From contig NZ_VSSB01000002.1 of assembly GCF_008122505.1 (NCBI RefSeq), forward strand, positions 434,001-498,000: DNA of 64,000 nucleotides, written 5' to 3'. Shown in pieces: positions 1 through 64,000 of this stretch. Every line of letters begins with the position of its first letter. Positions within the stretch are counted from its first letter, which is position 1. A model generated the notes under the pieces. It worked only from the letters and a program-made list of their open reading frames with translations. It was not told where the DNA came from and did not search any database. Source of the stretch: Agromyces mariniharenae. GTDB taxonomy: Bacteria; Actinomycetota; Actinomycetes; Actinomycetales; Microbacteriaceae. Made by a program: the position numbers and the translations under genes.

Positions 1-1
1 C

Positions 2-1477
2 CAGGGATCGCCGCTGGGGTTCTACTACGCGCTGGTCGACCCGGTGACCGAATCGGGTGCCGTGCACCCGATCGCGGCGCAGATGAACGCGATCGGCTAC
101 GACGCCGTCGCGCTCGGCAACCACGAGTTCAACTACGGCCTCGACTTCCTCGACTACTGGATCGACCAGATGGACGCCGACGTGCTCGCCGCGAACGCCG
201 TGCACGCCGGCACGAAGGTGCCCGCCTACACCCCGTACGTGATCAAGACGATGAAGGTGCCGGGTCGCCCGCCGATCCGCGTCGGCGTGCTCGGCCTCAC
301 CAACCCAGGCGTCGTGATCTGGGACAAGGCCAACGTCAGCGGAAGGATCGAGGTGCAGGACCTCGTCGAGACCGCAGCGCGTTGGGTGCCCGTCATGCGC
401 CGCGCCGGCGCCCACGTCGTGGTCGTGAGCGCCCACTCGGGCGACAACGGCCGCTCGTCGTACACCGGCGACCTCCCGGTCGAGAACGCGGCCGCGCTCG
501 TGGCCGAGCAGGTGCCCGGCATCGACGCGATCCTGTTCGGCCACGCGCACGTCGACGTGCCGCAGCGGATCGTGAAGAACCTCGCGACCGGCCGCGACGT
601 GGTGCTCAGCGAGCCGAAGAACTGGGGCCAGCGCCTCAGCGTCTTCGACCTGACCGTCGAGTACGCGAAGGGCAAGTGGTCGGTCACGTCGGGTTCGTCG
701 ACCACGGTGAACACGAACGCCGTCGTCGACGATCCGGCTCTCGTCGCCGTGGTGCGCGCCCAGCACGACGCCGTGGTGAGCTACGTCAACACGCCCGTGG
801 CGGTGTCGACCGAGGCGATGTCGGCGGCGGAGGCGTGCTGGAAGGACACGGCGATCCTCGACTACGTCAATGCCGTGCAGACGGCGACCGTCGCGGCCGC
901 CGTGGCGGGCACGCCCGAGGCGGCGCTTCCGATCGTGTCGATCGCGGCGCCCTTCAACCGTGCGGCGACCTTCCCGGCCGGACAGGTGACCATCAAGGAC
1001 GTCGCGGGGTTGTACATCTACGACAACACCCTCCTCGCCTCGATCCTCACCGGCGCCGAGATCAAGGACTACCTCGAGTACTCGGCGAAGTACTTCGCCG
1101 TGGTGGCGCCCGATGCCCCGGTCGCACCGGCGACGTGGACGAATGCGGGGAACACGCCCGATTACAACTACGACCAGTTCTCGGGCGTCGAGTACGGCGT
1201 GGACATCTCGCAGCCGGTCGGCTCGCGCATCGTCGGCCTCTCGTTCGAGGGCGCTCCGGTCGCGGCCGACCAGCAGTTCCTCGTCGCCGTCAACAATTAC
1301 CGGCAGTCGGGCGGCGGCGGGTTCCCGCACATCCAGGGTGCGCCGGTCGTCTACAACGCCCAGGTCGCGATCCGCGAGGCCATCGTCTCGTACGCGTCGG
1401 CGGCGGGCGCGATCGATCCGGCGGACTTCCACGTCGAGAACTGGCAGCTCGTGCGGAACGGAACACCCGTGTTCTGA
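2..1477 (+). CDS. secreted 2',3'-cyclic-nucleotide phosphodiesterase / 5'-nucleotidase family protein, 5' end missing
   Basis: The gene runs in from before the window; the open frame begins at base 2. The first visible residues, QGSPL, match the motif that follows the metal-binding DNGD of the CpdB/UshA family. Further metallophosphatase motifs follow: GNHEFNYG, HSGDNG and FGHAHVD, each supplying metal ligands of the dinuclear site. The C-terminal half (from about base 800) is the nucleotide-binding 5'-nucleotidase C domain, with the GGGGFPH loop. Family members are exported and release phosphate and nucleosides from extracellular nucleotides. The signal peptide and the first metal ligands lie outside the window, so the precise substrate cannot be judged. 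A GC-rich hairpin 21 bases after the stop ends the transcript. Confidence 0.9.
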   Translation, partial: QGSPLGFYYALVDPVTESGAVHPIAAQMNAIGYDAVALGNHEFNYGLDFLDYWIDQMDADVLAANAVHAGTKVPAYTPYVIKTMKVPGRPPIRVGVLGLTNPGVVIWDKANVSGRIEVQDLVETAARWVPVMRRAGAHVVVVSAHSGDNGRSSYTGDLPVENAAALVAEQVPGIDAILFGHAHVDVPQRIVKNLATGRDVVLSEPKNWGQRLSVFDLTVEYAKGKWSVTSGSSTTVNTNAVVDDPALVAVVRAQHDAVVSYVNTPVAVSTEAMSAAEACWKDTAILDYVNAVQTATVAAAVAGTPEAALPIVSIAAPFNRAATFPAGQVTIKDVAGLYIYDNTLLASILTGAEIKDYLEYSAKYFAVVAPDAPVAPATWTNAGNTPDYNYDQFSGVEYGVDISQPVGSRIVGLSFEGAPVAADQQFLVAVNNYRQSGGGGFPHIQGAPVVYNAQVAIREAIVSYASAAGAIDPADFHVENWQLVRNGTPVF

Positions 1478-1497
1478 CCCTTCCGACGGGGACCGCC

Positions 1498-1531
1498 GAC
1501 GGCGGGGTCGGCTTCGGCCGGCTCCGCCGTC
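1498..1531. terminator. hairpin terminator after the nucleotidase gene
   Basis: A 15-base stem with two mismatches (GACGGCGGGGTCGGC paired with GCCGGCTCCGCCGTC) and a short loop. No T-run follows. It separates the nucleotidase gene from the GCATACC repeat array, which begins two bases later. Confidence 0.55.
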
Positions 1532-1532
1532 C

Positions 1533-1590
1533 GCATACCGTCGAATGGGTGCATACCTCGCGCATACCTCCCGGGAGACGGCCGCATACC
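1533..1590 (+). promoter_or_regulatory. four GCATACC heptamer repeats, probable SARP operator and promoter
   Basis: GCATACC occurs at 1533, 1551, 1562 and 1584, all in the same orientation, with start-to-start distances of 18, 11 and 22 bases. SARP-family activators are known to bind direct heptamer repeats spaced by 11 or 22 bases. The last heptamer begins 28 bases before the ATG of the small exported protein. The same heptamer and the same 11/22 spacing recur before the paralogous gene at 6424. No good -10 box lies after the last heptamer, so the last GCATACC may itself overlap the -10 position (inference). Confidence 0.75.
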
Positions 1591-1611
1591 GCGGCATCCG
1601 ATGGTGGAGGC

Positions 1612-2004
1612 ATGAACACCACCACCGCATTCACCCGCCTCACCGCCGCCGCGGCCGCCGCCGCTCTCGCGGTGACCGTCGTCGGATCCGCCAGCGCCGC
1701 GAGCGCCGCCGAGGCCGACTCCCGCGCCGGCCAGATCGTCCGGCCCATCACCACGCCCGCCATGCATCGCGAGCTCGTGCGCGAGTCTGCGCTCCGCTAC
1801 GTGAACGAGCTCGAGGTCCGTGCGCACATGGCGCAGGGGACCGCCACGAAGACGGTTGCAATGCACAGCGAGCTCGTGCGCGAGTCCGCGCTCCGCTACG
1901 TGAACGAGCTCGAGGTCCGTGCCCACATGGCGGAGGACGAGGTCGTCGAGACGACCGCCGCTGCGCCCGTCCACGACGACCTGAGCCCCCTCGACGGTCG
2001 TTGA
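1612..2004 (+). CDS. small exported protein with an internal tandem repeat
   Basis: A protein of 130 residues that I cannot assign to a known family. Residues 1-33 form a signal peptide: MNT, an Arg, an Ala-rich hydrophobic stretch and SASA/ASAA sites suited to signal peptidase I. Two nearly identical 24-residue copies follow, each running MH-x-ELVRESALRYVNEL then EVRAHMA, 33 residues apart. Each copy looks like a charged amphipathic helix. The protein is paralogous to the lipoprotein at 6424, sharing MNTxTA at the start and the MH..LV...A.RYV.EL.VRA core. GGTGGAGG sits immediately before the ATG. The gene converges on the large SARP regulator and has the SARP-type heptamer array upstream, so it is probably a target of that regulator. 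Confidence 0.8.
   Translation: MNTTTAFTRLTAAAAAAALAVTVVGSASAASAAEADSRAGQIVRPITTPAMHRELVRESALRYVNELEVRAHMAQGTATKTVAMHSELVRESALRYVNELEVRAHMAEDEVVETTAAAPVHDDLSPLDGR
1762..1932 (+). repeat. 72-base unit duplicated within the small exported gene
   Basis: Bases 1762-1833 and 1861-1932 are almost identical. They differ mainly at the third codon (CGC against AGC), a TCT/TCC wobble and a GCG/GCC wobble. The period is 99 bases (33 codons). Such near identity at synonymous sites points to a recent in-frame duplication. Confidence 0.9.
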
Positions 2005-2045
2005 CCCACCCCGGTCGCGGCGATCGCGACCACCACCAACACCCC

Positions 2046-2073
2046 GGCGGGGTCGGCTCAGGCCGGCCCCGCC
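2046..2073. terminator. bidirectional hairpin between convergent genes
   Basis: The arms GGCGGGGTCGGC and GCCGGCCCCGCC pair with one G-T wobble around a short loop. It lies between the stop of the small exported gene and the stop of the opposing regulator, where it can serve both. Confidence 0.6.
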
Positions 2074-2090
2074 TTCGCATGCGCGCGTGA

Positions 2091-5000
2091 TCAGTCGAAC
2101 CCGCAGGTGCTCTGCGGATCGCCCAGGTCCCCGAGGTACGTGCTCCACTCGTCCTCGGTGAGGTCCCGGCCGGCGAGCTGGCAGGCGAACCCGAACTGGT
2201 GCTCGGGGTCGAGGTCCCAGAGCATGACGCCGCCAGGCATCGACACGGCCATCTCGCGGCCGTCAGGGCGGAGCACGGCCACGCCGACCGTACGCCCGTC
2301 GGTGCGGAGGGGGTCGCCGATCCGGGTGCCCGAGGGTGTGTCGTAGAGCAGCGCCGTGCCATCGGCCGCCATGACGAGCAGCATCCGTGCGTCGCGGCTC
2401 AGCGACGGCGCCTGGAGTCCTCCCGCGGCACCGGCGATGGTCCCCACCCTCGCGATCGGCTCCGTCTCGTAGCGTCCGATGCGGTTGTTCTCGAGGGCGA
2501 TCAGGTCGCCGTCTTCGAGCAGCACGTGCTCGTCGAACGATGTCGCCTCGTCGTACAGGACTCGATCCTCCCCGCTGTCCACGATCGACAGGCGGAGCCG
2601 GAGCTGCTCGCTCGTGAGTCCCTCGGTCGGCGACCGTGAGTACGTGTTCTCCTGGTAGCTGACGGCGATGCGTTCGCCGTCTGGCGAGGCCGAGAGCCAC
2701 CGGGCCCAGCCATCCACCGGCCAGGAGTCGTCGGCGGCCTCGGCTGTCTCCGGATCGAAGGCCTGGATCCGTCCGTCCGTGCGTATCGCCTGGAGCAGCT
2801 CGCCGTCGCCGCTCGGGAAGAACCGCGCCACGTTCCACTTCGACTCGCCGACCTGGTCCCAGGACTCGGTGTCGAGGAATCGGAACTGCCCGGTGTCAGC
2901 ACTCTCCGCGATGAGGCGCCCATCGGCCCATACGACGTCGGTGACGGGACCCGTGAATCGATACTCGACCTCGCCCGTCGCCGTGTCCTGCACGACGGCG
3001 CCCTCGAACGCGGTGCTGGTGACGACGGCCTGCGGGGCGACGACCAGCGCGCTGCCGTCCGTGGAGTACGGACCGACCACCATCTGCCCCGGCGCGAGCA
3101 TGCGGTGCCCGAGGCCCTCGCCATCGAGCTGCCAGTGCGAGACCAGCGGGTGGCTGCCGCTGATCGCGAGCAGGGTCGCGTCACCGACGACGTCCATCGG
3201 CCCGACCTCGCCGTACAGTGGGCCGAGCTCCTCCGCTGGCAGCGGTGCGCCATCGACCAGCGAGTACGCGCTGATCAGCCCGAATCGGCTGCCGCAGTAT
3301 GCGCGCTGCAACTCCTCCGCCACGGCGAGCCAGTTGCACGGGGCAAGGTATGGCCGGGCGATGTCGGTGGACCATCGCACTTGGCCATCATCGGGGTCGA
3401 AGGCGACCAGGTGCCGGTCGCCGGAAGCCACGACGAGCCCCGAGGGCGCGACGGCCATGGCGACGTGCGCCGAGCTCTCGGGCATGATCAGGCTGCCGGT
3501 GATGCTCGCCGAGCTCGCGTCGATCACGTCCACTCGGTCATCGAGACGCCCGACGAGCAGCCGGTTCCGGTCGTCGAACACGATCGCTGCAGCGAACGTC
3601 TCGCGGTCGAGGTCGACGGTCGTCTCACCGCCGACCGTGGACATGCTCCCGTCCGCGGTTGCCAGGAGCGTGACAGCCCCGTGACGCGAGTCCGCGATCG
3701 CGATGATCGAACCGTCGGCATCGACCGCGAGCGCGCCCGCCCCGACGGGAATGAGCTCCGGTCCGAAGATGCGCCGTCCGGCTTCGAGGTCGAATGCCAC
3801 GACCTCCGACTGCGTCGAAGTGCCGTAGGGGGCGGGCCCGGCCAGCTGGGTGCGTACCGACCAGATGACGGCGGCCACGCGTCCGTCGGCACTCACCTCG
3901 ACGAGTGGTGCCGGTTTCGGCGGGCCGGGCACGTACCCCAGGTCGAGCTCGCGGACCACGTCGCCCGTCTCGGCGTCGCGGACGGCGGCCTCGCCAGCGG
4001 TGTTCACCACCACGACCTGGCCGGTGCCCGGGACCACGCTCCCGTACGTGTTCCCGTCGTCGGCCAGGATCGTGTTCCCGAGGAACCCGCCGGCGCCCTG
4101 CAGCACGCCCATGAGTCCGGAGCGCGTGCGCGGATCGTCGGGCCAGCGCCGGTAGGCCTCCGCGGCGAGCAGCGCGGACACGTCGCGCTCCGACGATCGC
4201 AGCGCGAGCGCCGTGCCGACGAGGGCCTCGATCGCGGCGCTGTCGCGCTGCGCGCTCGCCTCCTGCGACGAGCCGACGGCGACCGATCCGGCGCCGACGA
4301 GCAGGACGATGAGACCCGCGGCGACGCCGAGCAGCACGCGCAGACGCCGGTTCTGGCGGCGGTCCCGGACTGCGCGCTCGGCGAGCTGCTCCTGCTCGGC
4401 CGTCGCGCGGGCGGCCGAGGCGTCGAGGAAGGCCGACTCGACGTCGGTCAGGTCCGCCGGCGAGGCGTCGCGCCACTCGAGCGCGGCCTGCAGTCGCACG
4501 CCCCGGTAGAGGTCGTCGTCGGGGCGGTCGGCGGCGTTCCACGCCTCGGCCGCGGCGGCGACGGCCGTGAGCATGCGCGTGCTCTCGGCGTCCTCCTCGA
4601 GCCAGGACTGCAGCCGTGGCCACGCGGTCGCGAGCGACTCGTGGGCCACCTCGACCGATTCGGCCTCGGTGCTCACGAGCCGCGAGCGGGCGAGCATCGT
4701 CAGCACCTCGTCGCGCGCGGCATCCGTTCGCAGCGGCTTCGACGACACCCGGCGACGCACCGGGCTGCCGTCGGGGGCGAGGGCCATGAGCCGGAGCAGG
4801 AGGGAGCGGCACACCGCCCGCTGGTCGGCGCTCATCGACTGGTAGAGGCGGTCGGCGGACTGGGCGATCGCGCCCGAGATGCCACCGGATGCCTCGTATC
4901 CGGCGACCGTCATCGTCGCGCCCTCCCGCCGGAGCCAGGTCTCGACGAGGGCATGCGAGAGGTGGGGAAGCGCGCCGGTCTCGCCCGCGGCATCCCGCAG

Positions 5001-6308
5001 GATGACCTCGACCAGGCCGGGTTCGAGCCGGAGTCCGGCCCGTCTCGCCGGCTGTTCGATGGCTGCGCGGAGGGCATCGGGCGTCATCGGCCCGAGCAGG
5101 TGCACGCGCTCCGCGACGAGCGGCGCGAGGTCGGGGTGCGCAGCGCAGTCGTCGAGGAAGTCCGAACGCACGACGAGGATGACCGTCGTCTCGATCACGA
5201 CGGCGTCGAAGATGGCTCGCGCGGCGGCGTCCACGTCGGCCTCACCGGCGTGGAAGACCTCCTCGAACTGGTCGATGACGACGACATCAGCGCGACGCGC
5301 GCCCATGGCGGCGTCGCGAATGCGGATGTCGAGGTCGCGCTCGGGCGTGAGGATCGCGACCCGGTCGCCGCGTCGTTGCAGGGCGGGCACGATGCCGGCC
5401 CGGACGAGCGACGACTTGCCGCTGCCCGAGGCGCCCGACACGGCGAGGAAGCTCGAGCGTGCGAGACGGGCGAGGGCCGCGGCGATGTCGGCCTCGCGAC
5501 CGAAGAACTCGTCCTCGTCGTCGACGCCGAACGGCTGCAGGCCGCGGTACGGACACGCTGCACTCGGCGCCGACGGGGCCGTCTCGAGGTCGAGCGCGTC
5601 GTCGTGACGGAGGATCCCGAGCTCGAGCTGGGTCAGTTCGGCGCCTGGCTCGGCGCCGAGCTCGTCCGCCAGTCGCTCCCGGGCCGTCCGGATGGCAGCG
5701 AGCGCGTCTGCCTGGCGACCGCTCCGATAGAGGGCGGTGGCGAGGAGCACCCAGCGGCGCTCCCTGAGCGGCGCCTCCCGCACGAGCTGCTCGCCGTCGC
5801 CGATAGCGGCCGCATGCGCGCCCGTGCGGAGCCGGCCGTCGAGACGCACCTCCTCGAGCTCCATCCGCACCTCGTCGAGCCGCTCCGATTCGACGATCGC
5901 CGGGGGCCACGATGCGAGGTCGGAATAGGGGGCTCCGCGCCAGAGCGCGAGGGCCCGATCGGCGGCGTCGACGGCACGCGCGGGGTCGTCGTCGAGGTGC
6001 TCCCGCGCGGATGCCGCGAGGCGCTCGAAACGCTCGACGTCGACGCTCTCGGGGTCGATCCGCAGCACGTACGCACCTGGTGCGGTCTCGATCGCGTGAT
6101 GCCCGATCGCGTTGCGCACGCGGCCGACCGACGCCTGCAGCTGCTTCGGCCACGTGCCAGGGAGCTCGTCGCCCCAGAGCGCCTCGGCGAGCTCATCCGT
6201 CGTCACCTGTCGACCGGCCCGAAGCACCAGTGCCGACAGCACGGTCCGCTCCCGCGGACTGAGCGAGACCCCCTCGACGGTGAGGGGGCCGAAGACTCCC
6301 ACGCCCAT
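2091..6308 (-). CDS. membrane-tethered SARP-type regulator with nSTAND NTPase and beta-propeller
   Basis: A 1405-residue transcription factor. Residues 1-90 are an OmpR/SARP winged helix (VFGPLTVEG, ELAEALWG, LQASVGRVRNAIG). Residues 90-235 are the bacterial transcriptional activation domain. Residues 250-620 are an nSTAND1-type NTPase with Walker A GASGSGKSS at 292-300 and Walker B VVVIDQFEE at 342-350. One transmembrane helix lies at about 658-679, preceded by the basic RRQNRRLR, so the N-terminus should be cytoplasmic. The remaining 700 residues are a WD40/quinoprotein-like propeller placed outside the cell. An upstream in-frame ATG at 6317 is possible; I chose 6308 because the domain begins at once and GGAG precedes it. 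Neighbours on both sides are small exported proteins with GCATACC arrays. Known SARPs are usually soluble; the tethered design resembles CadC/ToxR one-component sensors. Confidence 0.85.
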   Translation of the reverse strand: MGVGVFGPLTVEGVSLSPRERTVLSALVLRAGRQVTTDELAEALWGDELPGTWPKQLQASVGRVRNAIGHHAIETAPGAYVLRIDPESVDVERFERLAASAREHLDDDPARAVDAADRALALWRGAPYSDLASWPPAIVESERLDEVRMELEEVRLDGRLRTGAHAAAIGDGEQLVREAPLRERRWVLLATALYRSGRQADALAAIRTARERLADELGAEPGAELTQLELGILRHDDALDLETAPSAPSAACPYRGLQPFGVDDEDEFFGREADIAAALARLARSSFLAVSGASGSGKSSLVRAGIVPALQRRGDRVAILTPERDLDIRIRDAAMGARRADVVVIDQFEEVFHAGEADVDAAARAIFDAVVIETTVILVVRSDFLDDCAAHPDLAPLVAERVHLLGPMTPDALRAAIEQPARRAGLRLEPGLVEVILRDAAGETGALPHLSHALVETWLRREGATMTVAGYEASGGISGAIAQSADRLYQSMSADQRAVCRSLLLRLMALAPDGSPVRRRVSSKPLRTDAARDEVLTMLARSRLVSTEAESVEVAHESLATAWPRLQSWLEEDAESTRMLTAVAAAAEAWNAADRPDDDLYRGVRLQAALEWRDASPADLTDVESAFLDASAARATAEQEQLAERAVRDRRQNRRLRVLLGVAAGLIVLLVGAGSVAVGSSQEASAQRDSAAIEALVGTALALRSSERDVSALLAAEAYRRWPDDPRTRSGLMGVLQGAGGFLGNTILADDGNTYGSVVPGTGQVVVVNTAGEAAVRDAETGDVVRELDLGYVPGPPKPAPLVEVSADGRVAAVIWSVRTQLAGPAPYGTSTQSEVVAFDLEAGRRIFGPELIPVGAGALAVDADGSIIAIADSRHGAVTLLATADGSMSTVGGETTVDLDRETFAAAIVFDDRNRLLVGRLDDRVDVIDASSASITGSLIMPESSAHVAMAVAPSGLVVASGDRHLVAFDPDDGQVRWSTDIARPYLAPCNWLAVAEELQRAYCGSRFGLISAYSLVDGAPLPAEELGPLYGEVGPMDVVGDATLLAISGSHPLVSHWQLDGEGLGHRMLAPGQMVVGPYSTDGSALVVAPQAVVTSTAFEGAVVQDTATGEVEYRFTGPVTDVVWADGRLIAESADTGQFRFLDTESWDQVGESKWNVARFFPSGDGELLQAIRTDGRIQAFDPETAEAADDSWPVDGWARWLSASPDGERIAVSYQENTYSRSPTEGLTSEQLRLRLSIVDSGEDRVLYDEATSFDEHVLLEDGDLIALENNRIGRYETEPIARVGTIAGAAGGLQAPSLSRDARMLLVMAADGTALLYDTPSGTRIGDPLRTDGRTVGVAVLRPDGREMAVSMPGGVMLWDLDPEHQFGFACQLAGRDLTEDEWSTYLGDLGDPQSTCGFD

Positions 6309-6352
6309 GCTCCGCATTGTTCGCCGTCCGACGGCGCCCGTCAACGACGAAC

Positions 6353-6401
6353 GCATACCGTGCATACCGGTTGCATACCGATCCGGGGTCGGTCGCATAC
6401 C
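6353..6401 (+). promoter_or_regulatory. second array of four GCATACC heptamers in a divergent promoter
   Basis: GCATACC occurs at 6353, 6362, 6373 and 6395, spaced 9, 11 and 22 bases. The last three copies have the same 11/22 spacing as the array at 1533-1590. The last copy starts 29 bases before the ATG at 6424. The array also lies 45-93 bases upstream of the regulator start at 6308 on the other strand, so it could serve autoregulation as well. Confidence 0.75.
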
Positions 6402-6423
6402 CCGTCGGTGGAGCGTGGGAGGC

Positions 6424-6690
6424 ATGAACACCGCAACCGCTTCGCTCCGACTCGTCGTCGCGGCATCCGTGGTCGCATTCGCCACGTGCCTCGCGGGATG
6501 CGCGGCGCCCTCACCGACCGCAGGGTCGCGCGCCCTTCTGCTCCCACCGCACGTCGACGCGGCGATGCACGACGCGCTCGTGCACCAGGCAGCCGACCGC
6601 TACGTGATCGAGCTGCTCGTCCGCGCACGCCTGGCCGACGAGGCGGTGGCATCGCGGGGTCGGGTCATCACCCGCGTGCACGGGCGCTGA
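6424..6690 (+). CDS. small lipoprotein, paralogue of the exported repeat protein
   Basis: An 88-residue lipoprotein precursor. Residues 1-26 form a type II signal peptide ending in the lipobox LAGC, with Cys26 the lipidated residue. The mature part contains one copy of the motif found twice in the protein at 1612: MHDALVHQAADRYVIEL followed by LVRARLA. The two precursors also share the start MNTxTA. This copy should be tethered to the membrane whereas the other should be released. GGGAGG lies one base before the ATG. It is transcribed divergently from the SARP regulator and sits behind the second GCATACC array. The function is unknown; a ligand or partner for the regulator's external propeller is a reasonable guess. 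Confidence 0.8.
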   Translation: MNTATASLRLVVAASVVAFATCLAGCAAPSPTAGSRALLLPPHVDAAMHDALVHQAADRYVIELLVRARLADEAVASRGRVITRVHGR

Positions 6691-6701
6691 GTCGAGCGCG
6701 T

Positions 6702-7376
6702 TCAGGCGGGCGCGTTCCCCCAGAACGGCCCGACGAGCCCGACGCTCGCGAAGTACGCGTGGGCCTCCTTCGGCTCGCGGCGCTGGTAGGGCGTGTCGAG
6801 CCGGCCGGCGTACCAGCCCGATGCGAGCCGCCACAGCGTCGCGAGGTCGAACACCGCGCCGCGCTCGTTGCCGGTCTCGGCGAGCCACCGATCCAGGCAC
6901 GCCTCGTCGCAGAAGATCCGCTGGTGCTCGCACGTGTGGATGACGTCGTCCCACACGTGCGCCATCGGCGTGAGGAAATGAGCGATCTGCGTCCCCTCGG
7001 GCGGGCCCTCGCGCGTCACCGTCCACGAGTGCGCGGTACCGCACGCCGGGCAGGTCGTCGCGACGAGCGCCGACGGCTCGCCGGGCACGAGGTTCGGGAT
7101 CGCGAACCCGTCCCAGGCGCACCCGCCCCACCACAGGGTGTGGTCGCCCATGACCGAGAACGCGAAGTTGCGGGTCGCGAACGGGTGGGCGAGCACGATC
7201 TGGTGGTCGTCGTCGAACACCAAGTGGCGGGATGCCGCGAGCTCCTCCATCGCCTCGGCGAGCTCGGCTGCGGTGAACCCGGTCTCCTCGACGAGCTCGG
7301 CCTCCGTCGGCAGTCGGCCGGTGCCGGCGAGGCTCGAGTAGATCGCCAGGCGCACGGTCTCGTTGCGGTCGGTCAT
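6702..7376 (-). CDS. organomercurial lyase-like (MerB family) protein
   Basis: A 224-residue protein. Residues 1-60 form a winged-helix-like N-terminal domain, as in MerB. The MerB catalytic pair C-x-x-D is visible as GGCAWDG (Cys86, Asp89), corresponding to Cys96 and Asp99 of MerB. Cys149 in HTCEHQ lines up with the third catalytic cysteine (Cys159). Extra cysteines occur in CPACG (109, 112) and at 156 and 160. MerB enzymes split the carbon-mercury bond with these residues. No merA, merR or merT is nearby, so the true substrate may differ. The gene is divergent from cutC with 75 bases between the starts. Confidence 0.75.
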   Translation of the reverse strand: MTDRNETVRLAIYSSLAGTGRLPTEAELVEETGFTAAELAEAMEELAASRHLVFDDDHQIVLAHPFATRNFAFSVMGDHTLWWGGCAWDGFAIPNLVPGEPSALVATTCPACGTAHSWTVTREGPPEGTQIAHFLTPMAHVWDDVIHTCEHQRIFCDEACLDRWLAETGNERGAVFDLATLWRLASGWYAGRLDTPYQRREPKEAHAYFASVGLVGPFWGNAPA

Positions 7377-7451
7377 GACACGAGTGTGCTCCCCATCGGC
7401 GGCACGGGCCAGTGCAGGCCGCGGCGGGCCGTCGCTCGATAGGGTGACGAG

Positions 7452-8195
7452 GTGCCACGAATCCTCCCCGTCGAGATCGCCGTCCAGGATGCCGCGGGGG
7501 TCCGCATCGCACTTCGCGAGGGCGCCGCGCGCGTCGAGCTGTGCCAGGCGCTCGGCCTCGGCGGGCTCACGCCGTCGACGGGGCTCGTCGAGTCCGCGGT
7601 CGAGATGGCGCGTGCGGCATCCGCTCTCGGATACGTGCATGTGCTGGTCCGCCCCCGCGGCGGAGGGTTCGTGTACGACGCCGACGAGGTCGACGTGACC
7701 ATCCGCGACATCCGATCCATGCGTTCGCTCGGAGCCGACGGCGTCGTCGTGGGCGCGTTGACGGACGCCGGCGAGTTGGATCTCGACCTGCTGCGCCGGT
7801 TCGTCGACGCGGCCGAGGGCATCGACGTCACGGTGCACCGGGCGGTGGATGCCGCGGCCGACCCGCTTTCCGCGGTGACCTCGCTCGCGGGGCTGCCGGT
7901 GCGCCGCGTGCTCACGTCGGGTGGCGCGGCCGACTGCCGTGCCGGACGAGGGACCCTCGCGCGCATGGCGGCGGAGCTCGGAGGAGCCGTGGAGCTCATG
8001 GCCGGCGGCGGCGTCGTCGTCGACGACATCGTGGCGCTCGCCGAGGCGGGGGTCGACGCCGTGCACCTGTCGGCACGCAGCCGCGTGGATCGGGGCGGCC
8101 CGAGCGGCCCGGGCGGTGGCGAGGTCGGCTACGACACGACGGATGCCGCGATCGTCCGCGCGGCGGTCGACGCTGCCGCTGCGACGGCGCGATGA
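7452..8195 (+). CDS. cutC: CutC family copper homeostasis protein
   Basis: A 247-residue TIM-barrel protein of the CutC family, usual length 240-250. Typical motifs are visible: GAARVELCQALGLGGLTPS near the start, VLVRPRGGGFVY, the VTVHRAVD strand, LTSGG and ELMAGGGV. CutC is annotated as a cytoplasmic copper protein, though its biochemical role is still uncertain. It begins with GTG at 7452. A TAGGGT box at 7440-7445 lies six bases before the GTG, so the mRNA is probably leaderless. The stop overlaps the start of the next gene (ATGA), which suggests translational coupling. Confidence 0.9.
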   Translation: MPRILPVEIAVQDAAGVRIALREGAARVELCQALGLGGLTPSTGLVESAVEMARAASALGYVHVLVRPRGGGFVYDADEVDVTIRDIRSMRSLGADGVVVGALTDAGELDLDLLRRFVDAAEGIDVTVHRAVDAAADPLSAVTSLAGLPVRRVLTSGGAADCRAGRGTLARMAAELGGAVELMAGGGVVVDDIVALAEAGVDAVHLSARSRVDRGGPSGPGGGEVGYDTTDAAIVRAAVDAAAATAR

Positions 8196-9433
8196 CGGCG
8201 ACCGATCAGCCGCCGTCCGTCGAGGATGCCGGGGCGAAGCGGCCGGAGGAGGCGCCCGAGCATCGCATCCTGCGCGCGGCGGCGCAGCTCGCCGGCACTG
8301 CCATCCTCGCGGGCTCGATCGCGACGCTGGTCGGATCCGTGCTCGCATTCGCTTTCCCCGTGCTGTTCCTGTTCGTGCTCCCGTGGCCGTTCCTGCCGCT
8401 GGCGGCAGCGTCGGGAGGGATCGCCGGGGGAGCCGGCCTCGCCGTCGGCCGAGCCCTCGGATGGAGGGTGACGGTCGAGCGCGTGGTCGTCCCGGCGGCG
8501 GCCGGGGTCGCCTCGTTCCCGGTGCTGCTCGCCGTCTCCGGGATCACCTGGGGAGTCCCGCCCTGGCTCTGGGTCGCCTGGATCGTGGCCGCGGTCGCGG
8601 CGGCGATGTACGGGCACCGTCGCACGCTGCGGCATCCGCTCGACGAATGGCGACCGGTGCTCGTGCGCCTGCTCGTCGGCGCCGGACTCACGGTCGGCAT
8701 CTCCGCGTTCTTCCTGCTTCCGTCCGCGCAGTGGCTCGGCGGCGCGGTGCCCACCTTCCTCGCGCTCGGGGGAGTGCTCCTGCTCAGCGGGATCCTCGTC
8801 TCGCTCGGACCGTTCCCGAGCCGTACCTCCGCGGCGCTGGCTTGGGCCGGGTTCACGCTGCTCGTCGCCTCGGTCCTCGCGGTGATGGTCGGCGTGACGC
8901 TCCAGTCGCGGCTCGCGGCAATCGAGGTCGGGCCGCCGCCCCCGCCGACGGTCTGGGCAGGCGACCCGGCCGACTTCGATCCGACGAGCGACCGCCCGCG
9001 CGATCCCAGCGTGATCGACGTGCCGCCACCCACCCTCGATGTGGGCCGGGCGCAGTTCGCCGCGCTCGCCGCGGCCACCCTCGAGGCGGCCGGCCCCGAG
9101 GCCCGCTGGCGCGACGAGCCGGGCGTCGTCGTGCGCGAGGTCGACTGCGGCGACGGCCGCACCGCGCTGCGCATCGATGCGGAGTTCGCGATGGGGGAGA
9201 TCACCGACGTCACGACCGACGAACAGGACCGCGCGGTGACCGAGGCGAACCTCGCGGCGGCCGACCGCATCGTGCTCGCCTGGTCGGCGGCCGGGCTCGG
9301 CACGCCCGAGGTGCTGCACGGCGAGCCGATCCTCGGCGGCGCCGCGATGTCGGCGGTCGACTTCGCGAAGGTCGACTTCGCGTTCGGCGTGGCGCAGCCG
9401 CGCATCGAAGGCCGGTGCCTGCCGAACGGCTAG
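8192..9433 (+). CDS. polytopic membrane protein with C-terminal soluble domain, unknown function
   Basis: A 413-residue protein that I do not recognise. Residues 30-250 contain about seven hydrophobic helices (for example FPVLFLFVLPWPFLPLAAA). A Pro-rich linker follows, and a soluble domain of about 130 residues that includes a VDCGDGRTALRIDAEF strand pair. The second half resembles small lipoprotein-like domains seen after membrane regions in other actinobacteria, but I cannot name a family. It overlaps cutC by four bases and is presumably cotranscribed with it. A stem-loop follows its stop. Confidence 0.75.
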   Translation: MTATDQPPSVEDAGAKRPEEAPEHRILRAAAQLAGTAILAGSIATLVGSVLAFAFPVLFLFVLPWPFLPLAAASGGIAGGAGLAVGRALGWRVTVERVVVPAAAGVASFPVLLAVSGITWGVPPWLWVAWIVAAVAAAMYGHRRTLRHPLDEWRPVLVRLLVGAGLTVGISAFFLLPSAQWLGGAVPTFLALGGVLLLSGILVSLGPFPSRTSAALAWAGFTLLVASVLAVMVGVTLQSRLAAIEVGPPPPPTVWAGDPADFDPTSDRPRDPSVIDVPPPTLDVGRAQFAALAAATLEAAGPEARWRDEPGVVVREVDCGDGRTALRIDAEFAMGEITDVTTDEQDRAVTEANLAAADRIVLAWSAAGLGTPEVLHGEPILGGAAMSAVDFAKVDFAFGVAQPRIEGRCLPNG

Positions 9434-9440
9434 GTAGACA

Positions 9441-9475
9441 GCTAGAGCCTGTTGCTTCGGCAGGCTGTTCTAGCT
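9441..9475. terminator. shared hairpin between convergent genes
   Basis: AGCTAGAGCCTG and CAGGCTGTTCTAGCT pair with a three-base bulge around TTGCTTCGG. The stop codon of the small gene on the minus strand lies inside the right arm. There is no T-run, as is common in high-GC actinobacteria. Confidence 0.5.
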
Positions 9476-9640
9476 TCGCGCGAGCCGGAGCGCCTTCTCG
9501 GTGAAGTAGCTCACTTCGCCGTCGTCATCCTCGACGCCGAAGACGAACTTGCCCGACGGAGTGGCCCGGACATCGACGATCGCGCCGCGTCCGCGCGGAG
9601 TGAGGACGTCGGCTCCTGGCGTGATGATGGATTCGCTCAT
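9470..9640 (-). CDS. small hypothetical protein, 56 residues
   Basis: A compact 56-residue protein starting MSESIITPGADVLTPRGRG. It has a Gly-rich turn, a strand-like KFVFGVEDDDGEVSYF and a final KALRLARS. The pattern suggests a small SH3-like beta barrel, but no family is assigned. An upstream in-frame ATG at 9652 is possible. It converges on the membrane protein gene and ends inside the shared hairpin. Confidence 0.6.
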   Translation of the reverse strand: MSESIITPGADVLTPRGRGAIVDVRATPSGKFVFGVEDDDGEVSYFTEKALRLARS

Positions 9641-9785
9641 ACGCCTGATCATGCGAGCGCCAGGTCGCGCTCCGCGTCCCCCGTGCGACGGAGATGTCGC
9701 TGCCGAAGCCGCGGGTGGAGCGGTACGGCGCGAGCTCGCCGAGGTGCGCACGGACGCGGAGCATCCGGCTCGCTAGTCTGGTCGC

Positions 9786-10301
9786 ATGAGCCCGGATCCC
9801 GACGACGACGCGCTGCGCTGGGAGGGCGACGACGACCCCACGCTCGCCCCCGGGTGGAAGGTCGTCGGCAACCCGACCGGCTCCCAGTCGGCGGATGCCG
9901 CGGCATCCGATCGGGTCGCCGAGCCGAACGGCGCCACCGCGGTCGACCACGTCGACGGCGACGAGCGAGACGGGCAGGCCGCGACGGCCGTCGAAGCCGA
10001 CCAAGCGGATGCCGCGACGCAGCCCGGCTCGGCCGAGCTCGTGCTGCTCGGCGTGCTCGGCGGCGTGTACCTCCTCTACTCCGTCGGCTGGCTCCTCTGG
10101 GCGATCTCGGCGGCTCCCGATCTCGGCGACCCCGTCGCGCAGTTCATGTACGGACTCGGTCGCTGGCTCGCCGTGCTGGCGCCCGCGCTGTGGTTCGGCA
10201 CGACGCTCTGGCTGGCGTCCGAGCGCCGCCGCGCACGGCTGCTCTGGCTCATCGTCGGCGCGATCGTCCTCGTCCCCGTCCCGTTCCTGCTGCGAGGTTG
10301 A
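9786..10301 (+). CDS. small membrane protein with acidic N-terminal region
   Basis: A 171-residue protein of unknown function. Residues 1-80 are acidic, low-complexity and probably disordered (DPDDDALRWEGDDDP, then Ala-rich sequence). Three hydrophobic helices follow, for example VLLGVLGGVYLLYSVGWLLWA, with ERRRAR between the last two. A TAGTCT box at 9774-9779 lies six bases before the ATG, so the transcript is probably leaderless. One base separates its stop from the next ATG, and the two genes form an operon of small membrane proteins. Confidence 0.75.
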   Translation: MSPDPDDDALRWEGDDDPTLAPGWKVVGNPTGSQSADAAASDRVAEPNGATAVDHVDGDERDGQAATAVEADQADAATQPGSAELVLLGVLGGVYLLYSVGWLLWAISAAPDLGDPVAQFMYGLGRWLAVLAPALWFGTTLWLASERRRARLLWLIVGAIVLVPVPFLLRG

Positions 10302-10302
10302 G

Positions 10303-10701
10303 ATGACCGAGGCATCCGTTCCCGCCGACGCCGGTGCCGCGGCATCCGCCGACGACGCGGCCGCACCGCGATTGGCGACCCCGCTCTGGCTGGCCGTCAC
10401 GATCGCCGTGCTGTTCGGCGTGCTCTACGCCTACGACGTGTGGGAGGCCGTCGGCAACCTCGTCGGCCTCAACCTGCAGGCGGGGTCGCTCGGCATCGCG
10501 CTCTCGGGCCTCGGCCTCACGCTGCTGATCTTCGCGCTCGTGCTGCCGTTCCTGGTGTTCGGCGTCGCGTTCTGGCTCGGCCGCCGCCGCGGGCCCCTGC
10601 AGCAGGTCGTGCTGTTCCTCGCCGGCTACGCGGCCGTGCAGGCGCTCACGTTCGGGCTCACCGACCTCTTCTTCCAGGTCGGCGGCCTCGACCTCGGCTG
10701 A
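10303..10701 (+). CDS. small membrane protein
   Basis: A 132-residue protein with an Ala/Asp-rich N-terminus and three hydrophobic helices (residues 26-45, 60-90 and 100-125). RRRG lies between the second and third helices. I do not recognise a family. It follows the previous gene with one base between them and should be cotranslated with it. Confidence 0.7.
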   Translation: MTEASVPADAGAAASADDAAAPRLATPLWLAVTIAVLFGVLYAYDVWEAVGNLVGLNLQAGSLGIALSGLGLTLLIFALVLPFLVFGVAFWLGRRRGPLQQVVLFLAGYAAVQALTFGLTDLFFQVGGLDLG

Positions 10702-10758
10702 CGGTCGTGCCTGTGACGGCCAGGTCGTCACAGAACGGATGCCGCATGCGCCCTCCAG

Positions 10759-10764
10759 TAGAGT
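10759..10764 (+). promoter_or_regulatory. probable -10 box of serA
   Basis: TAGAGT lies 87 bases before the serA start and fits the TANNNT -10 pattern seen throughout the window. It implies a leader of about 80 bases for serA, unlike the leaderless genes nearby. No convincing -35 box is present at 17 bases. Confidence 0.4.
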
Positions 10765-10851
10765 GAGCGGGTAGCGCCCCCACGGCGTGTGGCGCATCCC
10801 CACCCGCACATCAGAGCGCCGCGTGCGCGCTTCGCCCCGAAGGAATCGTTC

Positions 10852-12444
10852 GTGTCAAAGCCGGTCGTGCTGATCGCCGAAGAACTCTCGCCCGCCACCG
10901 TCGACGCCCTCGGGCCCGACTTCGAGATCCGCAACGTCGACGGCACCGATCGTCCGGCGCTGCTCGAGGCGATCGCCGACGCGAACGCCATACTGGTGCG
11001 GTCGGCGACGAAGGTCGACGCCGAGGCGATCGCGGCCGCGCCCAAGCTCCAGGTCATCGCCCGCGCCGGAGTCGGCCTCGACAACGTAGACATCAAGTCC
11101 GCCACGACCGCGGGTGTCATGGTCGTGAACGCGCCGACCTCGAACATCATCTCGGCGGCTGAGCTCACGGTCGGCCACATCCTGAGCCTCGCCCGCCACA
11201 TCCCGGCGGCGCACTCCGCGCTGGCGCAGGGGGAGTGGAAGCGGTCGCACTACACCGGCGTCGAGCTCTACGAGAAGACCATCGGCATCATCGGCCTCGG
11301 CCGTATCGGCGCGCTCATCGCCGCGCGCCTGCAGGCCTTCGGCACCGAGGTCATCGCGTACGACCCCTACATCACGGCGGCCCGCGCGCAGCAGCTCGGG
11401 GTGCAGACCGTGAGCCTCGACGAGCTCCTCGAGCGCAGCGACTTCATCACCATCCACATGCCGAAGACGCCCGAGACGACCGGCATGATCGGCACCGAGC
11501 AGCTCGCGAAGATGAAGCCGACCGCCTACGTCGTCAACGTCGCCCGTGGCGGCCTCATCGACGAGGACGCGCTCTACGACGCGCTCGCCGCACGCACGAT
11601 CGCCGGCGCGGGCCTCGACGTCTTCGTCTCCGAGCCGCCGCGCGAGTCGCCGCTGCTCGCGCTGCCGAACGTCATCGTGACGCCGCACCTCGGCGCGTCG
11701 ACCGACGAGGCGCAGGAGAAGGCCGGCGTCTCGGTCGCGAAGTCGGTGCGCCTCGCGCTCGCCGGCGAACTCGTGCCCGACGCGGTCAACGTGGCCGGCG
11801 GCGTCATCGACCCGTACGTGCGGCCCGGCATCCCGCTCGTCGAGAAGCTCGGCCAGCTCTTCGCCGGCCTCGCCGACACCGCGATCACGAGCCTCGACGT
11901 CGAGGTGCACGGCGAGCTCGTCGACTACGACGTGAGCGTCTTCAAGCTCGCCGCCCTCAAGGGCGTCTTCACGAATGTCGTGAGCGAGAGCGTCTCGTAC
12001 GTGAACGCCCCGCTCCTCGCCGAGCACCGCGGCATCGACGTGCGCCTCATCGTCGACGCGGACTCGCCCGAGTACCGGAACGTCATCACGCTCGCCGGAG
12101 CGCTGGCCGACGGCCGCCAGATCTCGGTCTCGGGCACGCTGACCGGCACGAAGCAGATCGAGAAGCTCGTGGGCGTCAACGGCTACGAGATCGAGGTGCC
12201 GATCGCGACGACCCACATCGTGATGCAGTACACCGACCGTCCCGGCATCGTGGCGATCTACGGCCGCGAGTTCGGCGAGGCCGGCATCAACATCGCGGGC
12301 ATGCAGATCGCGCGCCGCGAGGCCGGCGGCCAGGCGCTGAGCGTCCTCACGGTGGACTCACCGGTGCCGACCGAGGTGCTCGACCGGGTGCGCGAGGCGA
12401 TCGACGCCGACGTGCTCGTCGAGATCGACATCACCGAGGAGTAA
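10852..12444 (+). CDS. serA: D-3-phosphoglycerate dehydrogenase
   Basis: A 530-residue enzyme that oxidises 3-phosphoglycerate to 3-phosphohydroxypyruvate, the first step of serine synthesis. It has the long (type I) form typical of actinobacteria. The NAD-binding fold carries GIIGLGRIG at about 145-152. Catalytic-region motifs are NVARGG, FVSEPP and TPHLGAST. The intervening ASB domain follows, and an ACT domain begins near residue 455 (MQYTDRPGIVAIYGREFG), the usual site of serine feedback control. The start is GTG at 10852, preceded by GAAGGA; an in-frame ATG further upstream would add residues not seen in the family. Confidence 0.96.
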   Translation: MSKPVVLIAEELSPATVDALGPDFEIRNVDGTDRPALLEAIADANAILVRSATKVDAEAIAAAPKLQVIARAGVGLDNVDIKSATTAGVMVVNAPTSNIISAAELTVGHILSLARHIPAAHSALAQGEWKRSHYTGVELYEKTIGIIGLGRIGALIAARLQAFGTEVIAYDPYITAARAQQLGVQTVSLDELLERSDFITIHMPKTPETTGMIGTEQLAKMKPTAYVVNVARGGLIDEDALYDALAARTIAGAGLDVFVSEPPRESPLLALPNVIVTPHLGASTDEAQEKAGVSVAKSVRLALAGELVPDAVNVAGGVIDPYVRPGIPLVEKLGQLFAGLADTAITSLDVEVHGELVDYDVSVFKLAALKGVFTNVVSESVSYVNAPLLAEHRGIDVRLIVDADSPEYRNVITLAGALADGRQISVSGTLTGTKQIEKLVGVNGYEIEVPIATTHIVMQYTDRPGIVAIYGREFGEAGINIAGMQIARREAGGQALSVLTVDSPVPTEVLDRVREAIDADVLVEIDITEE

Positions 12445-12461
12445 TCGGGCGCGCACCCGGC

Positions 12462-13025
12462 TCAGCTCGTCGGCGGCTCGGCTGCGAGCCGCTCGAGCAT
12501 GGCCACGAGCGCGTCCATCTCGCTCGCGGGCGGCGCGTCGACGCCCGTCTCGGCGTCGTCGCCGTGCAGCGCCGAGTCGTAGTACAGGCCGTCGCCGATG
12601 AGGGTGATCGCGAGCGCCACGGTCGGGTCGGCCACGTGCGCCCGCACCGCGCCCATCCAGCGTTCGCGGACCGAGCGGATCATGCGCACGGCCGACGGAT
12701 GCCCCGCCTGCGCCAGTCGCGCCGCCGCCACGCCCGCCCGCTCGAGCGCCGTGTCGTGCGACACCGACGAGCGCACGAAGTACGCGACCGCGCCCTCGGG
12801 CGCCTCGGCCATGACCTGGAGATCGGCGTCGACGAGCGCGGAGAACCGCGCGAGCACGCCGTCGACCAGTGCCTCCCGGTTGGGGAAGTGGTAGAGCAGA
12901 CCGCCCTTCGAGACGCCGGCGGCGCGGGCCGCGGCGTCGAGGGTGGCGGCGCGCTCGCCGTCCTCCACGAGGAGGCGCTCGAACGCGTCGAGCACGGCGT
13001 CGCGTGCGGCAGGAGGGCGGCTCAT
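12462..13025 (-). CDS. TetR family repressor of the adjacent efflux pump
   Basis: A 187-residue regulator. Residues 5-55 form the TetR helix-turn-helix (LDAAARAAGVSKGGLLYHFPNREALV). The C-terminal part (about 60-185) is the ligand-binding domain. It is divergent from the MFS transporter gene and the 88-base gap holds a 26-base inverted repeat suited to TetR binding. This is the classic arrangement in which a repressor controls a drug exporter and probably itself. The ligand is unknown. Confidence 0.9.
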   Translation of the reverse strand: MSRPPAARDAVLDAFERLLVEDGERAATLDAAARAAGVSKGGLLYHFPNREALVDGVLARFSALVDADLQVMAEAPEGAVAYFVRSSVSHDTALERAGVAAARLAQAGHPSAVRMIRSVRERWMGAVRAHVADPTVALAITLIGDGLYYDSALHGDDAETGVDAPPASEMDALVAMLERLAAEPPTS

Positions 13026-13072
13026 GTGCTCGATGCTAGCGAGACGTGAGCGGGCGGCATCCGTGCATGATC

Positions 13073-13101
13073 TGATACTATACCGGCTGGACGGTAAAGT
13101 A
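13073..13101 (+). promoter_or_regulatory. TetR operator overlapping an extended -10 promoter
   Basis: TACTATACCG at 13076-13085 and CGGTAAAGTA at 13092-13101 form an inverted repeat with one mismatch around GCTGGA. The left arm coincides with an extended -10 element, TGATACTAT at 13073-13081. Repressor bound here would block RNA polymerase on the transporter promoter. Confidence 0.8.
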
Positions 13102-13113
13102 ATGGAACCCGAG

Positions 13114-14694
13114 ATGACGAACACCACGGAACGCACGATCACGCCCATCGACCGCGCGACGGATGCCGCCGCGCGCATCGATCCCGGCCGGTCGACGCGC
13201 GCGCCGCGGCGCGCCTGGTTGGCGCTCGCGGTGCTCATGCTGCCGGTGCTGCTCGTCTCGGTCGACAACACCGTGCTGAGCTTCGCGCTGCCGGCGATCT
13301 CCGCCGACCTCGCGCCCACGGCCGCGCAGCAGCTCTGGATCATCGACGCGTACCCGCTCGTGCTCGCGGGCCTGCTCGTGGCGATGGGCAGCGCCGGCGA
13401 CCGCTACGGACGCCGCCGGATGCTGCTCATCGGCTCGACCGGGTTCGCGCTCGTCTCGATCGGCGCCGCGTTCGCGCCCACAGCCGAGGCGCTCATCGTC
13501 GCACGTGCCGCGCTCGGGTTCTTCGGCGCCATGCTCATGCCCTCGACGCTCTCGCTGCTGCGCGCCGTCTTCACCGAACGCGAGCAGCGCCGCCTGGCGA
13601 TCGCGATCTGGGCGTCGGGCTTCGCCGCGGGCAGCGCGATGGGTCCGCTGGTCGGCGGGCTGCTGCTCGAGCACTTCCACTGGGGCTCGGTGTTCCTCCT
13701 CGCCGTGCCCGTGCTGGTGCCGCTGCTCGTGTTCGTGCCGATGCTCATCCCCGAGAGCCGCGACCCTGCGCCGGGCCGGATCGACCTCGTGAGCACCGTG
13801 CTGTCGCTCGCGGCGATGGGCCCCATCGTGTACGGCATCAAGTCGCTCGCGACCGAGGGCATGCACGGCTTCGGCGTGCAGGCGATCGCGCTCGGAGTGT
13901 CCTGCGCGCTCTGGTTCGTGCGGCGCCAGCTGCGCAGCGAGACGCCCATGCTCGACGTGCGCCTCTTCCGCCAGGGTTCGTTCGGCGGCGCCGTCGTCGT
14001 GAACCTGTTCAGCGTCATCGCGCTCGTCGGGTTCCTCTACTTCGTGTCGCAGCACCTGCAACTCATCGCGGGACTCAGTCCCGTCGAGGCCGGACTCGCG
14101 CTGCTGCCGGGCCTCGTCGCGATGATCGCCGCCGGCCTCCTGGTCGTGCCGGTCGCGCGTCGGGTGCGCCCGCGCGTGCTCGTCCCGGTCGCGCTCGGCC
14201 TGTCGGCGTCGGGATACCTCGTGATCGCGCTGTTCGCCGGATCCGGCTCGATCGGCCCGATCGTCCTCGCGTTCGTGCTCCTCGGCGTGGGCATCGGCGC
14301 GGCCGAGACCGTCTCGAACGAGCTCATCCTCTCGAGCGCGCCGCCCGCGAAGGCCGGTGCCGCGTCCGCCGTCTCCGAGACCGCCTACGAGCTCGGCGCG
14401 GTGCTCGGCACGGCGATCCTCGGCAGCATCCTGGCGGTGCAGTTCCGCGCGGGCCTCGTGCTCCCGTCGGTGCTCACCGACCAGCAGGCGGATGCCGCGC
14501 GCGAGACGCTCGCGGGCGCGATGACGGTCGCCGACGGGCTGCCCGGCCCGATCGGCACGCAGCTCGCGGCATCCGCTGCCCACGCCTTCGACGCCGGCGT
14601 CGTCGTGACGTCGCTCATCGGCGTCGCGCTGATGGCGGCGGCGGCCGTCGTGGCGGCGATCGCCCTGCGGAACCCGAAGGCCCCGCGCGCCTGA
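13114..14694 (+). CDS. MFS drug efflux transporter, DHA2 family
   Basis: A 526-residue membrane protein of the 14-helix DHA2 (EmrB/QacA, SmvA) group, which exports drugs or biocides by proton antiport. Typical motifs are visible: VDNTVLSFALPAI in helix 1, LWIIDAYPLVLAGLLV, the motif A loop GSAGDRYGRRRMLLIG, and the motif C-like SGFAAGSAMGPLVGG. An earlier in-frame ATG at 13102 directly abuts the operator; 13114 was chosen because TGGAA precedes it at a workable distance, but either is possible. Control by the divergent TetR repressor is very likely. Confidence 0.9.
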   Translation: MTNTTERTITPIDRATDAAARIDPGRSTRAPRRAWLALAVLMLPVLLVSVDNTVLSFALPAISADLAPTAAQQLWIIDAYPLVLAGLLVAMGSAGDRYGRRRMLLIGSTGFALVSIGAAFAPTAEALIVARAALGFFGAMLMPSTLSLLRAVFTEREQRRLAIAIWASGFAAGSAMGPLVGGLLLEHFHWGSVFLLAVPVLVPLLVFVPMLIPESRDPAPGRIDLVSTVLSLAAMGPIVYGIKSLATEGMHGFGVQAIALGVSCALWFVRRQLRSETPMLDVRLFRQGSFGGAVVVNLFSVIALVGFLYFVSQHLQLIAGLSPVEAGLALLPGLVAMIAAGLLVVPVARRVRPRVLVPVALGLSASGYLVIALFAGSGSIGPIVLAFVLLGVGIGAAETVSNELILSSAPPAKAGAASAVSETAYELGAVLGTAILGSILAVQFRAGLVLPSVLTDQQADAARETLAGAMTVADGLPGPIGTQLAASAAHAFDAGVVVTSLIGVALMAAAAVVAAIALRNPKAPRA

Positions 14695-14727
14695 GCGGGC
14701 GGGGCGCGATCGCGGCCCGAACGACGA

Positions 14728-14758
14728 ACGGCCGCCGCCCCTCCCGGGCGGCGGCCGT
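14728..14758. terminator. strong GC hairpin between convergent genes
   Basis: ACGGCCGCCGCCC and GGGCGGCGGCCGT form a perfect 13-base stem with a five-base loop. It lies between the MFS gene and the convergent small membrane protein gene. Confidence 0.75.
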
Positions 14759-14772
14759 GTCGTGACGTGCGG

Positions 14773-15036
14773 TCAGAGCGTCGTCGGGTCCTCGGGAGCC
14801 GAGTGCTCGTTGCGGGTCACGCGGCTGCCGGTCGCCGGGTCCACGCTCGTCTGCGACGTGGAGATCGAACGGCGACGGCGGGCGAGGAGGACGATGCCCA
14901 GGATGATCACGATCGCTCCGGCGATCATGAGGATGTAGCCGACCAACTGGAGGTTGACCCAGTCGACGGTCAGGTTCAGCGCGAATGCGAGGATCGCGCC
15001 GATGACGAAGAGCACGATGCCGAGACCGAGACTCAT
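14773..15036 (-). CDS. small membrane protein, DUF6458-like
   Basis: An 87-residue protein with two transmembrane helices (residues 3-22 and 30-52), starting MSLGLGIVLFVIGAILAFAL. RRRR follows the second helix and a polar tail of 35 residues ends the protein. The pattern matches the actinobacterial DUF6458 family, whose function is unknown. AGAGGAAC lies before the ATG at 15036. Confidence 0.8.
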   Translation of the reverse strand: MSLGLGIVLFVIGAILAFALNLTVDWVNLQLVGYILMIAGAIVIILGIVLLARRRRSISTSQTSVDPATGSRVTRNEHSAPEDPTTL

Positions 15037-15173
15037 GTGGGGGTTCCTCTTTCTCTCCGGCGGCTCGGGTGCCGCGCTTCGATGAGGTGGATACCTCGTC
15101 CTGAGGCCCACTGTAGCCATCAGCCAGTCCGACGGACACTACGCTGGGAGGGCTGGCGCACGAAGGAGAATCC

Positions 15174-16235
15174 ATGGTAGGTACGGTCAGGCTCGCAGTC
15201 ATTCCGGGCGATGGAATCGGCCCAGAGGTCGTCGCCGAGGCGCTCAGGGCGCTCGATGCGGCGGTCGCCGGCACCGAGATCGCCTTCGAGCAGACGCCGT
15301 TCTCCCTGGGGGCCGCGCGCTACCTCGAGACGGGCGACGTCCTGACCGACGACGACCTCGCCGCGATCAAGGATCACGACGCGATCCTGCTCGGCGCGGT
15401 CGGCGGCGTGCCCGGCGATCCGCGCCTCGTGGGCGCCAACATCGAGCGAGGACTGCTGCTGAAGCTCCGCTTCGAGCTCGACCACTACGTGAACCTGCGT
15501 CCGTCGGTGCTGCACCCCGGCGTCGCGAGCCCGCTGGCCGATCCGGGCGATGTCGACTTCGTCGTCGTGCGCGAGGGCACCGAGGGGCCCTACGTGGGCA
15601 ACGGCGGCGCGATCCGCGTGGGCACGCCCGCCGAGGTCGCGAACGAGGTGTCCGTCAACACCGCCTACGGGGTGGAGCGGGTCGTGCGCTACGCGTTCGC
15701 CGCGGCATCCGCGCGCCCGCGCAAGAAGCTGACGCTCGTGCACAAGACCAACGTGCTCGTCTTCGCCGGGTCGCTGTGGAAGCGCACGGTCGACGCCGTC
15801 GCCGTCGAGTACCCCGACGTCTCGGTGGATTACCTGCACGTCGACGCTGCGACGATCTTCCTCGTCACGGATCCTGCTAGATTCGACGTCATCGTCACGG
15901 ACAACCTCTTCGGCGACATCCTCACCGATCTGGCCGGCGCGATCAGCGGCGGCATCGGACTGGCGGCCTCGGGCAACATCAACCCCGACGGCCGGTTCCC
16001 GAGCATGTTCGAGCCCGTACACGGCTCCGCACCCGACATCGCCGGGAAGGGCATCGCCGACCCCACCGCCGCGATCCTCTCCGTCGCCCTGCTGCTCGAC
16101 CACCTCGGTCACCGCGAGCAGGCGGCGAAGGTGCAGCGGGCGGTCGCCGCAGACATCGCCGAGCGCGGCGACGCACGACGTTCGACCTCCGAGGTCGGCG
16201 ACGCGATCGTCGCTCGCATCGGCGCACACGAGTAA
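15174..16235 (+). CDS. leuB: 3-isopropylmalate dehydrogenase
   Basis: A 353-residue enzyme of leucine synthesis that oxidises and decarboxylates 3-isopropylmalate. Family motifs are [10 protein letters not shown] at 9-18, [17 protein letters not shown], the REGTEGPY loop, [23 protein letters not shown] and [21 protein letters not shown] precedes the ATG. Isocitrate and tartrate dehydrogenases are relatives, but the length and context (ilvE follows after 25 bases) support LeuB. The rest of the leucine pathway in this window, leuCD, lies 39 kb away. Confidence 0.95.
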
Positions 16236-16260
16236 CCAGCGCATCCGAAGGACGAAGCAC

Positions 16261-17376
16261 ATGACCATCAACCTCCCGCTCCAGGCACCCTCCGCGGCAG
16301 GGCTCACCTGGGCCGTCACCCGCAACGACGCGGCGAAGACCGACGCCGAGCGCGACGCGATCCTCGCCGACCCGGGTTTCGGCAACCACTTCACCGACCA
16401 CATGGTCGACCTCTGCTGGTCGGAGAAGGGCGGCTGGCACCGTCCGCGCGTCTCGCCGTACGGCCCGATCCAGCTCGAGCCGTCGGCCGCGGTGCTGCAC
16501 TACGCGCAGGAGATCTTCGAGGGCCTCAAGGCGTACCGGCACGCCGACGGGTCGATCTGGTCGTTCCGCCCCTACGAGAACGCGGCGCGCCTGCAGCGCT
16601 CGGCCGCCCGCCTCGCGCTGCCCGAGCTGCCGAGCGAGTACTTCATCGAGTCGCTCAAGCAGATCATCGCGGTCGACGGCGCCTGGGTGCCCACCGCCCC
16701 CGAGACGAGCCTCTACCTGCGCCCGTTCATGTTCGCCAAGGAGGCCTTCCTCGGCGTGCGGCCCGCCAAGAAGGTGGCGTACTACCTCATCGCGAGCCCG
16801 GCGGGCGCCTACTTCCACGGCGGCGTGCAGCCCGTGTCGATCTGGCTCTCCACGCGCTACGCCCGCGCGGGCAAGGGCGGCACCGGTGCGGCGAAGACGG
16901 GCGGCAACTACGCGTCGAGCCTGCTGCCGCAGGCCGAGGCGGCCCAGCACGGATGCCAGCAGGTGCTGTTCCTCGACGAAGGGAAGTACCTCGAGGAGCT
17001 CGGCGGCATGAACGTGGTGCTCGTCTACCGCGACGGCACGGTCGTGACCCCCGAGTCGGACTCGATCCTCGAGGGCATCACGCGCGACTCGGTGCTCCAG
17101 CTCGCGAAGGACCGCGGCCACGTGGTGGAGAGCCGCAAGGTGACCATCGACGAGTGGCGCGAGGGCGCGGCATCCGGCGACATCGTGGGCGCGTTCGCGT
17201 GCGGCACGGCCGCCGTCATCACCCCCATCGGCCGCCTGCTCGCCGAGGACTTCGAGATCGTGCACAACGGCCCGGGCGCGACCGAGCTCGCCATGTCGCT
17301 GCGCGAGGAGCTCACCGGCATCCAGTACGGGCGCGTCGAGGACCGCCACGGCTGGATGACGCGGCTCGACGCCTGA
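16261..17376 (+). CDS. ilvE: branched-chain amino acid aminotransferase
   Basis: A 371-residue fold-type IV PLP enzyme that transfers the amino group between glutamate and the 2-oxo acids of leucine, isoleucine and valine. The PLP lysine is Lys212 in [10 protein letters not shown]. Other family signs are [22 protein letters not shown] and [14 protein letters not shown] precedes the ATG. It follows leuB at 25 bases and is presumably cotranscribed with it, so the last two steps of leucine synthesis are made together. Confidence 0.96.
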
Positions 17377-17461
17377 CGCGCGCACGACGCGACGGCCCGC
17401 GTGGCCGTCGCGTCGTCGCGTCGGCCGTCGCGTCGTCCCGCCCGCCCAATAGGCTGGCTGC

Positions 17462-18235
17462 ATGAAGATCGCGCGCTTCTCCCACGGCGACACCATCGCC
17501 TTCGGCATCGTCGACGAGGAGGAGGACGAGCTCGTCGTGCTGAAGGCCGACCCGATGTTCGCGGGCTACGAGCCGACGGGCGCGCGAGTGCCGCTCGCCG
17601 AGGCGCGCCTGCTCGCGCCGGTCATCCCGCGGTCGAAGGTCGTCGCGGTGGGCAAGAACTACCGCGAGCACGCCGAGGAGATGGGCGGCGAGGCGCCGGC
17701 CGAGCCGCTCTTGTTCCTGAAGCCGAACACGTCGGTCATCGGCCCCGGCGACGCCATCGTGCTGCCCAGGCAGAGCGAGCAGGTCGAGCACGAAGGCGAG
17801 CTCGCGGTGGTCATCGGCCGCATCGCCAAGAACATCGCCGACGCGGATGCCGCGGGCGTCATCTTCGGGTACACGATCGCGAACGACGTGACCGCGCGCG
17901 ACCTGCAGCGCCGCGACGGGCAGTGGACCCGCGCGAAGGGCTTCGACACGTTCTGCCCGCTCGGGCCCGTCATCGACACCGAGCTCGACCTCGACGGGGG
18001 CACCATCGAGACCATCGTCGACGGCGAGCGGCGCCAGCACGGCCGCCTGGCCGACATGGTGCACTCGATCCCGGCGATCGTCGCCTACGCGTCGAGCGTC
18101 TTCACGCTGCTGCCCGGCGACGTCATCCTCACCGGCACGCCCGCTGGCGTCGGCCCGCTCGTCGACGGCGACACCGTCGAGGTCACGGTGTCGGGACTCG
18201 GCACGCTTTCGAACCCGGTGCGCGCAGCGGGCTGA
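17462..18235 (+). CDS. fumarylacetoacetate hydrolase family protein
   Basis: A 257-residue protein of the FAH superfamily. Signature regions are AVGKNYREHAEEMG, LFLKPNTSVIGPGD, EHEGELAVVIGR (metal-binding glutamates), IANDVTARDLQ and the end motif LLPGDVILTGTPAGVG. Members hydrolyse or decarboxylate acylpyruvates in aromatic catabolism, or decarboxylate oxaloacetate; the substrate here cannot be told. A TAGGCT box at 17450-17455 lies six bases before the ATG, so the gene is probably leaderless and separate from ilvE. Confidence 0.9.
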   Translation: MKIARFSHGDTIAFGIVDEEEDELVVLKADPMFAGYEPTGARVPLAEARLLAPVIPRSKVVAVGKNYREHAEEMGGEAPAEPLLFLKPNTSVIGPGDAIVLPRQSEQVEHEGELAVVIGRIAKNIADADAAGVIFGYTIANDVTARDLQRRDGQWTRAKGFDTFCPLGPVIDTELDLDGGTIETIVDGERRQHGRLADMVHSIPAIVAYASSVFTLLPGDVILTGTPAGVGPLVDGDTVEVTVSGLGTLSNPVRAAG

Positions 18236-18272
18236 TCGGCCCCCGGGGCATCCGCCGTCGGGGCTCAGCGGC

Positions 18273-19328
18273 TCAGCGGCCGATCGCGCGCGCGGCGAGG
18301 TCGACGTCCTCGTCGTCGTTCCACAGGTGGAACGCCACGCGGGCGCGACCGGCACGTCCCGAGGCGGTGATGCCGGCCGCGGTGAGCGCCCGCAGCGACG
18401 TGCCGTCGGCGTCGGGCCAGGCGACGATCGCGCTGTTCGACGGGTCGAGTCCGATGCGGTCGCGGAACGCGTTCGCGAGGCCCACGGCGTGGTCGCGCAC
18501 CTCGTCCGCGTCGAGCGACGCGGCGAGGCCGAGCGCGGCCTCCGCGCCCATCCACGCGTGCCAGGCGGGGGAGACGTCGAAGCGGCTCGCATCCTCGGCG
18601 AGGTGCAGGTCGGGTCCGTAGCACGAGGCCCACGGATCGGTCCCCGACCACCAGCCGGCGTCGATCGGCACGAACTCGGCGAGTGCGCGGTCCGAGAAGG
18701 CGGCGAAGGCGGCACCGCGGGGCGCGCACAGCCACTTGTAGGAGTGGCAGACCAGCAGGTCGGCCTCGACGTCGGTGGTCGGCATCCACCCGGTCGCCTG
18801 GGTCGTGTCGACGAGCACGCGCGCGCCGACGGCGCGGGCGGCCTCGGCGACGGATGCCGCGTCGGTGACCGCGCCCGTCGCGGACTGCACGAGCGAGTAC
18901 GCCACCAGCCAGGTGCTCGGCCCGATCTCGTCGGCGAGCGCGTCGATGGGCACATGCCGCACGCGGAGGTCGCCGCGCACGAGGAACGGCCCGACGAGCG
19001 ACGAGAAGTCGCCCTCGATGCAGACGATCTCCGCACCCGCGGGCGCGGCCGCTGCGGCGAGCGCGACGAAAGGGGAGACCTGCGATCCCGTTGCGATCCG
19101 CGTCGCGTCGACGCCGAGGAGCGTCGCGGCGTGCGCCCGCGACCGTTCGACCGCCGCGGTGTACTCCAGCGAGTCCGCGGTGCCGGCGGCCCAGCGCTCG
19201 AGGTCGCGGCGCACCGCCTCGACCGTGACGTCGGCGGGCAGGCCGAGCGTGCACGCGGCGAGGTAGCCTCGGCCTGCGGCGAATCGGTCGCGGACAGCGG
19301 CGAGTCGGTTCTGCACGGTGGGGGTCAT
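18273..19328 (-). CDS. class V aminotransferase-fold PLP enzyme (cysteine desulfurase/kynureninase type)
   Basis: A 351-residue fold-type I PLP enzyme. Lys198 in HSYKWLCAPRG binds PLP, and Asp174 in VLVDTTQATG contacts the pyridine nitrogen. The family covers cysteine desulfurases, isopenicillin N epimerase-like enzymes and kynureninases; no catalytic cysteine loop is evident, so desulfurase activity is not supported. It is divergent from a LysR regulator with 82 bases between the starts, which suggests control by that regulator. The reaction is unknown. Confidence 0.85.
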   Translation of the reverse strand: MTPTVQNRLAAVRDRFAAGRGYLAACTLGLPADVTVEAVRRDLERWAAGTADSLEYTAAVERSRAHAATLLGVDATRIATGSQVSPFVALAAAAAPAGAEIVCIEGDFSSLVGPFLVRGDLRVRHVPIDALADEIGPSTWLVAYSLVQSATGAVTDAASVAEAARAVGARVLVDTTQATGWMPTTDVEADLLVCHSYKWLCAPRGAAFAAFSDRALAEFVPIDAGWWSGTDPWASCYGPDLHLAEDASRFDVSPAWHAWMGAEAALGLAASLDADEVRDHAVGLANAFRDRIGLDPSNSAIVAWPDADGTSLRALTAAGITASGRAGRARVAFHLWNDDEDVDLAARAIGR

Positions 19329-19410
19329 GTCCCCAGTCTCCGCCTGCGGCATCCATTCGACAACGGCAGGTATGTGATCACACCCATGCCGTGACGTTAT
19401 GCTTCTGGGC
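19329..19410. promoter_or_regulatory. divergent promoter region with LysR-type operator
   Basis: The perfect palindrome TGTGATCACA at 19373-19382 has partly symmetric flanks (GGCAGG and CATGCC), as expected for a LysR-type site between a regulator and its target. TATGCT at 19398-19403 lies seven bases before the LysR ATG and fits a leaderless promoter. Confidence 0.6.
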
Positions 19411-20349
19411 ATGTCGGACGCGTCCATCGACGGCCTCGCCGCGGCCCTCGACCTCCAGACGGTGCGTGTCGTGCGCCAGGTCGCCGAGCACGGCTCGCTG
19501 ACCGCCGCCGCCGACGCGCTCGGCTACAGCCAGCCCGCGGTGAGCCAGCAGCTGCGCCGCTTCGAGGAGCGCACGGGCATCGCGCTCGTCGAACGCGTGG
19601 GTCGCGGCATCCGGCTCACGCAGTCGGGCCGCGTGCTCGCCCGTCACGCCAACGCCGTCGCGACTGCGCTCGAGGCGGCGGCCGGCGAGCTCGCCGAGAT
19701 CCGCGGGCTGCGGGCCGGGCGTGTGCGGCTCGTCGCCTTCCCGTCGGCGTCGGCGTCGCTAGTGCCGCGGCTCATCGCGGCGCTCGGCGCGGCGCATCCG
19801 GGCGTGGCCGTGACGTACGTCGAGGCCGAGCCGCCCGAGGCCGTGGCCGCCGTGCGCGCCGACCGCGCCGACCTCGCGATCACCTTCAGCTACCCCGGCG
19901 ACCGCGACGACCCGCACCGCGCGAGCGCGCGCGGCCTCGACGTGCGCGCGTTCGGCGAGGAGCCCATCCGGCTCGTGCTGCCCGAGGGGCATCCGGCCGC
20001 GGCATCCGACGTCGTCGACCTGGCCGCGCTGCGCGACGACCCGTGGATCGCCGGGTGCCCGCGCTGCCGCGGGCACCTGCTCGAGCTGGCGGATGCCGCG
20101 GGGTTCACGCCGCGCATCGCGTTCGAGACCGACAACTTCGTCGCCGTCGAGGGCATGGTCGCGCAGGGGCTCGGCGTGGCGCTGCTGCCGGCGCTCGCGC
20201 TCGCGGCCTCGCCGCGGCATCCCGAGGTCGTGACCCGGCCGACGGCGCGGGCCGACGTGCGGTCGCTCCATCTCGTCACCGCGCGGGGTGCCGAGCGCGT
20301 GCCCGCCGTCGCGGCCGCGATCGCGGCGCTCGAGTCGCTCGCCGCCTGA
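19411..20349 (+). CDS. LysR family transcriptional regulator
   Basis: A 312-residue LysR-type regulator. The winged helix-turn-helix spans residues 10-70 ([24 protein letters not shown]). The rest is a periplasmic-binding-protein-like effector domain, with [15 protein letters not shown] and [25 protein letters not shown] at 19411 was chosen because TATGCT lies seven bases upstream, giving a leaderless mRNA; ATG at 19399 is inside that box. The probable target is the divergent aminotransferase-like gene. The effector is unknown. Confidence 0.9.
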
Positions 20350-20417
20350 CACGACGGCCATCCGGCGGCCCCCCGGAGAACGCGGCGGCGACGCGGCGCT
20401 CGATAGCATGGACGGGT

Positions 20418-21941
20418 ATGTCCGAGACAGCCCACCCCACCACATCCGCCACCGGTTCCGACATCCGCGTGCGCTTCTGCCCCTCGCCCACGGGCACGCC
20501 CCACGTCGGCCTCGTGCGCACCGCCCTCTTCAACTGGGCGTTCGCCCGGCACACCGGCGGCACCTTCGTGTTCCGCATCGAGGACACGGATGCCGCGCGC
20601 GACAGCGAGGAGAGCTACGAGCAGATCCTCGACGCGCTCACCTGGCTCGGACTGGACTGGGACGAGGGCATCGGCATCGGCGGCCCGCACGAGCCCTACC
20701 GCCAGTCCCGGCGGCTCGACATCTATGCCGACGTCGTCGAGCAGCTCAAGGCGTCGGGTCACGTGTACGAGAGCTACTCGACCGCCGACGAGATCGACGC
20801 CCGCAACGAGGCGGCCGGTCGGCCCAAGCAGTTCGGCTACGACAACTTCGACCGCGACCTCACCGACGAGCAGCGCGCCGCGTTCCGCGCCGAGGGTCGC
20901 ACGCCCGCGCTGCGCCTGCGCGTGCCCGACGTCGACCTCGGGTTCGACGACCTGGTGCGCGGCCGCATCGACTTCGCCGCGGGATCGACGACTGACTTCG
21001 TGGTCGTGCGCCCGAACGGCGCCCCGCTCTACACTCTCGTGAACCCGGTCGACGACGCGCTCATGGGCATCACGCACGTGCTGCGAGGCGAGGACCTGCT
21101 GAGCTCGACGCCGCGGCAGATCGCGCTGTACCACGCGCTCATCGACATCGGCGTGACGACGTTCGTTCCGCGCTTCGGCCACCTGCCCTACGTGATGGGC
21201 GAGGGCAACAAGAAGCTCTCGAAGCGCGACCCCGAGTCGAACCTGTTCCACCATCGCGACCGCGGCTTCATCCCCGAGGGCCTGGTCAACTACCTCGCCC
21301 TCCTCGGCTGGGGCTTCTCGGCCGACCGCGACGTGTTCAGCCGCGAGGAGCTCGTGGCCGCGTTCGACGTCGTGAACGTCAACCCGAACCCGGCGCGCTT
21401 CGACCTGAAGAAGGCCGAGGCCATCAACGGCGACCACATCCGGCTGCTCGAGCCGGGCGAGTTCGCCGCCCGCACGGTGCCGTACCTGCAGGCCGCCGGC
21501 GCCGTCGAGACGCCGATCTCTGCTGCGCAGGAGGCCGTGCTCGTCGAGGCGGCGCCGCTCGTGCAGGAGCGCATCGGCCTGCTCGGCGAGGCGCCGGGCA
21601 TGCTGGGCTTCCTGTTCACGGATGCCGCGGGCCTCTCGTACGACGTCGACGCCCTCGCCGGGCTCCCCGCCGACGCGCGCGCGGTGCTCGCCGCGGCGCG
21701 CGACGCCCTCGACCGCCTGCCCGCCGACGCGTGGACGCACGACCAGATCGAGGAGGCGCTGCGCGGCGCTCTCGTCGACGGCCTCGGCCTCAAGCCGCGG
21801 GTCGCGTTCGGCCCGGTGCGCACCGCGATCTCGGGTCGCCGTGTCTCGCCGCCGTTGTTCGAGTCGATGCAGATCCTCGGCAAGATCGACTCGATCGACC
21901 GGATCGACCGGCTCGCAGCGGAGCTCAGCCCGGCGGAGTAG
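20418..21941 (+). CDS. gltX: glutamyl-tRNA synthetase
   Basis: A 507-residue class I aminoacyl-tRNA synthetase that charges tRNA-Glu. The HIGH-type motif appears as HVGL at 29-32 in [11 protein letters not shown], and KMSKS as KLSKR at 266-270. [11 protein letters not shown] and the [11 protein letters not shown] region are typical. The C-terminal anticodon-binding helices fill residues 330-507. Actinobacteria often use this enzyme also to mischarge tRNA-Gln for GatCAB. A TAGCAT box lies eight bases before the ATG, so the gene may be leaderless. A tRNA-Gln gene lies 0.9 kb downstream and a tRNA-Glu gene is elsewhere in the window. Confidence 0.96.
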
Positions 21942-21993
21942 CCGCGGCGCGTGCCGGTCGCTCCGACTCGGCGGTGGTCGTCGTCGCCTGCGC

Positions 21994-22732
21994 TCAGGCC
22001 GCCTTGCGCTTCTGCTGCACCATGACGCCGCCGTTCGCCGCGGTCACCACGTCGAAGAGGCCGGTCGCCCGGATGAGGTCGGAGAGCTTCGCGTAACCCC
22101 AGTTGCGCGAGTCGAAGTCCGGCTGCTGCTTGCGGAGCAGCGAGCCGACGGCGGCGAGGTTCGCGCGGCCGTCCTCGCCGGCCGCGCTGCCGACGCTCGC
22201 GCGCAGCACGGAGACCAGTCGACCGTCAGTGCGCAGCTTGGTGGTGGGCACCTGGGCACGAACCGGTGCGCTCTCGACGACGCCGTCGGCGACCGGCGTC
22301 TCGATCACCTCGAGGTACGTGAACCGATCGCACGCGTTTCGGAACGACTCGGGCGTCTTGCGCTCGCCGAACCCGTAGACGGTGATGCCCTGCTCGCGGA
22401 TACGCGCCGCGAGGCGAGTGAAGTCGCTGTCGGACGACACGATGCAGAAGCTCTGGAATCGTGCGGTGTAGAGCAGGTCCATCGCGTCGATGATCAGCGC
22501 ACTGTCGGTCGCGTTCTTGCCCGTGGTGTTGTCGAACTGCTGGATCGGCTGGATGACGTGCGCTCGCGGCATCCTTCCAGCTGCGGATGTTCGGCTTCGT
22601 CCAGTCGCCGTACACGCGCTTCACGGAGGCCACGCCATAGCGGGAGACCTCGGCGAGCACGGCGTCGATTCGAGCTGGCGAGACATTGTCGGCGTCGATG
22701 AGCACGGCGAGCAGGTCGTTGGCGTCGGGCAT
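21994..22732 (-). pseudogene. NYN-domain / LOTUS (OST-HTH) protein, frameshifted
   Basis: Two frames together encode one protein of the LabA-like NYN family. The first part (22732 to about 22575) reads MPDANDLLAVLIDADN, then YGVASVKRVYGDWTKPN and SWKD. The second (about 22570 to 21994) continues HVIQPIQQF, TGKNATDSALIIDAMDLLY, IVSSDSDFTRLA and VYGFGERKTPE, then a C-terminal OST-HTH domain (about 22240 to 21994). The reading frame changes near 22560-22575, between SWKD and RAHV. A loss of two bases would keep the normal spacing of the family; a one-base insertion is also possible. Both halves are well conserved, so the lesion is recent or a sequencing error. NYN proteins are PIN-like RNases. 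Confidence 0.8.
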
Positions 22733-22859
22733 GGGCACAGCATGGCAGGTCATGAGGACGAGGGGGAGCGCGGTGGCTCGGCGAGGCTCGCTCAGTTTGG
22801 TCGGGGTGCGGTGCGTAGGCTAGAGTTGCGTGTCGGCCCGAGCTTCGGCTGAGGGCCAT

Positions 22860-22931
22860 TGGGGTATGGTGTAATTGGCAACACGGCTGATTCTGGTTCA
22901 GTTGTTCTTGGTTCGAGTCCAGGTACCCCAG
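22860..22931 (+). tRNA. tRNA-Gln (anticodon CTG)
   Basis: A full cloverleaf is visible. The acceptor arms TGGGGTA and TACCCCA pair perfectly, the D-loop reads AATTGGCAA, the anticodon loop TTCTGGT carries CTG at 22893-22895, and the T-loop is GGTTCGAGTCC. CCA is not fully encoded. A TAGAGT box about 35 bases upstream is the likely -10 element. A strong terminator follows six bases later. Confidence 0.95.
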
Positions 22932-22936
22932 CAGTG

Positions 22937-22964
22937 AAAAACCCCCGGTCGTCCGGGGGTTTTC
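22937..22964 (+). terminator. rho-independent terminator of tRNA-Gln
   Basis: AAAACCCCCGG and CCGGGGGTTTT pair around TCGT and end in a T-run. It is nearly identical to the terminator after tRNA-Glu at 38731. Confidence 0.9.
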
Positions 22965-22989
22965 TCATGTTCTCAACGCCCGCTCACGC

Positions 22990-23062
22990 TTCGTATGGTG
23001 ACAATGCCAAGACGGTCATGCACCAATTCGTCACGATCTATCGCAAACTCGGGGTGTCCGCG
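22990..23062 (+). pseudogene. remnant of a LuxR-type helix-turn-helix
   Basis: In the frame starting at 23003 the sequence reads NAKTVMHQFVTIYRKLGVSA, which matches the recognition helix and end of a LuxR HTH. The intact LuxR regulator at 25153-27552 has KTVMHHSVSIYRKLAV at the same place, and the DNA is also similar (AAGACGGTCATGCACCA against AAGACCGTCATGCACCA). No start codon or upstream domains remain, so this is a decayed fragment, in the orientation opposite to the intact gene. Confidence 0.6.
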
Positions 23063-23147
23063 GGCGGTCTCTGCTACGGCCGGGGCCCAGGAGCACGGGC
23101 TCGCGGCAGAGCGTTGACGTGATTGCTCCTCTCGCTAGCCGTGTCGG

Positions 23148-25004
23148 TCAGAACGAAGCCGTGCGGACGCAGTAGATGTCGTCAGCACCCGCGCCTCCGA
23201 CGTAGTTCTCCTCGATGAATGTAAGGTTGCTCGCGCAGGTGGGTACGCCGCCGTATTGGTCCATCCAACCGCTTTGGATGGTTTGCAGCTGGGCGCCGGT
23301 GTAACCGCGGCCCGCGGGGAAGTCACAGCGCCACTCGGCGTCCTTGCCGTTCGGAGTCAGACCCTTCCCGAAGAAGTTCCCGGCGGCCCTCAAGCAGTCG
23401 ACGTTGGCCCCGGACCACTGCGTGGTGGCCATCGATGAGCCGGCGTAGCCGATCCAGGCGTCGCCGTAGTAGTTGTTGTCCCCGAGGCTGCAGGCGCCCG
23501 CGGACGGGCACAACACGTTGACGAAACCGAAGTTTCCGTCACCGCAGGCGGTCGTCTGGAAGTCGGCAGGGGCCTGCATGATGTATGCCGTGCCGGGCGA
23601 CTTGAGGTTGGTGCCGAGCGAGATGACAGGCCCCCCGTCCGTAGCGGCCAGCTGGAACGACCGATACGACGAGTTCCTGACGAAGTAATAGGTGTAGATG
23701 GCAAGGCCCGAGCCGCCGTCCTTCGAGGTGAAGACCACCCTGGTGCCGTCGGGAAGGCCCACCCCGTTGAAGGTGTTGGGGGCGATGTTCCGCTGCACCA
23801 TGAAGCTCACGCCGACGTCTGTCGTGAAGTTCACCGGAACCTCGCCGCCGGTCGAAAGCTGGAAGGTGTGCTGGGTGGCGTTGATGACGGTGTAGACCGT
23901 CGAGTTCGACAGCCCGTTGCCTCCGGACCGTTGCAGGAACTGGACCTGGCTGCCGCCCACCAAGCCGTGGTTGAATGCGGAGATCTCGTCTGTGAAGAAG
24001 TCCCCCGTCACCTCGAAGGACGTGGGAGCCGTAGCCACTCCGCTCACGGACCTCAAGCTCCCTGTGATGGTGCCCGCGAGAGGGCCGTCGCCCACACAGT
24101 CACTGATTTGCAGAGGGGCCTGCTCGATGCTCCTCAACTTGGTCGCATCGCTGATCTGGAGCTGCGAGCTCGCATCGAACGTCCACGCCAGAATCGGCGG
24201 CGCAGGCGCTCCCGGCGTTTCCGGGGGATTCATGAACAGGTTGCCCTCGATCTTGACCCCGTCGAAGTCGTAGCCGTTGGTCGTGAGGATCACCGACCCG
24301 TTCTGCTCAACGATCACGTCGGTCAGAGCCTGCGGCGGGGCGGTGTAGAAGTTGCTCGGTGGCCGGATCTCCACTGGCTCGACGGTGATCGAGTTGGTGC
24401 TGGACAGCGTGGTCCACGGCTTGGTCGCGGACCCGCGCTGGGCGAGGCCGAAGGTCCACACGTCGTCGTACGCCACGTTGGGATCCGCGAAGCCGTACCA
24501 GTCGATGCGGGGGCGGTACTCGACCGTGAAGCCCTGACCCGTATCGCAGTCGTAGCTCACCTCGAAGCCGGCAGCGCTGACGCCGACGAGCTGAGCACCC
24601 TTGCACGTAGAACCCGTGAGGCTGACGTATCCGGAGCGTGCGGAGTCGACCGTCTGTGGCTGTTCACCGTCGCCGAAACCCAGCGGGATCAGCTGCTGAC
24701 TGCGCGGGTGCATCTGCGGAGGGGGCATCTTCACCAACGCGAAACCTTTGCTCTTCGCCTGGGCGGTGACTCGGATGGGCAGCCTCTCCGCCCTACTCTC
24801 ACCGACGATGGGGCCGGGGATGTCCGTCGTGCTGATGGAGCTCGTCAGCACCTCGGGCTTGGGCTTCGGCGCCGCCTGGGCGGGCACAACCGCAACCAAC
24901 GCGGTCACGACCGCGGCGACGAGGACTCCCGCCCCTGCGCGCGAGACACGGGTGCTCCCAGACAGGCCCGAGGGGTTGCTGCGGCTTGACGTTCGGATGG
25001 CCAT
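23148..25004 (-). CDS. large secreted protein with fibre-like repeats
   Basis: A 618-residue exported protein of unknown function. Residues 1-44 are a long signal peptide ending PAQA-A. The mature part begins with a Pro/Lys-rich stretch. Beta-rich domains follow, then two repeat units at about 335-390 and 400-465 of the type HGL-x2-G-x2-V-x-FL...GLS-x3-Y-x-V...TFQLST, a pattern common in phage tail fibres and bacterial adhesins. The C-terminal 130 residues contain eight or more cysteines (DCLRAAGNFFGKG, WRCDFPAGRGY, PTCASN), suggesting disulfides. The start at 25004 precedes a clear signal peptide. It lies downstream of a LuxR regulator on the same strand with 148 bases between them, which suggests control by it. 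Confidence 0.75.
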   Translation of the reverse strand: MAIRTSSRSNPSGLSGSTRVSRAGAGVLVAAVVTALVAVVPAQAAPKPKPEVLTSSISTTDIPGPIVGESRAERLPIRVTAQAKSKGFALVKMPPPQMHPRSQQLIPLGFGDGEQPQTVDSARSGYVSLTGSTCKGAQLVGVSAAGFEVSYDCDTGQGFTVEYRPRIDWYGFADPNVAYDDVWTFGLAQRGSATKPWTTLSSTNSITVEPVEIRPPSNFYTAPPQALTDVIVEQNGSVILTTNGYDFDGVKIEGNLFMNPPETPGAPAPPILAWTFDASSQLQISDATKLRSIEQAPLQISDCVGDGPLAGTITGSLRSVSGVATAPTSFEVTGDFFTDEISAFNHGLVGGSQVQFLQRSGGNGLSNSTVYTVINATQHTFQLSTGGEVPVNFTTDVGVSFMVQRNIAPNTFNGVGLPDGTRVVFTSKDGGSGLAIYTYYFVRNSSYRSFQLAATDGGPVISLGTNLKSPGTAYIMQAPADFQTTACGDGNFGFVNVLCPSAGACSLGDNNYYGDAWIGYAGSSMATTQWSGANVDCLRAAGNFFGKGLTPNGKDAEWRCDFPAGRGYTGAQLQTIQSGWMDQYGGVPTCASNLTFIEENYVGGAGADDIYCVRTASF

Positions 25005-25152
25005 AGTCGCAATGTAGGCAGGTACGTTGCGGAGCACATCGGGCATTTGCCCGGGGTCACTCTCACGTGAGGGCACGCCTGAAACGCCGGACAGAGGTCT
25101 GCTTCTCAGCGCATCTGGTTCCAGTCCCTCATTGCCGGAGCCGCCGGGTCGG

Positions 25153-27552
25153 TCAAGCGTCCGTCAGCAGTCCTCCTCGGTAGGCGTACGCCGTTGCCTC
25201 AGCGCGACCGCGCACCGCGAGTTTTCGGTAGATGGACACCGAGTGGTGCATGACGGTCTTGACCGAGAGGCCCAACCGAGTGGCGATCTGCTTGTTGGAG
25301 TCCCCTTCGGCCAGCAGCCGGAGGACGTCGTGCTCTCGAGGTGTCAGTATCGGCGCACCCGATGTCCTCTTCGATTCCCGCTGGGCGGCCTGAGAACGAA
25401 GCCAGTTCATCGCTTCCTGGCCGGCCTCCTCAGTGGAGAGGAACTGCCCGGCGCCGACGAGCTCGAACGCGATCGCTCCCAGTCGATCGACGACTGTCTT
25501 CTGGGCGATGTCGAGAGCTTCCCGGTGGCGCGGCGCCATCGCTCGCAGCACGCGTTCGCGATCTGCGCGCACGGCGCCCAGCATCCGTGCCGCGAACCGG
25601 AACTCACCGAGGCCGGCCGCGATCAACACCGTCTGCACCAACGAGATCTCCGATTCCAACGACCATCCACGCTTCGTGCACTGCGCAAGCCGCTCTGCGC
25701 ACCAGCCGGCTGCCCCGTGGTAGTTCTGCGCATCGATCTCCACGCTCGTGAGCGTGGCGAGGACGAAGCCCTCCTGGATGACATCGCTGCGTGCCCGTGC
25801 GAGTGCCAGCGCGTCCTCGAGGGGTGGAAGAGGGAGGTCATCAGGCAATGACCCATGTGGAAGCGTATAGAGGACGACTGCCGATCCGACCAGGGTGTAC
25901 GAGTCGTGCAGCCTCGACCCGCGTTCGAGCGCGCCGACAGCGATGGAGACTGCGGTCGACACATCCCCCACGGCATGCGCGGCGCCTGCCAGCCACACGG
26001 CGAATCGTGCGGCCCAAACAGGGCTCGGCAGAGACTCCGCTTCTTGCGCTCCCTCCGTAGCGAGTCGCATCGCCAGAGGCAGATCACCTGTCACGACATT
26101 CGACATCATGCCGAAGAACTTCGTCTGCAAGGAGGTCAACGGCCACCTGTCGGCGTCGACCAGGTCGGCGGCTGCCCGAAATCTGTCTCCGACCGTCGCG
26201 GCGAGACCGCTTCCGTCCGGCGACATGGCCAACAGGTAGGAACTCCAGAGGAACACCCGGGCTCGGGTCTCCTGGTCCAGGCCGCCGAGATCGCGGGAGG
26301 CGATGACCCGGTCGAGAAGCTCGCTGATGACGGCTCCTTCCGCGAATCCGTGGAGTACTTCGGCGCAGTCGACCAACCATGATGCGACGCCCGATGCGCC
26401 ATCATCCATGAGTCGTCTCGCCTCGTGTGCGAGATCCCGTCGCATCACCTGAGCGGGGGTCACATCGGCGATCGACCCTGCCGACCGCGTCGCCGAAGCC
26501 GCCTGAGCGAGCAGATCTGCCAGCACCGTTCGGCGTTGGCGATCGTCGTCCTCCCGCAGGATCGACACCTCTTGCACGTATGCGCGCACGATGGGAAGCA
26601 GGCCGAAGACCCGCTCGCCCCCGAGGCTCGTCTGTGGCTCAACCAGGCGGAGGTCGACCAGTCTCTCGAGATCGTCCAGTGTCTCGAAGGCGGGTCGGCC
26701 GTTGAGCGAGACTGCAGCCTCGAACGGGAAGGAACCAGTGAAGCCCGACAGCAGCTCGAGCAGCCGACGCTCGCGCGAGGAGAGGTCTCCACACGTGGAG
26801 GCGAGCGCCTCGCGGATCCCCGAGTGGATGGTGTGGATCGGGGCTGTGAGCAGGTCGAGGCCGCGGCCGGCGCCGCCATCGCGCAGCTCACGCACGAGTC
26901 CTGCGGGGGACACGACCTGGAGCCGCGCCGCAGCGAGTTCGATAGCGAGGGGCAGGCCCCCCACGAGTCGGCAGACCTCCGCGACATCGCGCGCATTGGC
27001 ATCGGTCAGCTGGAACCGGGGGTCGGTACGACCGGCTCGATCCAGGAACAGTCCGACGCTCGGGTTCTGGGACAGTTCGTCGAGGGAGGCTCGTTCATCC
27101 GGCACCTCGAGGGGGTGCAGATGGATGAGCGCGATGGACTCCTCGGGTGGTCGATGCCGCGCCACCAGGAGCGTGAGGCCCGGGCAGCGACGCAAGAGGT
27201 CCTGGGCGAGGTCGGGCTCGAGCGCGAGCTCGTCGGTGTGGTCGAGCGCGAGGACGACACGTTGCCGGCCGACCCGAGCGGCGATCGCGTCGACTCCGTC
27301 TGCCACGGGAGAGTCCACCCTCCGGGCGAGTCCCAGTCGCCGAGCCGCCTCGTCGAGCAGTGTAGAACCGGCGGGTGCCCCGGCGAGGTCGACATCCCAC
27401 ACCTCCATGCCCGGCGGCGGAGAGCCGGCGAGCTGTGAGACCAGTGCGGACTTTCCCACTCCCGCCCGGCCCACCACTCCGATGTATCTGGTGCCCTCCC
27501 TCAGCAGGCGTGTCAGCTCCGCCCACTCGGCTTGTCTCCCCAGTAGCGTCAT
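25153..27552 (-). CDS. ATP-binding LuxR family regulator (LAL/MalT type)
   Basis: A 799-residue regulator. Walker A GRAGVGKSA lies at 28-36 and a Walker B-like VVLALDHTDEL follows near residue 110. An AAA/STAND helical region with GGLPLAIELAAARL comes next, then about 400 residues of TPR-like helices. The LuxR HTH is at 735-799 (LTPREHDVLRLLAEGDSNKQIATRLGLS). Such proteins activate transcription after ligand and ATP binding. The start at 27552 has GAGGA at a good distance; ATG at 27564 is an alternative. The secreted protein gene follows on the same strand. Confidence 0.85.
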   Translation of the reverse strand: MTLLGRQAEWAELTRLLREGTRYIGVVGRAGVGKSALVSQLAGSPPPGMEVWDVDLAGAPAGSTLLDEAARRLGLARRVDSPVADGVDAIAARVGRQRVVLALDHTDELALEPDLAQDLLRRCPGLTLLVARHRPPEESIALIHLHPLEVPDERASLDELSQNPSVGLFLDRAGRTDPRFQLTDANARDVAEVCRLVGGLPLAIELAAARLQVVSPAGLVRELRDGGAGRGLDLLTAPIHTIHSGIREALASTCGDLSSRERRLLELLSGFTGSFPFEAAVSLNGRPAFETLDDLERLVDLRLVEPQTSLGGERVFGLLPIVRAYVQEVSILREDDDRQRRTVLADLLAQAASATRSAGSIADVTPAQVMRRDLAHEARRLMDDGASGVASWLVDCAEVLHGFAEGAVISELLDRVIASRDLGGLDQETRARVFLWSSYLLAMSPDGSGLAATVGDRFRAAADLVDADRWPLTSLQTKFFGMMSNVVTGDLPLAMRLATEGAQEAESLPSPVWAARFAVWLAGAAHAVGDVSTAVSIAVGALERGSRLHDSYTLVGSAVVLYTLPHGSLPDDLPLPPLEDALALARARSDVIQEGFVLATLTSVEIDAQNYHGAAGWCAERLAQCTKRGWSLESEISLVQTVLIAAGLGEFRFAARMLGAVRADRERVLRAMAPRHREALDIAQKTVVDRLGAIAFELVGAGQFLSTEEAGQEAMNWLRSQAAQRESKRTSGAPILTPREHDVLRLLAEGDSNKQIATRLGLSVKTVMHHSVSIYRKLAVRGRAEATAYAYRGGLLTDA

Positions 27553-27814
27553 GCGTCCTCGCATTTCGCCGCACGGCCCCGTTGCCGTGGCGGTCGCCCG
27601 CGGGTTCCCATCACGACGTACCGCAGAGCACCCGATGTCTCTCAGAGTAGGGCAAGTGCGCTCTGGCCGCCCCTTGCCCCCCGCCGTGGCTCGCCCACGA
27701 CACTGGACTTGACCGGACCCTCGGGCTGACGCCAGGACTCGGCCCCTGGCTCGGCGATCGAATGAATCTACTTGGGATGACGCCGTCCTCGCATCTCGGC
27801 GTAGGCTCCGGTGC

Positions 27815-28198
27815 ATGGCGAGGCAGATCATCGCGACCGGCGACGCGCCGAGTTCTCCGCTGTTCAGTCAGGGCGTTCGAATCGGATCGACCATCTTCGT
27901 GTCGGGGATGGCGGGAGTCGATCCGGCAACCGGCGAGCCGGCGGGGACATCGATCGAGGAGCAGACTCGGCAGGCCCTGCGCAACTGCGAGAGCGTCCTC
28001 GAGGCAGCGGGGTGTTCGCTGGACGACGTGGGGTTCGTCACCGTGTTGCTGGCGCACCCGGCCGACTTCGCCGGGATGAATGCGGCGTATGCGTCGGTGT
28101 TCAGTGACCGCCCTCCTGCCCGCGCCGTGACGAGGCTGGGGCCCGAGCTGCCCGGCATCCTGGTCTCGATCGCGATGACGGCGCAGACCGTGGAGTGA
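27815..28198 (+). CDS. RidA family protein (reactive imine/enamine deaminase)
   Basis: A 127-residue protein of the RidA/YjgF/Tdc80 family. It has the start SPLFSQGVRIGSTIFVSGMAG, ETRQALRNCESVLEAAG-like helix, and the end region FSDRPPARAVTRLGPELPG with the substrate-binding arginine. RidA proteins hydrolyse the 2-aminoacrylate formed by PLP enzymes. A TAGGCT box at 27802-27807 lies seven bases before the ATG, so the mRNA is probably leaderless. The 262 bases between it and the LuxR start hold no other gene I can see. Confidence 0.9.
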   Translation: MARQIIATGDAPSSPLFSQGVRIGSTIFVSGMAGVDPATGEPAGTSIEEQTRQALRNCESVLEAAGCSLDDVGFVTVLLAHPADFAGMNAAYASVFSDRPPARAVTRLGPELPGILVSIAMTAQTVE

Positions 28199-28250
28199 GT
28201 GTGGCAGCGGCGGGTCGAGCGTTCTTCGGTCAGGGGTCTGACTCGGCTCG

Positions 28251-28451
28251 TCAGATCGGTCCGCCGGCATTGGGGCCGTCCATGTCACGGGTGCGAGCCG
28301 TCTCCCTGCGAGCGTCATGCACGCCCTGGTCGACGTCTCCGCCCATCCGGCGATCGAGGGCGCTGCCCCGACCGAACCGCTTCCAGAGCACGACCGCGAC
28401 GATGGCCAGCACGATCACCCCGCCGACCACGATCCAGCTCACCGGGTCCAT
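28251..28451 (-). CDS. small single-span membrane protein
   Basis: A 66-residue protein with one transmembrane helix at residues 5-24 (VSWIVVGGVIVLAIVAVVLW) and a polar, charged tail. GGAGG lies at a good distance before the ATG at 28451. It has no family that I recognise, and it lies between RidA and the peptidase gene. The call rests on the helix and the ribosome site. Confidence 0.55.
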   Translation of the reverse strand: MDPVSWIVVGGVIVLAIVAVVLWKRFGRGSALDRRMGGDVDQGVHDARRETARTRDMDGPNAGGPI

Positions 28452-28549
28452 CGCGTCCTCCGATCGACTCGCCGCAAGGCCGCGGCTCCTGCGCCGGATG
28501 CTACGCCCGACCACGCTCGGCGGCGACGACTACACGGACGGGCGGCCCC

Positions 28550-28580
28550 GGGGCATCCACCCCGAAACGAGGGACCCGGG
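28550..28580 (+). repeat. copy A of a repeated intergenic element
   Basis: GGCATCCACCC followed four bases later by CGAGGGACCC. The same pair of words, at nearly the same distance, occurs at 30404-30429 on the other side of the peptidase gene. This copy lacks the opposing arm that makes the other copy fold into a hairpin. Confidence 0.5.
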
Positions 28581-28650
28581 ATCGGCGAATCACGTGCCGG
28601 ACTCGACGACGCGGCGGATGCCCGGAGGCACCCGCCGCGTCGCCGCAGCG

Positions 28651-30255
28651 TCAGCTGTCGAAGCGGTTCTTGAACGCGTCGGCGCTCTTGCCCGCGTCGT
28701 GCGACTTGCCGGGCACGCGCACGCCGTTCACGGTCGAGGAGTCCGTGGCGAGCGTGATCACGGCAGCCGCGAGGGCGTCGGCGTTCACGTCGAGCGCGTG
28801 CACGTTGATGTTGCCGACCAGCTCGTAGTCCGCGCGCAACTGGTTGTACAGCGCCACGTTCTGGCCGTCGCCCCTCAGGTTGTCGCAGAACGCGTGATAG
28901 CACGGGTCATAGGCCGCCCCGGGCACGCCCCCGTAGAGGGCGGCCTCGTCAGCCGTCTTGACACCTTCCGCGCCGGTGAACAGGCCGCCCGCCGGGATGC
29001 CCACCGCGATGAACGGACCGTAGTCGCTGCGGCCCGAGAACTCGGTGTCCTGGTAGGGCTCGCCTCGGCTGTCGTAGAACGCCTCGAACACGTCCTCGAT
29101 CTCCGCGGAGCCCGGGGGGATGAACCCCGGAGCCGCGGTGCCGCTCGAGTTGTCGCCGTCGTAGATCCCGAACATGTAGTTGGGCGACGCGATCATGTCG
29201 AAGTTGAGGTAGAGCGCGATCTGGGCGATCTCGTCGTCGGTGAGCTCACCGACGTAATGCTCCGACCCAAGCAGGCCCTCCTCCTCGGCACCCCACCAGG
29301 CGAACCGGACGGCGCTGTTGGTCTTGACCTTCTTCATCTGGATCGCCGTCTCGAGCAGCGCGGCGCTGCCCGAGCCGTTGTCGTTGATCCCGGCGCCATC
29401 CTGCACGCTGTCGAGGTGCGCGCCCGCCATGACGGTGTTGGCGCTGTTCCCGGACGTCGTCTCCGCGATCACGTTGTAGGCCTCGCGAGTCTCCGCGGTG
29501 AAGTCGACCTTCACGGTGACGGTCGCACCCGGCGTCGCGGCGAGGTTCTCGCCGGCCGCCGACGTGACGAACACCGCGGGGACCGTGAGTCCGGTCGCGT
29601 CGCCGATCATGTTGATGAGCCCGGTGCGCCCGGGTTGGCCCTCGTTCATGATGATGACGCCGGCCGCGCCCGCCGCCTGCGCATTCAGCGCCTTGACGGC
29701 GAAGCCGCACGTCCCGCGCTGCATCAGGGCGATGCCGCCGACCGGGAACCCGATGAAGTCGGATGCCTCGCAGCCGCTGGTGTTGCTGTTCGCCGGGAGC
29801 CCCGCGGCGGGGACGACCAGGCCCACCGGGACGAGCACGCCCGTGGCGGTTCCCTCTGGCGTGCCGGAGTCGAAGGTGTTCCGGAGGAAGTCGATGCCGT
29901 TGACGAACGTCCTCGGCTGGGGCGTCACGCGGATGAGCTCGCTGTTCTCCTCGAAGTAGGGGAACTCGAACTCCTGCACCTCGGGCGCGTACCCGGCGGC
30001 CTCGAGCTCCTCGACGACGTAGTCGACGGACGCGGCATAGCCGTCGCGGCCGGCCGCTCGGTCGCCGCCATTGGCGTCGGCGATGTCCTGCAGGGCCTCG
30101 AGGTGATCGAGCACGCCCTCGGCGGTGACGGCGTTCGTCAGTTTCTTGACCGTGTTGTTGTTCGGTGCTGCGTACGCAGGACTCGCGGCCACCGCCACCG
30201 CCGCGAGTGCGGCGATCGTGGCAACGCTCCAGATGCGTCTGTTCGGGATCGGCAT
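28651..30255 (-). CDS. secreted M28 family aminopeptidase with PA domain
   Basis: A 534-residue exported zinc peptidase. Residues 1-29 form a signal peptide (YAA-P). A protease-associated insert lies at about 135-250 (MQRGTCGFAVKALNA). The catalytic domain has the zinc ligands of the M28 family: His280 (AGAHLDS), Asp292 (GINDNGSG), the catalytic Glu in WWGAEEEG (324-326), Asp353 (NFDMI) and His454 in the disulfide-like loop CYHAFC. Family members (the Streptomyces griseus aminopeptidase group) remove N-terminal residues from peptides outside the cell. GGAGAGG precedes the ATG. A hairpin element lies 150-220 bases upstream. Confidence 0.93.
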   Translation of the reverse strand: MPIPNRRIWSVATIAALAAVAVAASPAYAAPNNNTVKKLTNAVTAEGVLDHLEALQDIADANGGDRAAGRDGYAASVDYVVEELEAAGYAPEVQEFEFPYFEENSELIRVTPQPRTFVNGIDFLRNTFDSGTPEGTATGVLVPVGLVVPAAGLPANSNTSGCEASDFIGFPVGGIALMQRGTCGFAVKALNAQAAGAAGVIIMNEGQPGRTGLINMIGDATGLTVPAVFVTSAAGENLAATPGATVTVKVDFTAETREAYNVIAETTSGNSANTVMAGAHLDSVQDGAGINDNGSGSAALLETAIQMKKVKTNSAVRFAWWGAEEEGLLGSEHYVGELTDDEIAQIALYLNFDMIASPNYMFGIYDGDNSSGTAAPGFIPPGSAEIEDVFEAFYDSRGEPYQDTEFSGRSDYGPFIAVGIPAGGLFTGAEGVKTADEAALYGGVPGAAYDPCYHAFCDNLRGDGQNVALYNQLRADYELVGNINVHALDVNADALAAAVITLATDSSTVNGVRVPGKSHDAGKSADAFKNRFDS

Positions 30256-30726
30256 GTCGCCCTCTCCGCCGGCGCGCCTTCGAGCCGGCTGTCCGTCATC
30301 GCATGCTGGCACACCATCGCGGACGCGGTCGACCCCCAGTTCCGGGATCCGGTGTCCGCCCGACCCCGCGCCGCGGCGACGATCGTCGAGACGAGCGCGG
30401 CGAGGCATCCACCCAAAAGCGAGGGACCCCGACCCGGAGAAATTGATCGGAGTCCCTCGTTCCCTTTGGGTGTCGGGCTCGTGGGCGCGTCGATGACTGA
30501 GGATGCCTCGACAAACGCGGTGCTCCCATCGTAGGGGTGCGGGAGCGGGGGACACTGCCCCCAGAACTGGGCGACGCCGGGGGTGGACGCGCACGACTGC
30601 CGCGCGATATGGGGGACCGAGGAGCTCTGGCGGGCCCCCGTCGGCACGCGTACGCTCCGTCCCAGGGGGATGCCGACCCGCGCAGGTCGAGCGCGGGAGG
30701 CCCACGTCGTGCAGGGAGAGGGAGAC
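30256..30726. other. 471-base intergenic region between divergent genes
   Basis: The region contains the hairpin element at 30401-30471 and a possible -10 box, TACGCT at 30651-30656, for the amidotransferase gene. No protein-coding gene with a start, ribosome site and plausible composition is visible in either direction. Confidence 0.6.
30401..30471. repeat. copy B of the intergenic element, forming a hairpin
   Basis: ACCCAAA plus CGAGGGACC (30411-30428) pair with GTCCCTCG plus TTTGGGT (30452-30471), with an uneven internal loop. The left part, GGCATCCACCC...CGAGGGACCC, repeats copy A at 28550. The two copies flank the M28 peptidase gene as direct repeats. It may act as a terminator or RNA structure in the peptidase leader, or be a remnant of a small mobile element. 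Confidence 0.55.
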
Positions 30727-31566
30727 ATGTGCCGCTGGCTCGCATACACGGGAGAACCGCTTCAGCCGTCGACGTTGATCCTCGACGCGCAGCAGTCGCT
30801 CGTCAAGCAGTCGCTGAACTCGCAGCTCGGTGCCGAGACCGTGAACGGCGACGGATTCGGACTCGGGTGGTATCCGGCCAACGAGGCCGCAGGGGGCATC
30901 CCGGCGCTGTTCCACAGCACCGAGCCCGCGTGGAACGACGAGAACCTGCGTGAGCTCGCGCACGCCATCGAGAGCCCGCTGTTCTTCAGCCACGTCCGCG
31001 CGGCGGCCGGGCCGCCGATCCAGCAGACGAACTGCCACCCGTTCCGGTACCAGAACTGGATGTTCATGCACAACGGGTTCCTCGGCGACTTCCTCACGAT
31101 GAAGCGCGACCTCGTCCTCGCGGTCGACCCGTCCCTGTATCCCGACATCAAGGGGACGACCGACTCCGAGGTCGTGTTCCACCTCGCGCTCACCTACGGG
31201 CTCATGGACGACCCGATCGAGGCGATGCGCCAGGCCGTCCGCAAGGTCGAGTCGGTGGGCCATGGGCTGGGGGTCAGGTTCCCCATGCAGGGCACGATCG
31301 CGATCTCCGACGGCGCGACGATCTGGACGTTCCGGTACTCGTCGCAAGGTCGCTCGCGCTCGCTCTTCCACTCGGTCGAGATCGACACGCTGCGGGAGAT
31401 GTACCCCGAGGTCGAGCGCCTGAACCTCTTCGGCCGCCGTGCCCGCGTCGTGGTGTCCGAGCCGCTCAACGACCTCCCCGGCGCGTTCCTCGAGGTGCCC
31501 GAGTCGACCGTCGCGATCCTCCACGAGAGCGGCTACCAGTACGAGCCCTTCCTCGAGGCCGCGTAG
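30727..31566 (+). CDS. class II glutamine amidotransferase (EgtC-like)
   Basis: A 279-residue N-terminal-nucleophile amidohydrolase. The nucleophile is Cys2, exposed after removal of the first Met (MCRWLAYTGEP). Family motifs are NGDGFGLGWYP, LFFSHVRAA, NCHPFRYQNWMFMHNGFLG and TDSEVVFHLAL. Relatives include EgtC of ergothioneine synthesis and YafJ, but none of the other egt genes is nearby, so I do not assign that role. GGGAGAGGGAG precedes the ATG. Confidence 0.88.
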   Translation: MCRWLAYTGEPLQPSTLILDAQQSLVKQSLNSQLGAETVNGDGFGLGWYPANEAAGGIPALFHSTEPAWNDENLRELAHAIESPLFFSHVRAAAGPPIQQTNCHPFRYQNWMFMHNGFLGDFLTMKRDLVLAVDPSLYPDIKGTTDSEVVFHLALTYGLMDDPIEAMRQAVRKVESVGHGLGVRFPMQGTIAISDGATIWTFRYSSQGRSRSLFHSVEIDTLREMYPEVERLNLFGRRARVVVSEPLNDLPGAFLEVPESTVAILHESGYQYEPFLEAA

Positions 31567-31593
31567 GGCGGATGCCGCGACCGGTCGCCTCGC

Positions 31594-32781
31594 TCAACGG
31601 CAGGTGGCCGCGAGCCCGATGAGCTCCGCCGACGGGCGGCCGTAGATGCTCTCCCCGTTGCCCGGACCGTCGTAGCCCATGCCGATCGCCCACGCCGTGG
31701 CCCACGCCTCGCTCTCCCCGCGCGTGCTCGGCGCGAACAGCGCCCGGCACTTGCTCGACATGGCGTGGCCGACCTCGTGCACCACGACGGCGCGGGGGAT
31801 GGCCGACGTCGCCCAGTCGCGCGCGATCGAGTCCGACAGCGAGATCGTGGCCTGCGGCGCCACGTCGTCCGGCACCGTGGCCCAGCCTCCGTACGAGCCG
31901 CCCCCACCGTAGCCGTTCACGACAGGCGCCCAGTCGAACTCCAGGAGGACGCCACCGGCGAGCGACCGCGCGAACGCCTCGACGTCCTGCCGCTGCCCGT
32001 CGAGGCCGCCGGACCGCTCCTGCAGCTCGGCCGCGCTCGAGGCGGCGAGCACGGCGGCGGCCGCGACGTACGACTCGACCTGTACCGCGCTCTCGGCGTC
32101 CCACCGGCCGACGCGCGTCGCCATGGCGTCGGCGGCCGCGCGGAACGCGAGGAGGTCGGCGTTGCGTGCCGACGGATTGGCGGCCTCGAGCGATGTGCGC
32201 GAGGCCGCGATCTCGGCGACGAGTTCGTCGCCGGCGGACTCCACCCGATCGGTGGCCTCGCGGAGGTCGCCCGCGTCCGCCTCGAGCGCGTCGGCGCGCT
32301 CGTCCAGCTCGCGCGACGCGACGTCGAGGGCCGCGCCGGCCTCGTCGAGGGCCGGCGGCCATGCCGAGTCGTCGGATGCCGCGGGCGCGACCGGTTCGAC
32401 GGATGCCCCGGGCTCGTCCAGTCCGTCGAGCTCTTCGGCCGCGCGCTCGAGCGGATCCGCGACCGCGACGTCGACGGCCGGTGCGAGGTCGATCGCGGTG
32501 TAGCGCGCGGCGAGCCGGACCGCTTCGTCTGCGTCGCGCCGGGCCGAGGCCGCCTCCTCCGCCGCGTCCTCGTAGGCCGCACGTGCCTCGTCGTAGCCCG
32601 TCGCGGCCTCCGCGTACCGTGCCCGAGCGTCCGCCGACCACCACCCGAGTCCCGACAGCACGGCGGCCCCCACCGTCATGATCGCCAGGCCCGCGGCGAA
32701 CCGGCGGAGCCTCCGGCCGCGTCGCCCGCGCGGGGCGGGCGCACCGCCCTCATCGGGGGAAACGCGGTCGTCGGTGTCCAC
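31594..32781 (-). CDS. membrane-anchored protein with coiled coil and HExxH motif
   Basis: A 395-residue protein starting with GTG. A basic region (RGRRGRRLRR) leads into one transmembrane helix at about residues 25-45. A long Ala/Glu-rich coiled-coil stalk covers residues 50-260. The C-terminal domain carries VVHEVGHAM with His335, Glu336 and His339, the zinc-metalloprotease signature, and ends ELIGLAATCR. The start is uncertain; TTG 12 bases upstream is also possible. The protease would lie outside the cell. No family is recognised. It is divergent from the penicillin-binding protein gene, so a role in the envelope is possible. Confidence 0.75.
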   Translation of the reverse strand: MDTDDRVSPDEGGAPAPRGRRGRRLRRFAAGLAIMTVGAAVLSGLGWWSADARARYAEAATGYDEARAAYEDAAEEAASARRDADEAVRLAARYTAIDLAPAVDVAVADPLERAAEELDGLDEPGASVEPVAPAASDDSAWPPALDEAGAALDVASRELDERADALEADAGDLREATDRVESAGDELVAEIAASRTSLEAANPSARNADLLAFRAAADAMATRVGRWDAESAVQVESYVAAAAVLAASSAAELQERSGGLDGQRQDVEAFARSLAGGVLLEFDWAPVVNGYGGGGSYGGWATVPDDVAPQATISLSDSIARDWATSAIPRAVVVHEVGHAMSSKCRALFAPSTRGESEAWATAWAIGMGYDGPGNGESIYGRPSAELIGLAATCR

Positions 32782-32956
32782 GCAGCCATTCAACGCGGCG
32801 GGCCGCCACGCCACAACGCCGCGTGACACGGCCGCGGATGTCGCGTCGGGTGCTGGACACCGGGCCGATGCTGAGGTTCCATGGTGAGGGAGCGCCGTCG
32901 ACGACCGCCCGAACCGGTCGACGCATCGGCGTTCCTCGACCCCCGGGGGTGAGTGC

Positions 32957-35326
32957 ATGGTCGTTCGGAACAAGCGGGCGCGCGACTTCGCGGAGACGCG
33001 AACGCCGCTCGGCGTCATCGGCGGCTTCCTCGGGCTCATCGCCGCGAGCGCCGCGGCGGCCACGCTCGTCGTGGTCGGGGTGACGCCGGCGATCGCGACC
33101 GTCGGAATGGCGGCATCCAGCACCATCGGCGTGTTCGAGAACCTCCCCGGCTACCTGCAGATCGGCGAGCTCTCGCAGAAGAGCAACATCTACGCGACCC
33201 GCTCCGACGGCTCGACGGTGCTGCTCGCATCGTTCTACGACCAGAACCGCATCGAGGTCGGCTGGGACCAGGTCAGCCAGTACGTGAAGGATGCCGCGAT
33301 CGCCGGCGAGGACCCGCGGTTCTACGAGCACGGCGGCGTCGACCTGCAGGGCACGATCCGAGCCGCCGTGACGACCGCGACGGGGCGCGAGACGCAGGGC
33401 GGGTCGTCGATCGCGCAGCAGTACGTCAAGAACGTGCGCGTCCAGGAGTGCGAGCGGATGGCGGACGTCACCGCGTTCGAGGACCTCAGCGAGGAGGAGC
33501 GGCTCGCGCTGACCGGCGACCAGCGACACGCGCTCGTCGAGGAGGAGCGCCTGGGCTGCTACGACAAGGTGACCGAGACCTCGATCGACCGCAAGCTCAA
33601 GGAGATGCGCCTCGCGATCGGCGTCGAGAAGCGCTACACGAAGAACGAGATCCTGCTCGGCTACCTCAACATCGCCGGCTTCGGCGGCACCGTCTACGGC
33701 ATCGAGGCGGCCGCGAACTACTACTACAGCACCACCGCCGCCGGCCTCACGCTCGCCCAGGCCGCCTCGCTCATGGCCATCGTCAACAACCCGGTGAAGT
33801 TCCAGCTCGACCGGCCCGACAGCGAGACGAACGGCGTGGCGAACGGTTATGCCGAGAACACCGCGCGCCGCAACTACATCCTCACGAGCATGCTCGAGGA
33901 GCGGAAGATCACGCAGGCCGAGTTCGACGAGGCGATCGCGACGCCGGTGACCCCGGCGATCACCGAACCGAGCACCGGATGCCAGACCGCGGGCGGCAGC
34001 GCCTACTTCTGCGACTACGTGAAGAACATCCTGCAGAACGACCCGGTCTTCGGCGCGGAGGACGAGACGCGCATGATGAACTTCCGCCGCGGCGGGTACG
34101 ACGTGTACACGACGATCGACCTCGACCTCCAGAACGCCGCCGAGACGGCGATCGCCCAGAACGTGCCGCAGACCTACCCCGGTTGGGACGTCGGCGCCGT
34201 GATCTCGAGCGTGCAGGTCGGCACCGGTCGCGTGCTCGCCATGGCCCAGAACCGCACCTACAGCCAGGACCCGGCCGTGCTCGCATCGGGCCCGCAGTTC
34301 ACGAGCATCAACTACAACACCGACTTCGACTACGGCGGATCACGCGGCTTCCAGCCCGGGTCGTCCTACAAGGTGTTCACGCTCGCCGAGTGGCTGAAGA
34401 CGGGCCACGCGCTCTCGGAGCGCGTCGACTCGCGGCCGAAGGCCAACTGGGGCGTCTTCCAGGACAGCTGCGAGGGGCCGCACTTCGCGGGCGACTGGAA
34501 CCCCCGCAACGACGCGGGCGAGTCGGGCGGCAACTACAGCGCGCTCGAGTCGACCATCGGATCCATCAACACCGGGTTCATCGGCATGGCGAAGCGGCTC
34601 GATCTCTGCGGCATCCGCAAGACGGCCGAGGCCTTCGGCATGCACCGCGCCGACGGCGATCCGCTCGTGCAGGGCCCGTCGTCGGTCATCGGCACGAACG
34701 AGGTTGCGCCGCTGAGCATGGCCGTGGCCTTCGCGGGCATCGCGAACAACGGTGTCTCGTGCACTCCGATCGCGATCGACCGCATCACCGACCGTGACGG
34801 CAAGGAGGTGCCGGTTCCGCAGTCGACGTGCTCCCAGGCCGTGACACCCGAGGTCGCCGCGGCCATGCACACGGCGCTCGGCCGGGTCATGACCGGCGGC
34901 ACCGCGACGGCATCGAACTCGGCCACGAATCCGCGCGTTCCGCTCATCGGCAAGACCGGCACCACCGACGGCGCGAAGGACACCTGGATGGTGGGCGCCA
35001 GCACGAAGGTCGCGATCGCGGCCGCGGTGGTCAGCGTCAACGGCGACGCGAACCAGCGCGGGATCTCGTTCGACAGCGGCTCCGCCGCGACCGCCCGGCA
35101 CCGCATGTGGCCGATGGTGATGTCGGTCGCGGCCGCGAAGTACGGCGGCGACGGGTTCAGCGAGGGCGGCCTCGGGCCGGTGGCTCCCGGCGCCCCGGAT
35201 TCCGCGCCGGCGGACGTCCCGGCCGACGGCGGTGACGGCGGGCAGCCCGACGGCGGCGGGGACGACGGCCCCGGCAACAACGGCAACGGGAACGGCAACG
35301 GGAACGGCGGCCGCGGTCCGGGCTAG
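32957..35326 (+). CDS. bifunctional penicillin-binding protein (transglycosylase/transpeptidase)
   Basis: A 789-residue class A PBP that polymerises and cross-links peptidoglycan. A transmembrane helix lies at about 18-48. The GT51 domain has the catalytic Glu118 in GEDPRFYEHGGVD and the QGGSSIAQQYVKN motif. The transpeptidase domain has SxxK at Ser469-Lys472 (PGSSYK), SIN-type residues in GSINTGF, and KTGT at Lys666. The C-terminus is a Pro/Gly/Asp tail ending in an Asn-Gly repeat, common in actinobacterial PBPs. The ATG at 32957 has a GGGGTGAG-like site upstream. Confidence 0.95.
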   Translation: MVVRNKRARDFAETRTPLGVIGGFLGLIAASAAAATLVVVGVTPAIATVGMAASSTIGVFENLPGYLQIGELSQKSNIYATRSDGSTVLLASFYDQNRIEVGWDQVSQYVKDAAIAGEDPRFYEHGGVDLQGTIRAAVTTATGRETQGGSSIAQQYVKNVRVQECERMADVTAFEDLSEEERLALTGDQRHALVEEERLGCYDKVTETSIDRKLKEMRLAIGVEKRYTKNEILLGYLNIAGFGGTVYGIEAAANYYYSTTAAGLTLAQAASLMAIVNNPVKFQLDRPDSETNGVANGYAENTARRNYILTSMLEERKITQAEFDEAIATPVTPAITEPSTGCQTAGGSAYFCDYVKNILQNDPVFGAEDETRMMNFRRGGYDVYTTIDLDLQNAAETAIAQNVPQTYPGWDVGAVISSVQVGTGRVLAMAQNRTYSQDPAVLASGPQFTSINYNTDFDYGGSRGFQPGSSYKVFTLAEWLKTGHALSERVDSRPKANWGVFQDSCEGPHFAGDWNPRNDAGESGGNYSALESTIGSINTGFIGMAKRLDLCGIRKTAEAFGMHRADGDPLVQGPSSVIGTNEVAPLSMAVAFAGIANNGVSCTPIAIDRITDRDGKEVPVPQSTCSQAVTPEVAAAMHTALGRVMTGGTATASNSATNPRVPLIGKTGTTDGAKDTWMVGASTKVAIAAAVVSVNGDANQRGISFDSGSAATARHRMWPMVMSVAAAKYGGDGFSEGGLGPVAPGAPDSAPADVPADGGDGGQPDGGGDDGPGNNGNGNGNGNGGRGPG
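35275..35314 (+). repeat. Asn-Gly codon repeat at the PBP C-terminus
   Basis: AACGGC/AACGGG units repeat about six times and encode alternating Asn-Gly. This is low-complexity sequence open to length changes by slippage. Confidence 0.7.
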
Positions 35327-35421
35327 CCGCTCCGCGGTCCGGGCTGGCCGCTCCGCGGCGGGTCGGACGGGCGGCGCTTGTACGCTGGTCGCGGCCTCCA
35401 GAGGGCCGATCAGGAGGATCC

Positions 35422-36927
35422 ATGCCCATCGCCGCCGAGACCGCCAGCGCCGTCGCGGACCTGTTCGAACGACGCGTCCGCGAGGAACGCGCGCCGGGCT
35501 CGGCCTGGGCCGTGTTCGACCGCGACGGCGTCGTCGCGGCTGGCGGGACCGGCGCAGCCCGACTCGGCGACGCATCCACGGGTGTCGCGCCACTGGGCGA
35601 CCCGCGGCCGAGCGGCGCGGCATCCGATGCCGTCGCGTCCGACGCGGACACGCTCTTCCGGGTCGCGTCGTGCACGAAGAGCTTCACCGCCGCCGCACTG
35701 CTGCTGCTCCGCGACCGCGATGCCCTCGACCTCGACGCGCCGGTGCGCTCGTTCGTGCCCGAGTTCGAGCCCGAGGTTCCCGGCGGGATCGCCGCGCCGG
35801 TCAGCGTGCGCATGCTCATGACCATGTCGGGCGGGCTCCCGACCGACGACCCGTGGGCGGATCGCGAGGAGTCGATGACGCGCGACGCGTTCCGACGCAC
35901 GCTCGCCGGCGGCATCCGCTGCGCCACCGTGCCCGGGACGACGTTCGAGTACTCCAACCTCGGATACGCCCTGCTGGGTCAGGTCATCGAGGCGGCGAGC
36001 GGCGTCGGCTACGTGGAGTTCGTCGAGCGCGAGCTCATCGCGCCGCTCGGCATCGACGCGCGGTTCGAGGCGCCCCCGGGCGAGACGCCCGCGGCGGCGA
36101 TCGGGTACCGGCCCGGGCCCGACGGCTGGGTCGCGCTGCCGTTCACCGGCCCCGGCGTGTTCTCGGCGATCGGCGGCGTGTTCGCGTCGGCGCGCAGCCT
36201 CGCCGCCTGGGCGGGCTGGCTCGCGTCGGCCTGGCGCGGCGACGAGTCGGGACCGCTGTCCGCTGCGAGCCGCCGCGAGCTGCAGCAGCTGCACCGCGTG
36301 GCTCCGCCGCGCACGCCCGCGCCCGACGATCCGGGGCCCGCGCCGCCCGTGCACGGGTACGGCTACGGGCTCGTGGTCGAGCACGACGCGCGGTTCGGCG
36401 CGGTGGTGTCGCATTCGGGCGGATACCCCGGGTTCAGCGCGCACATGCGGTGGCACGCGGCATCCGGGCTCGGGGTCGTCGCCCTCGAGAACGCGACCTA
36501 CGCCAAGGTCTCGCGCGGAGCGGAGGCGGCGCTCGAGCGCATGCTGCTGGACGCCGACGCCGTCGCGCCGGTGCGCCCGGCACCCGAGCCGTGGGCCGAG
36601 ACGCTCCGCACGGCGCAGGGACTCAGCCTCCTGGCCGTCGAGTGGTCGGATGCCGCGGCCGACGCCCTGCTCGCGACGAACGCAGCACTCGACGTGCCGT
36701 ACGCCGAGCGCAGGGCCGCGATCGAGTCGGCGTGGGCCGCGGTCGGAGGGCCCGTGGCGGAGGATGCCGGACTCGAGGACGTCACCTGCGACTCGCCCGA
36801 CCACCTCGTCTGGTTCCTGCGCGGCGCCGCCGGCCGCCTGCGCCTCGAGACGCGGATGACGCCGCTCGTGGGCGGGCGGGCCCAGACGTTCGCCGTCGCC
36901 GCCGAGGGTGCCGACCCGCGCGGGTGA
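35422..36927 (+). CDS. serine hydrolase, beta-lactamase/PBP4* (AmpC-like) family
   Basis: A 501-residue class C beta-lactamase-like hydrolase. The nucleophile is Ser83 in SCTK (SxxK), a YSN motif lies in FEYSNLGYALL, and the third motif is HSGG. No signal peptide is seen, so it is probably cytoplasmic, in line with esterase or peptidase relatives rather than a secreted beta-lactamase. The C-terminal 130 residues are an additional domain. AGGAGG precedes the ATG. The substrate is unknown. Confidence 0.88.
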   Translation: MPIAAETASAVADLFERRVREERAPGSAWAVFDRDGVVAAGGTGAARLGDASTGVAPLGDPRPSGAASDAVASDADTLFRVASCTKSFTAAALLLLRDRDALDLDAPVRSFVPEFEPEVPGGIAAPVSVRMLMTMSGGLPTDDPWADREESMTRDAFRRTLAGGIRCATVPGTTFEYSNLGYALLGQVIEAASGVGYVEFVERELIAPLGIDARFEAPPGETPAAAIGYRPGPDGWVALPFTGPGVFSAIGGVFASARSLAAWAGWLASAWRGDESGPLSAASRRELQQLHRVAPPRTPAPDDPGPAPPVHGYGYGLVVEHDARFGAVVSHSGGYPGFSAHMRWHAASGLGVVALENATYAKVSRGAEAALERMLLDADAVAPVRPAPEPWAETLRTAQGLSLLAVEWSDAAADALLATNAALDVPYAERRAAIESAWAAVGGPVAEDAGLEDVTCDSPDHLVWFLRGAAGRLRLETRMTPLVGGRAQTFAVAAEGADPRG

Positions 36928-36979
36928 ACAGCGTTGCGGCGTCGCAGCGCACGTGGGGCGTCCACGCGCCCGAAGCGCG

Positions 36980-37618
36980 TCAGAGGTCGATCGTGTCGCC
37001 CGGCTCGAGCGGCAGGTACTCGCCGCCGCCCTGCTCGGCGGCCCAGCCCAGGCGGGCGTTCGACAGCGCCTTGCCGGCCGTCGAGAGCAGCATCTCGTGC
37101 GTCGGGAACGCGCGTCTCGGCGCGACCTGCATGACGTAGTCCATCGCCTCGCTGATCTTCATCCACGGTGCGCCGGCTGGGGCGGCGAGCACCTGCACGT
37201 CGACGCCCTCGGGCACCGCGAAGGAGTCGCCGGCGTAGTACAACGCGTCGTCGACAAGCACGCCGAGGTTGTCGATGATCGGGATCGAGCGGTGGATCTC
37301 CGCGTGCTTCCCGCCGAAGAAGCGCAACCGGAACGGGCCGACCTCCACCTCGTCGCCGGCCCGCACGGTCTCGATCGGGAAGGCGGATGCCGCGGCGGCC
37401 ACACCCGCCGGGCCGAACATGCGCACGTCGGGATTCGCATCGCGGATGCGCTTCAGCTGCTCGGGCGTCCAGTGGTCGTCGTGCTCGTGCGTGATCACGA
37501 CGGCGACGGCGCCGGCCGACTCGGTGATCGGCGTCGTGAACTTGCCCGGGTCGACGTAGAGCTTGTCGCCTGAGTCCTCGAGGACCAAAGCAGCGTGCTC
37601 CAGCTTCGTGAGTCGCAT
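36980..37618 (-). CDS. metallo-beta-lactamase fold hydrolase
   Basis: A 212-residue MBL-fold protein. The metal motif is HEHDDH at 44-49. Further ligand regions are GGKHAEIH, YYAGDSF and FPTHE. The pattern resembles the UlaG-like lactonase branch rather than true beta-lactamases. It begins at ATG 37618, 61 bases from the divergent lipid kinase gene. The substrate is unknown. Confidence 0.88.
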   Translation of the reverse strand: MRLTKLEHAALVLEDSGDKLYVDPGKFTTPITESAGAVAVVITHEHDDHWTPEQLKRIRDANPDVRMFGPAGVAAAASAFPIETVRAGDEVEVGPFRLRFFGGKHAEIHRSIPIIDNLGVLVDDALYYAGDSFAVPEGVDVQVLAAPAGAPWMKISEAMDYVMQVAPRRAFPTHEMLLSTAGKALSNARLGWAAEQGGGEYLPLEPGDTIDL

Positions 37619-37679
37619 GGGTCGAGCCAACACCGCACGCCGATCGGCGCGCAAGCCCGCCGCCTGCCAGAATCGCTCC

Positions 37680-38582
37680 ATGACTGCAGCCCCTCGGCGC
37701 CTCCTCGTCGCCGTGAATCCGGCCGCCTCGTTCGGCCGCAACCGCACGGTGGGGCCGGCGGTCGTCGAGCGGCTGGTGCACGCCGGCTACGAGGTCTCGA
37801 TGCTGCGGGAGGCGAACTTCGAGCTGCTGCGTCGTGAGACGGAGTCGGCCTTCGAGCAGGGCACCGACGCGCTCGTCGTGGTCGGCGGCGACGGCATGGT
37901 GTCGCTCGGCGTGAACCTCGTCGCCCAGACCGGCGTGCCGCTCGGCATCGTCGCGGCGGGCACCGGCAACGACCTCGCGCGCGGGCTGGGGCTGCCGTAC
38001 GACGATCCCGCGGCGGCGACCGATGCGCTTCTCGCCGCGCTCGAGCGGCCGACGCGCACGATCGACGCCGGCGTCATCCGGCACGGGGAGCTCCGCACGT
38101 GGTTCGCCTGCGTCGTCTCGACCGGGTTCGACGCGGTCGTCAACGAGCGGGCGAATCGGATGACGCGGCCGCGCGGTCCGAGCCGGTACACGCTGGCGCT
38201 GCTGGGCGAGCTGGCCACCTTCCGTCCGCGCACGTACGCGATCACGATCGACGGCGCGCGCCGCGAGCAGAAGGCCATGCTCGTGTCGGTCGCGAACAAC
38301 TCCTCGCTCGGCGGGGGCATGCGCATCGTGCCGCACGCCGAGCTCGCCGACGGGCTGCTCGACGTGTTCATCGTGCATCCGCTCTCGCGGGCGGCTCTCC
38401 TGGCGGTCTTCCCGAAGGTGTTCCGGGGCGAGCACACCGACCATCCGGCGGTCGAGTTCGTGCAGGGGAGCCGCATCACCATCGAGGCCGACGACATCGT
38501 CGCGTACGCCGACGGCGAGCGGATCGGACCGCTCCCGATCGACGTCGAGGTGGTGCCCGGAGCGCTGTCGGTGTTCGCCTGA
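37680..38582 (+). CDS. diacylglycerol/lipid kinase family protein
   Basis: A 300-residue protein of the DagK/YegS/BmrU family, which phosphorylates diacylglycerol or related lipids. The nucleotide-binding motif GGDGMVSLG is at 69-77, followed by GIVAAGTGNDLARGLGL. The C-terminal domain has NNSSLGGGMRIVPHAELADGLLDV. CAGAAT at 37668-37673 lies six bases before the ATG and may be a -10 box of a leaderless mRNA. Confidence 0.92.
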   Translation: MTAAPRRLLVAVNPAASFGRNRTVGPAVVERLVHAGYEVSMLREANFELLRRETESAFEQGTDALVVVGGDGMVSLGVNLVAQTGVPLGIVAAGTGNDLARGLGLPYDDPAAATDALLAALERPTRTIDAGVIRHGELRTWFACVVSTGFDAVVNERANRMTRPRGPSRYTLALLGELATFRPRTYAITIDGARREQKAMLVSVANNSSLGGGMRIVPHAELADGLLDVFIVHPLSRAALLAVFPKVFRGEHTDHPAVEFVQGSRITIEADDIVAYADGERIGPLPIDVEVVPGALSVFA

Positions 38583-38649
38583 ACGGGCGGCGCGGCCTCG
38601 ATTTGGAGGGAGGCCCGCGCCTGTGTCATACTCTTCAAGTTGTCGATTC

Positions 38650-38722
38650 GGCCCCATCGTTTAGCGGCCTAGGACGCCGCCCTCTCACGGCGGTAGCGCG
38701 GGTTCAAATCCCGCTGGGGTCA
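38650..38722 (+). tRNA. tRNA-Glu (anticodon CTC)
   Basis: The acceptor GGCCCCA pairs with TGGGGTC with one G-T. The anticodon stem CCGCC/GGCGG encloses the loop CTCTCAC with CTC at 38684-38686. The T-arm is GGGTTCAAATCCC. The 3' CCA is not fully encoded. A terminator follows eight bases later. Confidence 0.95.
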
Positions 38723-38730
38723 CAACAGCG

Positions 38731-38757
38731 AAAACCCCCGGTCATCCGGGGGTTTTT
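38731..38757 (+). terminator. rho-independent terminator of tRNA-Glu
   Basis: AAAACCCCCGG and CCGGGGGTTTT pair around TCAT and end in a T-run. It is almost the same as the terminator after tRNA-Gln. Confidence 0.9.
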
Positions 38758-38862
38758 GCATTTCCGGGCGAGTTCGGCCGCGGCATCCGCCCGCCTTCGT
38801 CCGACGCTCGTGCACCGGCTGCGGCGGTGCGTGACCGCGTCGGCGGGCTGCGGGGCATCCGC

Positions 38863-38868
38863 TAGACT
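38863..38868 (+). promoter_or_regulatory. probable -10 box of the riboswitch-terC transcript
   Basis: TAGACT lies about 10 bases before the first conserved riboswitch bases, as expected for the promoter of this leader. No clear -35 box is seen. Confidence 0.5.
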
Positions 38869-38875
38869 CGCCTGA

Positions 38876-39000
38876 GCGAAGGGGAGTATCCCGCGGGGCG
38901 AACGCCTCGGGCCAACGATCGTCAGTACGAGCGCCGAAGACGCCGCTCCGGTCGTGGCGGCGCGCCGGAGGCGCGGCCGGGAGAGACTTTCGGGTCCACC
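38876..39000 (+). promoter_or_regulatory. yybP-ykoY family manganese riboswitch
   Basis: The leader contains the conserved words of the yybP-ykoY class in order: AAGGGGAGTA at 38879-38888, CGTCAGTACG near 38930-38939, and GAGAGAC at 38981-38987. GC-rich stems lie between them. This class binds Mn2+ and in many bacteria precedes exporters such as MntP and TerC/Alx-type proteins. Here it precedes a TerC gene by 28 bases. The end of the switch lies close enough to the ribosome site for control at translation. Confidence 0.85.
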
Positions 39001-39027
39001 CGTACCCTCCAACCCGGAAGGCCTCCT

Positions 39028-40068
39028 GTGCTCGAACTCCCCGTCTGGTTCGAAGTGGGATCCCTCGTGGTCCTCACCCTGATCCTCATCGCCGACCTGC
39101 TGCTCGTGATCAAGCGGCCGCACGTCCCGTCGTTCCGCGAATCCACGCTCTGGGTCGTGTTCTACGTGGTGCTCGCCCTCATCTTCGCGCTGTTCATGCT
39201 GCTGCTCGGCGACGCCGAGCACGCCGGGCAGTTCGTCGCGGGCTGGCTCACCGAGTACAGCCTCTCGATCGACAACCTCTTCGTCTTCGTCGTGATCATG
39301 GCGCGCTTCGCGGTGCCGAAGAAGATGCAGCAGGAGGTGCTCATGGTGGGCATCATCCTTGCGCTCATCTTCCGAGGGGTCTTCATCCTGCTCGGCGCGC
39401 AGCTCATCGAGAACTTCAGCTGGATCTTCTACATCTTCGGCGCCTGGCTCGTGTGGACCGCGATCCAGCAGGCGTTCCTGCACCGCGAGGAGAACGCGGA
39501 GCAGAACGAGAGCGGGCTCGTGCGGATGCTCCGCCGGCGCGTGCGCATCTCCGACGACTACGACGGCATCAAGCTCCGCACGACCGTCGACGGCACGCGC
39601 ATGTTCACGCCGATCCTCATCGTCTTCATCGCGATCGGCACGACCGACCTGCTCTTCGCGCTCGACTCGATCCCGGCGATCTTCGGCATCACGCAGTCGG
39701 CGTTCATCGTCTTCACGGCGAACGTGTTCGCGCTCATGGGCCTTCGCCAGCTCTACTTCCTGCTCGGCGGACTGCTCGAGCGCCTCGAGTACCTCAAGTA
39801 CGGGATCGCGTTCATCCTCGCGTTCATCGGGGTGAAGCTCGTGCTGCACGCCCTGCACGTCAACGAGCTCCCGTTCATCAACGGCGGCGAGCACGTCGAC
39901 TGGGCGCCCGAGATCTCGACGTGGACCTCGCTCGCCGTCATCGTCGCTGCGATGGCCGTCGCGACCGTGGCGAGCCTCGTGAAGGCCGGCGTGGACTCGA
40001 AGCGCCGCGGTGCGAAGCTGCTCGAAGAGGTGCCCCACTTCACCGAGGACTCGCACCGGGAACGCTGA
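39028..40068 (+). CDS. TerC family membrane protein, probable Mn2+ exporter
   Basis: A 346-residue polytopic protein of the TerC/Alx/MeeF family with eight or nine hydrophobic helices. Conserved acidic residues in helices are visible in EYSLSIDNLFVFVVIM and TDLLFALDSIPAIFGI, characteristic of TerC. It starts with GTG, preceded by GGAAGG. The Mn2+ riboswitch upstream supports a role in exporting manganese or protecting against its excess, rather than tellurite resistance. Confidence 0.93.
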   Translation: MLELPVWFEVGSLVVLTLILIADLLLVIKRPHVPSFRESTLWVVFYVVLALIFALFMLLLGDAEHAGQFVAGWLTEYSLSIDNLFVFVVIMARFAVPKKMQQEVLMVGIILALIFRGVFILLGAQLIENFSWIFYIFGAWLVWTAIQQAFLHREENAEQNESGLVRMLRRRVRISDDYDGIKLRTTVDGTRMFTPILIVFIAIGTTDLLFALDSIPAIFGITQSAFIVFTANVFALMGLRQLYFLLGGLLERLEYLKYGIAFILAFIGVKLVLHALHVNELPFINGGEHVDWAPEISTWTSLAVIVAAMAVATVASLVKAGVDSKRRGAKLLEEVPHFTEDSHRER

Positions 40069-40081
40069 TCCGTCGGCTCCC

Positions 40082-40120
40082 GCCGCCGTCGCACGATCCA
40101 CAGCGGTCCGCGACGGCGGC
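40082..40120 (+). terminator. hairpin terminator of terC
   Basis: GCCGCCGTCGC and GCGACGGCGGC form a perfect 11-base stem 14 bases after the stop, with a 17-base loop and no T-run. Confidence 0.6.
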
Positions 40121-40203
40121 CGGGAGTTGCTAGCGTTGGGAGGCGGCGCCTGGGTGGGGCGCCCGGACCGGGGGGTCCGGATCGAGCTGCGACGAGGAGA
40201 ACC

Positions 40204-41097
40204 GTGTCCGTTGACGGCGAGGACATCGTCCCGCTCCCACACGGTTCCGCCGTGATCGCCCACAGCGCGCAGAGCGACGTGGGCCGCGTCCGCACCATGA
40301 ACGAGGATTCGTACCTCGCCGAGGCGCCCGTGTACCTCGTGGCCGACGGCATGGGCGGCCACGCGCGCGGCGACGTCGCGAGCCGCACGGTCGTCGAGAC
40401 GTTCCGCCGCCATATCGAGGCCGGGCGGCCGACGTCGCCCGAGCAGGTGCTCGACGCGATCCACACGTCGAACGACGCGGTGCGCGCGCTGAGCGGCGAG
40501 GGCGAGGAGGGCACCGCGGTCGCGGGCACCACCCTCACGGGCGTCGCGCTGGTCGACGCAGGCGAGGGCACCGGGTTCCACTGGATGGTCTTCAACATCG
40601 GCGACTCGCGGGTCTACTCGTGGGACGGCCGCACGCTCGAGCAGCTCAGCGTCGACCACTCGGCCGTGCAGGAGCTGGTGGACGCGGGCCTCATCAGCGC
40701 CGACGAGGCCGAGCGCCACCCCGACCGCAACGTCATCACTCGGGCCATCGGCGCCGACGACGTCGTCGACCCCGACGTCTGGCTCATCCCCGCGACCGGG
40801 CGCCAGGTCTTCCTCGTCTGCTCGGACGGCCTCTCGAAGGAGGTCGACGACGTGCGCCTCGCGCACATCCTCGCGGGCGACACCGGCCACGCCGCGGGCC
40901 TCGCCGGCGAGCTCGTCGACGCCGCCCTCGACCATGGGGGCCGCGACAACATCACCGTCATCGTCGTGGAATCAGAGCTCGGCTCGACCGGCGACGACGA
41001 CGAGACCACGCGCGACCGGCCCGACGGCCTCACCCGCTCGGCCGAGGACACCACGCCGCGCACCGGGGGAGGCGAGCATGGCGACGTACCGGCCTGA
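40204..41097 (+). CDS. PP2C family serine/threonine phosphatase
   Basis: A 297-residue PPM/PP2C phosphatase. Metal ligands lie in MNEDSYLAE (Glu34, Asp35), VADGMGGHARGDVAS (Asp48), NIGDSRVY, CSDGLSKEV and GRDNITVIVV. It should remove phosphates placed by the kinase three genes downstream. It starts with GTG and has GAGGAGAA upstream. Its last 20 bases overlap the FHA gene. A TAGCGT box near 40131 is the likely promoter of this operon. Confidence 0.93.
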   Translation: MSVDGEDIVPLPHGSAVIAHSAQSDVGRVRTMNEDSYLAEAPVYLVADGMGGHARGDVASRTVVETFRRHIEAGRPTSPEQVLDAIHTSNDAVRALSGEGEEGTAVAGTTLTGVALVDAGEGTGFHWMVFNIGDSRVYSWDGRTLEQLSVDHSAVQELVDAGLISADEAERHPDRNVITRAIGADDVVDPDVWLIPATGRQVFLVCSDGLSKEVDDVRLAHILAGDTGHAAGLAGELVDAALDHGGRDNITVIVVESELGSTGDDDETTRDRPDGLTRSAEDTTPRTGGGEHGDVPA

Positions 41098-42262
41098 CCC
41101 GGCCCACGAATGGATCGCCGCCGTCCGCGGCGGCGTGGTGCTGCTGGCGCCGACGGCGGCAGCGACAGAGGTCACCGCGCTCTGGCCGCGGCTCGCGGAC
41201 GCCGACCCCACGCCCGCGGTGCTCGACGTGCTCACGTCGCGCGGACTCGCCGCCACGCCACCGTTCGCACTCGTCGTCCGCGACGCGAACGACGGCTCGG
41301 CGCGCGTCGTGGCGCGCGGCCCGGTCGTCGTGCACGTCGGCGCCGAGGTCGTCCCGGGCTCGGGGGTCTCGACGTGGGCCGAACGGGTGGTCGAGGCCGG
41401 CGACGCCGAGGTGCGCGTCGAGGCGGTCTCCGACGGCATCGCAGCGGATGCCGCGGCGGCGCTGCCCGTCGTCGAGGCGATCGTGCTCGCGGTGTCGGTG
41501 CGCTCCGGGGGCGTCGAGCGCGTCGCACCCGAGGCTCCGGCATCGGGCGACGCGGTCGACGCGGTCGACGAGCAGACCCGTGTGGTGGCGCGCGACGCCG
41601 CGGTGCCGGTCGCGGCATCCGTGTCGGCGCCCGTCGAAGCGCCGGCGCAAGCACCGCCGCCCGTCGCGGCGCCCGCGCCGTCGATCACGGTCCCGCCCGA
41701 GGTGGTCGCCGCCGTGACCTCGGCCGAGCAGACCATCGTCCCCGCCGAGGACACGATCGCCGCACCTGTCACGCCGCCGTCGCCCGACGCGCTGCACGAG
41801 CTCGACGGCGACCACGACGGCCTCACCGTCGCGAGCGTCGACATCCGGCGCCTGCGCGCCGAGCGCGCCGCCCGGCAGGGATCCGCGACGCCCGGGCGCG
41901 TCGTCCCCGCAGCCGAGGCCGCACCCTCGTCGAGCCTGCGCATGCCCGACGGCAGCATCGAGTCGATCGGCGCCGAGGTGCTGCTCGGTCGCTCGCCGAG
42001 CGTCAGCCAGGTGTCGGGCGGCCGACTGCCGCGGCTCGTGACCATCGGGGCGGGCGACCCCGACATCTCGCGCAACCACCTGCGCGTCGCGGTCGAGGGC
42101 GACACGGTCGTCGTCACCGACCTGCACTCGCGCAACGGCACGCACGTCGTCGCGCCCGGCAAGTCGCCCGTCAAGCTTCGGGCGGGAGAGCCGACGCCGG
42201 TGCTCGCGGGCACGGTCGTCGATCTCGGCGGCGGCTGGACCATCCAGGTGGTCGGAGCCTGA
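41078..42262 (+). CDS. FHA domain protein with Pro/Ala-rich linker
   Basis: A 394-residue protein. The N-terminal 135 residues form an unrecognised domain, followed by an Ala/Pro/Val-rich linker. The C-terminal FHA domain (about 290-394) has the phosphothreonine-binding residues: GRSPS, DISRNHL (Ser331, His334) and LHSRNGTHV. FHA domains bind phosphothreonine peptides, so this is a probable reader of the kinase encoded next. GGGGAGG precedes the ATG at 41078. The stop overlaps the kinase start (TGATG). Confidence 0.9.
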   Translation: MATYRPDPAHEWIAAVRGGVVLLAPTAAATEVTALWPRLADADPTPAVLDVLTSRGLAATPPFALVVRDANDGSARVVARGPVVVHVGAEVVPGSGVSTWAERVVEAGDAEVRVEAVSDGIAADAAAALPVVEAIVLAVSVRSGGVERVAPEAPASGDAVDAVDEQTRVVARDAAVPVAASVSAPVEAPAQAPPPVAAPAPSITVPPEVVAAVTSAEQTIVPAEDTIAAPVTPPSPDALHELDGDHDGLTVASVDIRRLRAERAARQGSATPGRVVPAAEAAPSSSLRMPDGSIESIGAEVLLGRSPSVSQVSGGRLPRLVTIGAGDPDISRNHLRVAVEGDTVVVTDLHSRNGTHVVAPGKSPVKLRAGEPTPVLAGTVVDLGGGWTIQVVGA

Positions 42263-43941
42263 TGCGCCGCGCCCCCTCCACCCCGCCCGACCTGCCCGGG
42301 TACCGGTCGCTGCAGCTGCTCGGCTCCGGCGGCTTCGCCGACGTGTTCCTCTACGAGCAGCGGCTGCCGCGCCGCAAGGTCGCCGTCAAGGTGCTGCTCA
42401 CCGAGGAGCTCGGCCGCGACACGCGCGCGCAGTTCGTCGCCGAGGCGAACCTCATGGCGCAGCTGTCGGCGCACCCGTTCATCGTCACGATCTTCCACGC
42501 CGACGTGTCGGCCGACGGCCGCCCGTACTTCGTCATGGAGTACTGCTCGGGTCCGAGCCTCGCCGAGCGCTACAAGCGGGAGCGGTTCGCCGTCGAGGAC
42601 GCGCTGCGCACCGGCATCCGACTCGCCGGCGCCGTCGCGACCGCGCACGCCGCCGGCATCCTGCACCGCGACATCAAGCCCGCGAACGTGCTCACGAACG
42701 ACTACGGCTGGCCGGCCCTCACCGACTTCGGCATCTCGTCGAACCTCGAGGGCGAACTGCCCGTGCACACCGTCACGTCGCCGGCGGATGCCTCGGCCAC
42801 CGGGTCGGGCCAGTCCGCCGTCGGCATGAGCGTGCCGTGGTCGCCGCCCGAGATGTTCGAGGACGACCCGCGCCCCAACCAGCGCAGCGACGTGTTCTCG
42901 CTCGCCGCCACCGTGCACACCCTCCTCGCCGGCCGCACGCCCTTCGAGATCCCGGGCCGCCCCAACGGCTCCCTCGACCTCATAGGCCGCATCGAGCGCG
43001 GGGCGATCACGCCGATCGACCGGCCCGACGTGCCGCGCAGCCTCACGGCGGTGCTCGCGAAGGGCATGGCGACCCGCCGCGACGACCGCTATCCGTCCGC
43101 GATCGAGTTCGCCAGGGCCCTGCAGCGCGTCGAGCTCGAACTCGGGTACGCGCCGACGGGCATCGAGGTGCCGAACCTCGCGACCGAGCGCGTCACGACC
43201 GACGACGCAGCCGTCGACGACGCGGATGCCACTCGCGCCCGCGCCGTGCGCACCGTCGACGCGCAGCCCCGCCCAGCGGCATCCGCCGGCGACGACGCGA
43301 CCGCGGCGCGCACGCCGCGCACGGTGGAGGCGCAGCCGACGCCCGACGAGGGCACGGTGCTGCGCGGCGCGTCCCCGCGAATGTCCGCGCCCGACGTGGC
43401 ATCCGTCGATGCCACCGTGGTGCGCGCGGGTCGGAGTGCGTCGGCTCCGGTCGATGCCACGCAGGTGCGGCCGCGCGACGGCGGCCCTGCGGCATCCGAC
43501 ACCGCGACCGCAACGCGCACGGCGCGACCCGAGCGCTCCCGCGTCGGCACGCTCGTCGCGGTCGCCGCCGGCGCCGTCGTCGTGGCCGCCATCGGCATCG
43601 CCGTCGCCCTCTCGGGGACGCTGCAGCAGGGCTCGCCCGATCCGACCGCCGCCCCGACCGACCAGGACGCGATCCTCGCCGCGACCGTGCCCGCTCCCGT
43701 GGTGGAGGACGGGGTGCGCTCGGCGGACGGCGTGAGCGTGAGCTTCCCGGTGTCGCACCCGAGCGCCGAGGACGGCGACCGCTACCGCTGGCACCGGGCC
43801 GACGGCTCGGGGTCGACCGAGGTGGCCGAGGGGCCGGCGATCGTCGTCGCGGGCGTGGGCTCGGGGGAGCGGGTGTGCATCGAGGTGCAGGTGCAGCGCG
43901 GCAGCAAGACGTCGGAGCCGGTGACGGGATGCACGCCGTGA
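42262..43941 (+). CDS. membrane-anchored serine/threonine protein kinase
   Basis: A 559-residue Hanks-type kinase. The kinase domain spans about 12-285, with the glycine loop GSGGFADVF, Lys43 (VAVK), HRDIKPAN (Asp137) and DFG (Asp155). A long linker follows, containing several DAT-x-V/A-R threonine motifs that may be autophosphorylation sites. A transmembrane helix lies at about 430-450. The external part of about 110 residues is Ig-like and ends with two cysteines (RVCIEVQV, GCTP). It has no PASTA repeats, so it differs from PknB. It is coupled to the FHA gene upstream and overlaps the next gene. Confidence 0.93.
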   Translation: MRRAPSTPPDLPGYRSLQLLGSGGFADVFLYEQRLPRRKVAVKVLLTEELGRDTRAQFVAEANLMAQLSAHPFIVTIFHADVSADGRPYFVMEYCSGPSLAERYKRERFAVEDALRTGIRLAGAVATAHAAGILHRDIKPANVLTNDYGWPALTDFGISSNLEGELPVHTVTSPADASATGSGQSAVGMSVPWSPPEMFEDDPRPNQRSDVFSLAATVHTLLAGRTPFEIPGRPNGSLDLIGRIERGAITPIDRPDVPRSLTAVLAKGMATRRDDRYPSAIEFARALQRVELELGYAPTGIEVPNLATERVTTDDAAVDDADATRARAVRTVDAQPRPAASAGDDATAARTPRTVEAQPTPDEGTVLRGASPRMSAPDVASVDATVVRAGRSASAPVDATQVRPRDGGPAASDTATATRTARPERSRVGTLVAVAAGAVVVAAIGIAVALSGTLQQGSPDPTAAPTDQDAILAATVPAPVVEDGVRSADGVSVSFPVSHPSAEDGDRYRWHRADGSGSTEVAEGPAIVVAGVGSGERVCIEVQVQRGSKTSEPVTGCTP

Positions 43942-44654
43942 GGCCCCTGAAGGTGGAGTTCTGCGGCGAGTGGTACACCGTCGAGGAGGGCGCACCGTTC
44001 ACGATCGGGCGCGAGTCCGACCTCACCATCGACGACAACCCCTACCTGCACCGCACGTTCCTCACGCTGTCGTCAGAGTTCGGCCTGTGGTGGCTCTCGA
44101 ACGTCGGCCAGCTGCTGTCGGCCACGGTGTCGGATGCAACGGGGAGCGTGCAGGCGTGGGTGGCGCCGGGCGCCAAGCTCCCGCTCGTGTTCCAGACCGT
44201 GCATGTGATGTTCAGCGCCGGCTCGACGACGTACGACTTCACCGTGCACGCCGAGGAGGACTTCTACAACACGTCCCTCACGGCCGAGCCGGCCGACGGC
44301 GGCACGACGATCCTGCCCGTCACGCTCACGACGAGCCAGCGGCAGCTCGTGGTCGCGCTCGCCGAGCACGTGCTCTCGCAGCCGGTCGCCGGTCGCGCGA
44401 CCGTGCCGACCTCGGCCGAGGCGGCGGGCCGGCTCGGGTGGAGCATGACGACCTTCAACCGCAAGCTCGACAACGTCTGCGAGAAGCTCGACAAGATCGG
44501 CGTCGACGGGCTCCGCGGCGGTCGCGGCAAGCTCGCGACGAACCGCAGGGCCCGCCTCGTGGAGTACGCCGTGGCCACCCGGCTCGTGAGCGCCGACGAC
44601 CTCGCGCTGCTCGATCGGGGGGCCGACGGCGAGGCCGAGGAGGCCCGCGCGTAG
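43929..44654 (+). CDS. FHA-like domain protein with C-terminal helix-turn-helix
   Basis: A 241-residue protein. The first 100 residues resemble an FHA domain (FTIGRESDLTIDDN), but the phosphate-binding Ser-x-x-His is replaced by NPYLHRTF, so binding may differ. The C-terminal 100 residues are helical, with AAGRLGWSMTTFNRKLDNVCEKL, like an HTH domain. It could pass the kinase signal to DNA. The start may instead be GTG at 43938, which would overlap the kinase stop as GTGA. Confidence 0.75.
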   Translation: MHAVRPLKVEFCGEWYTVEEGAPFTIGRESDLTIDDNPYLHRTFLTLSSEFGLWWLSNVGQLLSATVSDATGSVQAWVAPGAKLPLVFQTVHVMFSAGSTTYDFTVHAEEDFYNTSLTAEPADGGTTILPVTLTTSQRQLVVALAEHVLSQPVAGRATVPTSAEAAGRLGWSMTTFNRKLDNVCEKLDKIGVDGLRGGRGKLATNRRARLVEYAVATRLVSADDLALLDRGADGEAEEARA

Positions 44655-44664
44655 CCGATCCGAC

Positions 44665-44682
44665 ATGGGGAGGCGTCCCCAT
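44665..44682 (+). terminator. small hairpin at the end of the kinase operon
   Basis: ATGGGGA and TCCCCAT form a seven-base stem with a four-base loop, followed by TTTC. It may separate the signalling operon from the surface operon. Confidence 0.45.
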
Positions 44683-44702
44683 TTCAGGGGTACGCGCGAC
44701 CG

Positions 44703-44711
44703 TGTTACGTT
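44703..44711 (+). promoter_or_regulatory. extended -10 promoter of the surface-protein operon
   Basis: TGTTACGTT contains TG, one base, then TACGTT, an extended -10 element. It lies 91 bases before the GTG at 44802 and just upstream of a tandem repeat. Confidence 0.5.
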
Positions 44712-44747
44712 GAGGGCCGTTCGCGTCCGCGCGCCCGTCCGTCCGAC

Positions 44748-44773
44748 GCATCCGACCGGTGCATCCGACCGGC
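44748..44773 (+). repeat. tandem 13-base direct repeat in the leader
   Basis: GCATCCGACCGGT and GCATCCGACCGGC lie head to tail about 35 bases after the predicted -10 box. Such a repeat may be a binding site for a regulator or an mRNA feature. Confidence 0.6.
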
Positions 44774-44801
44774 GGGAAGACGAAATCCAGGGGAGTTGAG
44801 A

Positions 44802-47800
44802 GTGGGGAGTTCCGCGTCCTGGGTGCGTGCGCGCAAGCCCGTCGCCTCGGTCGTGGCGCTCGCCGTCGCCGTCGGCGTCCCCGTGACGATCGCCGCGTTC
44901 CACCAGGGCTTCCCGGTGACCGACCCCGACCTCACCGCGCGCGACGTCTGGGTCACGAACGGGCAGGAGCTCCTCGCGGGCCGGCTCAACCGGCAGATCG
45001 AGGAGCTCGACGCCGCCGTCGCCACGGCGTCCAACGACGTCGACGTCTTCCAGGACGGCGACGACGTCTTCCTCCTCGACGCGAGCGCGGGCTCGCTCGA
45101 GCGCATCGACCCCTCGTTCACGACCCTGACCCAGCGCATCGACGTGCCGCTCGGGTCGCGCATCGCCTACGGCGGCGACGTGCTCGCGATCCTCTCGCCG
45201 AAGGGCGAGCTCTGGACGACCCCCGCGGGCGGCGACCTCTCGTTCGACGCGAACGGCACCGACCCCATCGCCGAGCTCGGTGCTGACGCCCGCGCCGCCG
45301 TCTCCGACCGCGGCACCGTGTTCGCGACCTCGGCCGACGACGACGAGCTGGTGCGCATCGACACGGGCGGCGGCGAGCCCGCCGTCTCGGAGCTCCCGAG
45401 GCTCGGCGCTCACCAGCTCGCCGCGGTCGGGGAGCGCGCGGTCGTGCTCGACGAGGACCGGAACGTCGTCGTGGTCGACGGCCGCGACGTGCCGCTGCCC
45501 GAGCCCGGCCTGCGGCTGCAGCAGTCGAGCGCCGAGCACGACGTCGCCTACGTCGCCGGCGCGGCCGAGCTCATCGCCGTCCCGCTCGGCGGGGGCGACG
45601 CCCGTGTCATCGAATCGGATGCCGCGGCGGCGCCGGCCCGGTCCGCCGACGAGGTCGCCGCGCCCGTCTGGGTGAACGGCTGCGCGCACGCCGCCTGGGC
45701 GACCTCCTCCACCTACCTCGCCGCATGCGACGACCGTGAGCCCGAATCGCAGGCGATCGAGCAGCCGACCGCGGGCTCCCGGCTCGAGTTCCGGGTGAAC
45801 CGCGACGTCGTGGTGCTCAACGACCTCACGACCGGCAACGCGTGGCTCGTCGACTCCGACCTCCGCCTCGTCGACAACTGGGAGGAGGTCACGCCGCCCG
45901 AGGAGACCGACGAGCTCGAGGGCGACGAGAAGAGCGCGCAGCAGACCTTCGAGGACACCCTCGCCGAGCGCACGGACGCCAACCGCACGCCCGTCGCGCG
46001 CGACGACGAGGCCGGCGTCCGTCCCGGACGCACGACGGTGCTCGAGGTGCTCGAGAACGACACCGACCCCGACGGCGACGTGCTCACCGTGTCCTCGACG
46101 TCGGACGTCGCCGAGTCCCAGGGTCGCCTCGAGCTCATCGACGGCGGCCGCGCCCTGCAGTTCACGCCCGCCGAGGGCGCCGCAGGCACCGTGTCGTTCC
46201 GCTACTCGGTCGACGACGGCCGCATGGGCGTGTCCGAGGCATCCGTCGACGTGCGCATCGTGCCCGAGCCCGAGAACGCCGCGCCCACCTCGATGCGCTC
46301 GGGCGCCGTGAGCGTCGAGCAGGGGCAGCAGATCTCCTACAACGTGCTCGCCGACTGGAACGACCCCGACGGCGACGACGTGTTCCTCGTGAACGCCTCG
46401 CCGACGAGCGGCGACTCCGTGCGGTTCAGCCCCGACGGCTTCGTGACGTTCGACCACAAGTCGGGCGAGCTCGGCCTCAAGGACGTCGCGTTCACCGTGT
46501 CCGACGGGCAGCTCACCGCGACGGGCACGCTGACCGTCGACGTCAAGCCCACGGGCACGCTCAACCCGGTCGGCACGCCCGACTTCGCGCAGGTGTTCGC
46601 CGGGGAGACCGCGCTCATCGAGCCGCTCGAGAACGACCTCACGCCGTCGGGCGCCCCGCTCGCGCTCCTCGGCGTCGACCAGGTGCCCACCGCGGCATCC
46701 GTCACCCCGAACCCCGAGCGCGGCACGATCGCGTTCTCGTCGAGCCAGCCGGGCGAGGTCATCTTCCTCTACAACGTCGGGGCGGATGCCGCGGTGAGCG
46801 TCGGCCTCATCCGCGTGCAGGTCGTGGAGCCGCCCGCCGAGGCGCCGCCGCCCATCGCGGTCAAGGACACCGCCTACCTGCGGCCGGGGGAGCCGACGAC
46901 CGTGCCGGTGCTCGTGAACGACGTCTCGCCGTCGGGCCGCGTGCTCGCCGTGCAGTCGGCCGACGACTCCGCGACCGACGACCTCGTCTCGGTCGAGATC
47001 CTCACGAACACCGTGGCGCGGGTCACCGCCTCGGAGGCGCTCGACCGGCAGCTGCAGTTCAGCTACACGATCTCCGACGGCGTGAACACGGCGACGGCGA
47101 CCGTGACGGTCGTGCCGGTGCCGCCGCTCGTGAAGCACCAGCCGCCAGTCGCCGTCGACGACGCCGCCAACGTGCGCGCCGGCGACATCGCGACGGTGCC
47201 CGTGCTCGCGAACGACTACCACCCCGACTCGACCGCCATCCACGTGCTGCCCGAGCTCGCCGACACCGGCTCGCTCCAGGGGCTCGCGTTCGTCGACGAC
47301 GACGAGGTGCGGTACCAGGCGCCCGAGGAGCCCGGCATCTACTCGGCCGTCTACACGATCGGCGACGACTTCGAGCAGACCGCTCGAGCGACCATCACGT
47401 TCACGGTCGTCGCGAAGGACGCCGGCGAGAACCGCCCGCCGCTGCCGACGCCGCTGACCTCGCGCACGTTCGCGGGCTCGGCCGTCTCGATCGACATCCC
47501 GCTCGACGGCCTCGACCCCGACGGCGACTCCGTGGTGCTCACGGGCATCTCGTCCGCGCCGAACCTGGGTCGCGTCGCCGAGCGCACCAGTACGTCGATC
47601 ACGTACGAGGCGTTCGCCGGGTCCACGGGCACCGACACCTTCACCTACGAGCTGCGCGACGCGTTCGGCGCGAGTGCGAAGGGCACCATCCGCATCGGCG
47701 TGATCCCGCGGCCCGCCGTCGCGCTGCCGCCGAAGGCCGTCGACGACGCCGTCGAGATGAAGCCCGGCCGTACCGCCTCGGTCGAGGTGCTGCTCAACGA

Positions 47801-50090
47801 CTCCGACCCGAGCGGCTACAGCCTGAAGGCCGTCGACCTGCCCGAGGTCGACGAGGGCATCGAGGCCGAGATCCGCGACAAGCGACGCGTCGTCGTCACC
47901 GCCCCCGACCAGGAGGGCGCGTTCACGATCCGGTACGAGATCTCGAACGGGCACGGCGGGGCCGACACCGCGTTCCTCCAGGTCGCCGTGAAGGACGACG
48001 CCAAGATCCTCCCGCCGACGGCCGAGGACCAGGTCATCGAGCCCGAGGACGTCGTCGAGGTCGACTCCGTCACGGTCGAGCCGCTCGACGACGCCACCAA
48101 CCCGGGCGGCCTCGTCGAGGACCTCGTCGTCACGCTCGAGGGCCCGAACGCGGGCCGCGCCGAGGTGACGTCCGGCGGCGGCATCGTCGTGGAGCCCGGC
48201 CGGGAGCGCTACGCCGTCGCGTACCGGCTCACGAACGAGCTCGACGAGCACTCGGCGATGGCGTTCGTGATCGTGCCGCCCGCGGCATCCGCGGAGGACA
48301 TCGAGGAGGACGAGCCGACGATCCCGGCGCCGCACCTCGCGAAGCTCGACCCGATCGTCGTGCCCATGAACGGCAGCATCACGTGGGACGTGGCCGACCT
48401 CGTGGTCGTCCCCTCGGGCAAGCCGGCCCTGGTGCTGTCGGCCTCGGCCGCGAACGCCCGGTCGGAGGCGTACGTCGACGGCACCACGCTGCGCTACGCA
48501 CCCGCGCAGGACTACCGCGGCGAGGCATCCGTCACGTTCGAGGTGACCGACGGGCGCGACGCCGACGACCCCGACGGCCGCAAGGCCCTGCTCACCCTGC
48601 CGGTCACCGTCGGCGACCCGAACTTCGAGGACACCCCGCCCGTGTTCACGCCGCGGCAGGAGACCATCGAGGCGGGGGAGCAGCCGCTCGAGATCGACCT
48701 GCGGTCTTCGAGCGACCACCCGAACCCCGACGTGATCGGGCGGCTCGGCTACGGCAACCTGCAGGGCACGACCGCCGACATCCAGGCCTCGATCGACGGC
48801 GGCACGCTGCGCGTCTCCTCGCCGCTCGGCGTGCAGCCCGGCACGGCGACGCGCCTCACCTTCGACGTGACGTTCAAGGAGTTCACGGTGCCCGGGTACG
48901 TCGACGTGAAGGTGGTGTCGTCGACCCGGGCGAAGCCGCAGGCCGTCGACGACGGGCCCGTGTACCTCACCCGCAGCGACGCGAAGACGATCGACGTGCT
49001 CGCGAACGACTTCAACCCGTTCCCGGAGTCGCCGCTGCGGATCGTCGATGCTCAGGTCGACCAGCTCGACGTCGGGTCGTCGGCGTCGGCGAGCTTCACT
49101 GCGAGTGACGTCACCGTGCGCACCGGGGCCGCGTTCACCGGCACGCTCAGCGTGATCTACCGCATCCAGGACGCGACGAAGGACCCCGCCCGTGAGACCC
49201 AGGGACGCGTCACGGTGATCGTGCGCGACCGGCCCGACCGGCCGAACGCGCCGACCGTGACCGCCGGCGACGGGTGGGCGGACGTGACGTGGCAGGCGCC
49301 GGCGCCGAACAACTCGGCGATCACCGGCTACGAGGTCGATTACAACGGCCAGAAGGCGACCTACGGCGCCGGCGCGGCGGGCATCACGCAGCGCATCGGC
49401 GGCCTCACGAACGGCACGGCCTACACGTTCACGGTGCGGGCGATCAACGCCATCGGCGCGTCGGACTGGTCGGCCGGAACGACCAGGACGCCCTACGGCA
49501 CGCCCTCCGCACCGAACAACGTGCGGCTTCAGTCGTCGGGCGACGCCCCCGCCGACCTCACGGCGAGCTGGAGTGCGCCCTCGTCAACCGGCGGCGGCGC
49601 GGTGACGTACGAGTGGCGCATCCAGGGCGCGCAGGGTTGGACCCGGACGACGGGCACCTCGGCACGCGTGAACAACGTCGGCGCCGGCACGTACACGCTC
49701 GACGTCCGCGCCATCAACAACGGCAGCACGCAGACCGGCCCCATCGCGTCCGACTCGGTCGGCGTGAGCAACCCGCCGCCACCGCCCCCACGGGCGTTCA
49801 TCTGCAAGGGCGGCGCCCAGGGCGGCGGCAACGCGGTGCAGGTGCGCTACGAGAACTTCACGGGCGGCGGCCACCGCATGTACACGTCGATCGACGGCGA
49901 CTCCAGCGCCTTCTACAAGGAGACGTTCTCGATCGGCGGCGACGGCAAGCAGACGCTGCAGAACTGGCTCGGCGTGCGATTCGACGCCGGCATCTGGGTC
50001 GTCATCGAGGGCCCCACGAACATCAGCAAGACGAACACGATCTCGGGCGCGCAGTGGAACGCGCTGTCGCCCGGCCAATGCAGCGGTTGA
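44802..50090 (+). CDS. giant membrane-anchored surface protein with cadherin-like and FN3 domains
   Basis: A 1762-residue protein. One N-terminal transmembrane helix lies at about 12-34 (ASVVALAVAVGVPVTIAAF). Residues 40-380 form a beta-propeller-like region with repeated short strands. From about 393 there are roughly 11 Ig/cadherin-like repeats marked by PVAxDD, an R/KPG turn and VLxND-xP-x-G (for example VLEVLENDTDPDGD and VPVLVNDVSPSG). Two fibronectin type III domains begin near 1480 and 1575. The last 100 residues follow PPPPPP and contain two cysteines. It is secreted by its anchor and stays attached. GGGGAG precedes the GTG. It is the first gene of an operon with the MoxR, DUF58 and transglutaminase-like genes. 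Confidence 0.9.
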   Translation: MGSSASWVRARKPVASVVALAVAVGVPVTIAAFHQGFPVTDPDLTARDVWVTNGQELLAGRLNRQIEELDAAVATASNDVDVFQDGDDVFLLDASAGSLERIDPSFTTLTQRIDVPLGSRIAYGGDVLAILSPKGELWTTPAGGDLSFDANGTDPIAELGADARAAVSDRGTVFATSADDDELVRIDTGGGEPAVSELPRLGAHQLAAVGERAVVLDEDRNVVVVDGRDVPLPEPGLRLQQSSAEHDVAYVAGAAELIAVPLGGGDARVIESDAAAAPARSADEVAAPVWVNGCAHAAWATSSTYLAACDDREPESQAIEQPTAGSRLEFRVNRDVVVLNDLTTGNAWLVDSDLRLVDNWEEVTPPEETDELEGDEKSAQQTFEDTLAERTDANRTPVARDDEAGVRPGRTTVLEVLENDTDPDGDVLTVSSTSDVAESQGRLELIDGGRALQFTPAEGAAGTVSFRYSVDDGRMGVSEASVDVRIVPEPENAAPTSMRSGAVSVEQGQQISYNVLADWNDPDGDDVFLVNASPTSGDSVRFSPDGFVTFDHKSGELGLKDVAFTVSDGQLTATGTLTVDVKPTGTLNPVGTPDFAQVFAGETALIEPLENDLTPSGAPLALLGVDQVPTAASVTPNPERGTIAFSSSQPGEVIFLYNVGADAAVSVGLIRVQVVEPPAEAPPPIAVKDTAYLRPGEPTTVPVLVNDVSPSGRVLAVQSADDSATDDLVSVEILTNTVARVTASEALDRQLQFSYTISDGVNTATATVTVVPVPPLVKHQPPVAVDDAANVRAGDIATVPVLANDYHPDSTAIHVLPELADTGSLQGLAFVDDDEVRYQAPEEPGIYSAVYTIGDDFEQTARATITFTVVAKDAGENRPPLPTPLTSRTFAGSAVSIDIPLDGLDPDGDSVVLTGISSAPNLGRVAERTSTSITYEAFAGSTGTDTFTYELRDAFGASAKGTIRIGVIPRPAVALPPKAVDDAVEMKPGRTASVEVLLNDSDPSGYSLKAVDLPEVDEGIEAEIRDKRRVVVTAPDQEGAFTIRYEISNGHGGADTAFLQVAVKDDAKILPPTAEDQVIEPEDVVEVDSVTVEPLDDATNPGGLVEDLVVTLEGPNAGRAEVTSGGGIVVEPGRERYAVAYRLTNELDEHSAMAFVIVPPAASAEDIEEDEPTIPAPHLAKLDPIVVPMNGSITWDVADLVVVPSGKPALVLSASAANARSEAYVDGTTLRYAPAQDYRGEASVTFEVTDGRDADDPDGRKALLTLPVTVGDPNFEDTPPVFTPRQETIEAGEQPLEIDLRSSSDHPNPDVIGRLGYGNLQGTTADIQASIDGGTLRVSSPLGVQPGTATRLTFDVTFKEFTVPGYVDVKVVSSTRAKPQAVDDGPVYLTRSDAKTIDVLANDFNPFPESPLRIVDAQVDQLDVGSSASASFTASDVTVRTGAAFTGTLSVIYRIQDATKDPARETQGRVTVIVRDRPDRPNAPTVTAGDGWADVTWQAPAPNNSAITGYEVDYNGQKATYGAGAAGITQRIGGLTNGTAYTFTVRAINAIGASDWSAGTTRTPYGTPSAPNNVRLQSSGDAPADLTASWSAPSSTGGGAVTYEWRIQGAQGWTRTTGTSARVNNVGAGTYTLDVRAINNGSTQTGPIASDSVGVSNPPPPPPRAFICKGGAQGGGNAVQVRYENFTGGGHRMYTSIDGDSSAFYKETFSIGGDGKQTLQNWLGVRFDAGIWVVIEGPTNISKTNTISGAQWNALSPGQCSG

Positions 50091-50105
50091 CGCGAGGAGC
50101 ATGAC

Positions 50106-51074
50106 ATGGCAGTGACATCCGAACAGGCCCTGTGGTTCCAGGACGCCTTCTCCAAGCTGGTCGACAACGTCGACCAGGCGATCCTGGGCAAGCGCGAGGT
50201 GATCGAGCTCGTGCTCATCGCCCTGCTGAGCGACGGGCACGTGCTGCTCGAGGACTTCCCGGGCACCGGCAAGACCGTGCTCGCGAAGTCGCTCGCCAAC
50301 ACGCTCGACGGCTCGAACTCGCGCATCCAATTCACGCCCGACCTGCTCCCGTCGGATGTCACGGGCGTCACGATCTACGACCAGGGCAAGGGGCGCTTCG
50401 AGTTCCACCGCGGGCCGATCTTCGCGTCGATCGTGCTCGCCGACGAGATCAACCGCGCCAGCCCGAAGACGCAGTCGGCGCTGCTCGAGGTGATGGAGGA
50501 GGGCCGGGTCACGGTCGACGGCGTGAGCTACGACGTGGGCTCGCCCTTCATGGTCATCGCGACCCAGAACCCCGTCGAGCAGGCCGGCACCTACTCGCTG
50601 CCCGAAGCGCAGCTCGACCGGTTCCTCATCAAGACGTCGCTCGGCTACCCCGACCACGACACCGCGGTCACGCTGCTGCTCGACTCGGCGAACCGCGCCC
50701 GCGCCACCAGGGTGTCGCCCATCATCGCGGCCAGCTCGGTCACGACGATGGCGCAGCTCGCGTCGGAGGTCTTCGTCGACGCGGCCGTGCTCGGCTACCT
50801 CAATCAGATCGTGTCGGCGACGCGCGAGCACCAGGACTCGGCGCTCGGCGTCAGCATGCGCGGGGCGCTCGCGCTCGCCCGCACCGCCAAGACGTGGGCG
50901 ATCGCGCATGGACGCACCTACGTGACGCCCGACGACGTGCGCGAGCTCGCGGTGCCCGTGCTCGCGCACCGCATCATCGTCGATCCCGAGTCGGAGTTCG
51001 CCGGCGTGACCGCCGAGGACATCGTGGGACGCGTGCTCGTCGAGGTCGCACCGCCCGCCTACCGGGCGGCATGA
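50106..51074 (+). CDS. MoxR family AAA+ ATPase
   Basis: A 322-residue AAA+ ATPase. Walker A is GTGKT at 53-57, Walker B is VLADEINR near 112, and the MoxR signature GRFEFHRGPIFASI and ATQNPVEQAGTYSLPEAQLDRF is complete. MoxR proteins act as chaperones for VWA or DUF58 partners. AGGAGC precedes the ATG. The stop overlaps the DUF58 start (ATGA). Confidence 0.95.
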   Translation: MAVTSEQALWFQDAFSKLVDNVDQAILGKREVIELVLIALLSDGHVLLEDFPGTGKTVLAKSLANTLDGSNSRIQFTPDLLPSDVTGVTIYDQGKGRFEFHRGPIFASIVLADEINRASPKTQSALLEVMEEGRVTVDGVSYDVGSPFMVIATQNPVEQAGTYSLPEAQLDRFLIKTSLGYPDHDTAVTLLLDSANRARATRVSPIIAASSVTTMAQLASEVFVDAAVLGYLNQIVSATREHQDSALGVSMRGALALARTAKTWAIAHGRTYVTPDDVRELAVPVLAHRIIVDPESEFAGVTAEDIVGRVLVEVAPPAYRAA

Positions 51075-52384
51075 GCGGCGCGTCGGGAGCCGAGGCGCCC
51101 GCCCCGCCGGCGGCGCCCTCGCAGGCGCGGATCGCGGCGCGGGCCGTCGGGCGGTCGGTCGCGGCATCCGCCCGCTCACTCGGAGCGCACGCGGCGACGG
51201 TCGGCCACGCCGTCGCGCGGTTCGCGGCACCGGTCACGGGCGTCGTGTCGACCACCGGATGGCTCGTGCTCGCGGCCGCGGCCGTGTCGCTCGTGATCGC
51301 GTGGGCGTTCGGCTGGATCGAGTTCGCGTTCCTCGGCTTCACGCTGCTCGCCGCCGTGCTCGTGTCGATCGGGTTCGTGTTCGGCCGCATGCACTACCGC
51401 GTCGGCATCGAGCTGCAACCCGCGCGGGTGGTCGCGGGGGAGCGGGCGCTCGGCCGCCTGCTCGTGACGAACGCGGGCACGTCAGCCTCGACGCCGTCGC
51501 GGCTCGAGCTGCCCGTCGGCGCCGGCCTCGCCGAGTTCGTCGTGCCGTCGCTGCCGCCCGAGGGCGAGCACGAGGAGCTCTTCGCCGTGCCGACGAACCG
51601 CCGCGCGGTCATCGTCGCCGGCCCGGCCGTCTCGGTGCGCGGCGACCAGCTCGGGCTGCTCCGCCGCACGGTGCGCTGGACCGACCCCGTCGAGCTCTTC
51701 GTGCACCCCGTGACCGCGCGCCTGCGTCCGTCGGCGGCGGGCCTCGTGCGCGACCTCGAGGGCGAGGTCACGAAGACCATCACGAACAACGACATCTCGT
51801 TCCACGCACTGCGCGCCTACGAGCCGGGCGACGCGCTGCGCAACGTGCACTGGCGCACGTCGGCGCGCACCGGGCAGCTCATGGTGCGCCAGTACGAGGA
51901 GACTCGCCGCTCGCAGCTCATCCTGGTGCAGCCGACCGACCGCGACCAGTACGCATCAGACGACGAGTTCGAGCTCGCCGTGTCGGTGCTCGCGTCCCTC
52001 GGCGTGCAGGTGATCCGCGACGCCACGCGCCTGGCCGTGGTCACCGAGTCCCTCGCGCTCCGCACCGCGACGCCGACGGCGCTGCTCGACGACACGTCGC
52101 GCATCGAGCCGACCCGGCGCGCGTTCCCGAGCGTCCGCGACTTCGTGCGCGAGGCCACGAAGCGGCTTCCTCCGCCGAGCGTCGTCATCACGGTGGCCGG
52201 CTCCCTCCTGCCGGTCGCCGACCTGCGCACGGTCGAGACCGTGTTCGGCCCCGACACCGAGATCATCGCGTTCCGAGCCGAGCTCGGCGCGGCATCCCGC
52301 ATCACCCGCATCGCGGGCAGCACCGTCGTCACCGTCGGCGACCTCTCCGAGCTCCCGCGGCTCGTGCGGAGGGTGCGCCCGTGA
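51071..52384 (+). CDS. DUF58 domain membrane protein
   Basis: A 437-residue protein. Two transmembrane helices lie at about 60-105. The DUF58 signature is FHALRAYEPGDALRNVHWRTSARTG, followed by a VWA-like region. It is the usual partner of MoxR and transglutaminase-like genes. The stop overlaps the next GTG (GTGA), so the three are translationally coupled. It has a long polar N-terminal tail before the first helix. Confidence 0.93.
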   Translation: MSGASGAEAPAPPAAPSQARIAARAVGRSVAASARSLGAHAATVGHAVARFAAPVTGVVSTTGWLVLAAAAVSLVIAWAFGWIEFAFLGFTLLAAVLVSIGFVFGRMHYRVGIELQPARVVAGERALGRLLVTNAGTSASTPSRLELPVGAGLAEFVVPSLPPEGEHEELFAVPTNRRAVIVAGPAVSVRGDQLGLLRRTVRWTDPVELFVHPVTARLRPSAAGLVRDLEGEVTKTITNNDISFHALRAYEPGDALRNVHWRTSARTGQLMVRQYEETRRSQLILVQPTDRDQYASDDEFELAVSVLASLGVQVIRDATRLAVVTESLALRTATPTALLDDTSRIEPTRRAFPSVRDFVREATKRLPPPSVVITVAGSLLPVADLRTVETVFGPDTEIIAFRAELGAASRITRIAGSTVVTVGDLSELPRLVRRVRP

Positions 52385-54717
52385 CCCGACTGCCCCGCAC
52401 CGCCGTGACCGACATCCTCGCGCTGAGCCTGCTCTCGCTGCTCGGCATCGCCGGCTACGAGACCGCGTTCGGCGGGCTGAACTTCCTCGTCGCGGCCGTC
52501 GCGGGTCTCGTCGTCGGCACCCTCGCCGCGGTGGCGGGCGCCGCATGGCGCTTCGGGGTCGTCCCGACCGTGCTCCTCGCGATGGCGGGCTACCTGCTCG
52601 TCGGCACCCCGGTCACGATGCCGGATGCCGCGCTGTTCGCCGTGCTGCCGTCGCTCGAGGGCCTGACGGGGCTGGTCATCGGCCCGGTCTACGGCTGGGC
52701 CGACATCGTCACCATCGGCACGCCCGTGGAGGCGCCGTACTACGTCGCCGTCGTACCGTACTTCGCGGCGTGGCTCGTCGCACTGGTCGGCACGCTCCTC
52801 GCGACGCGCTGGCTGCCGCGGCGGCGCACGGCACTGCGGGCGAGCGTGCTGCTCATCGGCCCGGTCGTGCTCTACCTGTCGGGCGTCCTGCTCGGCACCG
52901 ACGAGGCGTACCTCGCGGCCGTGCGCGGCGTCGCCTTCGCCGTCGTGGCGCTCGTGTGGCTCGCCTGGCGGCGCGGGGCGACGGTCGAGTCGAGCGGCGA
53001 CGGCGCCGCTCGACTGCGCCGCCAGAAGGTCGCCGGCACGTCGGCGGTGGTCGCCGGCGCCATCGCGATCGGCGCCGTCGCGGGCATCGCACTGGCGCCC
53101 GTCTCGCCCGACCGGTTCGTGCTGCGCGAGGAGGTCGTGCCGCCGTTCGACCCGCTCGAGTTCCCGAGCCCGCTCGCGGGGTTCCGCCACTACACGAAGG
53201 ACCTCGCCGAGGCGCCGCTCTTCGAGGTGACGGGGCTCGAGCCGGGCGACGTCGTGCGGCTCGCCACCATGGACGCGTACACCGGCCGGCTCTGGAACGT
53301 CGCCGGCCCCGACGACGTCGGTCCCGACGGCGGCGGCTACGCGATCGTCGGCGCGACCCTGCCCGAGCCGCTCCTCGCGACCCTCGGCAGCGAGCGGCAC
53401 GTGCAGGTCCGCGTCGAGGGCTACGGCGACGTGTGGCTGCCCACGGTCGGCTACGGCGAGACGCTCGCGCTGCAGGACCGGGGCACGAGCGACCGCGCCG
53501 GCGACCTGCGTTACAACCCGGCGGCCGGCACCGCCGTGCTCACGAGCGGCCTCGCGGAGGGCGCGGCCTACGAGCTCGACACCCGCATGCAGGTCGAGCC
53601 GGAGACCGACGAGCTCCTCGAGGTGCCGGTCGCCACCCTCGCGATGCCGGCCGTGCAGAACGTGCCCGACGTGGTGGCGGCGAAGGCCGACGAGTACGTC
53701 GGCGACGCGACCACGCCGATCGAGCAGCTGCGCGCCATCGAGACGGGCCTGAAGACCAACGGGTTCCTGAGCCACGGCCTCGCCTCCGACACCGTGCCGT
53801 CGCGGGCGGGCCACGGCGCCGACCGCATCATCGAGCTGTTCACGCGCACGCAGATGGTCGGCGACGAGGAGCAGTACGCCTCGGCGATGGCGCTCATGGC
53901 CCGGCACCTCGGCTACCCTGCTCGCGTCGTCATGGGCTTCGCGCCCGAGGTGCGCGAGGGCGAGGCGGTCGAGGTGCTCGGCGGCGACGTCACGGCGTGG
54001 GTCGAGGTGCCGTTCGAAGGCGTCGGCTGGGTCTCCTTCCGCCCGACGCCCGACCAGGTCGACGTGCCGCAGGAGCAGACGCCGAAGCCGAAGTCCGAGC
54101 CGCAGCCGCAGGTGCGCCAGCCCCCGCGCTCCGAGGACGAGGAGGAGCAGCTGCTCACGACGGTCGAGATCGACGACTCCGACGACGACCGCGATCGCCC
54201 GTTCGCCCTGCCGGGCTGGGTGTGGGTGACGTTCGCGTCCGTGGGCATCCCCCTCGCGATCGTGCTGCTGCCGATGCTCGTCGTCGCCCTCGTCAAGGGC
54301 GACCGTCGCCGGCGCCGGCGCAGCGGCGCGAACGACCGCCGCGCCGCCGGCGCGTGGGAGGAGCTCGTCGACCGGTACGCCGAGCTCGGCTTCGAGCCGC
54401 CCGTGCAGGGCACCCGGCTGCAGGCGGCACGTGCCCTCGAGCGGCAGGTCGACGAGCAGGGGCTCGGGTCGGCGCTGCCGTCGACGGTCGGCGTCGGCCG
54501 GGCGGATGCCGCGACGCGAGCGCCTGCGGCAGCGCCCGTCCGGCTCGCCACCCTCGCCGCCACGATAGACCGCGACGTGTTCGGCGGCGCCGACGTGAGC
54601 GACGCGGTGGTCGACGACCGGTGGACGGCCGCGGATGCCTCGACCGACGCCGTGGCGCGCGCGGCGGGCCGCCTGCGGCGCCTCGTCAGCCGCTACCGGC
54701 TGCACCGCCGGCGCTAG
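52381..54717 (+). CDS. TgpA-like transglutaminase-fold membrane protein, catalytic residues missing
   Basis: A 778-residue protein with about six N-terminal helices, an external transglutaminase-like domain at about 435-560, a Pro/Glu linker, one transmembrane helix at about 615-640 and a cytoplasmic tail. The fold is recognised by ASAMALMARHLGYPARVVMGF and WVEVPFEGVGWVSFRPTP. In active members the motifs read GxCxxxA, HAWVEV and FDPT. Here they read GDEEQYA, TAWVEV and FRPT, so Cys, His and Asp are replaced by Glu496, Thr538 and Arg554. It is therefore probably a pseudoenzyme that binds rather than cross-links. It starts with GTG overlapping the DUF58 stop. Confidence 0.9.
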   Translation: MTRLPRTAVTDILALSLLSLLGIAGYETAFGGLNFLVAAVAGLVVGTLAAVAGAAWRFGVVPTVLLAMAGYLLVGTPVTMPDAALFAVLPSLEGLTGLVIGPVYGWADIVTIGTPVEAPYYVAVVPYFAAWLVALVGTLLATRWLPRRRTALRASVLLIGPVVLYLSGVLLGTDEAYLAAVRGVAFAVVALVWLAWRRGATVESSGDGAARLRRQKVAGTSAVVAGAIAIGAVAGIALAPVSPDRFVLREEVVPPFDPLEFPSPLAGFRHYTKDLAEAPLFEVTGLEPGDVVRLATMDAYTGRLWNVAGPDDVGPDGGGYAIVGATLPEPLLATLGSERHVQVRVEGYGDVWLPTVGYGETLALQDRGTSDRAGDLRYNPAAGTAVLTSGLAEGAAYELDTRMQVEPETDELLEVPVATLAMPAVQNVPDVVAAKADEYVGDATTPIEQLRAIETGLKTNGFLSHGLASDTVPSRAGHGADRIIELFTRTQMVGDEEQYASAMALMARHLGYPARVVMGFAPEVREGEAVEVLGGDVTAWVEVPFEGVGWVSFRPTPDQVDVPQEQTPKPKSEPQPQVRQPPRSEDEEEQLLTTVEIDDSDDDRDRPFALPGWVWVTFASVGIPLAIVLLPMLVVALVKGDRRRRRRSGANDRRAAGAWEELVDRYAELGFEPPVQGTRLQAARALERQVDEQGLGSALPSTVGVGRADAATRAPAAAPVRLATLAATIDRDVFGGADVSDAVVDDRWTAADASTDAVARAAGRLRRLVSRYRLHRRR

Positions 54718-54726
54718 AGTGATGCC

Positions 54727-55320
54727 GTGGATTCGCCGGACTTCATCGTCCCGCCGCCGGGGCTGATCCCGTCGGCGCCGCCGCCGAGCGAGGAGCCCGA
54801 CCGCACCGTGCGCGACGTCCCACCGCGGTCCCTGCCGGCCTTCCCGCCGCCTCCCGGCTCCCGCCCGGCGGTCGTGCCCGTGGCGCCGCCGTCGCGAGAC
54901 GGCGTCGAGGCGGTCGAGGAACGCGTCGAGGCGGTCGAGGAGCGCGTCGAGGCCCCGACGCCGACCCCGCAGCCCGGGGCCTGGCGACTGCGCGCGCCCG
55001 GCGGGCTGGAGGTGCTGCTCCTGCGCCCGGTGGTGCTCGGCCGCGATCCGTCGGCCGACGCGACGCGACCGGATGCCGCCGCGATCCCGCTCGCCGACCC
55101 GGCGCGCTCGGTCTCCAAGACGCATGCACTCGTGGAGGTCGTGGACGGCCGAGTGACCGTGACCGACCTGCACTCGACGAACGGCACGCGCGTGCTGACG
55201 CCCGACGGCGAGGCTCGCGAGCTCGACCCGGGCGTGGCATCCGAGGTGGCCGGCGGGTCGACCCTGCTGCTCGGGGAGTTCGCCGTGCGCGTGGATCGGG
55301 CGCCGCTCCACACGGTGTAG
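54727..55320 (+). CDS. FHA domain protein
   Basis: A 197-residue protein. Residues 1-80 are Pro-rich and contain two copies of VEAVEER. The FHA domain at about 90-190 keeps all phosphopeptide residues: LGRDPS, SVSKTHALVEV and LHSTNGTRV. It starts with GTG, six bases after a TAGAGT box at 54715-54720 that includes the stop codon of the previous gene. It may thus have its own leaderless promoter in addition to read-through. Confidence 0.88.
   Translation: MDSPDFIVPPPGLIPSAPPPSEEPDRTVRDVPPRSLPAFPPPPGSRPAVVPVAPPSRDGVEAVEERVEAVEERVEAPTPTPQPGAWRLRAPGGLEVLLLRPVVLGRDPSADATRPDAAAIPLADPARSVSKTHALVEVVDGRVTVTDLHSTNGTRVLTPDGEARELDPGVASEVAGGSTLLLGEFAVRVDRAPLHTV
54904..54952 (+). repeat. 21-base tandem repeat coding VEAVEER
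   Basis: Bases 54904-54924 and 54925-54945 differ at one position and are followed by a partial third copy. They lie in the Pro-rich N-terminal linker of the FHA protein. Confidence 0.85.
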
Positions 55321-55438
55321 CCTGAGATGGTGCGTGCTCCGCGACTTCTCCTTCGGTGCCGCGGCGGGGCCTCGTTCTAGGCCGATCCCGTCGCGGAGTT
55401 CGTCGTCGGCTGACCGCAGATCCTGAGGAAGCGAACGC
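55318..55438 (+). promoter_or_regulatory. leucine attenuator leader of leuCD
   Basis: TAGCCT at 55318-55323, which includes the previous stop codon, lies six bases before GTG 55330, as in the leaderless genes of this window. The leader peptide then meets three Leu codons. Two alternative stems are visible: CTCCGCGA (55337-55344) with TCGCGGAG (55391-55398), and GGCC with GGCC around the peptide stop. The first stem includes the peptide's coding region just before the Leu codons, so a stalled ribosome would disrupt it. The layout fits translation-dependent attenuation by leucine supply. Confidence 0.6.
55330..55380 (+). CDS. leucine-rich leader peptide
   Basis: A 16-residue peptide, MRAPRLLLRCRGGASF, with the Leu codons CTT, CTC and CTT in a row. 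CTT is rare in this genome, where CTC and CTG dominate, which makes the stretch sensitive to the supply of charged tRNA-Leu. It lies just before leuC. An ATG one codon upstream (55327) is an alternative start. Confidence 0.6.
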   Translation: MRAPRLLLRCRGGASF

Positions 55439-56902
55439 ATGGAACACACACCCGCGAACGGCGTGACCACGCTGGAAGCACGACCGCGCACCCTGGCCGA
55501 GAAGGTCTGGGACGCCCATCTCGTGAAGAGGGGCGAGGACGGCACGCCCGACCTCATCTACATCGACCTCCACCTCGTGCACGAGGTCACGAGCCCGCAG
55601 GCCTTCGACGGCCTGCGCGTGGCCGGTCGCCCAGTGCGGCGGCCGGACCTGACGATCGCGACCGAGGACCACAACACCCCGACGCTCGACATCGACAAGC
55701 CCATCGCCGACCCGACGAGCCGCACGCAGATCGAGACGCTCCGCCGCAACGCCGCGGAGTTCGGCATCCGCCTGCACTCGCTCGGCGACAAGGAGCAGGG
55801 CATCGTGCACGTCGTCGGCCCGCAGCTCGGGCTCACGCAGCCGGGCATCACCGTGGTCTGCGGCGACTCGCACACGTCGACCCACGGCGCGTTCGGCGCC
55901 ATGGCGTTCGGCATCGGCACGAGCGAGGTCGAGCACGTGCTCGCGACGCAGACGCTGCCGCTGAAGCCGTTCAAGACCATGGCGATCAACGTCGAGGGCG
56001 CGCTGCGCCCCGGTGTCACCGCCAAGGACATCATCCTCGCGGTCATCGCGAAGATCGGCACGGGCGGCGGCCAGGGCTACGTGCTCGAGTACCGCGGCAG
56101 CGCCATCCGCGCGCTCTCGATGGACGGCCGCATGACCATCTGCAACATGTCGATCGAGGCCGGCGCGCGCGCCGGCATGGTCGCGCCCGACGAGACGACG
56201 TTCGCCTACCTCGAGGGCCGCGCACACGCCCCGCAGGGCGCCGACTGGGACGACGCCGTCGCGTACTGGCGCACCCTCGCGACCGACGAGGGCGCCGAGT
56301 TCGACGCCGAGGTCTTCATCGACGCCGACGCGCTCGAGCCGTTCGTCACCTGGGGCACGAACCCGGGCCAAGGCGTCTCGCTGAGCGAGGCCGTGCCCGA
56401 CCCGGCGACCATCGACGACCAGCACGAGCGCGCAGCCGCCGAGCGCGCGCTGGAGTACATGGACCTCGCGCCCGGAACGCCGCTGAAGGACATCCACGTC
56501 GATGCCGTGTTCATGGGCTCGTGCACGAACAGCCGCATCGAGGACCTGCGGGCGTTCGCGTCCATCGTGCAGGGCAAGAAGAAGGCCGACGGCGTGCGCG
56601 TCATGGTCGTGCCGGGCTCCGCCCGCGTGCGCCTCGAGGCCGAGGCCGAGGGCCTCGACAAGGTGTTCGAGGAGTTCGGCGCCGAGTGGCGCTTCGCGGG
56701 CTGCTCGATGTGCCTCGGCATGAACCCCGACCAGCTCGCGCCTGGGGAGCGCTGCGCCTCGACGTCGAACCGCAACTTCGAGGGCCGGCAGGGCAAGGGC
56801 GGCCGCACGCACCTCGTGTCACCGCTCGTGGCGGCCGCCACGGCCATCCGCGGCACGCTGTCGAGCCCGTGGGACCTGCAGAACGACGGGGAGGGACGCT
56901 GA
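55439..56902 (+). CDS. leuC: 3-isopropylmalate dehydratase large subunit
   Basis: A 487-residue aconitase-family subunit that isomerises 2- to 3-isopropylmalate with LeuD. Cluster cysteines are in GSCTNSR and CSMCLGMN. Other motifs are [22 protein letters not shown] and [24 protein letters not shown] precedes the ATG. The gene follows a probable leucine attenuator and is followed by leuD after two bases. Confidence 0.97.
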
Positions 56903-56904
56903 CC

Positions 56905-57525
56905 ATGGAGAAGCTCAGCACCGTGACGGGCGTGGCGGTCCCGCTGCGCCGCTCGAACGTCGACACCGACCAGATCATCCCGGCGGTGTTCCTCAAGCGG
57001 GTGACGAAGACCGGCTTCGACGACGCGCTCTTCCACGCGTGGCGCCAGGACCCCGACTTCATCCTCAACGACCCGGCCTACGCGGGCGCCCGCGTCCTCA
57101 TCGCCGGGCCCGACTTCGGCACCGGATCGAGCCGCGAGCACGCCGTCTGGGCGCTGCGCGACTACGGCTTCGACGTGGTCATCAGCTCGCGCTTCGGCGA
57201 CATCTTCCGCGGGAACTCGGGCAAGCAGGGCCTGCTCGCCGCCCAGGTCGCCTATGAGGACGTCGAGCGCCTCTGGGAGGCCATCGAGGCGGAGCCGGGA
57301 ATACCCGTCACGGTCGATCTGGTTGAGCGTACGGTGAGCGCGGGCGCGCTCACGGTGCCGTTCGACATCGACGACTACACTCGGTGGAGGCTTCTCGAAG
57401 GGCTCGACGACATCGGGCTCACCCTCCGGGACGAGGAGTCGATCGCCGAGTTCGAGTCACATCGCGAGGCTTGGCGGCCGAAGACCCTCCCCATCCGGGA
57501 GCCGGCAGAATCAGGGAGTCTGTGA
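56905..57525 (+). CDS. leuD: 3-isopropylmalate dehydratase small subunit
   Basis: A 206-residue swivel-domain subunit. Motifs are [34 protein letters not shown] and [22 protein letters not shown] lies before the ATG. The stop overlaps the murA GTG (GTGA), which links leucine synthesis with peptidoglycan synthesis in one operon, as in other Microbacteriaceae. Confidence 0.96.
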
Positions 57526-58892
57526 ACACACTCGGGCAGGACGCCAAGAACCACGCGACGGCAGTCGGATTGAACGTCGACCGCATCACGATCAACGGCG
57601 GCAAGCCGCTGCGCGGTCGCATCGAGCTCAAGGGCGCGAAGAACCTCGTCACGAAGGCGATGGTCGCGGCCATCCTCGGCGACACCCCCAGCGTGCTGAA
57701 GGACGTGCCGAACATCAGCGACGTCCGCATCGTGCGCGGCCTTCTCGAGGTGCACGGCGTCAGCGTCACGCACGGCGTCGACGAGGGCGAGCTCATCCTC
57801 GACCCGTCGGCCGTCGAGTCGGCGCACATGGCCGACATCGACGCGCACGCCGGCTCCAGCCGCATCCCGATCCTCTTCTGCGGCCCGCTCCTGCACCGCC
57901 TGGGCGAGGCGTTCATCCCCGACCTCGGCGGATGCCGCATCGGCGACCGCCCGATCGACTTCCACCTCGAGGTGCTGCGCAACTTCGGCGCCATCGTCGA
58001 GAAGCTCCCGAGCGGCATCCGGATGTCGGCCCCCAGCGGCCTGCACGGCGCCAAGGTCTCGCTGCCCTACCCGAGCGTCGGCGCGACCGAGCAGGTGCTG
58101 CTCACCGCGGTGCTCGCCGACGGCATCACCGAGCTCTCGGGCGCGGCCATCGAGCCCGAGATCATGGACCTCATCAACATCCTCCAGAAGATGGGCGCCA
58201 TCATCACGGTCGACACCGACCGCGTGATCCGCATCGAGGGCGTCGAGAAGCTGCAGGGCTACACGCACCGCGCGCTCTTCGACCGCAACGAGGCCGCCAG
58301 CTGGGCGGCAGCGGCGCTCGCGACCGACGGCGACATCTTCGTCGGCGGCGCCCGCCAGGCCGAGATGCTCACCTTCCTCAACGTGTACCGCAAGGTCGGC
58401 GGCGCGTTCGAGATCCAGGAGGACGGCATCCGCTTCTACCACCCCGGTGGCGAGCTCAAGCCGGTCATCATCGAGACCGACGTGCACCCCGGGTTCATGA
58501 CCGACTGGCAGCAGCCGCTCGTCGTGGCGCTGTCGAAGGCCAAGGGCGTGTCGATCGTGCACGAGACCGTATACGAGCAGCGCTTCGGCTTCGTCGACGC
58601 GCTCGTCGAGATGGGCGCGTCGATCGACGTGCACAAGGAGTGCCTCGGCGGCCGCCCGTGCCGGTTCGGCCAGCGCAACTTCCAGCACTCCGCGGTCATC
58701 TCGGGCCCGGCCAAGCTCCACGGCGCCGACATCGAGGTGCCCGACCTGCGCGGCGGCTTCAGCCACCTCATCGCGGCCCTGACCGCCGAGGGCCGTTCGA
58801 CCGTGTCGAACGTCGGGATCATCGCGCGCGGCTACGAGAACTTCATCACCAAGCTGGAGCTGCTCGGGGCGGACTTCACGCTCGAAGGATAA
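57522..58892 (+). CDS. murA: UDP-N-acetylglucosamine 1-carboxyvinyltransferase
   Basis: A 456-residue enzyme that transfers enolpyruvate to UDP-GlcNAc, the first committed step of peptidoglycan synthesis. The substrate loop GGCRIGDRP has Cys138 at the place of the catalytic, fosfomycin-binding cysteine. LKGAKN, with the conserved Lys-Asn pair, lies at 37-42. It starts with GTG overlapping leuD. It has an N-terminal extension of about 20 residues compared with E. coli MurA. Confidence 0.95.
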
Positions 58893-58899
58893 TGGGTCC

Positions 58900-59697
58900 G
58901 TGCCACAACAAGACCCGACCGCTGCGCATGCGGCGAAGCCGGGGGCCGAGAAGCGCCGTCCGTCGTTCTTCTGGCTCCTCGCCGCCCTGATCATCCCGCT
59001 CTGGAACCTGGCGGTGAAGTACCGCTTCCACCACCCCGAGCGGATGCCGCAGACCGGCGCCTTCGTGCTGTCGCCCAACCACTACAGCGAGGTCGACCCG
59101 CTCGTGATGGGCGTCGCCTCGTGGAAGCTCGGCCGCGCGCCGCGGTTCCTCGCGAAGGCGTCGCTCTTCAAGAACCCGGTGCTCGGCTGGGTCCTTCGCA
59201 CCTCGGGGCAGATCCCGGTGGAGCGCAGTGGCAGCCAGAGCCACGCGGCGATCCGCGCGGCCGAAGACCTCGTCTCCAAGGGCCGCATGGTCATCGTGTA
59301 CCCAGAGGGTTCGCTCACGCGCGACCCCGACCTGTGGCCCATGCGCGGCAAGACGGGCGCGGTGCGGATCGCGATCGAGCGCGGCATCCCGCTCGTGCCC
59401 GCGGCACACTGGGGCACGCAGCAGATCCTCCCGCGCTACGGCAAGAAGCTGAGTCTCTTCCCGCGCAAGAGCGTCGACGTCATCATCGGGGAGCCGATCG
59501 ACCTCTCGTCGTTCGAGGGCAGGCTCGACCAGGCGAGCCTCACGGCCGCGACCACGGTGCTCATGGACGCCATCGCCGCGCTCCTCGCCGAGCTGCGCGG
59601 CGAGCCGGCACCCGCCGAGCGCTGGGACCCGGTCAAGCACGGCCAGAAGGAGACCGGTCGCCTCGACCAGGAGGGGACGGATCGCGTTGAATCGTAG
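58900..59697 (+). CDS. plsC: 1-acyl-sn-glycerol-3-phosphate acyltransferase
   Basis: A 265-residue acyltransferase that makes phosphatidic acid. The HX4D motif is His61-Asp66 in NHYSEVD, and EGS replaces the usual EGTR (YPEGSLTRD). One hydrophobic helix lies at 23-40. It starts with GTG eight bases after murA. Its end overlaps the gpsA start by 11 bases. With gpsA next, the two phospholipid steps are coupled. Confidence 0.92.
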   Translation: MPQQDPTAAHAAKPGAEKRRPSFFWLLAALIIPLWNLAVKYRFHHPERMPQTGAFVLSPNHYSEVDPLVMGVASWKLGRAPRFLAKASLFKNPVLGWVLRTSGQIPVERSGSQSHAAIRAAEDLVSKGRMVIVYPEGSLTRDPDLWPMRGKTGAVRIAIERGIPLVPAAHWGTQQILPRYGKKLSLFPRKSVDVIIGEPIDLSSFEGRLDQASLTAATTVLMDAIAALLAELRGEPAPAERWDPVKHGQKETGRLDQEGTDRVES

Positions 59698-60823
59698 GAC
59701 GGGGCGCCGCGCACCCGGGAAGCGCGTGGCGGTGCTCGGCGCCGGCAGCTGGGGCACCACGTTCGCGAAGATCCTCGCCGACGGCGGCGCCGACGTCATG
59801 ATCTGGGCGCGCCGGCCCGAGCTGGCGCGCGAGATCCAGGAAGCGCGGCGCAACAGCGACTACCTCCCGGGCATCAACCTGCCGATCGGCCTGCGCGCGA
59901 CGAGCCGCATGGACCTCGCGCTCGCGGGCGCCGAGCAGGTGTACGTCTGCGTGCCGAGCCAGACGCTGCGGCAGAACCTCATCGCCGCCGAACCCCACCT
60001 GGGGGCCAACGCCGCGGTCATTTCGCTGATGAAGGGCGTCGAGAAGTCGACCGGCCACCGCATGAGCGAGGTCATCGCCGAGGTGCTCCCCATCGCCGAG
60101 TCCAACATCGCGGTGATCTCGGGCCCGAACCTCGCGCTCGAGATCGCGAGGGAGCAGCCGACGGCCGCCGTCGTGTCGTCGACGAGCCTCGAGACGGCGC
60201 AGTCGGTGGCCTCCATCTCGCGCAACAAGTACTTCCATTCGTTCGTGAACACCGACGTGATCGGCACCGAGTTCGGCGGCGTGCTGAAGAACCTCATCGC
60301 CGTGGCGATCGGCATCGTCGACGGCGCGGGCTACGGCGAGAACACCAAGGCCTCGATCATCACGCGCGGCCTCGTCGAGATGACCGACTTCGCGGTCGCC
60401 TACGGCGCGCACCCCGACACGCTCTCCGGTCTCGCGGGCCTCGGCGACCTCATCGCGACCTGCCAGTCGCCGCTGTCGCGCAACAACACCGCCGGGCGCC
60501 TGCTCGGCCAGGGCTACAAGCTGCCCGACGTGGTCAATCGCATGCAGCAGACCACCGAGGGCCTCGCCTCGGTGGGCCCGATCCTCGAGCTCGCACGGGC
60601 GAAGGGCGTGGAGATGCCCATCGTCGAGCAGGTCCGGCAGGTGCTCGCGGGCACGCTCGCCCCGAAGGACATCGCACCGCACCTCACGACCGACGACGAG
60701 CCCCAGGGCGAAAGGACATTGGATGGACAAGCTCAGGGTGGTTCTGCTGTTCGGCGGGCGTTCAAGCGAGCACTCGATCAGCTGCGCAACGGCGGGCGGG
60801 ATCCTGGGGGCGATCGACCGTGA
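59687..60823 (+). CDS. gpsA: glycerol-3-phosphate dehydrogenase [NAD(P)+]
   Basis: A 378-residue enzyme that reduces dihydroxyacetone phosphate to sn-glycerol 3-phosphate for phospholipids. The NAD motif is VLGAGSWGTTFA at 15-26, and further motifs are LMKGVE, SGPNLALEIA and GVLKNLIAVAIG with the catalytic Lys. The start is TTG at 59687, with AGGAGGGG about ten bases upstream. The usual family length is about 335; here the frame runs 101 bases into ddl and ends in an unconserved basic tail, so the extra residues may be an accident of a lost stop. Confidence 0.93.
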   Translation: MNRRTGRRAPGKRVAVLGAGSWGTTFAKILADGGADVMIWARRPELAREIQEARRNSDYLPGINLPIGLRATSRMDLALAGAEQVYVCVPSQTLRQNLIAAEPHLGANAAVISLMKGVEKSTGHRMSEVIAEVLPIAESNIAVISGPNLALEIAREQPTAAVVSSTSLETAQSVASISRNKYFHSFVNTDVIGTEFGGVLKNLIAVAIGIVDGAGYGENTKASIITRGLVEMTDFAVAYGAHPDTLSGLAGLGDLIATCQSPLSRNNTAGRLLGQGYKLPDVVNRMQQTTEGLASVGPILELARAKGVEMPIVEQVRQVLAGTLAPKDIAPHLTTDDEPQGERTLDGQAQGGSAVRRAFKRALDQLRNGGRDPGGDRP

Positions 60824-61814
60824 CCGCTACGAGGTGATCCCGGTCGGGATCACCCGCGACGGCGCCTTCGTGCTCGAGGCCGACGATCCGGCCCGCTACG
60901 CCCTCGACCCGGCGCACCTGCCCGAGGTCGTCGACAACGGCACGCGCGTGCGCTGGCCCGAGAGCTCGGCATCCCGCGAGGTGCGGGTCACGGATGCCAC
61001 GGGCGAGCGCTCGCTCGGCGACGTCGACGTCGTCCTCCCGATCCTGCACGGCCGCTTCGGCGAGGACGGCACCGTGCAGGGCCTGCTCGAGCTCGTCGGA
61101 CTGCCCTACGTCGGCAACGGCGTGCTGGCGTCGGCGATCGGCATGGACAAGCACGTGACGAAGACGGTGCTCGAGGGCGCCGGCATCGCCGTCGCCCCGT
61201 GGGTGACGCTCACCCGGGCCGCCCTCGCCGAGGAGCCCGAGCTGTGGCAGCGCCGCGTGCACGGACTCGGCCTGCCGGTGTTCGTGAAGCCCGCCCGCGC
61301 CGGCTCGTCGGTGGGCGTGAGCAAGGTGTCCGACTGGTCGGAGCTGCACGCCGCCCTCGACGTCGCGTTCGCGGAGGACCGCACGGTGCTCGTCGAGGCC
61401 GCGGTCGTCGGCCGCGAGATCGAGTGCGGCGTGCTCGAGGGTCGCGACGGCCAGGGCCCGCGCGTGAGCGTCGCCGGCGAGGTCGTCGTCACCGGCCGCG
61501 ACTTCTACGACTTCGAGGCGAAGTACCTCGACGCGCCCGGCGTCGACCTCATCTGCCCGGCCGACCTCGGCGACGGCGAGCTCTTCGAGCTCCGCCGCAT
61601 CGCCCGTCGGGCGTTCGAGGCGATCGGCGGCGAGGGGCTCGCCCGGGTCGACGTGTTCCTCACCGACGAGGGCTTCGTCGTCAACGAGGTCAACACGATG
61701 CCCGGATTCACGCCCATCTCGATGTTCCCGACGTGCTGGCTGAACTCGGGGCTCACGTACCCCGAGCTCATCTCGGAGCTCATCGAGGTCGGGCACGCGC
61801 GCGGCAGCCGCTGA
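60723..61814 (+). CDS. ddl: D-alanine--D-alanine ligase
   Basis: A 363-residue ATP-grasp ligase that makes the D-Ala-D-Ala end of the peptidoglycan stem. Motifs are LFGGRSSEHSIS at 9-20, LHGRFGEDGTVQGLLE, VKPARAGSSVGVSKV and DVFLTDEGFVVNEVNTMPGFT. GAAAGGA lies before the ATG. It starts within the end of gpsA. Confidence 0.96.
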   Translation: MDKLRVVLLFGGRSSEHSISCATAGGILGAIDRDRYEVIPVGITRDGAFVLEADDPARYALDPAHLPEVVDNGTRVRWPESSASREVRVTDATGERSLGDVDVVLPILHGRFGEDGTVQGLLELVGLPYVGNGVLASAIGMDKHVTKTVLEGAGIAVAPWVTLTRAALAEEPELWQRRVHGLGLPVFVKPARAGSSVGVSKVSDWSELHAALDVAFAEDRTVLVEAAVVGREIECGVLEGRDGQGPRVSVAGEVVVTGRDFYDFEAKYLDAPGVDLICPADLGDGELFELRRIARRAFEAIGGEGLARVDVFLTDEGFVVNEVNTMPGFTPISMFPTCWLNSGLTYPELISELIEVGHARGSR

Positions 61815-61942
61815 GCCTCGGCGCGGGCGGCGCGGCATCCGCTCGCAGCTGTCGACGCGCCGTGCCGCAGCGAGGCGGCCGAGCTCGACGCGCGGGTCGT
61901 ATGTCCCATGACGAGGGCGCGACCGCGTGCAACGATGGTGGC

Positions 61943-62377
61943 ATGGCTGAAGAACGCGAACCGGTGAAGGTCCTCAGCGACGACGAGTGCTGGGCCCTGC
62001 TCGTGGAGAAGGACTTCGGAAGGCTGGCCGTCTCGATCGGCGATCAGCCCGAGATCTTCCCGATCAACTACACGACCGTCGAGGGCGGCGTGCTGCTGCG
62101 CACCGCGGAGGGCACGAAGCTGTTCGGCGTGACGGTGAACAACAAGGTGGCCTTCGAGATCGACGACTACGGCGCGACCGACGGCTGGAGCGTCGTCATC
62201 AAGGGTCGCGCCCGGGCGCTCGAGAGCGCGGACGAGATCGCCGAGGCGGAGGCGGCGTCGCTCGTGCCGTGGATCCCGACGGTGAAGCGCAACTTCATCC
62301 GCATCGACGCCGACGTGATCAGCGGACGCCGCGTGACGTTCGGCCCCGAGCCCGAGGCCGGCCTCGACGCGAGCTGA
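61943..62377 (+). CDS. pyridoxamine 5'-phosphate oxidase-fold protein
   Basis: A 144-residue flavin-binding split-barrel protein (PNPOx-like, Rv1155/Rv2074 kind). Signs are LVEKDFGRLAVSIGDQPEIFPINY, TAEGTKLFGVTVNNKVAFEIDD and WSVVIKGRARAL. Relatives bind FMN, heme or F420 and often lack PNP oxidase activity. The gene stands alone with 128 bases before it and a strong terminator after it. Confidence 0.85.
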   Translation: MAEEREPVKVLSDDECWALLVEKDFGRLAVSIGDQPEIFPINYTTVEGGVLLRTAEGTKLFGVTVNNKVAFEIDDYGATDGWSVVIKGRARALESADEIAEAEAASLVPWIPTVKRNFIRIDADVISGRRVTFGPEPEAGLDAS

Positions 62378-62388
62378 GGCGGAACGAG

Positions 62389-62430
62389 GTCGGCCCTCCG
62401 CATCCCCGGAGGCGTGTGCGGAGGGCCGAC
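62389..62430. terminator. perfect 14-base hairpin between convergent genes
   Basis: GTCGGCCCTCCGCA and TGCGGAGGGCCGAC pair without mismatch around a 14-base loop. It serves the PNPOx-fold gene and the convergent small secreted protein gene. Confidence 0.8.
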
Positions 62431-62447
62431 GTCCGGGCCGTGTCGGG

Positions 62448-62729
62448 TCAGCAGGAGTTGGGTGCGCCCTGGCTCGACGGCGGGTTGACCGTGCACTCGT
62501 CCTCGAGCTCCTGCGGCTCAGGACTCGTGTTCGAGGTGTTGCCCTTGGTCTCCGTGGTCGACGTGGAGCCCACGCCGGCCTGGTTGTTGCCGGGGCCTTC
62601 GAACGTCTCGCACGAGACCGTTCCGCGGTCCTTCGTACAGTTGTCGGGCAGCGGCGCCGCCATGGCGCCCATGGCGGGCGCGGTGACCAGCAGGCCGGCC
62701 AGCGCGCAGGTCGCGAGGATCTTCCGCAT
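62448..62729 (-). CDS. small secreted protein with four cysteines
   Basis: A 93-residue exported protein of unknown function. The signal peptide MRKILATCALAGLLVTAPAM ends near GAMAA. The mature part has four cysteines (DNCTKDRG, SCETFEG, DECTVN and the final Cys) and a Ser/Thr-rich linker, so two disulfides are possible. A GAGGGGGAAGC site precedes the ATG. It is alone on its strand, with 209 bases to the lipoprotein gene. Confidence 0.75.
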   Translation of the reverse strand: MRKILATCALAGLLVTAPAMGAMAAPLPDNCTKDRGTVSCETFEGPGNNQAGVGSTSTTETKGNTSNTSPEPQELEDECTVNPPSSQGAPNSC

Positions 62730-62938
62730 GCTTCCCCCTCGGGATGCGGGGCACGTGGTGCCCACGTGGGAGGAGTGCCGGGTGGCACCCCTCGCCGCGC
62801 CGCCGGAGGACGGCCGTTCGACTCGGGTGGGCTCGGTCCTCCGTAAGCGAGGATGTCTCAGGTTAGGTCGAGTGCCCACGATCGGACAATCCCCCGGGTC
62901 AGGGGGTGCCGGAGGCAGCGGACCGCCGTGACGGCGGC

Positions 62939-63445
62939 TCAGCCGAGGGTCGCGTCGTCGACGTTCGTGCAGCCGCCTTCGGCGGGGATCGCCGAGACGG
63001 CCGACGAGAGGTCGGCGATCGCGGTCGTGCCCGAGACCACGTCGTTGTCGATGAGCACCTCGACCGCCGGCGTGCGCCCGAAGGTCGTGAACAGGTAGCG
63101 CGGGGCGTCCGACTCGTCGATGACCCAGTCGACGCCGTCGACGCTCACGCACCGGTCGGTCGTGGGACCGAGGGGCTCGACGCCGCAGCGCAGCAGCACC
63201 GATGCGGGGTTGCCCCACGCGCCCGTGCCCTGTGCGTTGGTCTCGCGCTCGGCCTGGCCGGCGACGACGTCGGGCAGGCGCACGATCACGGCGGCGCAGT
63301 CGGCGTCGGTCGCCTGCGGCGCGGGGGCGAACGGGACGGCCTGGCTGCAGCCGGCGAGCGCGATCGTCCCGGCGACGGCGAGGCCGAGGGCGAGCGCGAC
63401 GCGCCGCAGCCCGCGTCGGGTCAGGGGTGCTGTGGGGTGGGGCAT
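62939..63445 (-). CDS. DUF3515 family lipoprotein
   Basis: A 168-residue lipoprotein. The lipobox LAGC lies at about 30-33. The mature domain has ADCAAVIVRLPDVVAGQ, GAWGNPASVLLRCG and WVIDESDAPRYLFTTFGR, typical of DUF3515, whose function is unknown. It often lies beside ddl and thiL in this family, as here. It is divergent from thiL with 25 bases between the starts. Confidence 0.85.
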   Translation of the reverse strand: MPHPTAPLTRRGLRRVALALGLAVAGTIALAGCSQAVPFAPAPQATDADCAAVIVRLPDVVAGQAERETNAQGTGAWGNPASVLLRCGVEPLGPTTDRCVSVDGVDWVIDESDAPRYLFTTFGRTPAVEVLIDNDVVSGTTAIADLSSAVSAIPAEGGCTNVDDATLG

Positions 63446-63470
63446 CGCCGTTCAGGCTACCGTGAGAGGC

Positions 63471-64000
63471 ATGGAACGACCTGCGCGCACCGAGTCGCCG
63501 ACGATCGGCGAACTGGGCGAGTCGCGCACGCTCGCGCGCATCCTGCCGCGACTCGCGTCGGGGGATGCGGCGCTGCTCGGCGCGGGCGACGACGCCGCGG
63601 TCGTGGCGGCCGCCGACGGCCGGTACGTCGTGACGACCGACCTGCTCGTGCACGGACCCGACTTCCGGCTCGCCTGGTCGACGCCGTTCGAGCTGGGCTG
63701 GAAGGCGGCGGCCACCAACCTGACCGACGTCGCGGCGATGGGCGCCCGGCCCACCGCGCTCGTCGTCGCCATCGCCGCCCCGCCGACGACGCCCGCCGCC
63801 GTGCTCGAGGGCATCGCCGACGGGCTGCACGAGGGCCTTGCGGCGCTCGCGCCGGGCGCCGGGGTGGTCGGCGGCGACCTCTCGGCGTCGACGGTGCTCA
63901 CGATCGCGGTGACGGCGTTCGGCGACCTCGAGGGCCGCGCGCCGGTCCTCCGCTCGGGCGCGCGCGTCGGCGACGTGCTGGCGCACGCGGGCGCCCGGGG
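63471..64000 (+). CDS. thiL: thiamine-monophosphate kinase, 3' end cut by the window
   Basis: The first 176 residues of an AIR-synthase-fold kinase that phosphorylates thiamine phosphate. Motifs are GELGESRTLARILPR, GAGDDAAVV, TTDLLVHGPDF, KAAATNLTDVAAMGA and VVGGDLSAS, with metal-binding Asp residues. A TACCGT box at 63458-63463 lies seven bases before the ATG, so the mRNA is probably leaderless. The C-terminal half is outside the window. Confidence 0.92.
   Translation, partial: MERPARTESPTIGELGESRTLARILPRLASGDAALLGAGDDAAVVAAADGRYVVTTDLLVHGPDFRLAWSTPFELGWKAAATNLTDVAAMGARPTALVVAIAAPPTTPAAVLEGIADGLHEGLAALAPGAGVVGGDLSASTVLTIAVTAFGDLEGRAPVLRSGARVGDVLAHAGAR

Follow-up and report, generated by a model that had tools for sequence, protein, structure and literature searches.

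We propose a model in which the locus described here is a one-component transmembrane SARP signalling module with a private regulon, a reading that we consider likely and for which DNA binding, expression and topology are predicted. Within the 64-kb stretch of DNA analysed (the window), a 1405-aa regulator of the order SARP, nSTAND1, transmembrane (TM) helix and double propeller is encoded on the minus strand (2091-6308, start ATG at 6308) between two plus-strand genes for small exported proteins, an arrangement made out in the original prediction and confirmed by Pfam and hydropathy, the TM helix being predicted. From the sequence, the regulator appears to switch on directly one or two neighbouring genes of this kind. 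The observation is more general than this single locus of a soil-type actinobacterium, and relatives suggest that every copy of the regulator has come to use a DNA site private to itself.

The regulator and its neighbours

The N terminus of the regulator has the SARP architecture, an OmpR-type winged helix (Pfam Trans_reg_C, residues 13-78, positions 6075-6272, with the recognition helix at about residues 52-68) followed by a BTAD (Pfam, residues 89-233, 5610-6044), both over the gathering score. An nSTAND1 NTPase follows (Pfam, residues 253-597, 4518-5552; 338 bits, E 1.5e-100), then a predicted transmembrane helix (residues 658-676, 4281-4337), and finally further helices and a double propeller of the WD40-type fold (2094-4265), all on the minus strand. 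The Pfam propeller families start after residue 836 and occupy the place of TPR, which is not among the Pfam domains of the regulator. Eukaryotic WD40 matches to the propeller (Foldseek, VIA) were counted as fold likeness only. The NCBIfam AfsR model scored 161.7 bits against a cut-off of 1430, and the regulator is thus not of the full-length AfsR type.

Gene A (1612-2004, plus strand) encodes a 130-aa exported protein and is the second target, without a divergent regulator of its own. Its product has a signal-peptide-like start with no lipobox, two copies of MHxELVRESALRYVNELEVRAHMA and a C-terminal DDLSPLDGR; its predicted structure can be read only as two helical repeats because mean pLDDT is 66 and pTM 0.36. 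Gene B (6424-6690, plus strand) encodes an 88-aa lipoprotein with the lipobox LAGC and one RYVxEL motif. The common core MH..LV...A.RYV.EL.VRA claimed for the pair is confirmed, with two copies in A and a single one in B. As sole query, gene A found matches in 8/150 family genomes, its own included, and five of the seven matches in other genomes had E above 1e-3.

Operator arrays and promoters

Both small genes are preceded by four GCATACC boxes, in array A upstream of gene A (1533-1590, plus strand; boxes at 1533, 1551, 1562 and 1584) and in array B in the gap that separates gene B from the divergent regulator (6353-6401, plus strand; boxes at 6353, 6362, 6373 and 6395). These are all eight occurrences of GCATACC in the window, a number reached by 0/100 shuffles, and the six occurrences of GCATACC-N{4,15}-GCATACC in the whole 4.08-Mb genome are all at this locus. 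The four boxes per gene stand as originally described, but the SARP register of 11 and 22 bp is held in both arrays by the last three only, the first box starting 18 bp (array A) or 9 bp (array B) upstream of the next.

Each array is followed by a -10-like element 9 bp past the last 7-mer, GATGGT for gene A (1600-1605, plus strand), which fits the conserved sAnnsTG and lies 6 bp before the ATG, and GAGCGT for gene B (6411-6416, plus strand). The target promoter thus has a predicted -10, defined as a conserved sequence element, at SARP spacing (8-9 bp past the array), and a dedicated test found no -35 there. Heptamer direct repeats at 11 or 22 bp with the 3' repeat by a predicted -10 are what is expected of a SARP site; for AfsR, direct repeats at 11/22 bp are described, the last of them lying 8 bp from the -10 (PMC10936776). 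The regulator itself is preceded by promoter-like elements on the minus strand (6315-6344), TTGACG (6344-6339) and ACAATG (6320-6315), the latter ending 6 nt ahead of its ATG.

Modules among relatives

The original prediction would be in difficulty if most homologues lacked arrays. This was not so: 54/68 regulators in relatives have an array of three boxes spaced 11 and 21/22 bp, and 41 of the 54 arrays lie 53-56 bp ahead of the start codon. When 55 regions were scanned strictly, 54 arrays were found, with none in shuffles. Two of the accepted arrays have a shuffle P of 0.025, and the boxes of G593 look doubtful. The other 14/68 regulators have no clear array at the cut-off used; three of these (G733:C16, G732:C103, G744:C19) belong to a single group with a length of about 1134 aa. 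In the nearest relative, G769, the divergent array has decayed.

Presence is patchy, with the regulator in 24/60 congeneric genomes and one-pattern arrays in 16/60, every one of these among the 24 carriers. For the patterns searched, arrays sit only in regulator clusters and the regulon has no members beyond those cluster genes; the proposal of a self-contained module with matching operators is supported by inference from this co-occurrence and from the covariation described below. Tandem copies in relatives are diversified and partly broken, and co-resident regulator pairs have different boxes in 20/22 cases. In one relative, G371, the propeller has lost residues about 765-1071, with a frameshift.

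The class-level search covered 118 genomes, and the regulator had no match in plasmids at E<=1e-60. The nSTAND1-propeller chassis was also seen with other N-terminal parts. Separately, a scan of genome contigs with generic nSTAND patterns returned 12 loci.

Recognition helix and box sequence

Box sequence varies from one regulator to another, in step with the recognition helix. When relatives over 60% were barred and ties of the triad broken by whole-body identity, the box was predicted exactly in 24/50 cases from residues 58-60 and in 5/50 from the rest of the protein (50 of 52 non-redundant rows used). The top three covarying residues, among the variable ones of 237 N-terminal positions scanned, are 59, 58 and 55. 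In the same 50 rows regulators with T59 have G at unit position 3 in 7/7, and those with other residues in 0/43, the unit phase being set by a pattern of our own making. Residue 59, the best covarying, aligns with AfsR T88 and residue 63 with AfsR R92, which make the base contacts in the cryo-EM structure (PMC10936776). The covariation implies that residues 59/60 face unit positions 1-3, an orientation that looks like the reverse of the one AfsR takes with respect to the gene it activates.

Operator distance correlates with recognition-helix distance (partial Mantel r 0.33, P 0.0002) but also with nSTAND distance once the helix is accounted for (0.30), and descent therefore contributes to the covariation. 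Independent-pair tests on the tree gave one to three supported pairs, too few for significance, and none opposite. From these data we infer that the regulator binds its own array, and, because each regulator would read its own box through residues around 58-60, that paralogues sharing a cell are for the most part insulated from one another.

Targets and the role of the small proteins

RYVxEL is not always present in these modules, and on this point the original proposal is not supported as stated. Sister modules have as their targets small proteins with repeats of other kinds (DPRG, AERR, LRQxxEAD, GGLPDYA), larger lipoproteins and, outside the order, a PGA_cap (CapA-type) lipoprotein and a cupin-like secreted protein. 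A lipobox is present in 37/53 targets, and an export signal is absent from some (G226, G028, one of G215, and G762). This diversity of often exported targets, enzyme-like ones included, fits with the small proteins being plain output, surface effectors for envelope repair, adhesion, inhibition or decoy that answer an unrelated outside cue with no feedback. We give this reading about an even chance; it leaves unexplained both the tiny size of the regulon and the shared, swapped repeat motifs.

Alternatively, the propeller may have the exported repeat proteins themselves as its ligands or co-regulators, closing a loop by positive autoinduction or by ToxS- or anti-sigma-like damping, with the short repeated motifs giving multivalent binding. 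That the regulon has no other members, for the patterns searched, speaks for this. Internal repeats were found at P<=0.01 in 21/37 small proteins (after ten name patterns and G728 were dropped), and short motifs recur across otherwise unlike proteins, A[DE]R[YRLIV], a motif picked post hoc, occurring 64 times in 28/55 against 3.9 in shuffles (eighteen name patterns dropped; seven of the 55, gene A and six orphan-array proteins, added by hand). The dropped rows had a wrongly called start or frame, no array or an ill-fitting protein, and both counts therefore favour well-behaved modules. Small-protein distance, in the set of 37, follows the propeller given nSTAND (partial Mantel r 0.36, P 0.0002), and both small genes beside the broken propeller of G371 are without RYVxEL. 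However, the small proteins also follow nSTAND given the propeller (r 0.20, P 0.0002), and shared descent therefore remains in this signal. Furthermore, the PGA_cap and cupin targets are unlikely ligands, the G734 cluster has under one box type an RYV-type protein beside one of LRQxxEED type, and gene B has no internal repeat (P 0.99). We regard the closed loop, with the small proteins as putative ligands, as tentative and below plain output in probability.

Membrane topology

The regulator could instead be a soluble protein of AfsR type, its hydrophobic segment a buried helix and its propeller cytoplasmic, as descriptions of AfsR, which by sequence is the closest relative with a solved structure, mention no membrane parts. 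Residues 658-676 are, however, its sole strong hydrophobic segment (mean hydropathy 2.5; a weaker one of 1.86 at residue 362 lies within nSTAND1), and a like segment is present at the same place in 44/44 full-length homologues (1.9-2.8), with a strong positive-inside bias (the charge averages +5.1 over the 15 residues that precede it and -0.9 over the 15 that follow). The propeller also has conserved cysteine pairs, with 991, 1005, 1376 and 1402 invariant in 43 sequences. We therefore think a soluble regulator unlikely, and favour a membrane-tethered SARP with a predicted external propeller. Least probable is a defence module, with the STAND protein as an envelope sensor of phage or a competitor and the small exported protein as its effector, which would suit the nSTAND1 domain, the patchy presence and the tandem, diversified, partly broken copies, but 0/12 small proteins scanned had a Pfam match above cut-off.

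Proposed mechanism

In the favoured model of a transmembrane SARP module, the regulator is probably expressed from its own TTGAC/CACAxT promoter and would span the membrane, its SARP and nSTAND1 parts facing the cytoplasm and its double propeller the exterior. A signal received by the propeller would switch the ATP-driven nSTAND1, by analogy with STAND proteins and AfsR, upon which SARP protomers may occupy the three-box array, each regulator reading its own box via recognition-helix residues around 58-60, as the covariation suggests. The bound SARP would recruit RNA polymerase to the -35-less promoter 8-9 bp downstream; the geometry of this promoter is observed, and activation is presumed from AfsR. 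The predicted output is one or two adjacent, mostly exported proteins; those of this clade are short lipoproteins or secreted proteins in which the RYVxEL helix occurs one to three times. More speculative still than the closed loop is the view that these are insulated membrane-to-DNA circuits of Actinobacteria, in which the propeller reads short repeated motifs on the lipoprotein that its own regulator induces. Tandem copies with differing operators and motifs would then make up a repertoire for self-recognition or pheromone-like signalling, diversified through duplication, changes in the recognition helix and swapping of motifs.

If the model is true, a SARP relays an outside signal across the membrane alone, as is otherwise known of ToxR/CadC. 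The natural pairs of recognition helix and operator would be a readable specificity code, and would supply actinobacteria with orthogonal membrane receptors. Finally, because each has one promoter as reporter, the modules would offer a tractable entry to what propeller-bearing bacterial STAND proteins sense.

Comparison with known systems

The closest solved relative of the SARP domain by sequence is AfsR of the Streptomyces AfsR-AfsS system (8hvr, 8k60, 8jke). AfsR likewise has an NTPase between SARP and sensor and the 11/22 bp heptamer geometry, and its target afsS, which encodes a small protein, parallels the small gene promoters here. The regulator differs in having nSTAND1 for the AfsR NOD and a TM helix with double propeller for TPR, and, unlike that of AfsR, its regulon is local and private with mostly exported targets.

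By prediction the order of parts in the regulator fits that of CadC/ToxR, a cytoplasmic winged helix, one TM helix and an external C-terminal sensor in a single chain. An intramolecular disulfide is described for CadC, and ToxS is named as the partner of ToxR. The CadC disulfide lies in the sensor. BTAD and an nSTAND NTPase are not known from that family; here, in contrast, the putative sensor is a double WD40-like propeller, and the hosts seen were actinobacteria related to that of the window.

PimR/SARP-LAL and other large SARPs also join SARP to a large NTPase part, and the PimR site has three heptamers according to a review (PMC10972967). The words membrane, transmembrane and WD40 each occur 0 times in the main text of that review, and no description of a membrane-bound or WD40 SARP was recognised among the titles and abstract openings surveyed. 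In G273 and G429, a guanylate-cyclase-type domain replaces SARP on the same nSTAND1 and propeller chassis.

Conservation of the module

The module, comprising the regulator, a three-box array and an adjacent small target gene, is conserved. Matches to the 1405-residue SARP-nSTAND1-TM-propeller regulator (2091-6308, minus strand) were found in 24 of 60 genomes from the genus (E<=1e-40), 13 of 398 from the family (E<=1e-40), 19 of 347 from the order (E<=1e-70) and 3 of 118 from the class (E<=1e-100), each figure counting the genome of the window itself, with part of each of the three larger groups sampled and score limits varying from search to search; these counts are inexact, and not all matches are SARPs, because few candidates were scored per genome (genus 10, family 2, order 2, class 5) and the SARP part is missing from some matches (family: G273 and G300; order: G511, G429 and one of the two in G454). 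The nSTAND1-propeller sensor chassis serves other outputs too, as in the proteins at L114:3119-8071 and L113:2460-7427, where an N-terminal guanylate-cyclase-type domain replaces the SARP. Three genomes (loci L085, L094, L096) share a shorter regulator group of about 1134 aa, with no array found upstream. Several regulator copies carry a frameshift that splits them at the TM segment or beyond it, with the SARP and NTPase parts still readable (clusters of G738, G734, G725, G371 and G426; loci L078, L079, L086, L091, L102 and L128), and the G371 copy also misses about 300 propeller residues.

Candidate operators and promoters, and a predicted private regulon

A tolerant three-box array accompanies 54 of the 68 regulators having both an N terminus and upstream DNA, its 7-mer boxes set at intervals of 11 and 22 bp (34 cases) or 11 and 21 bp (20 cases), and 41 of these arrays lie 53-56 bp from the start codon. 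A stricter scan of 55 regions returned 54 arrays, and none when the regions were shuffled; 46 are divergent at the regulator start and 8 were listed as orphans, without a divergent regulator of their own. Two of the 8 are artefacts, one from a regulator match without its N terminus (G415) and one from a reverse self-hit (G764). At each of the six true orphan arrays, including array A (1533..1590) before gene A (1612-2004, plus strand), a small gene whose product has an export-type N terminus starts 21-22 bp downstream; a seventh orphan array lies in the G733 cluster. Read by eye, the 11/22 array is kept at two regulators outside the order. A PGA_cap (CapA-type) lipoprotein gene outside the order is preceded by a similar array in 22/11 arrangement (L136:1-527). 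In both window arrays a fourth box stands off the 11/22 register (1533-1539 and 6353-6359), and by eye an extra box at 9 bp also occurs in the close relatives G760, G734, G732, G733 and G740.

On the target side, 27 modules with a close start codon have a conserved sAnnsTG 9 bp past the third box (A and T each 96%), followed 6-7 bp beyond by the ATG, a layout that genes A and B both fit. The best TTGACA fit at the -35 place of these modules is no better than random, with two mismatches in 2 of 27 and fewer in none. With the box taken as an 8-mer, the spacing from box to sAnnsTG equals the 8 bp to the -10 that is the rule for SARPs, and the layout suggests leaderless target mRNAs. Upstream of the regulator stand TTGAC and CACAxTG-like elements about 17-18 bp apart, and the regulator therefore probably has a promoter of ordinary type.

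Across the 60 congeneric genomes the ATACC-type array pattern matched 32 places in 16 genomes, all belonging to the 24 with a regulator and none to the 36 without (Fisher P 4.9e-9), while its reversed control matched nowhere. By coordinates all 32 places fall inside regulator clusters: 25 are at the start of a regulator (counting two overlapping matches in G764) and the other 7 are next to a regulator. A GAGTACC version of the pattern matched 3 places in 3 genomes, each at a regulator. For these two patterns, which the genome-wide searches covered, the predicted regulon is private.

Covariation of operator and recognition helix

Judged by distance and prediction, changes in the operator go along with changes in the recognition helix. 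Among the box types are GCATACC, CCATACC, TCATACC, GGATACC, CGATACC, GAGTACC, GGATATC, TGATACC and TGACACC, and in 52 non-redundant modules operator distance follows helix distance once nSTAND distance is corrected for (r 0.33, P 0.0002). Since operator distance also tracks nSTAND distance given the helix (0.30), descent contributes. When neighbours more than 60% identical are excluded, the closest triad (residues 58-60) and the closest helix each give the exact box in 24 of 50 cases, and the remaining protein gives it in 5; without this exclusion the figures are 39, 38 and 36. Positions 59, 58 and 55 covary most strongly among the N-terminal ones scanned, and G at unit position 3 accompanies T59 in 7 of 7 cases and other residues there in 0 of 43, the T59/G3 pairing occurring at two separate places in a quickly built tree. 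Residues 59 and 63 align with AfsR T88 and R92, to which the cryo-EM report assigns the base contacts (PMC10936776). Co-resident regulators have different boxes in 20 of 22 pairs (11 genomes with two or more), as in G740 (GAGTACC, GGATACC twice, GCATACC) and G733 (TCATACC, CCATACC, GCATACC).

Targets, topology and model

A lipobox is present in 37 of 53 called target proteins; the remaining 16 include proteins with signal or TM-like segments, others with miscalled starts, and four in which no export signal was found (G226, G028, one of G215, G762). Outside the order the target position is held by a PGA_cap lipoprotein and a cupin-like protein, the latter at 22.4 bits, under its cut-off of 27.2. 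Of 37 target proteins, 21 have significant internal repeats, that of gene B (6424-6690, plus strand) not among them, and the repeat types include RYVxEL, DPRG, AERR, LRQxxEAD, GGLPDYA and DDLSPL; the G733 orphan-array protein joins DPRG and LRQ motifs. Array A is directly preceded by a 5'-nucleotidase/metallophosphatase-type gene (44-1477, plus strand), and gene B adjoins one for a MerB (alkylmercury lyase) domain protein (6702-7376, minus strand; Pfam, 69.9 bits); by eye, DNA 3' of gene B in G769 and G760 resembles that of the window.

All 44 full-length homologues examined have a TM-like segment near residues 650-665, where the mean charge is +5.1 on its N-terminal side and -0.9 on its C-terminal side, and the 43 aligned propellers all share four cysteines arranged as two close pairs. 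We infer that SARP and nSTAND lie inside and the propeller outside. The output may feed back on its sensor, as hinted at by the repeats, motif sharing, the G371 case and a correlation between small-protein and propeller distances that is not free of common descent; these hints are real but weak. The best reading of the sequences is that the SARP, STAND and propeller parts would form a one-component receptor activating a private output, exported for the most part, in the manner of ToxR.
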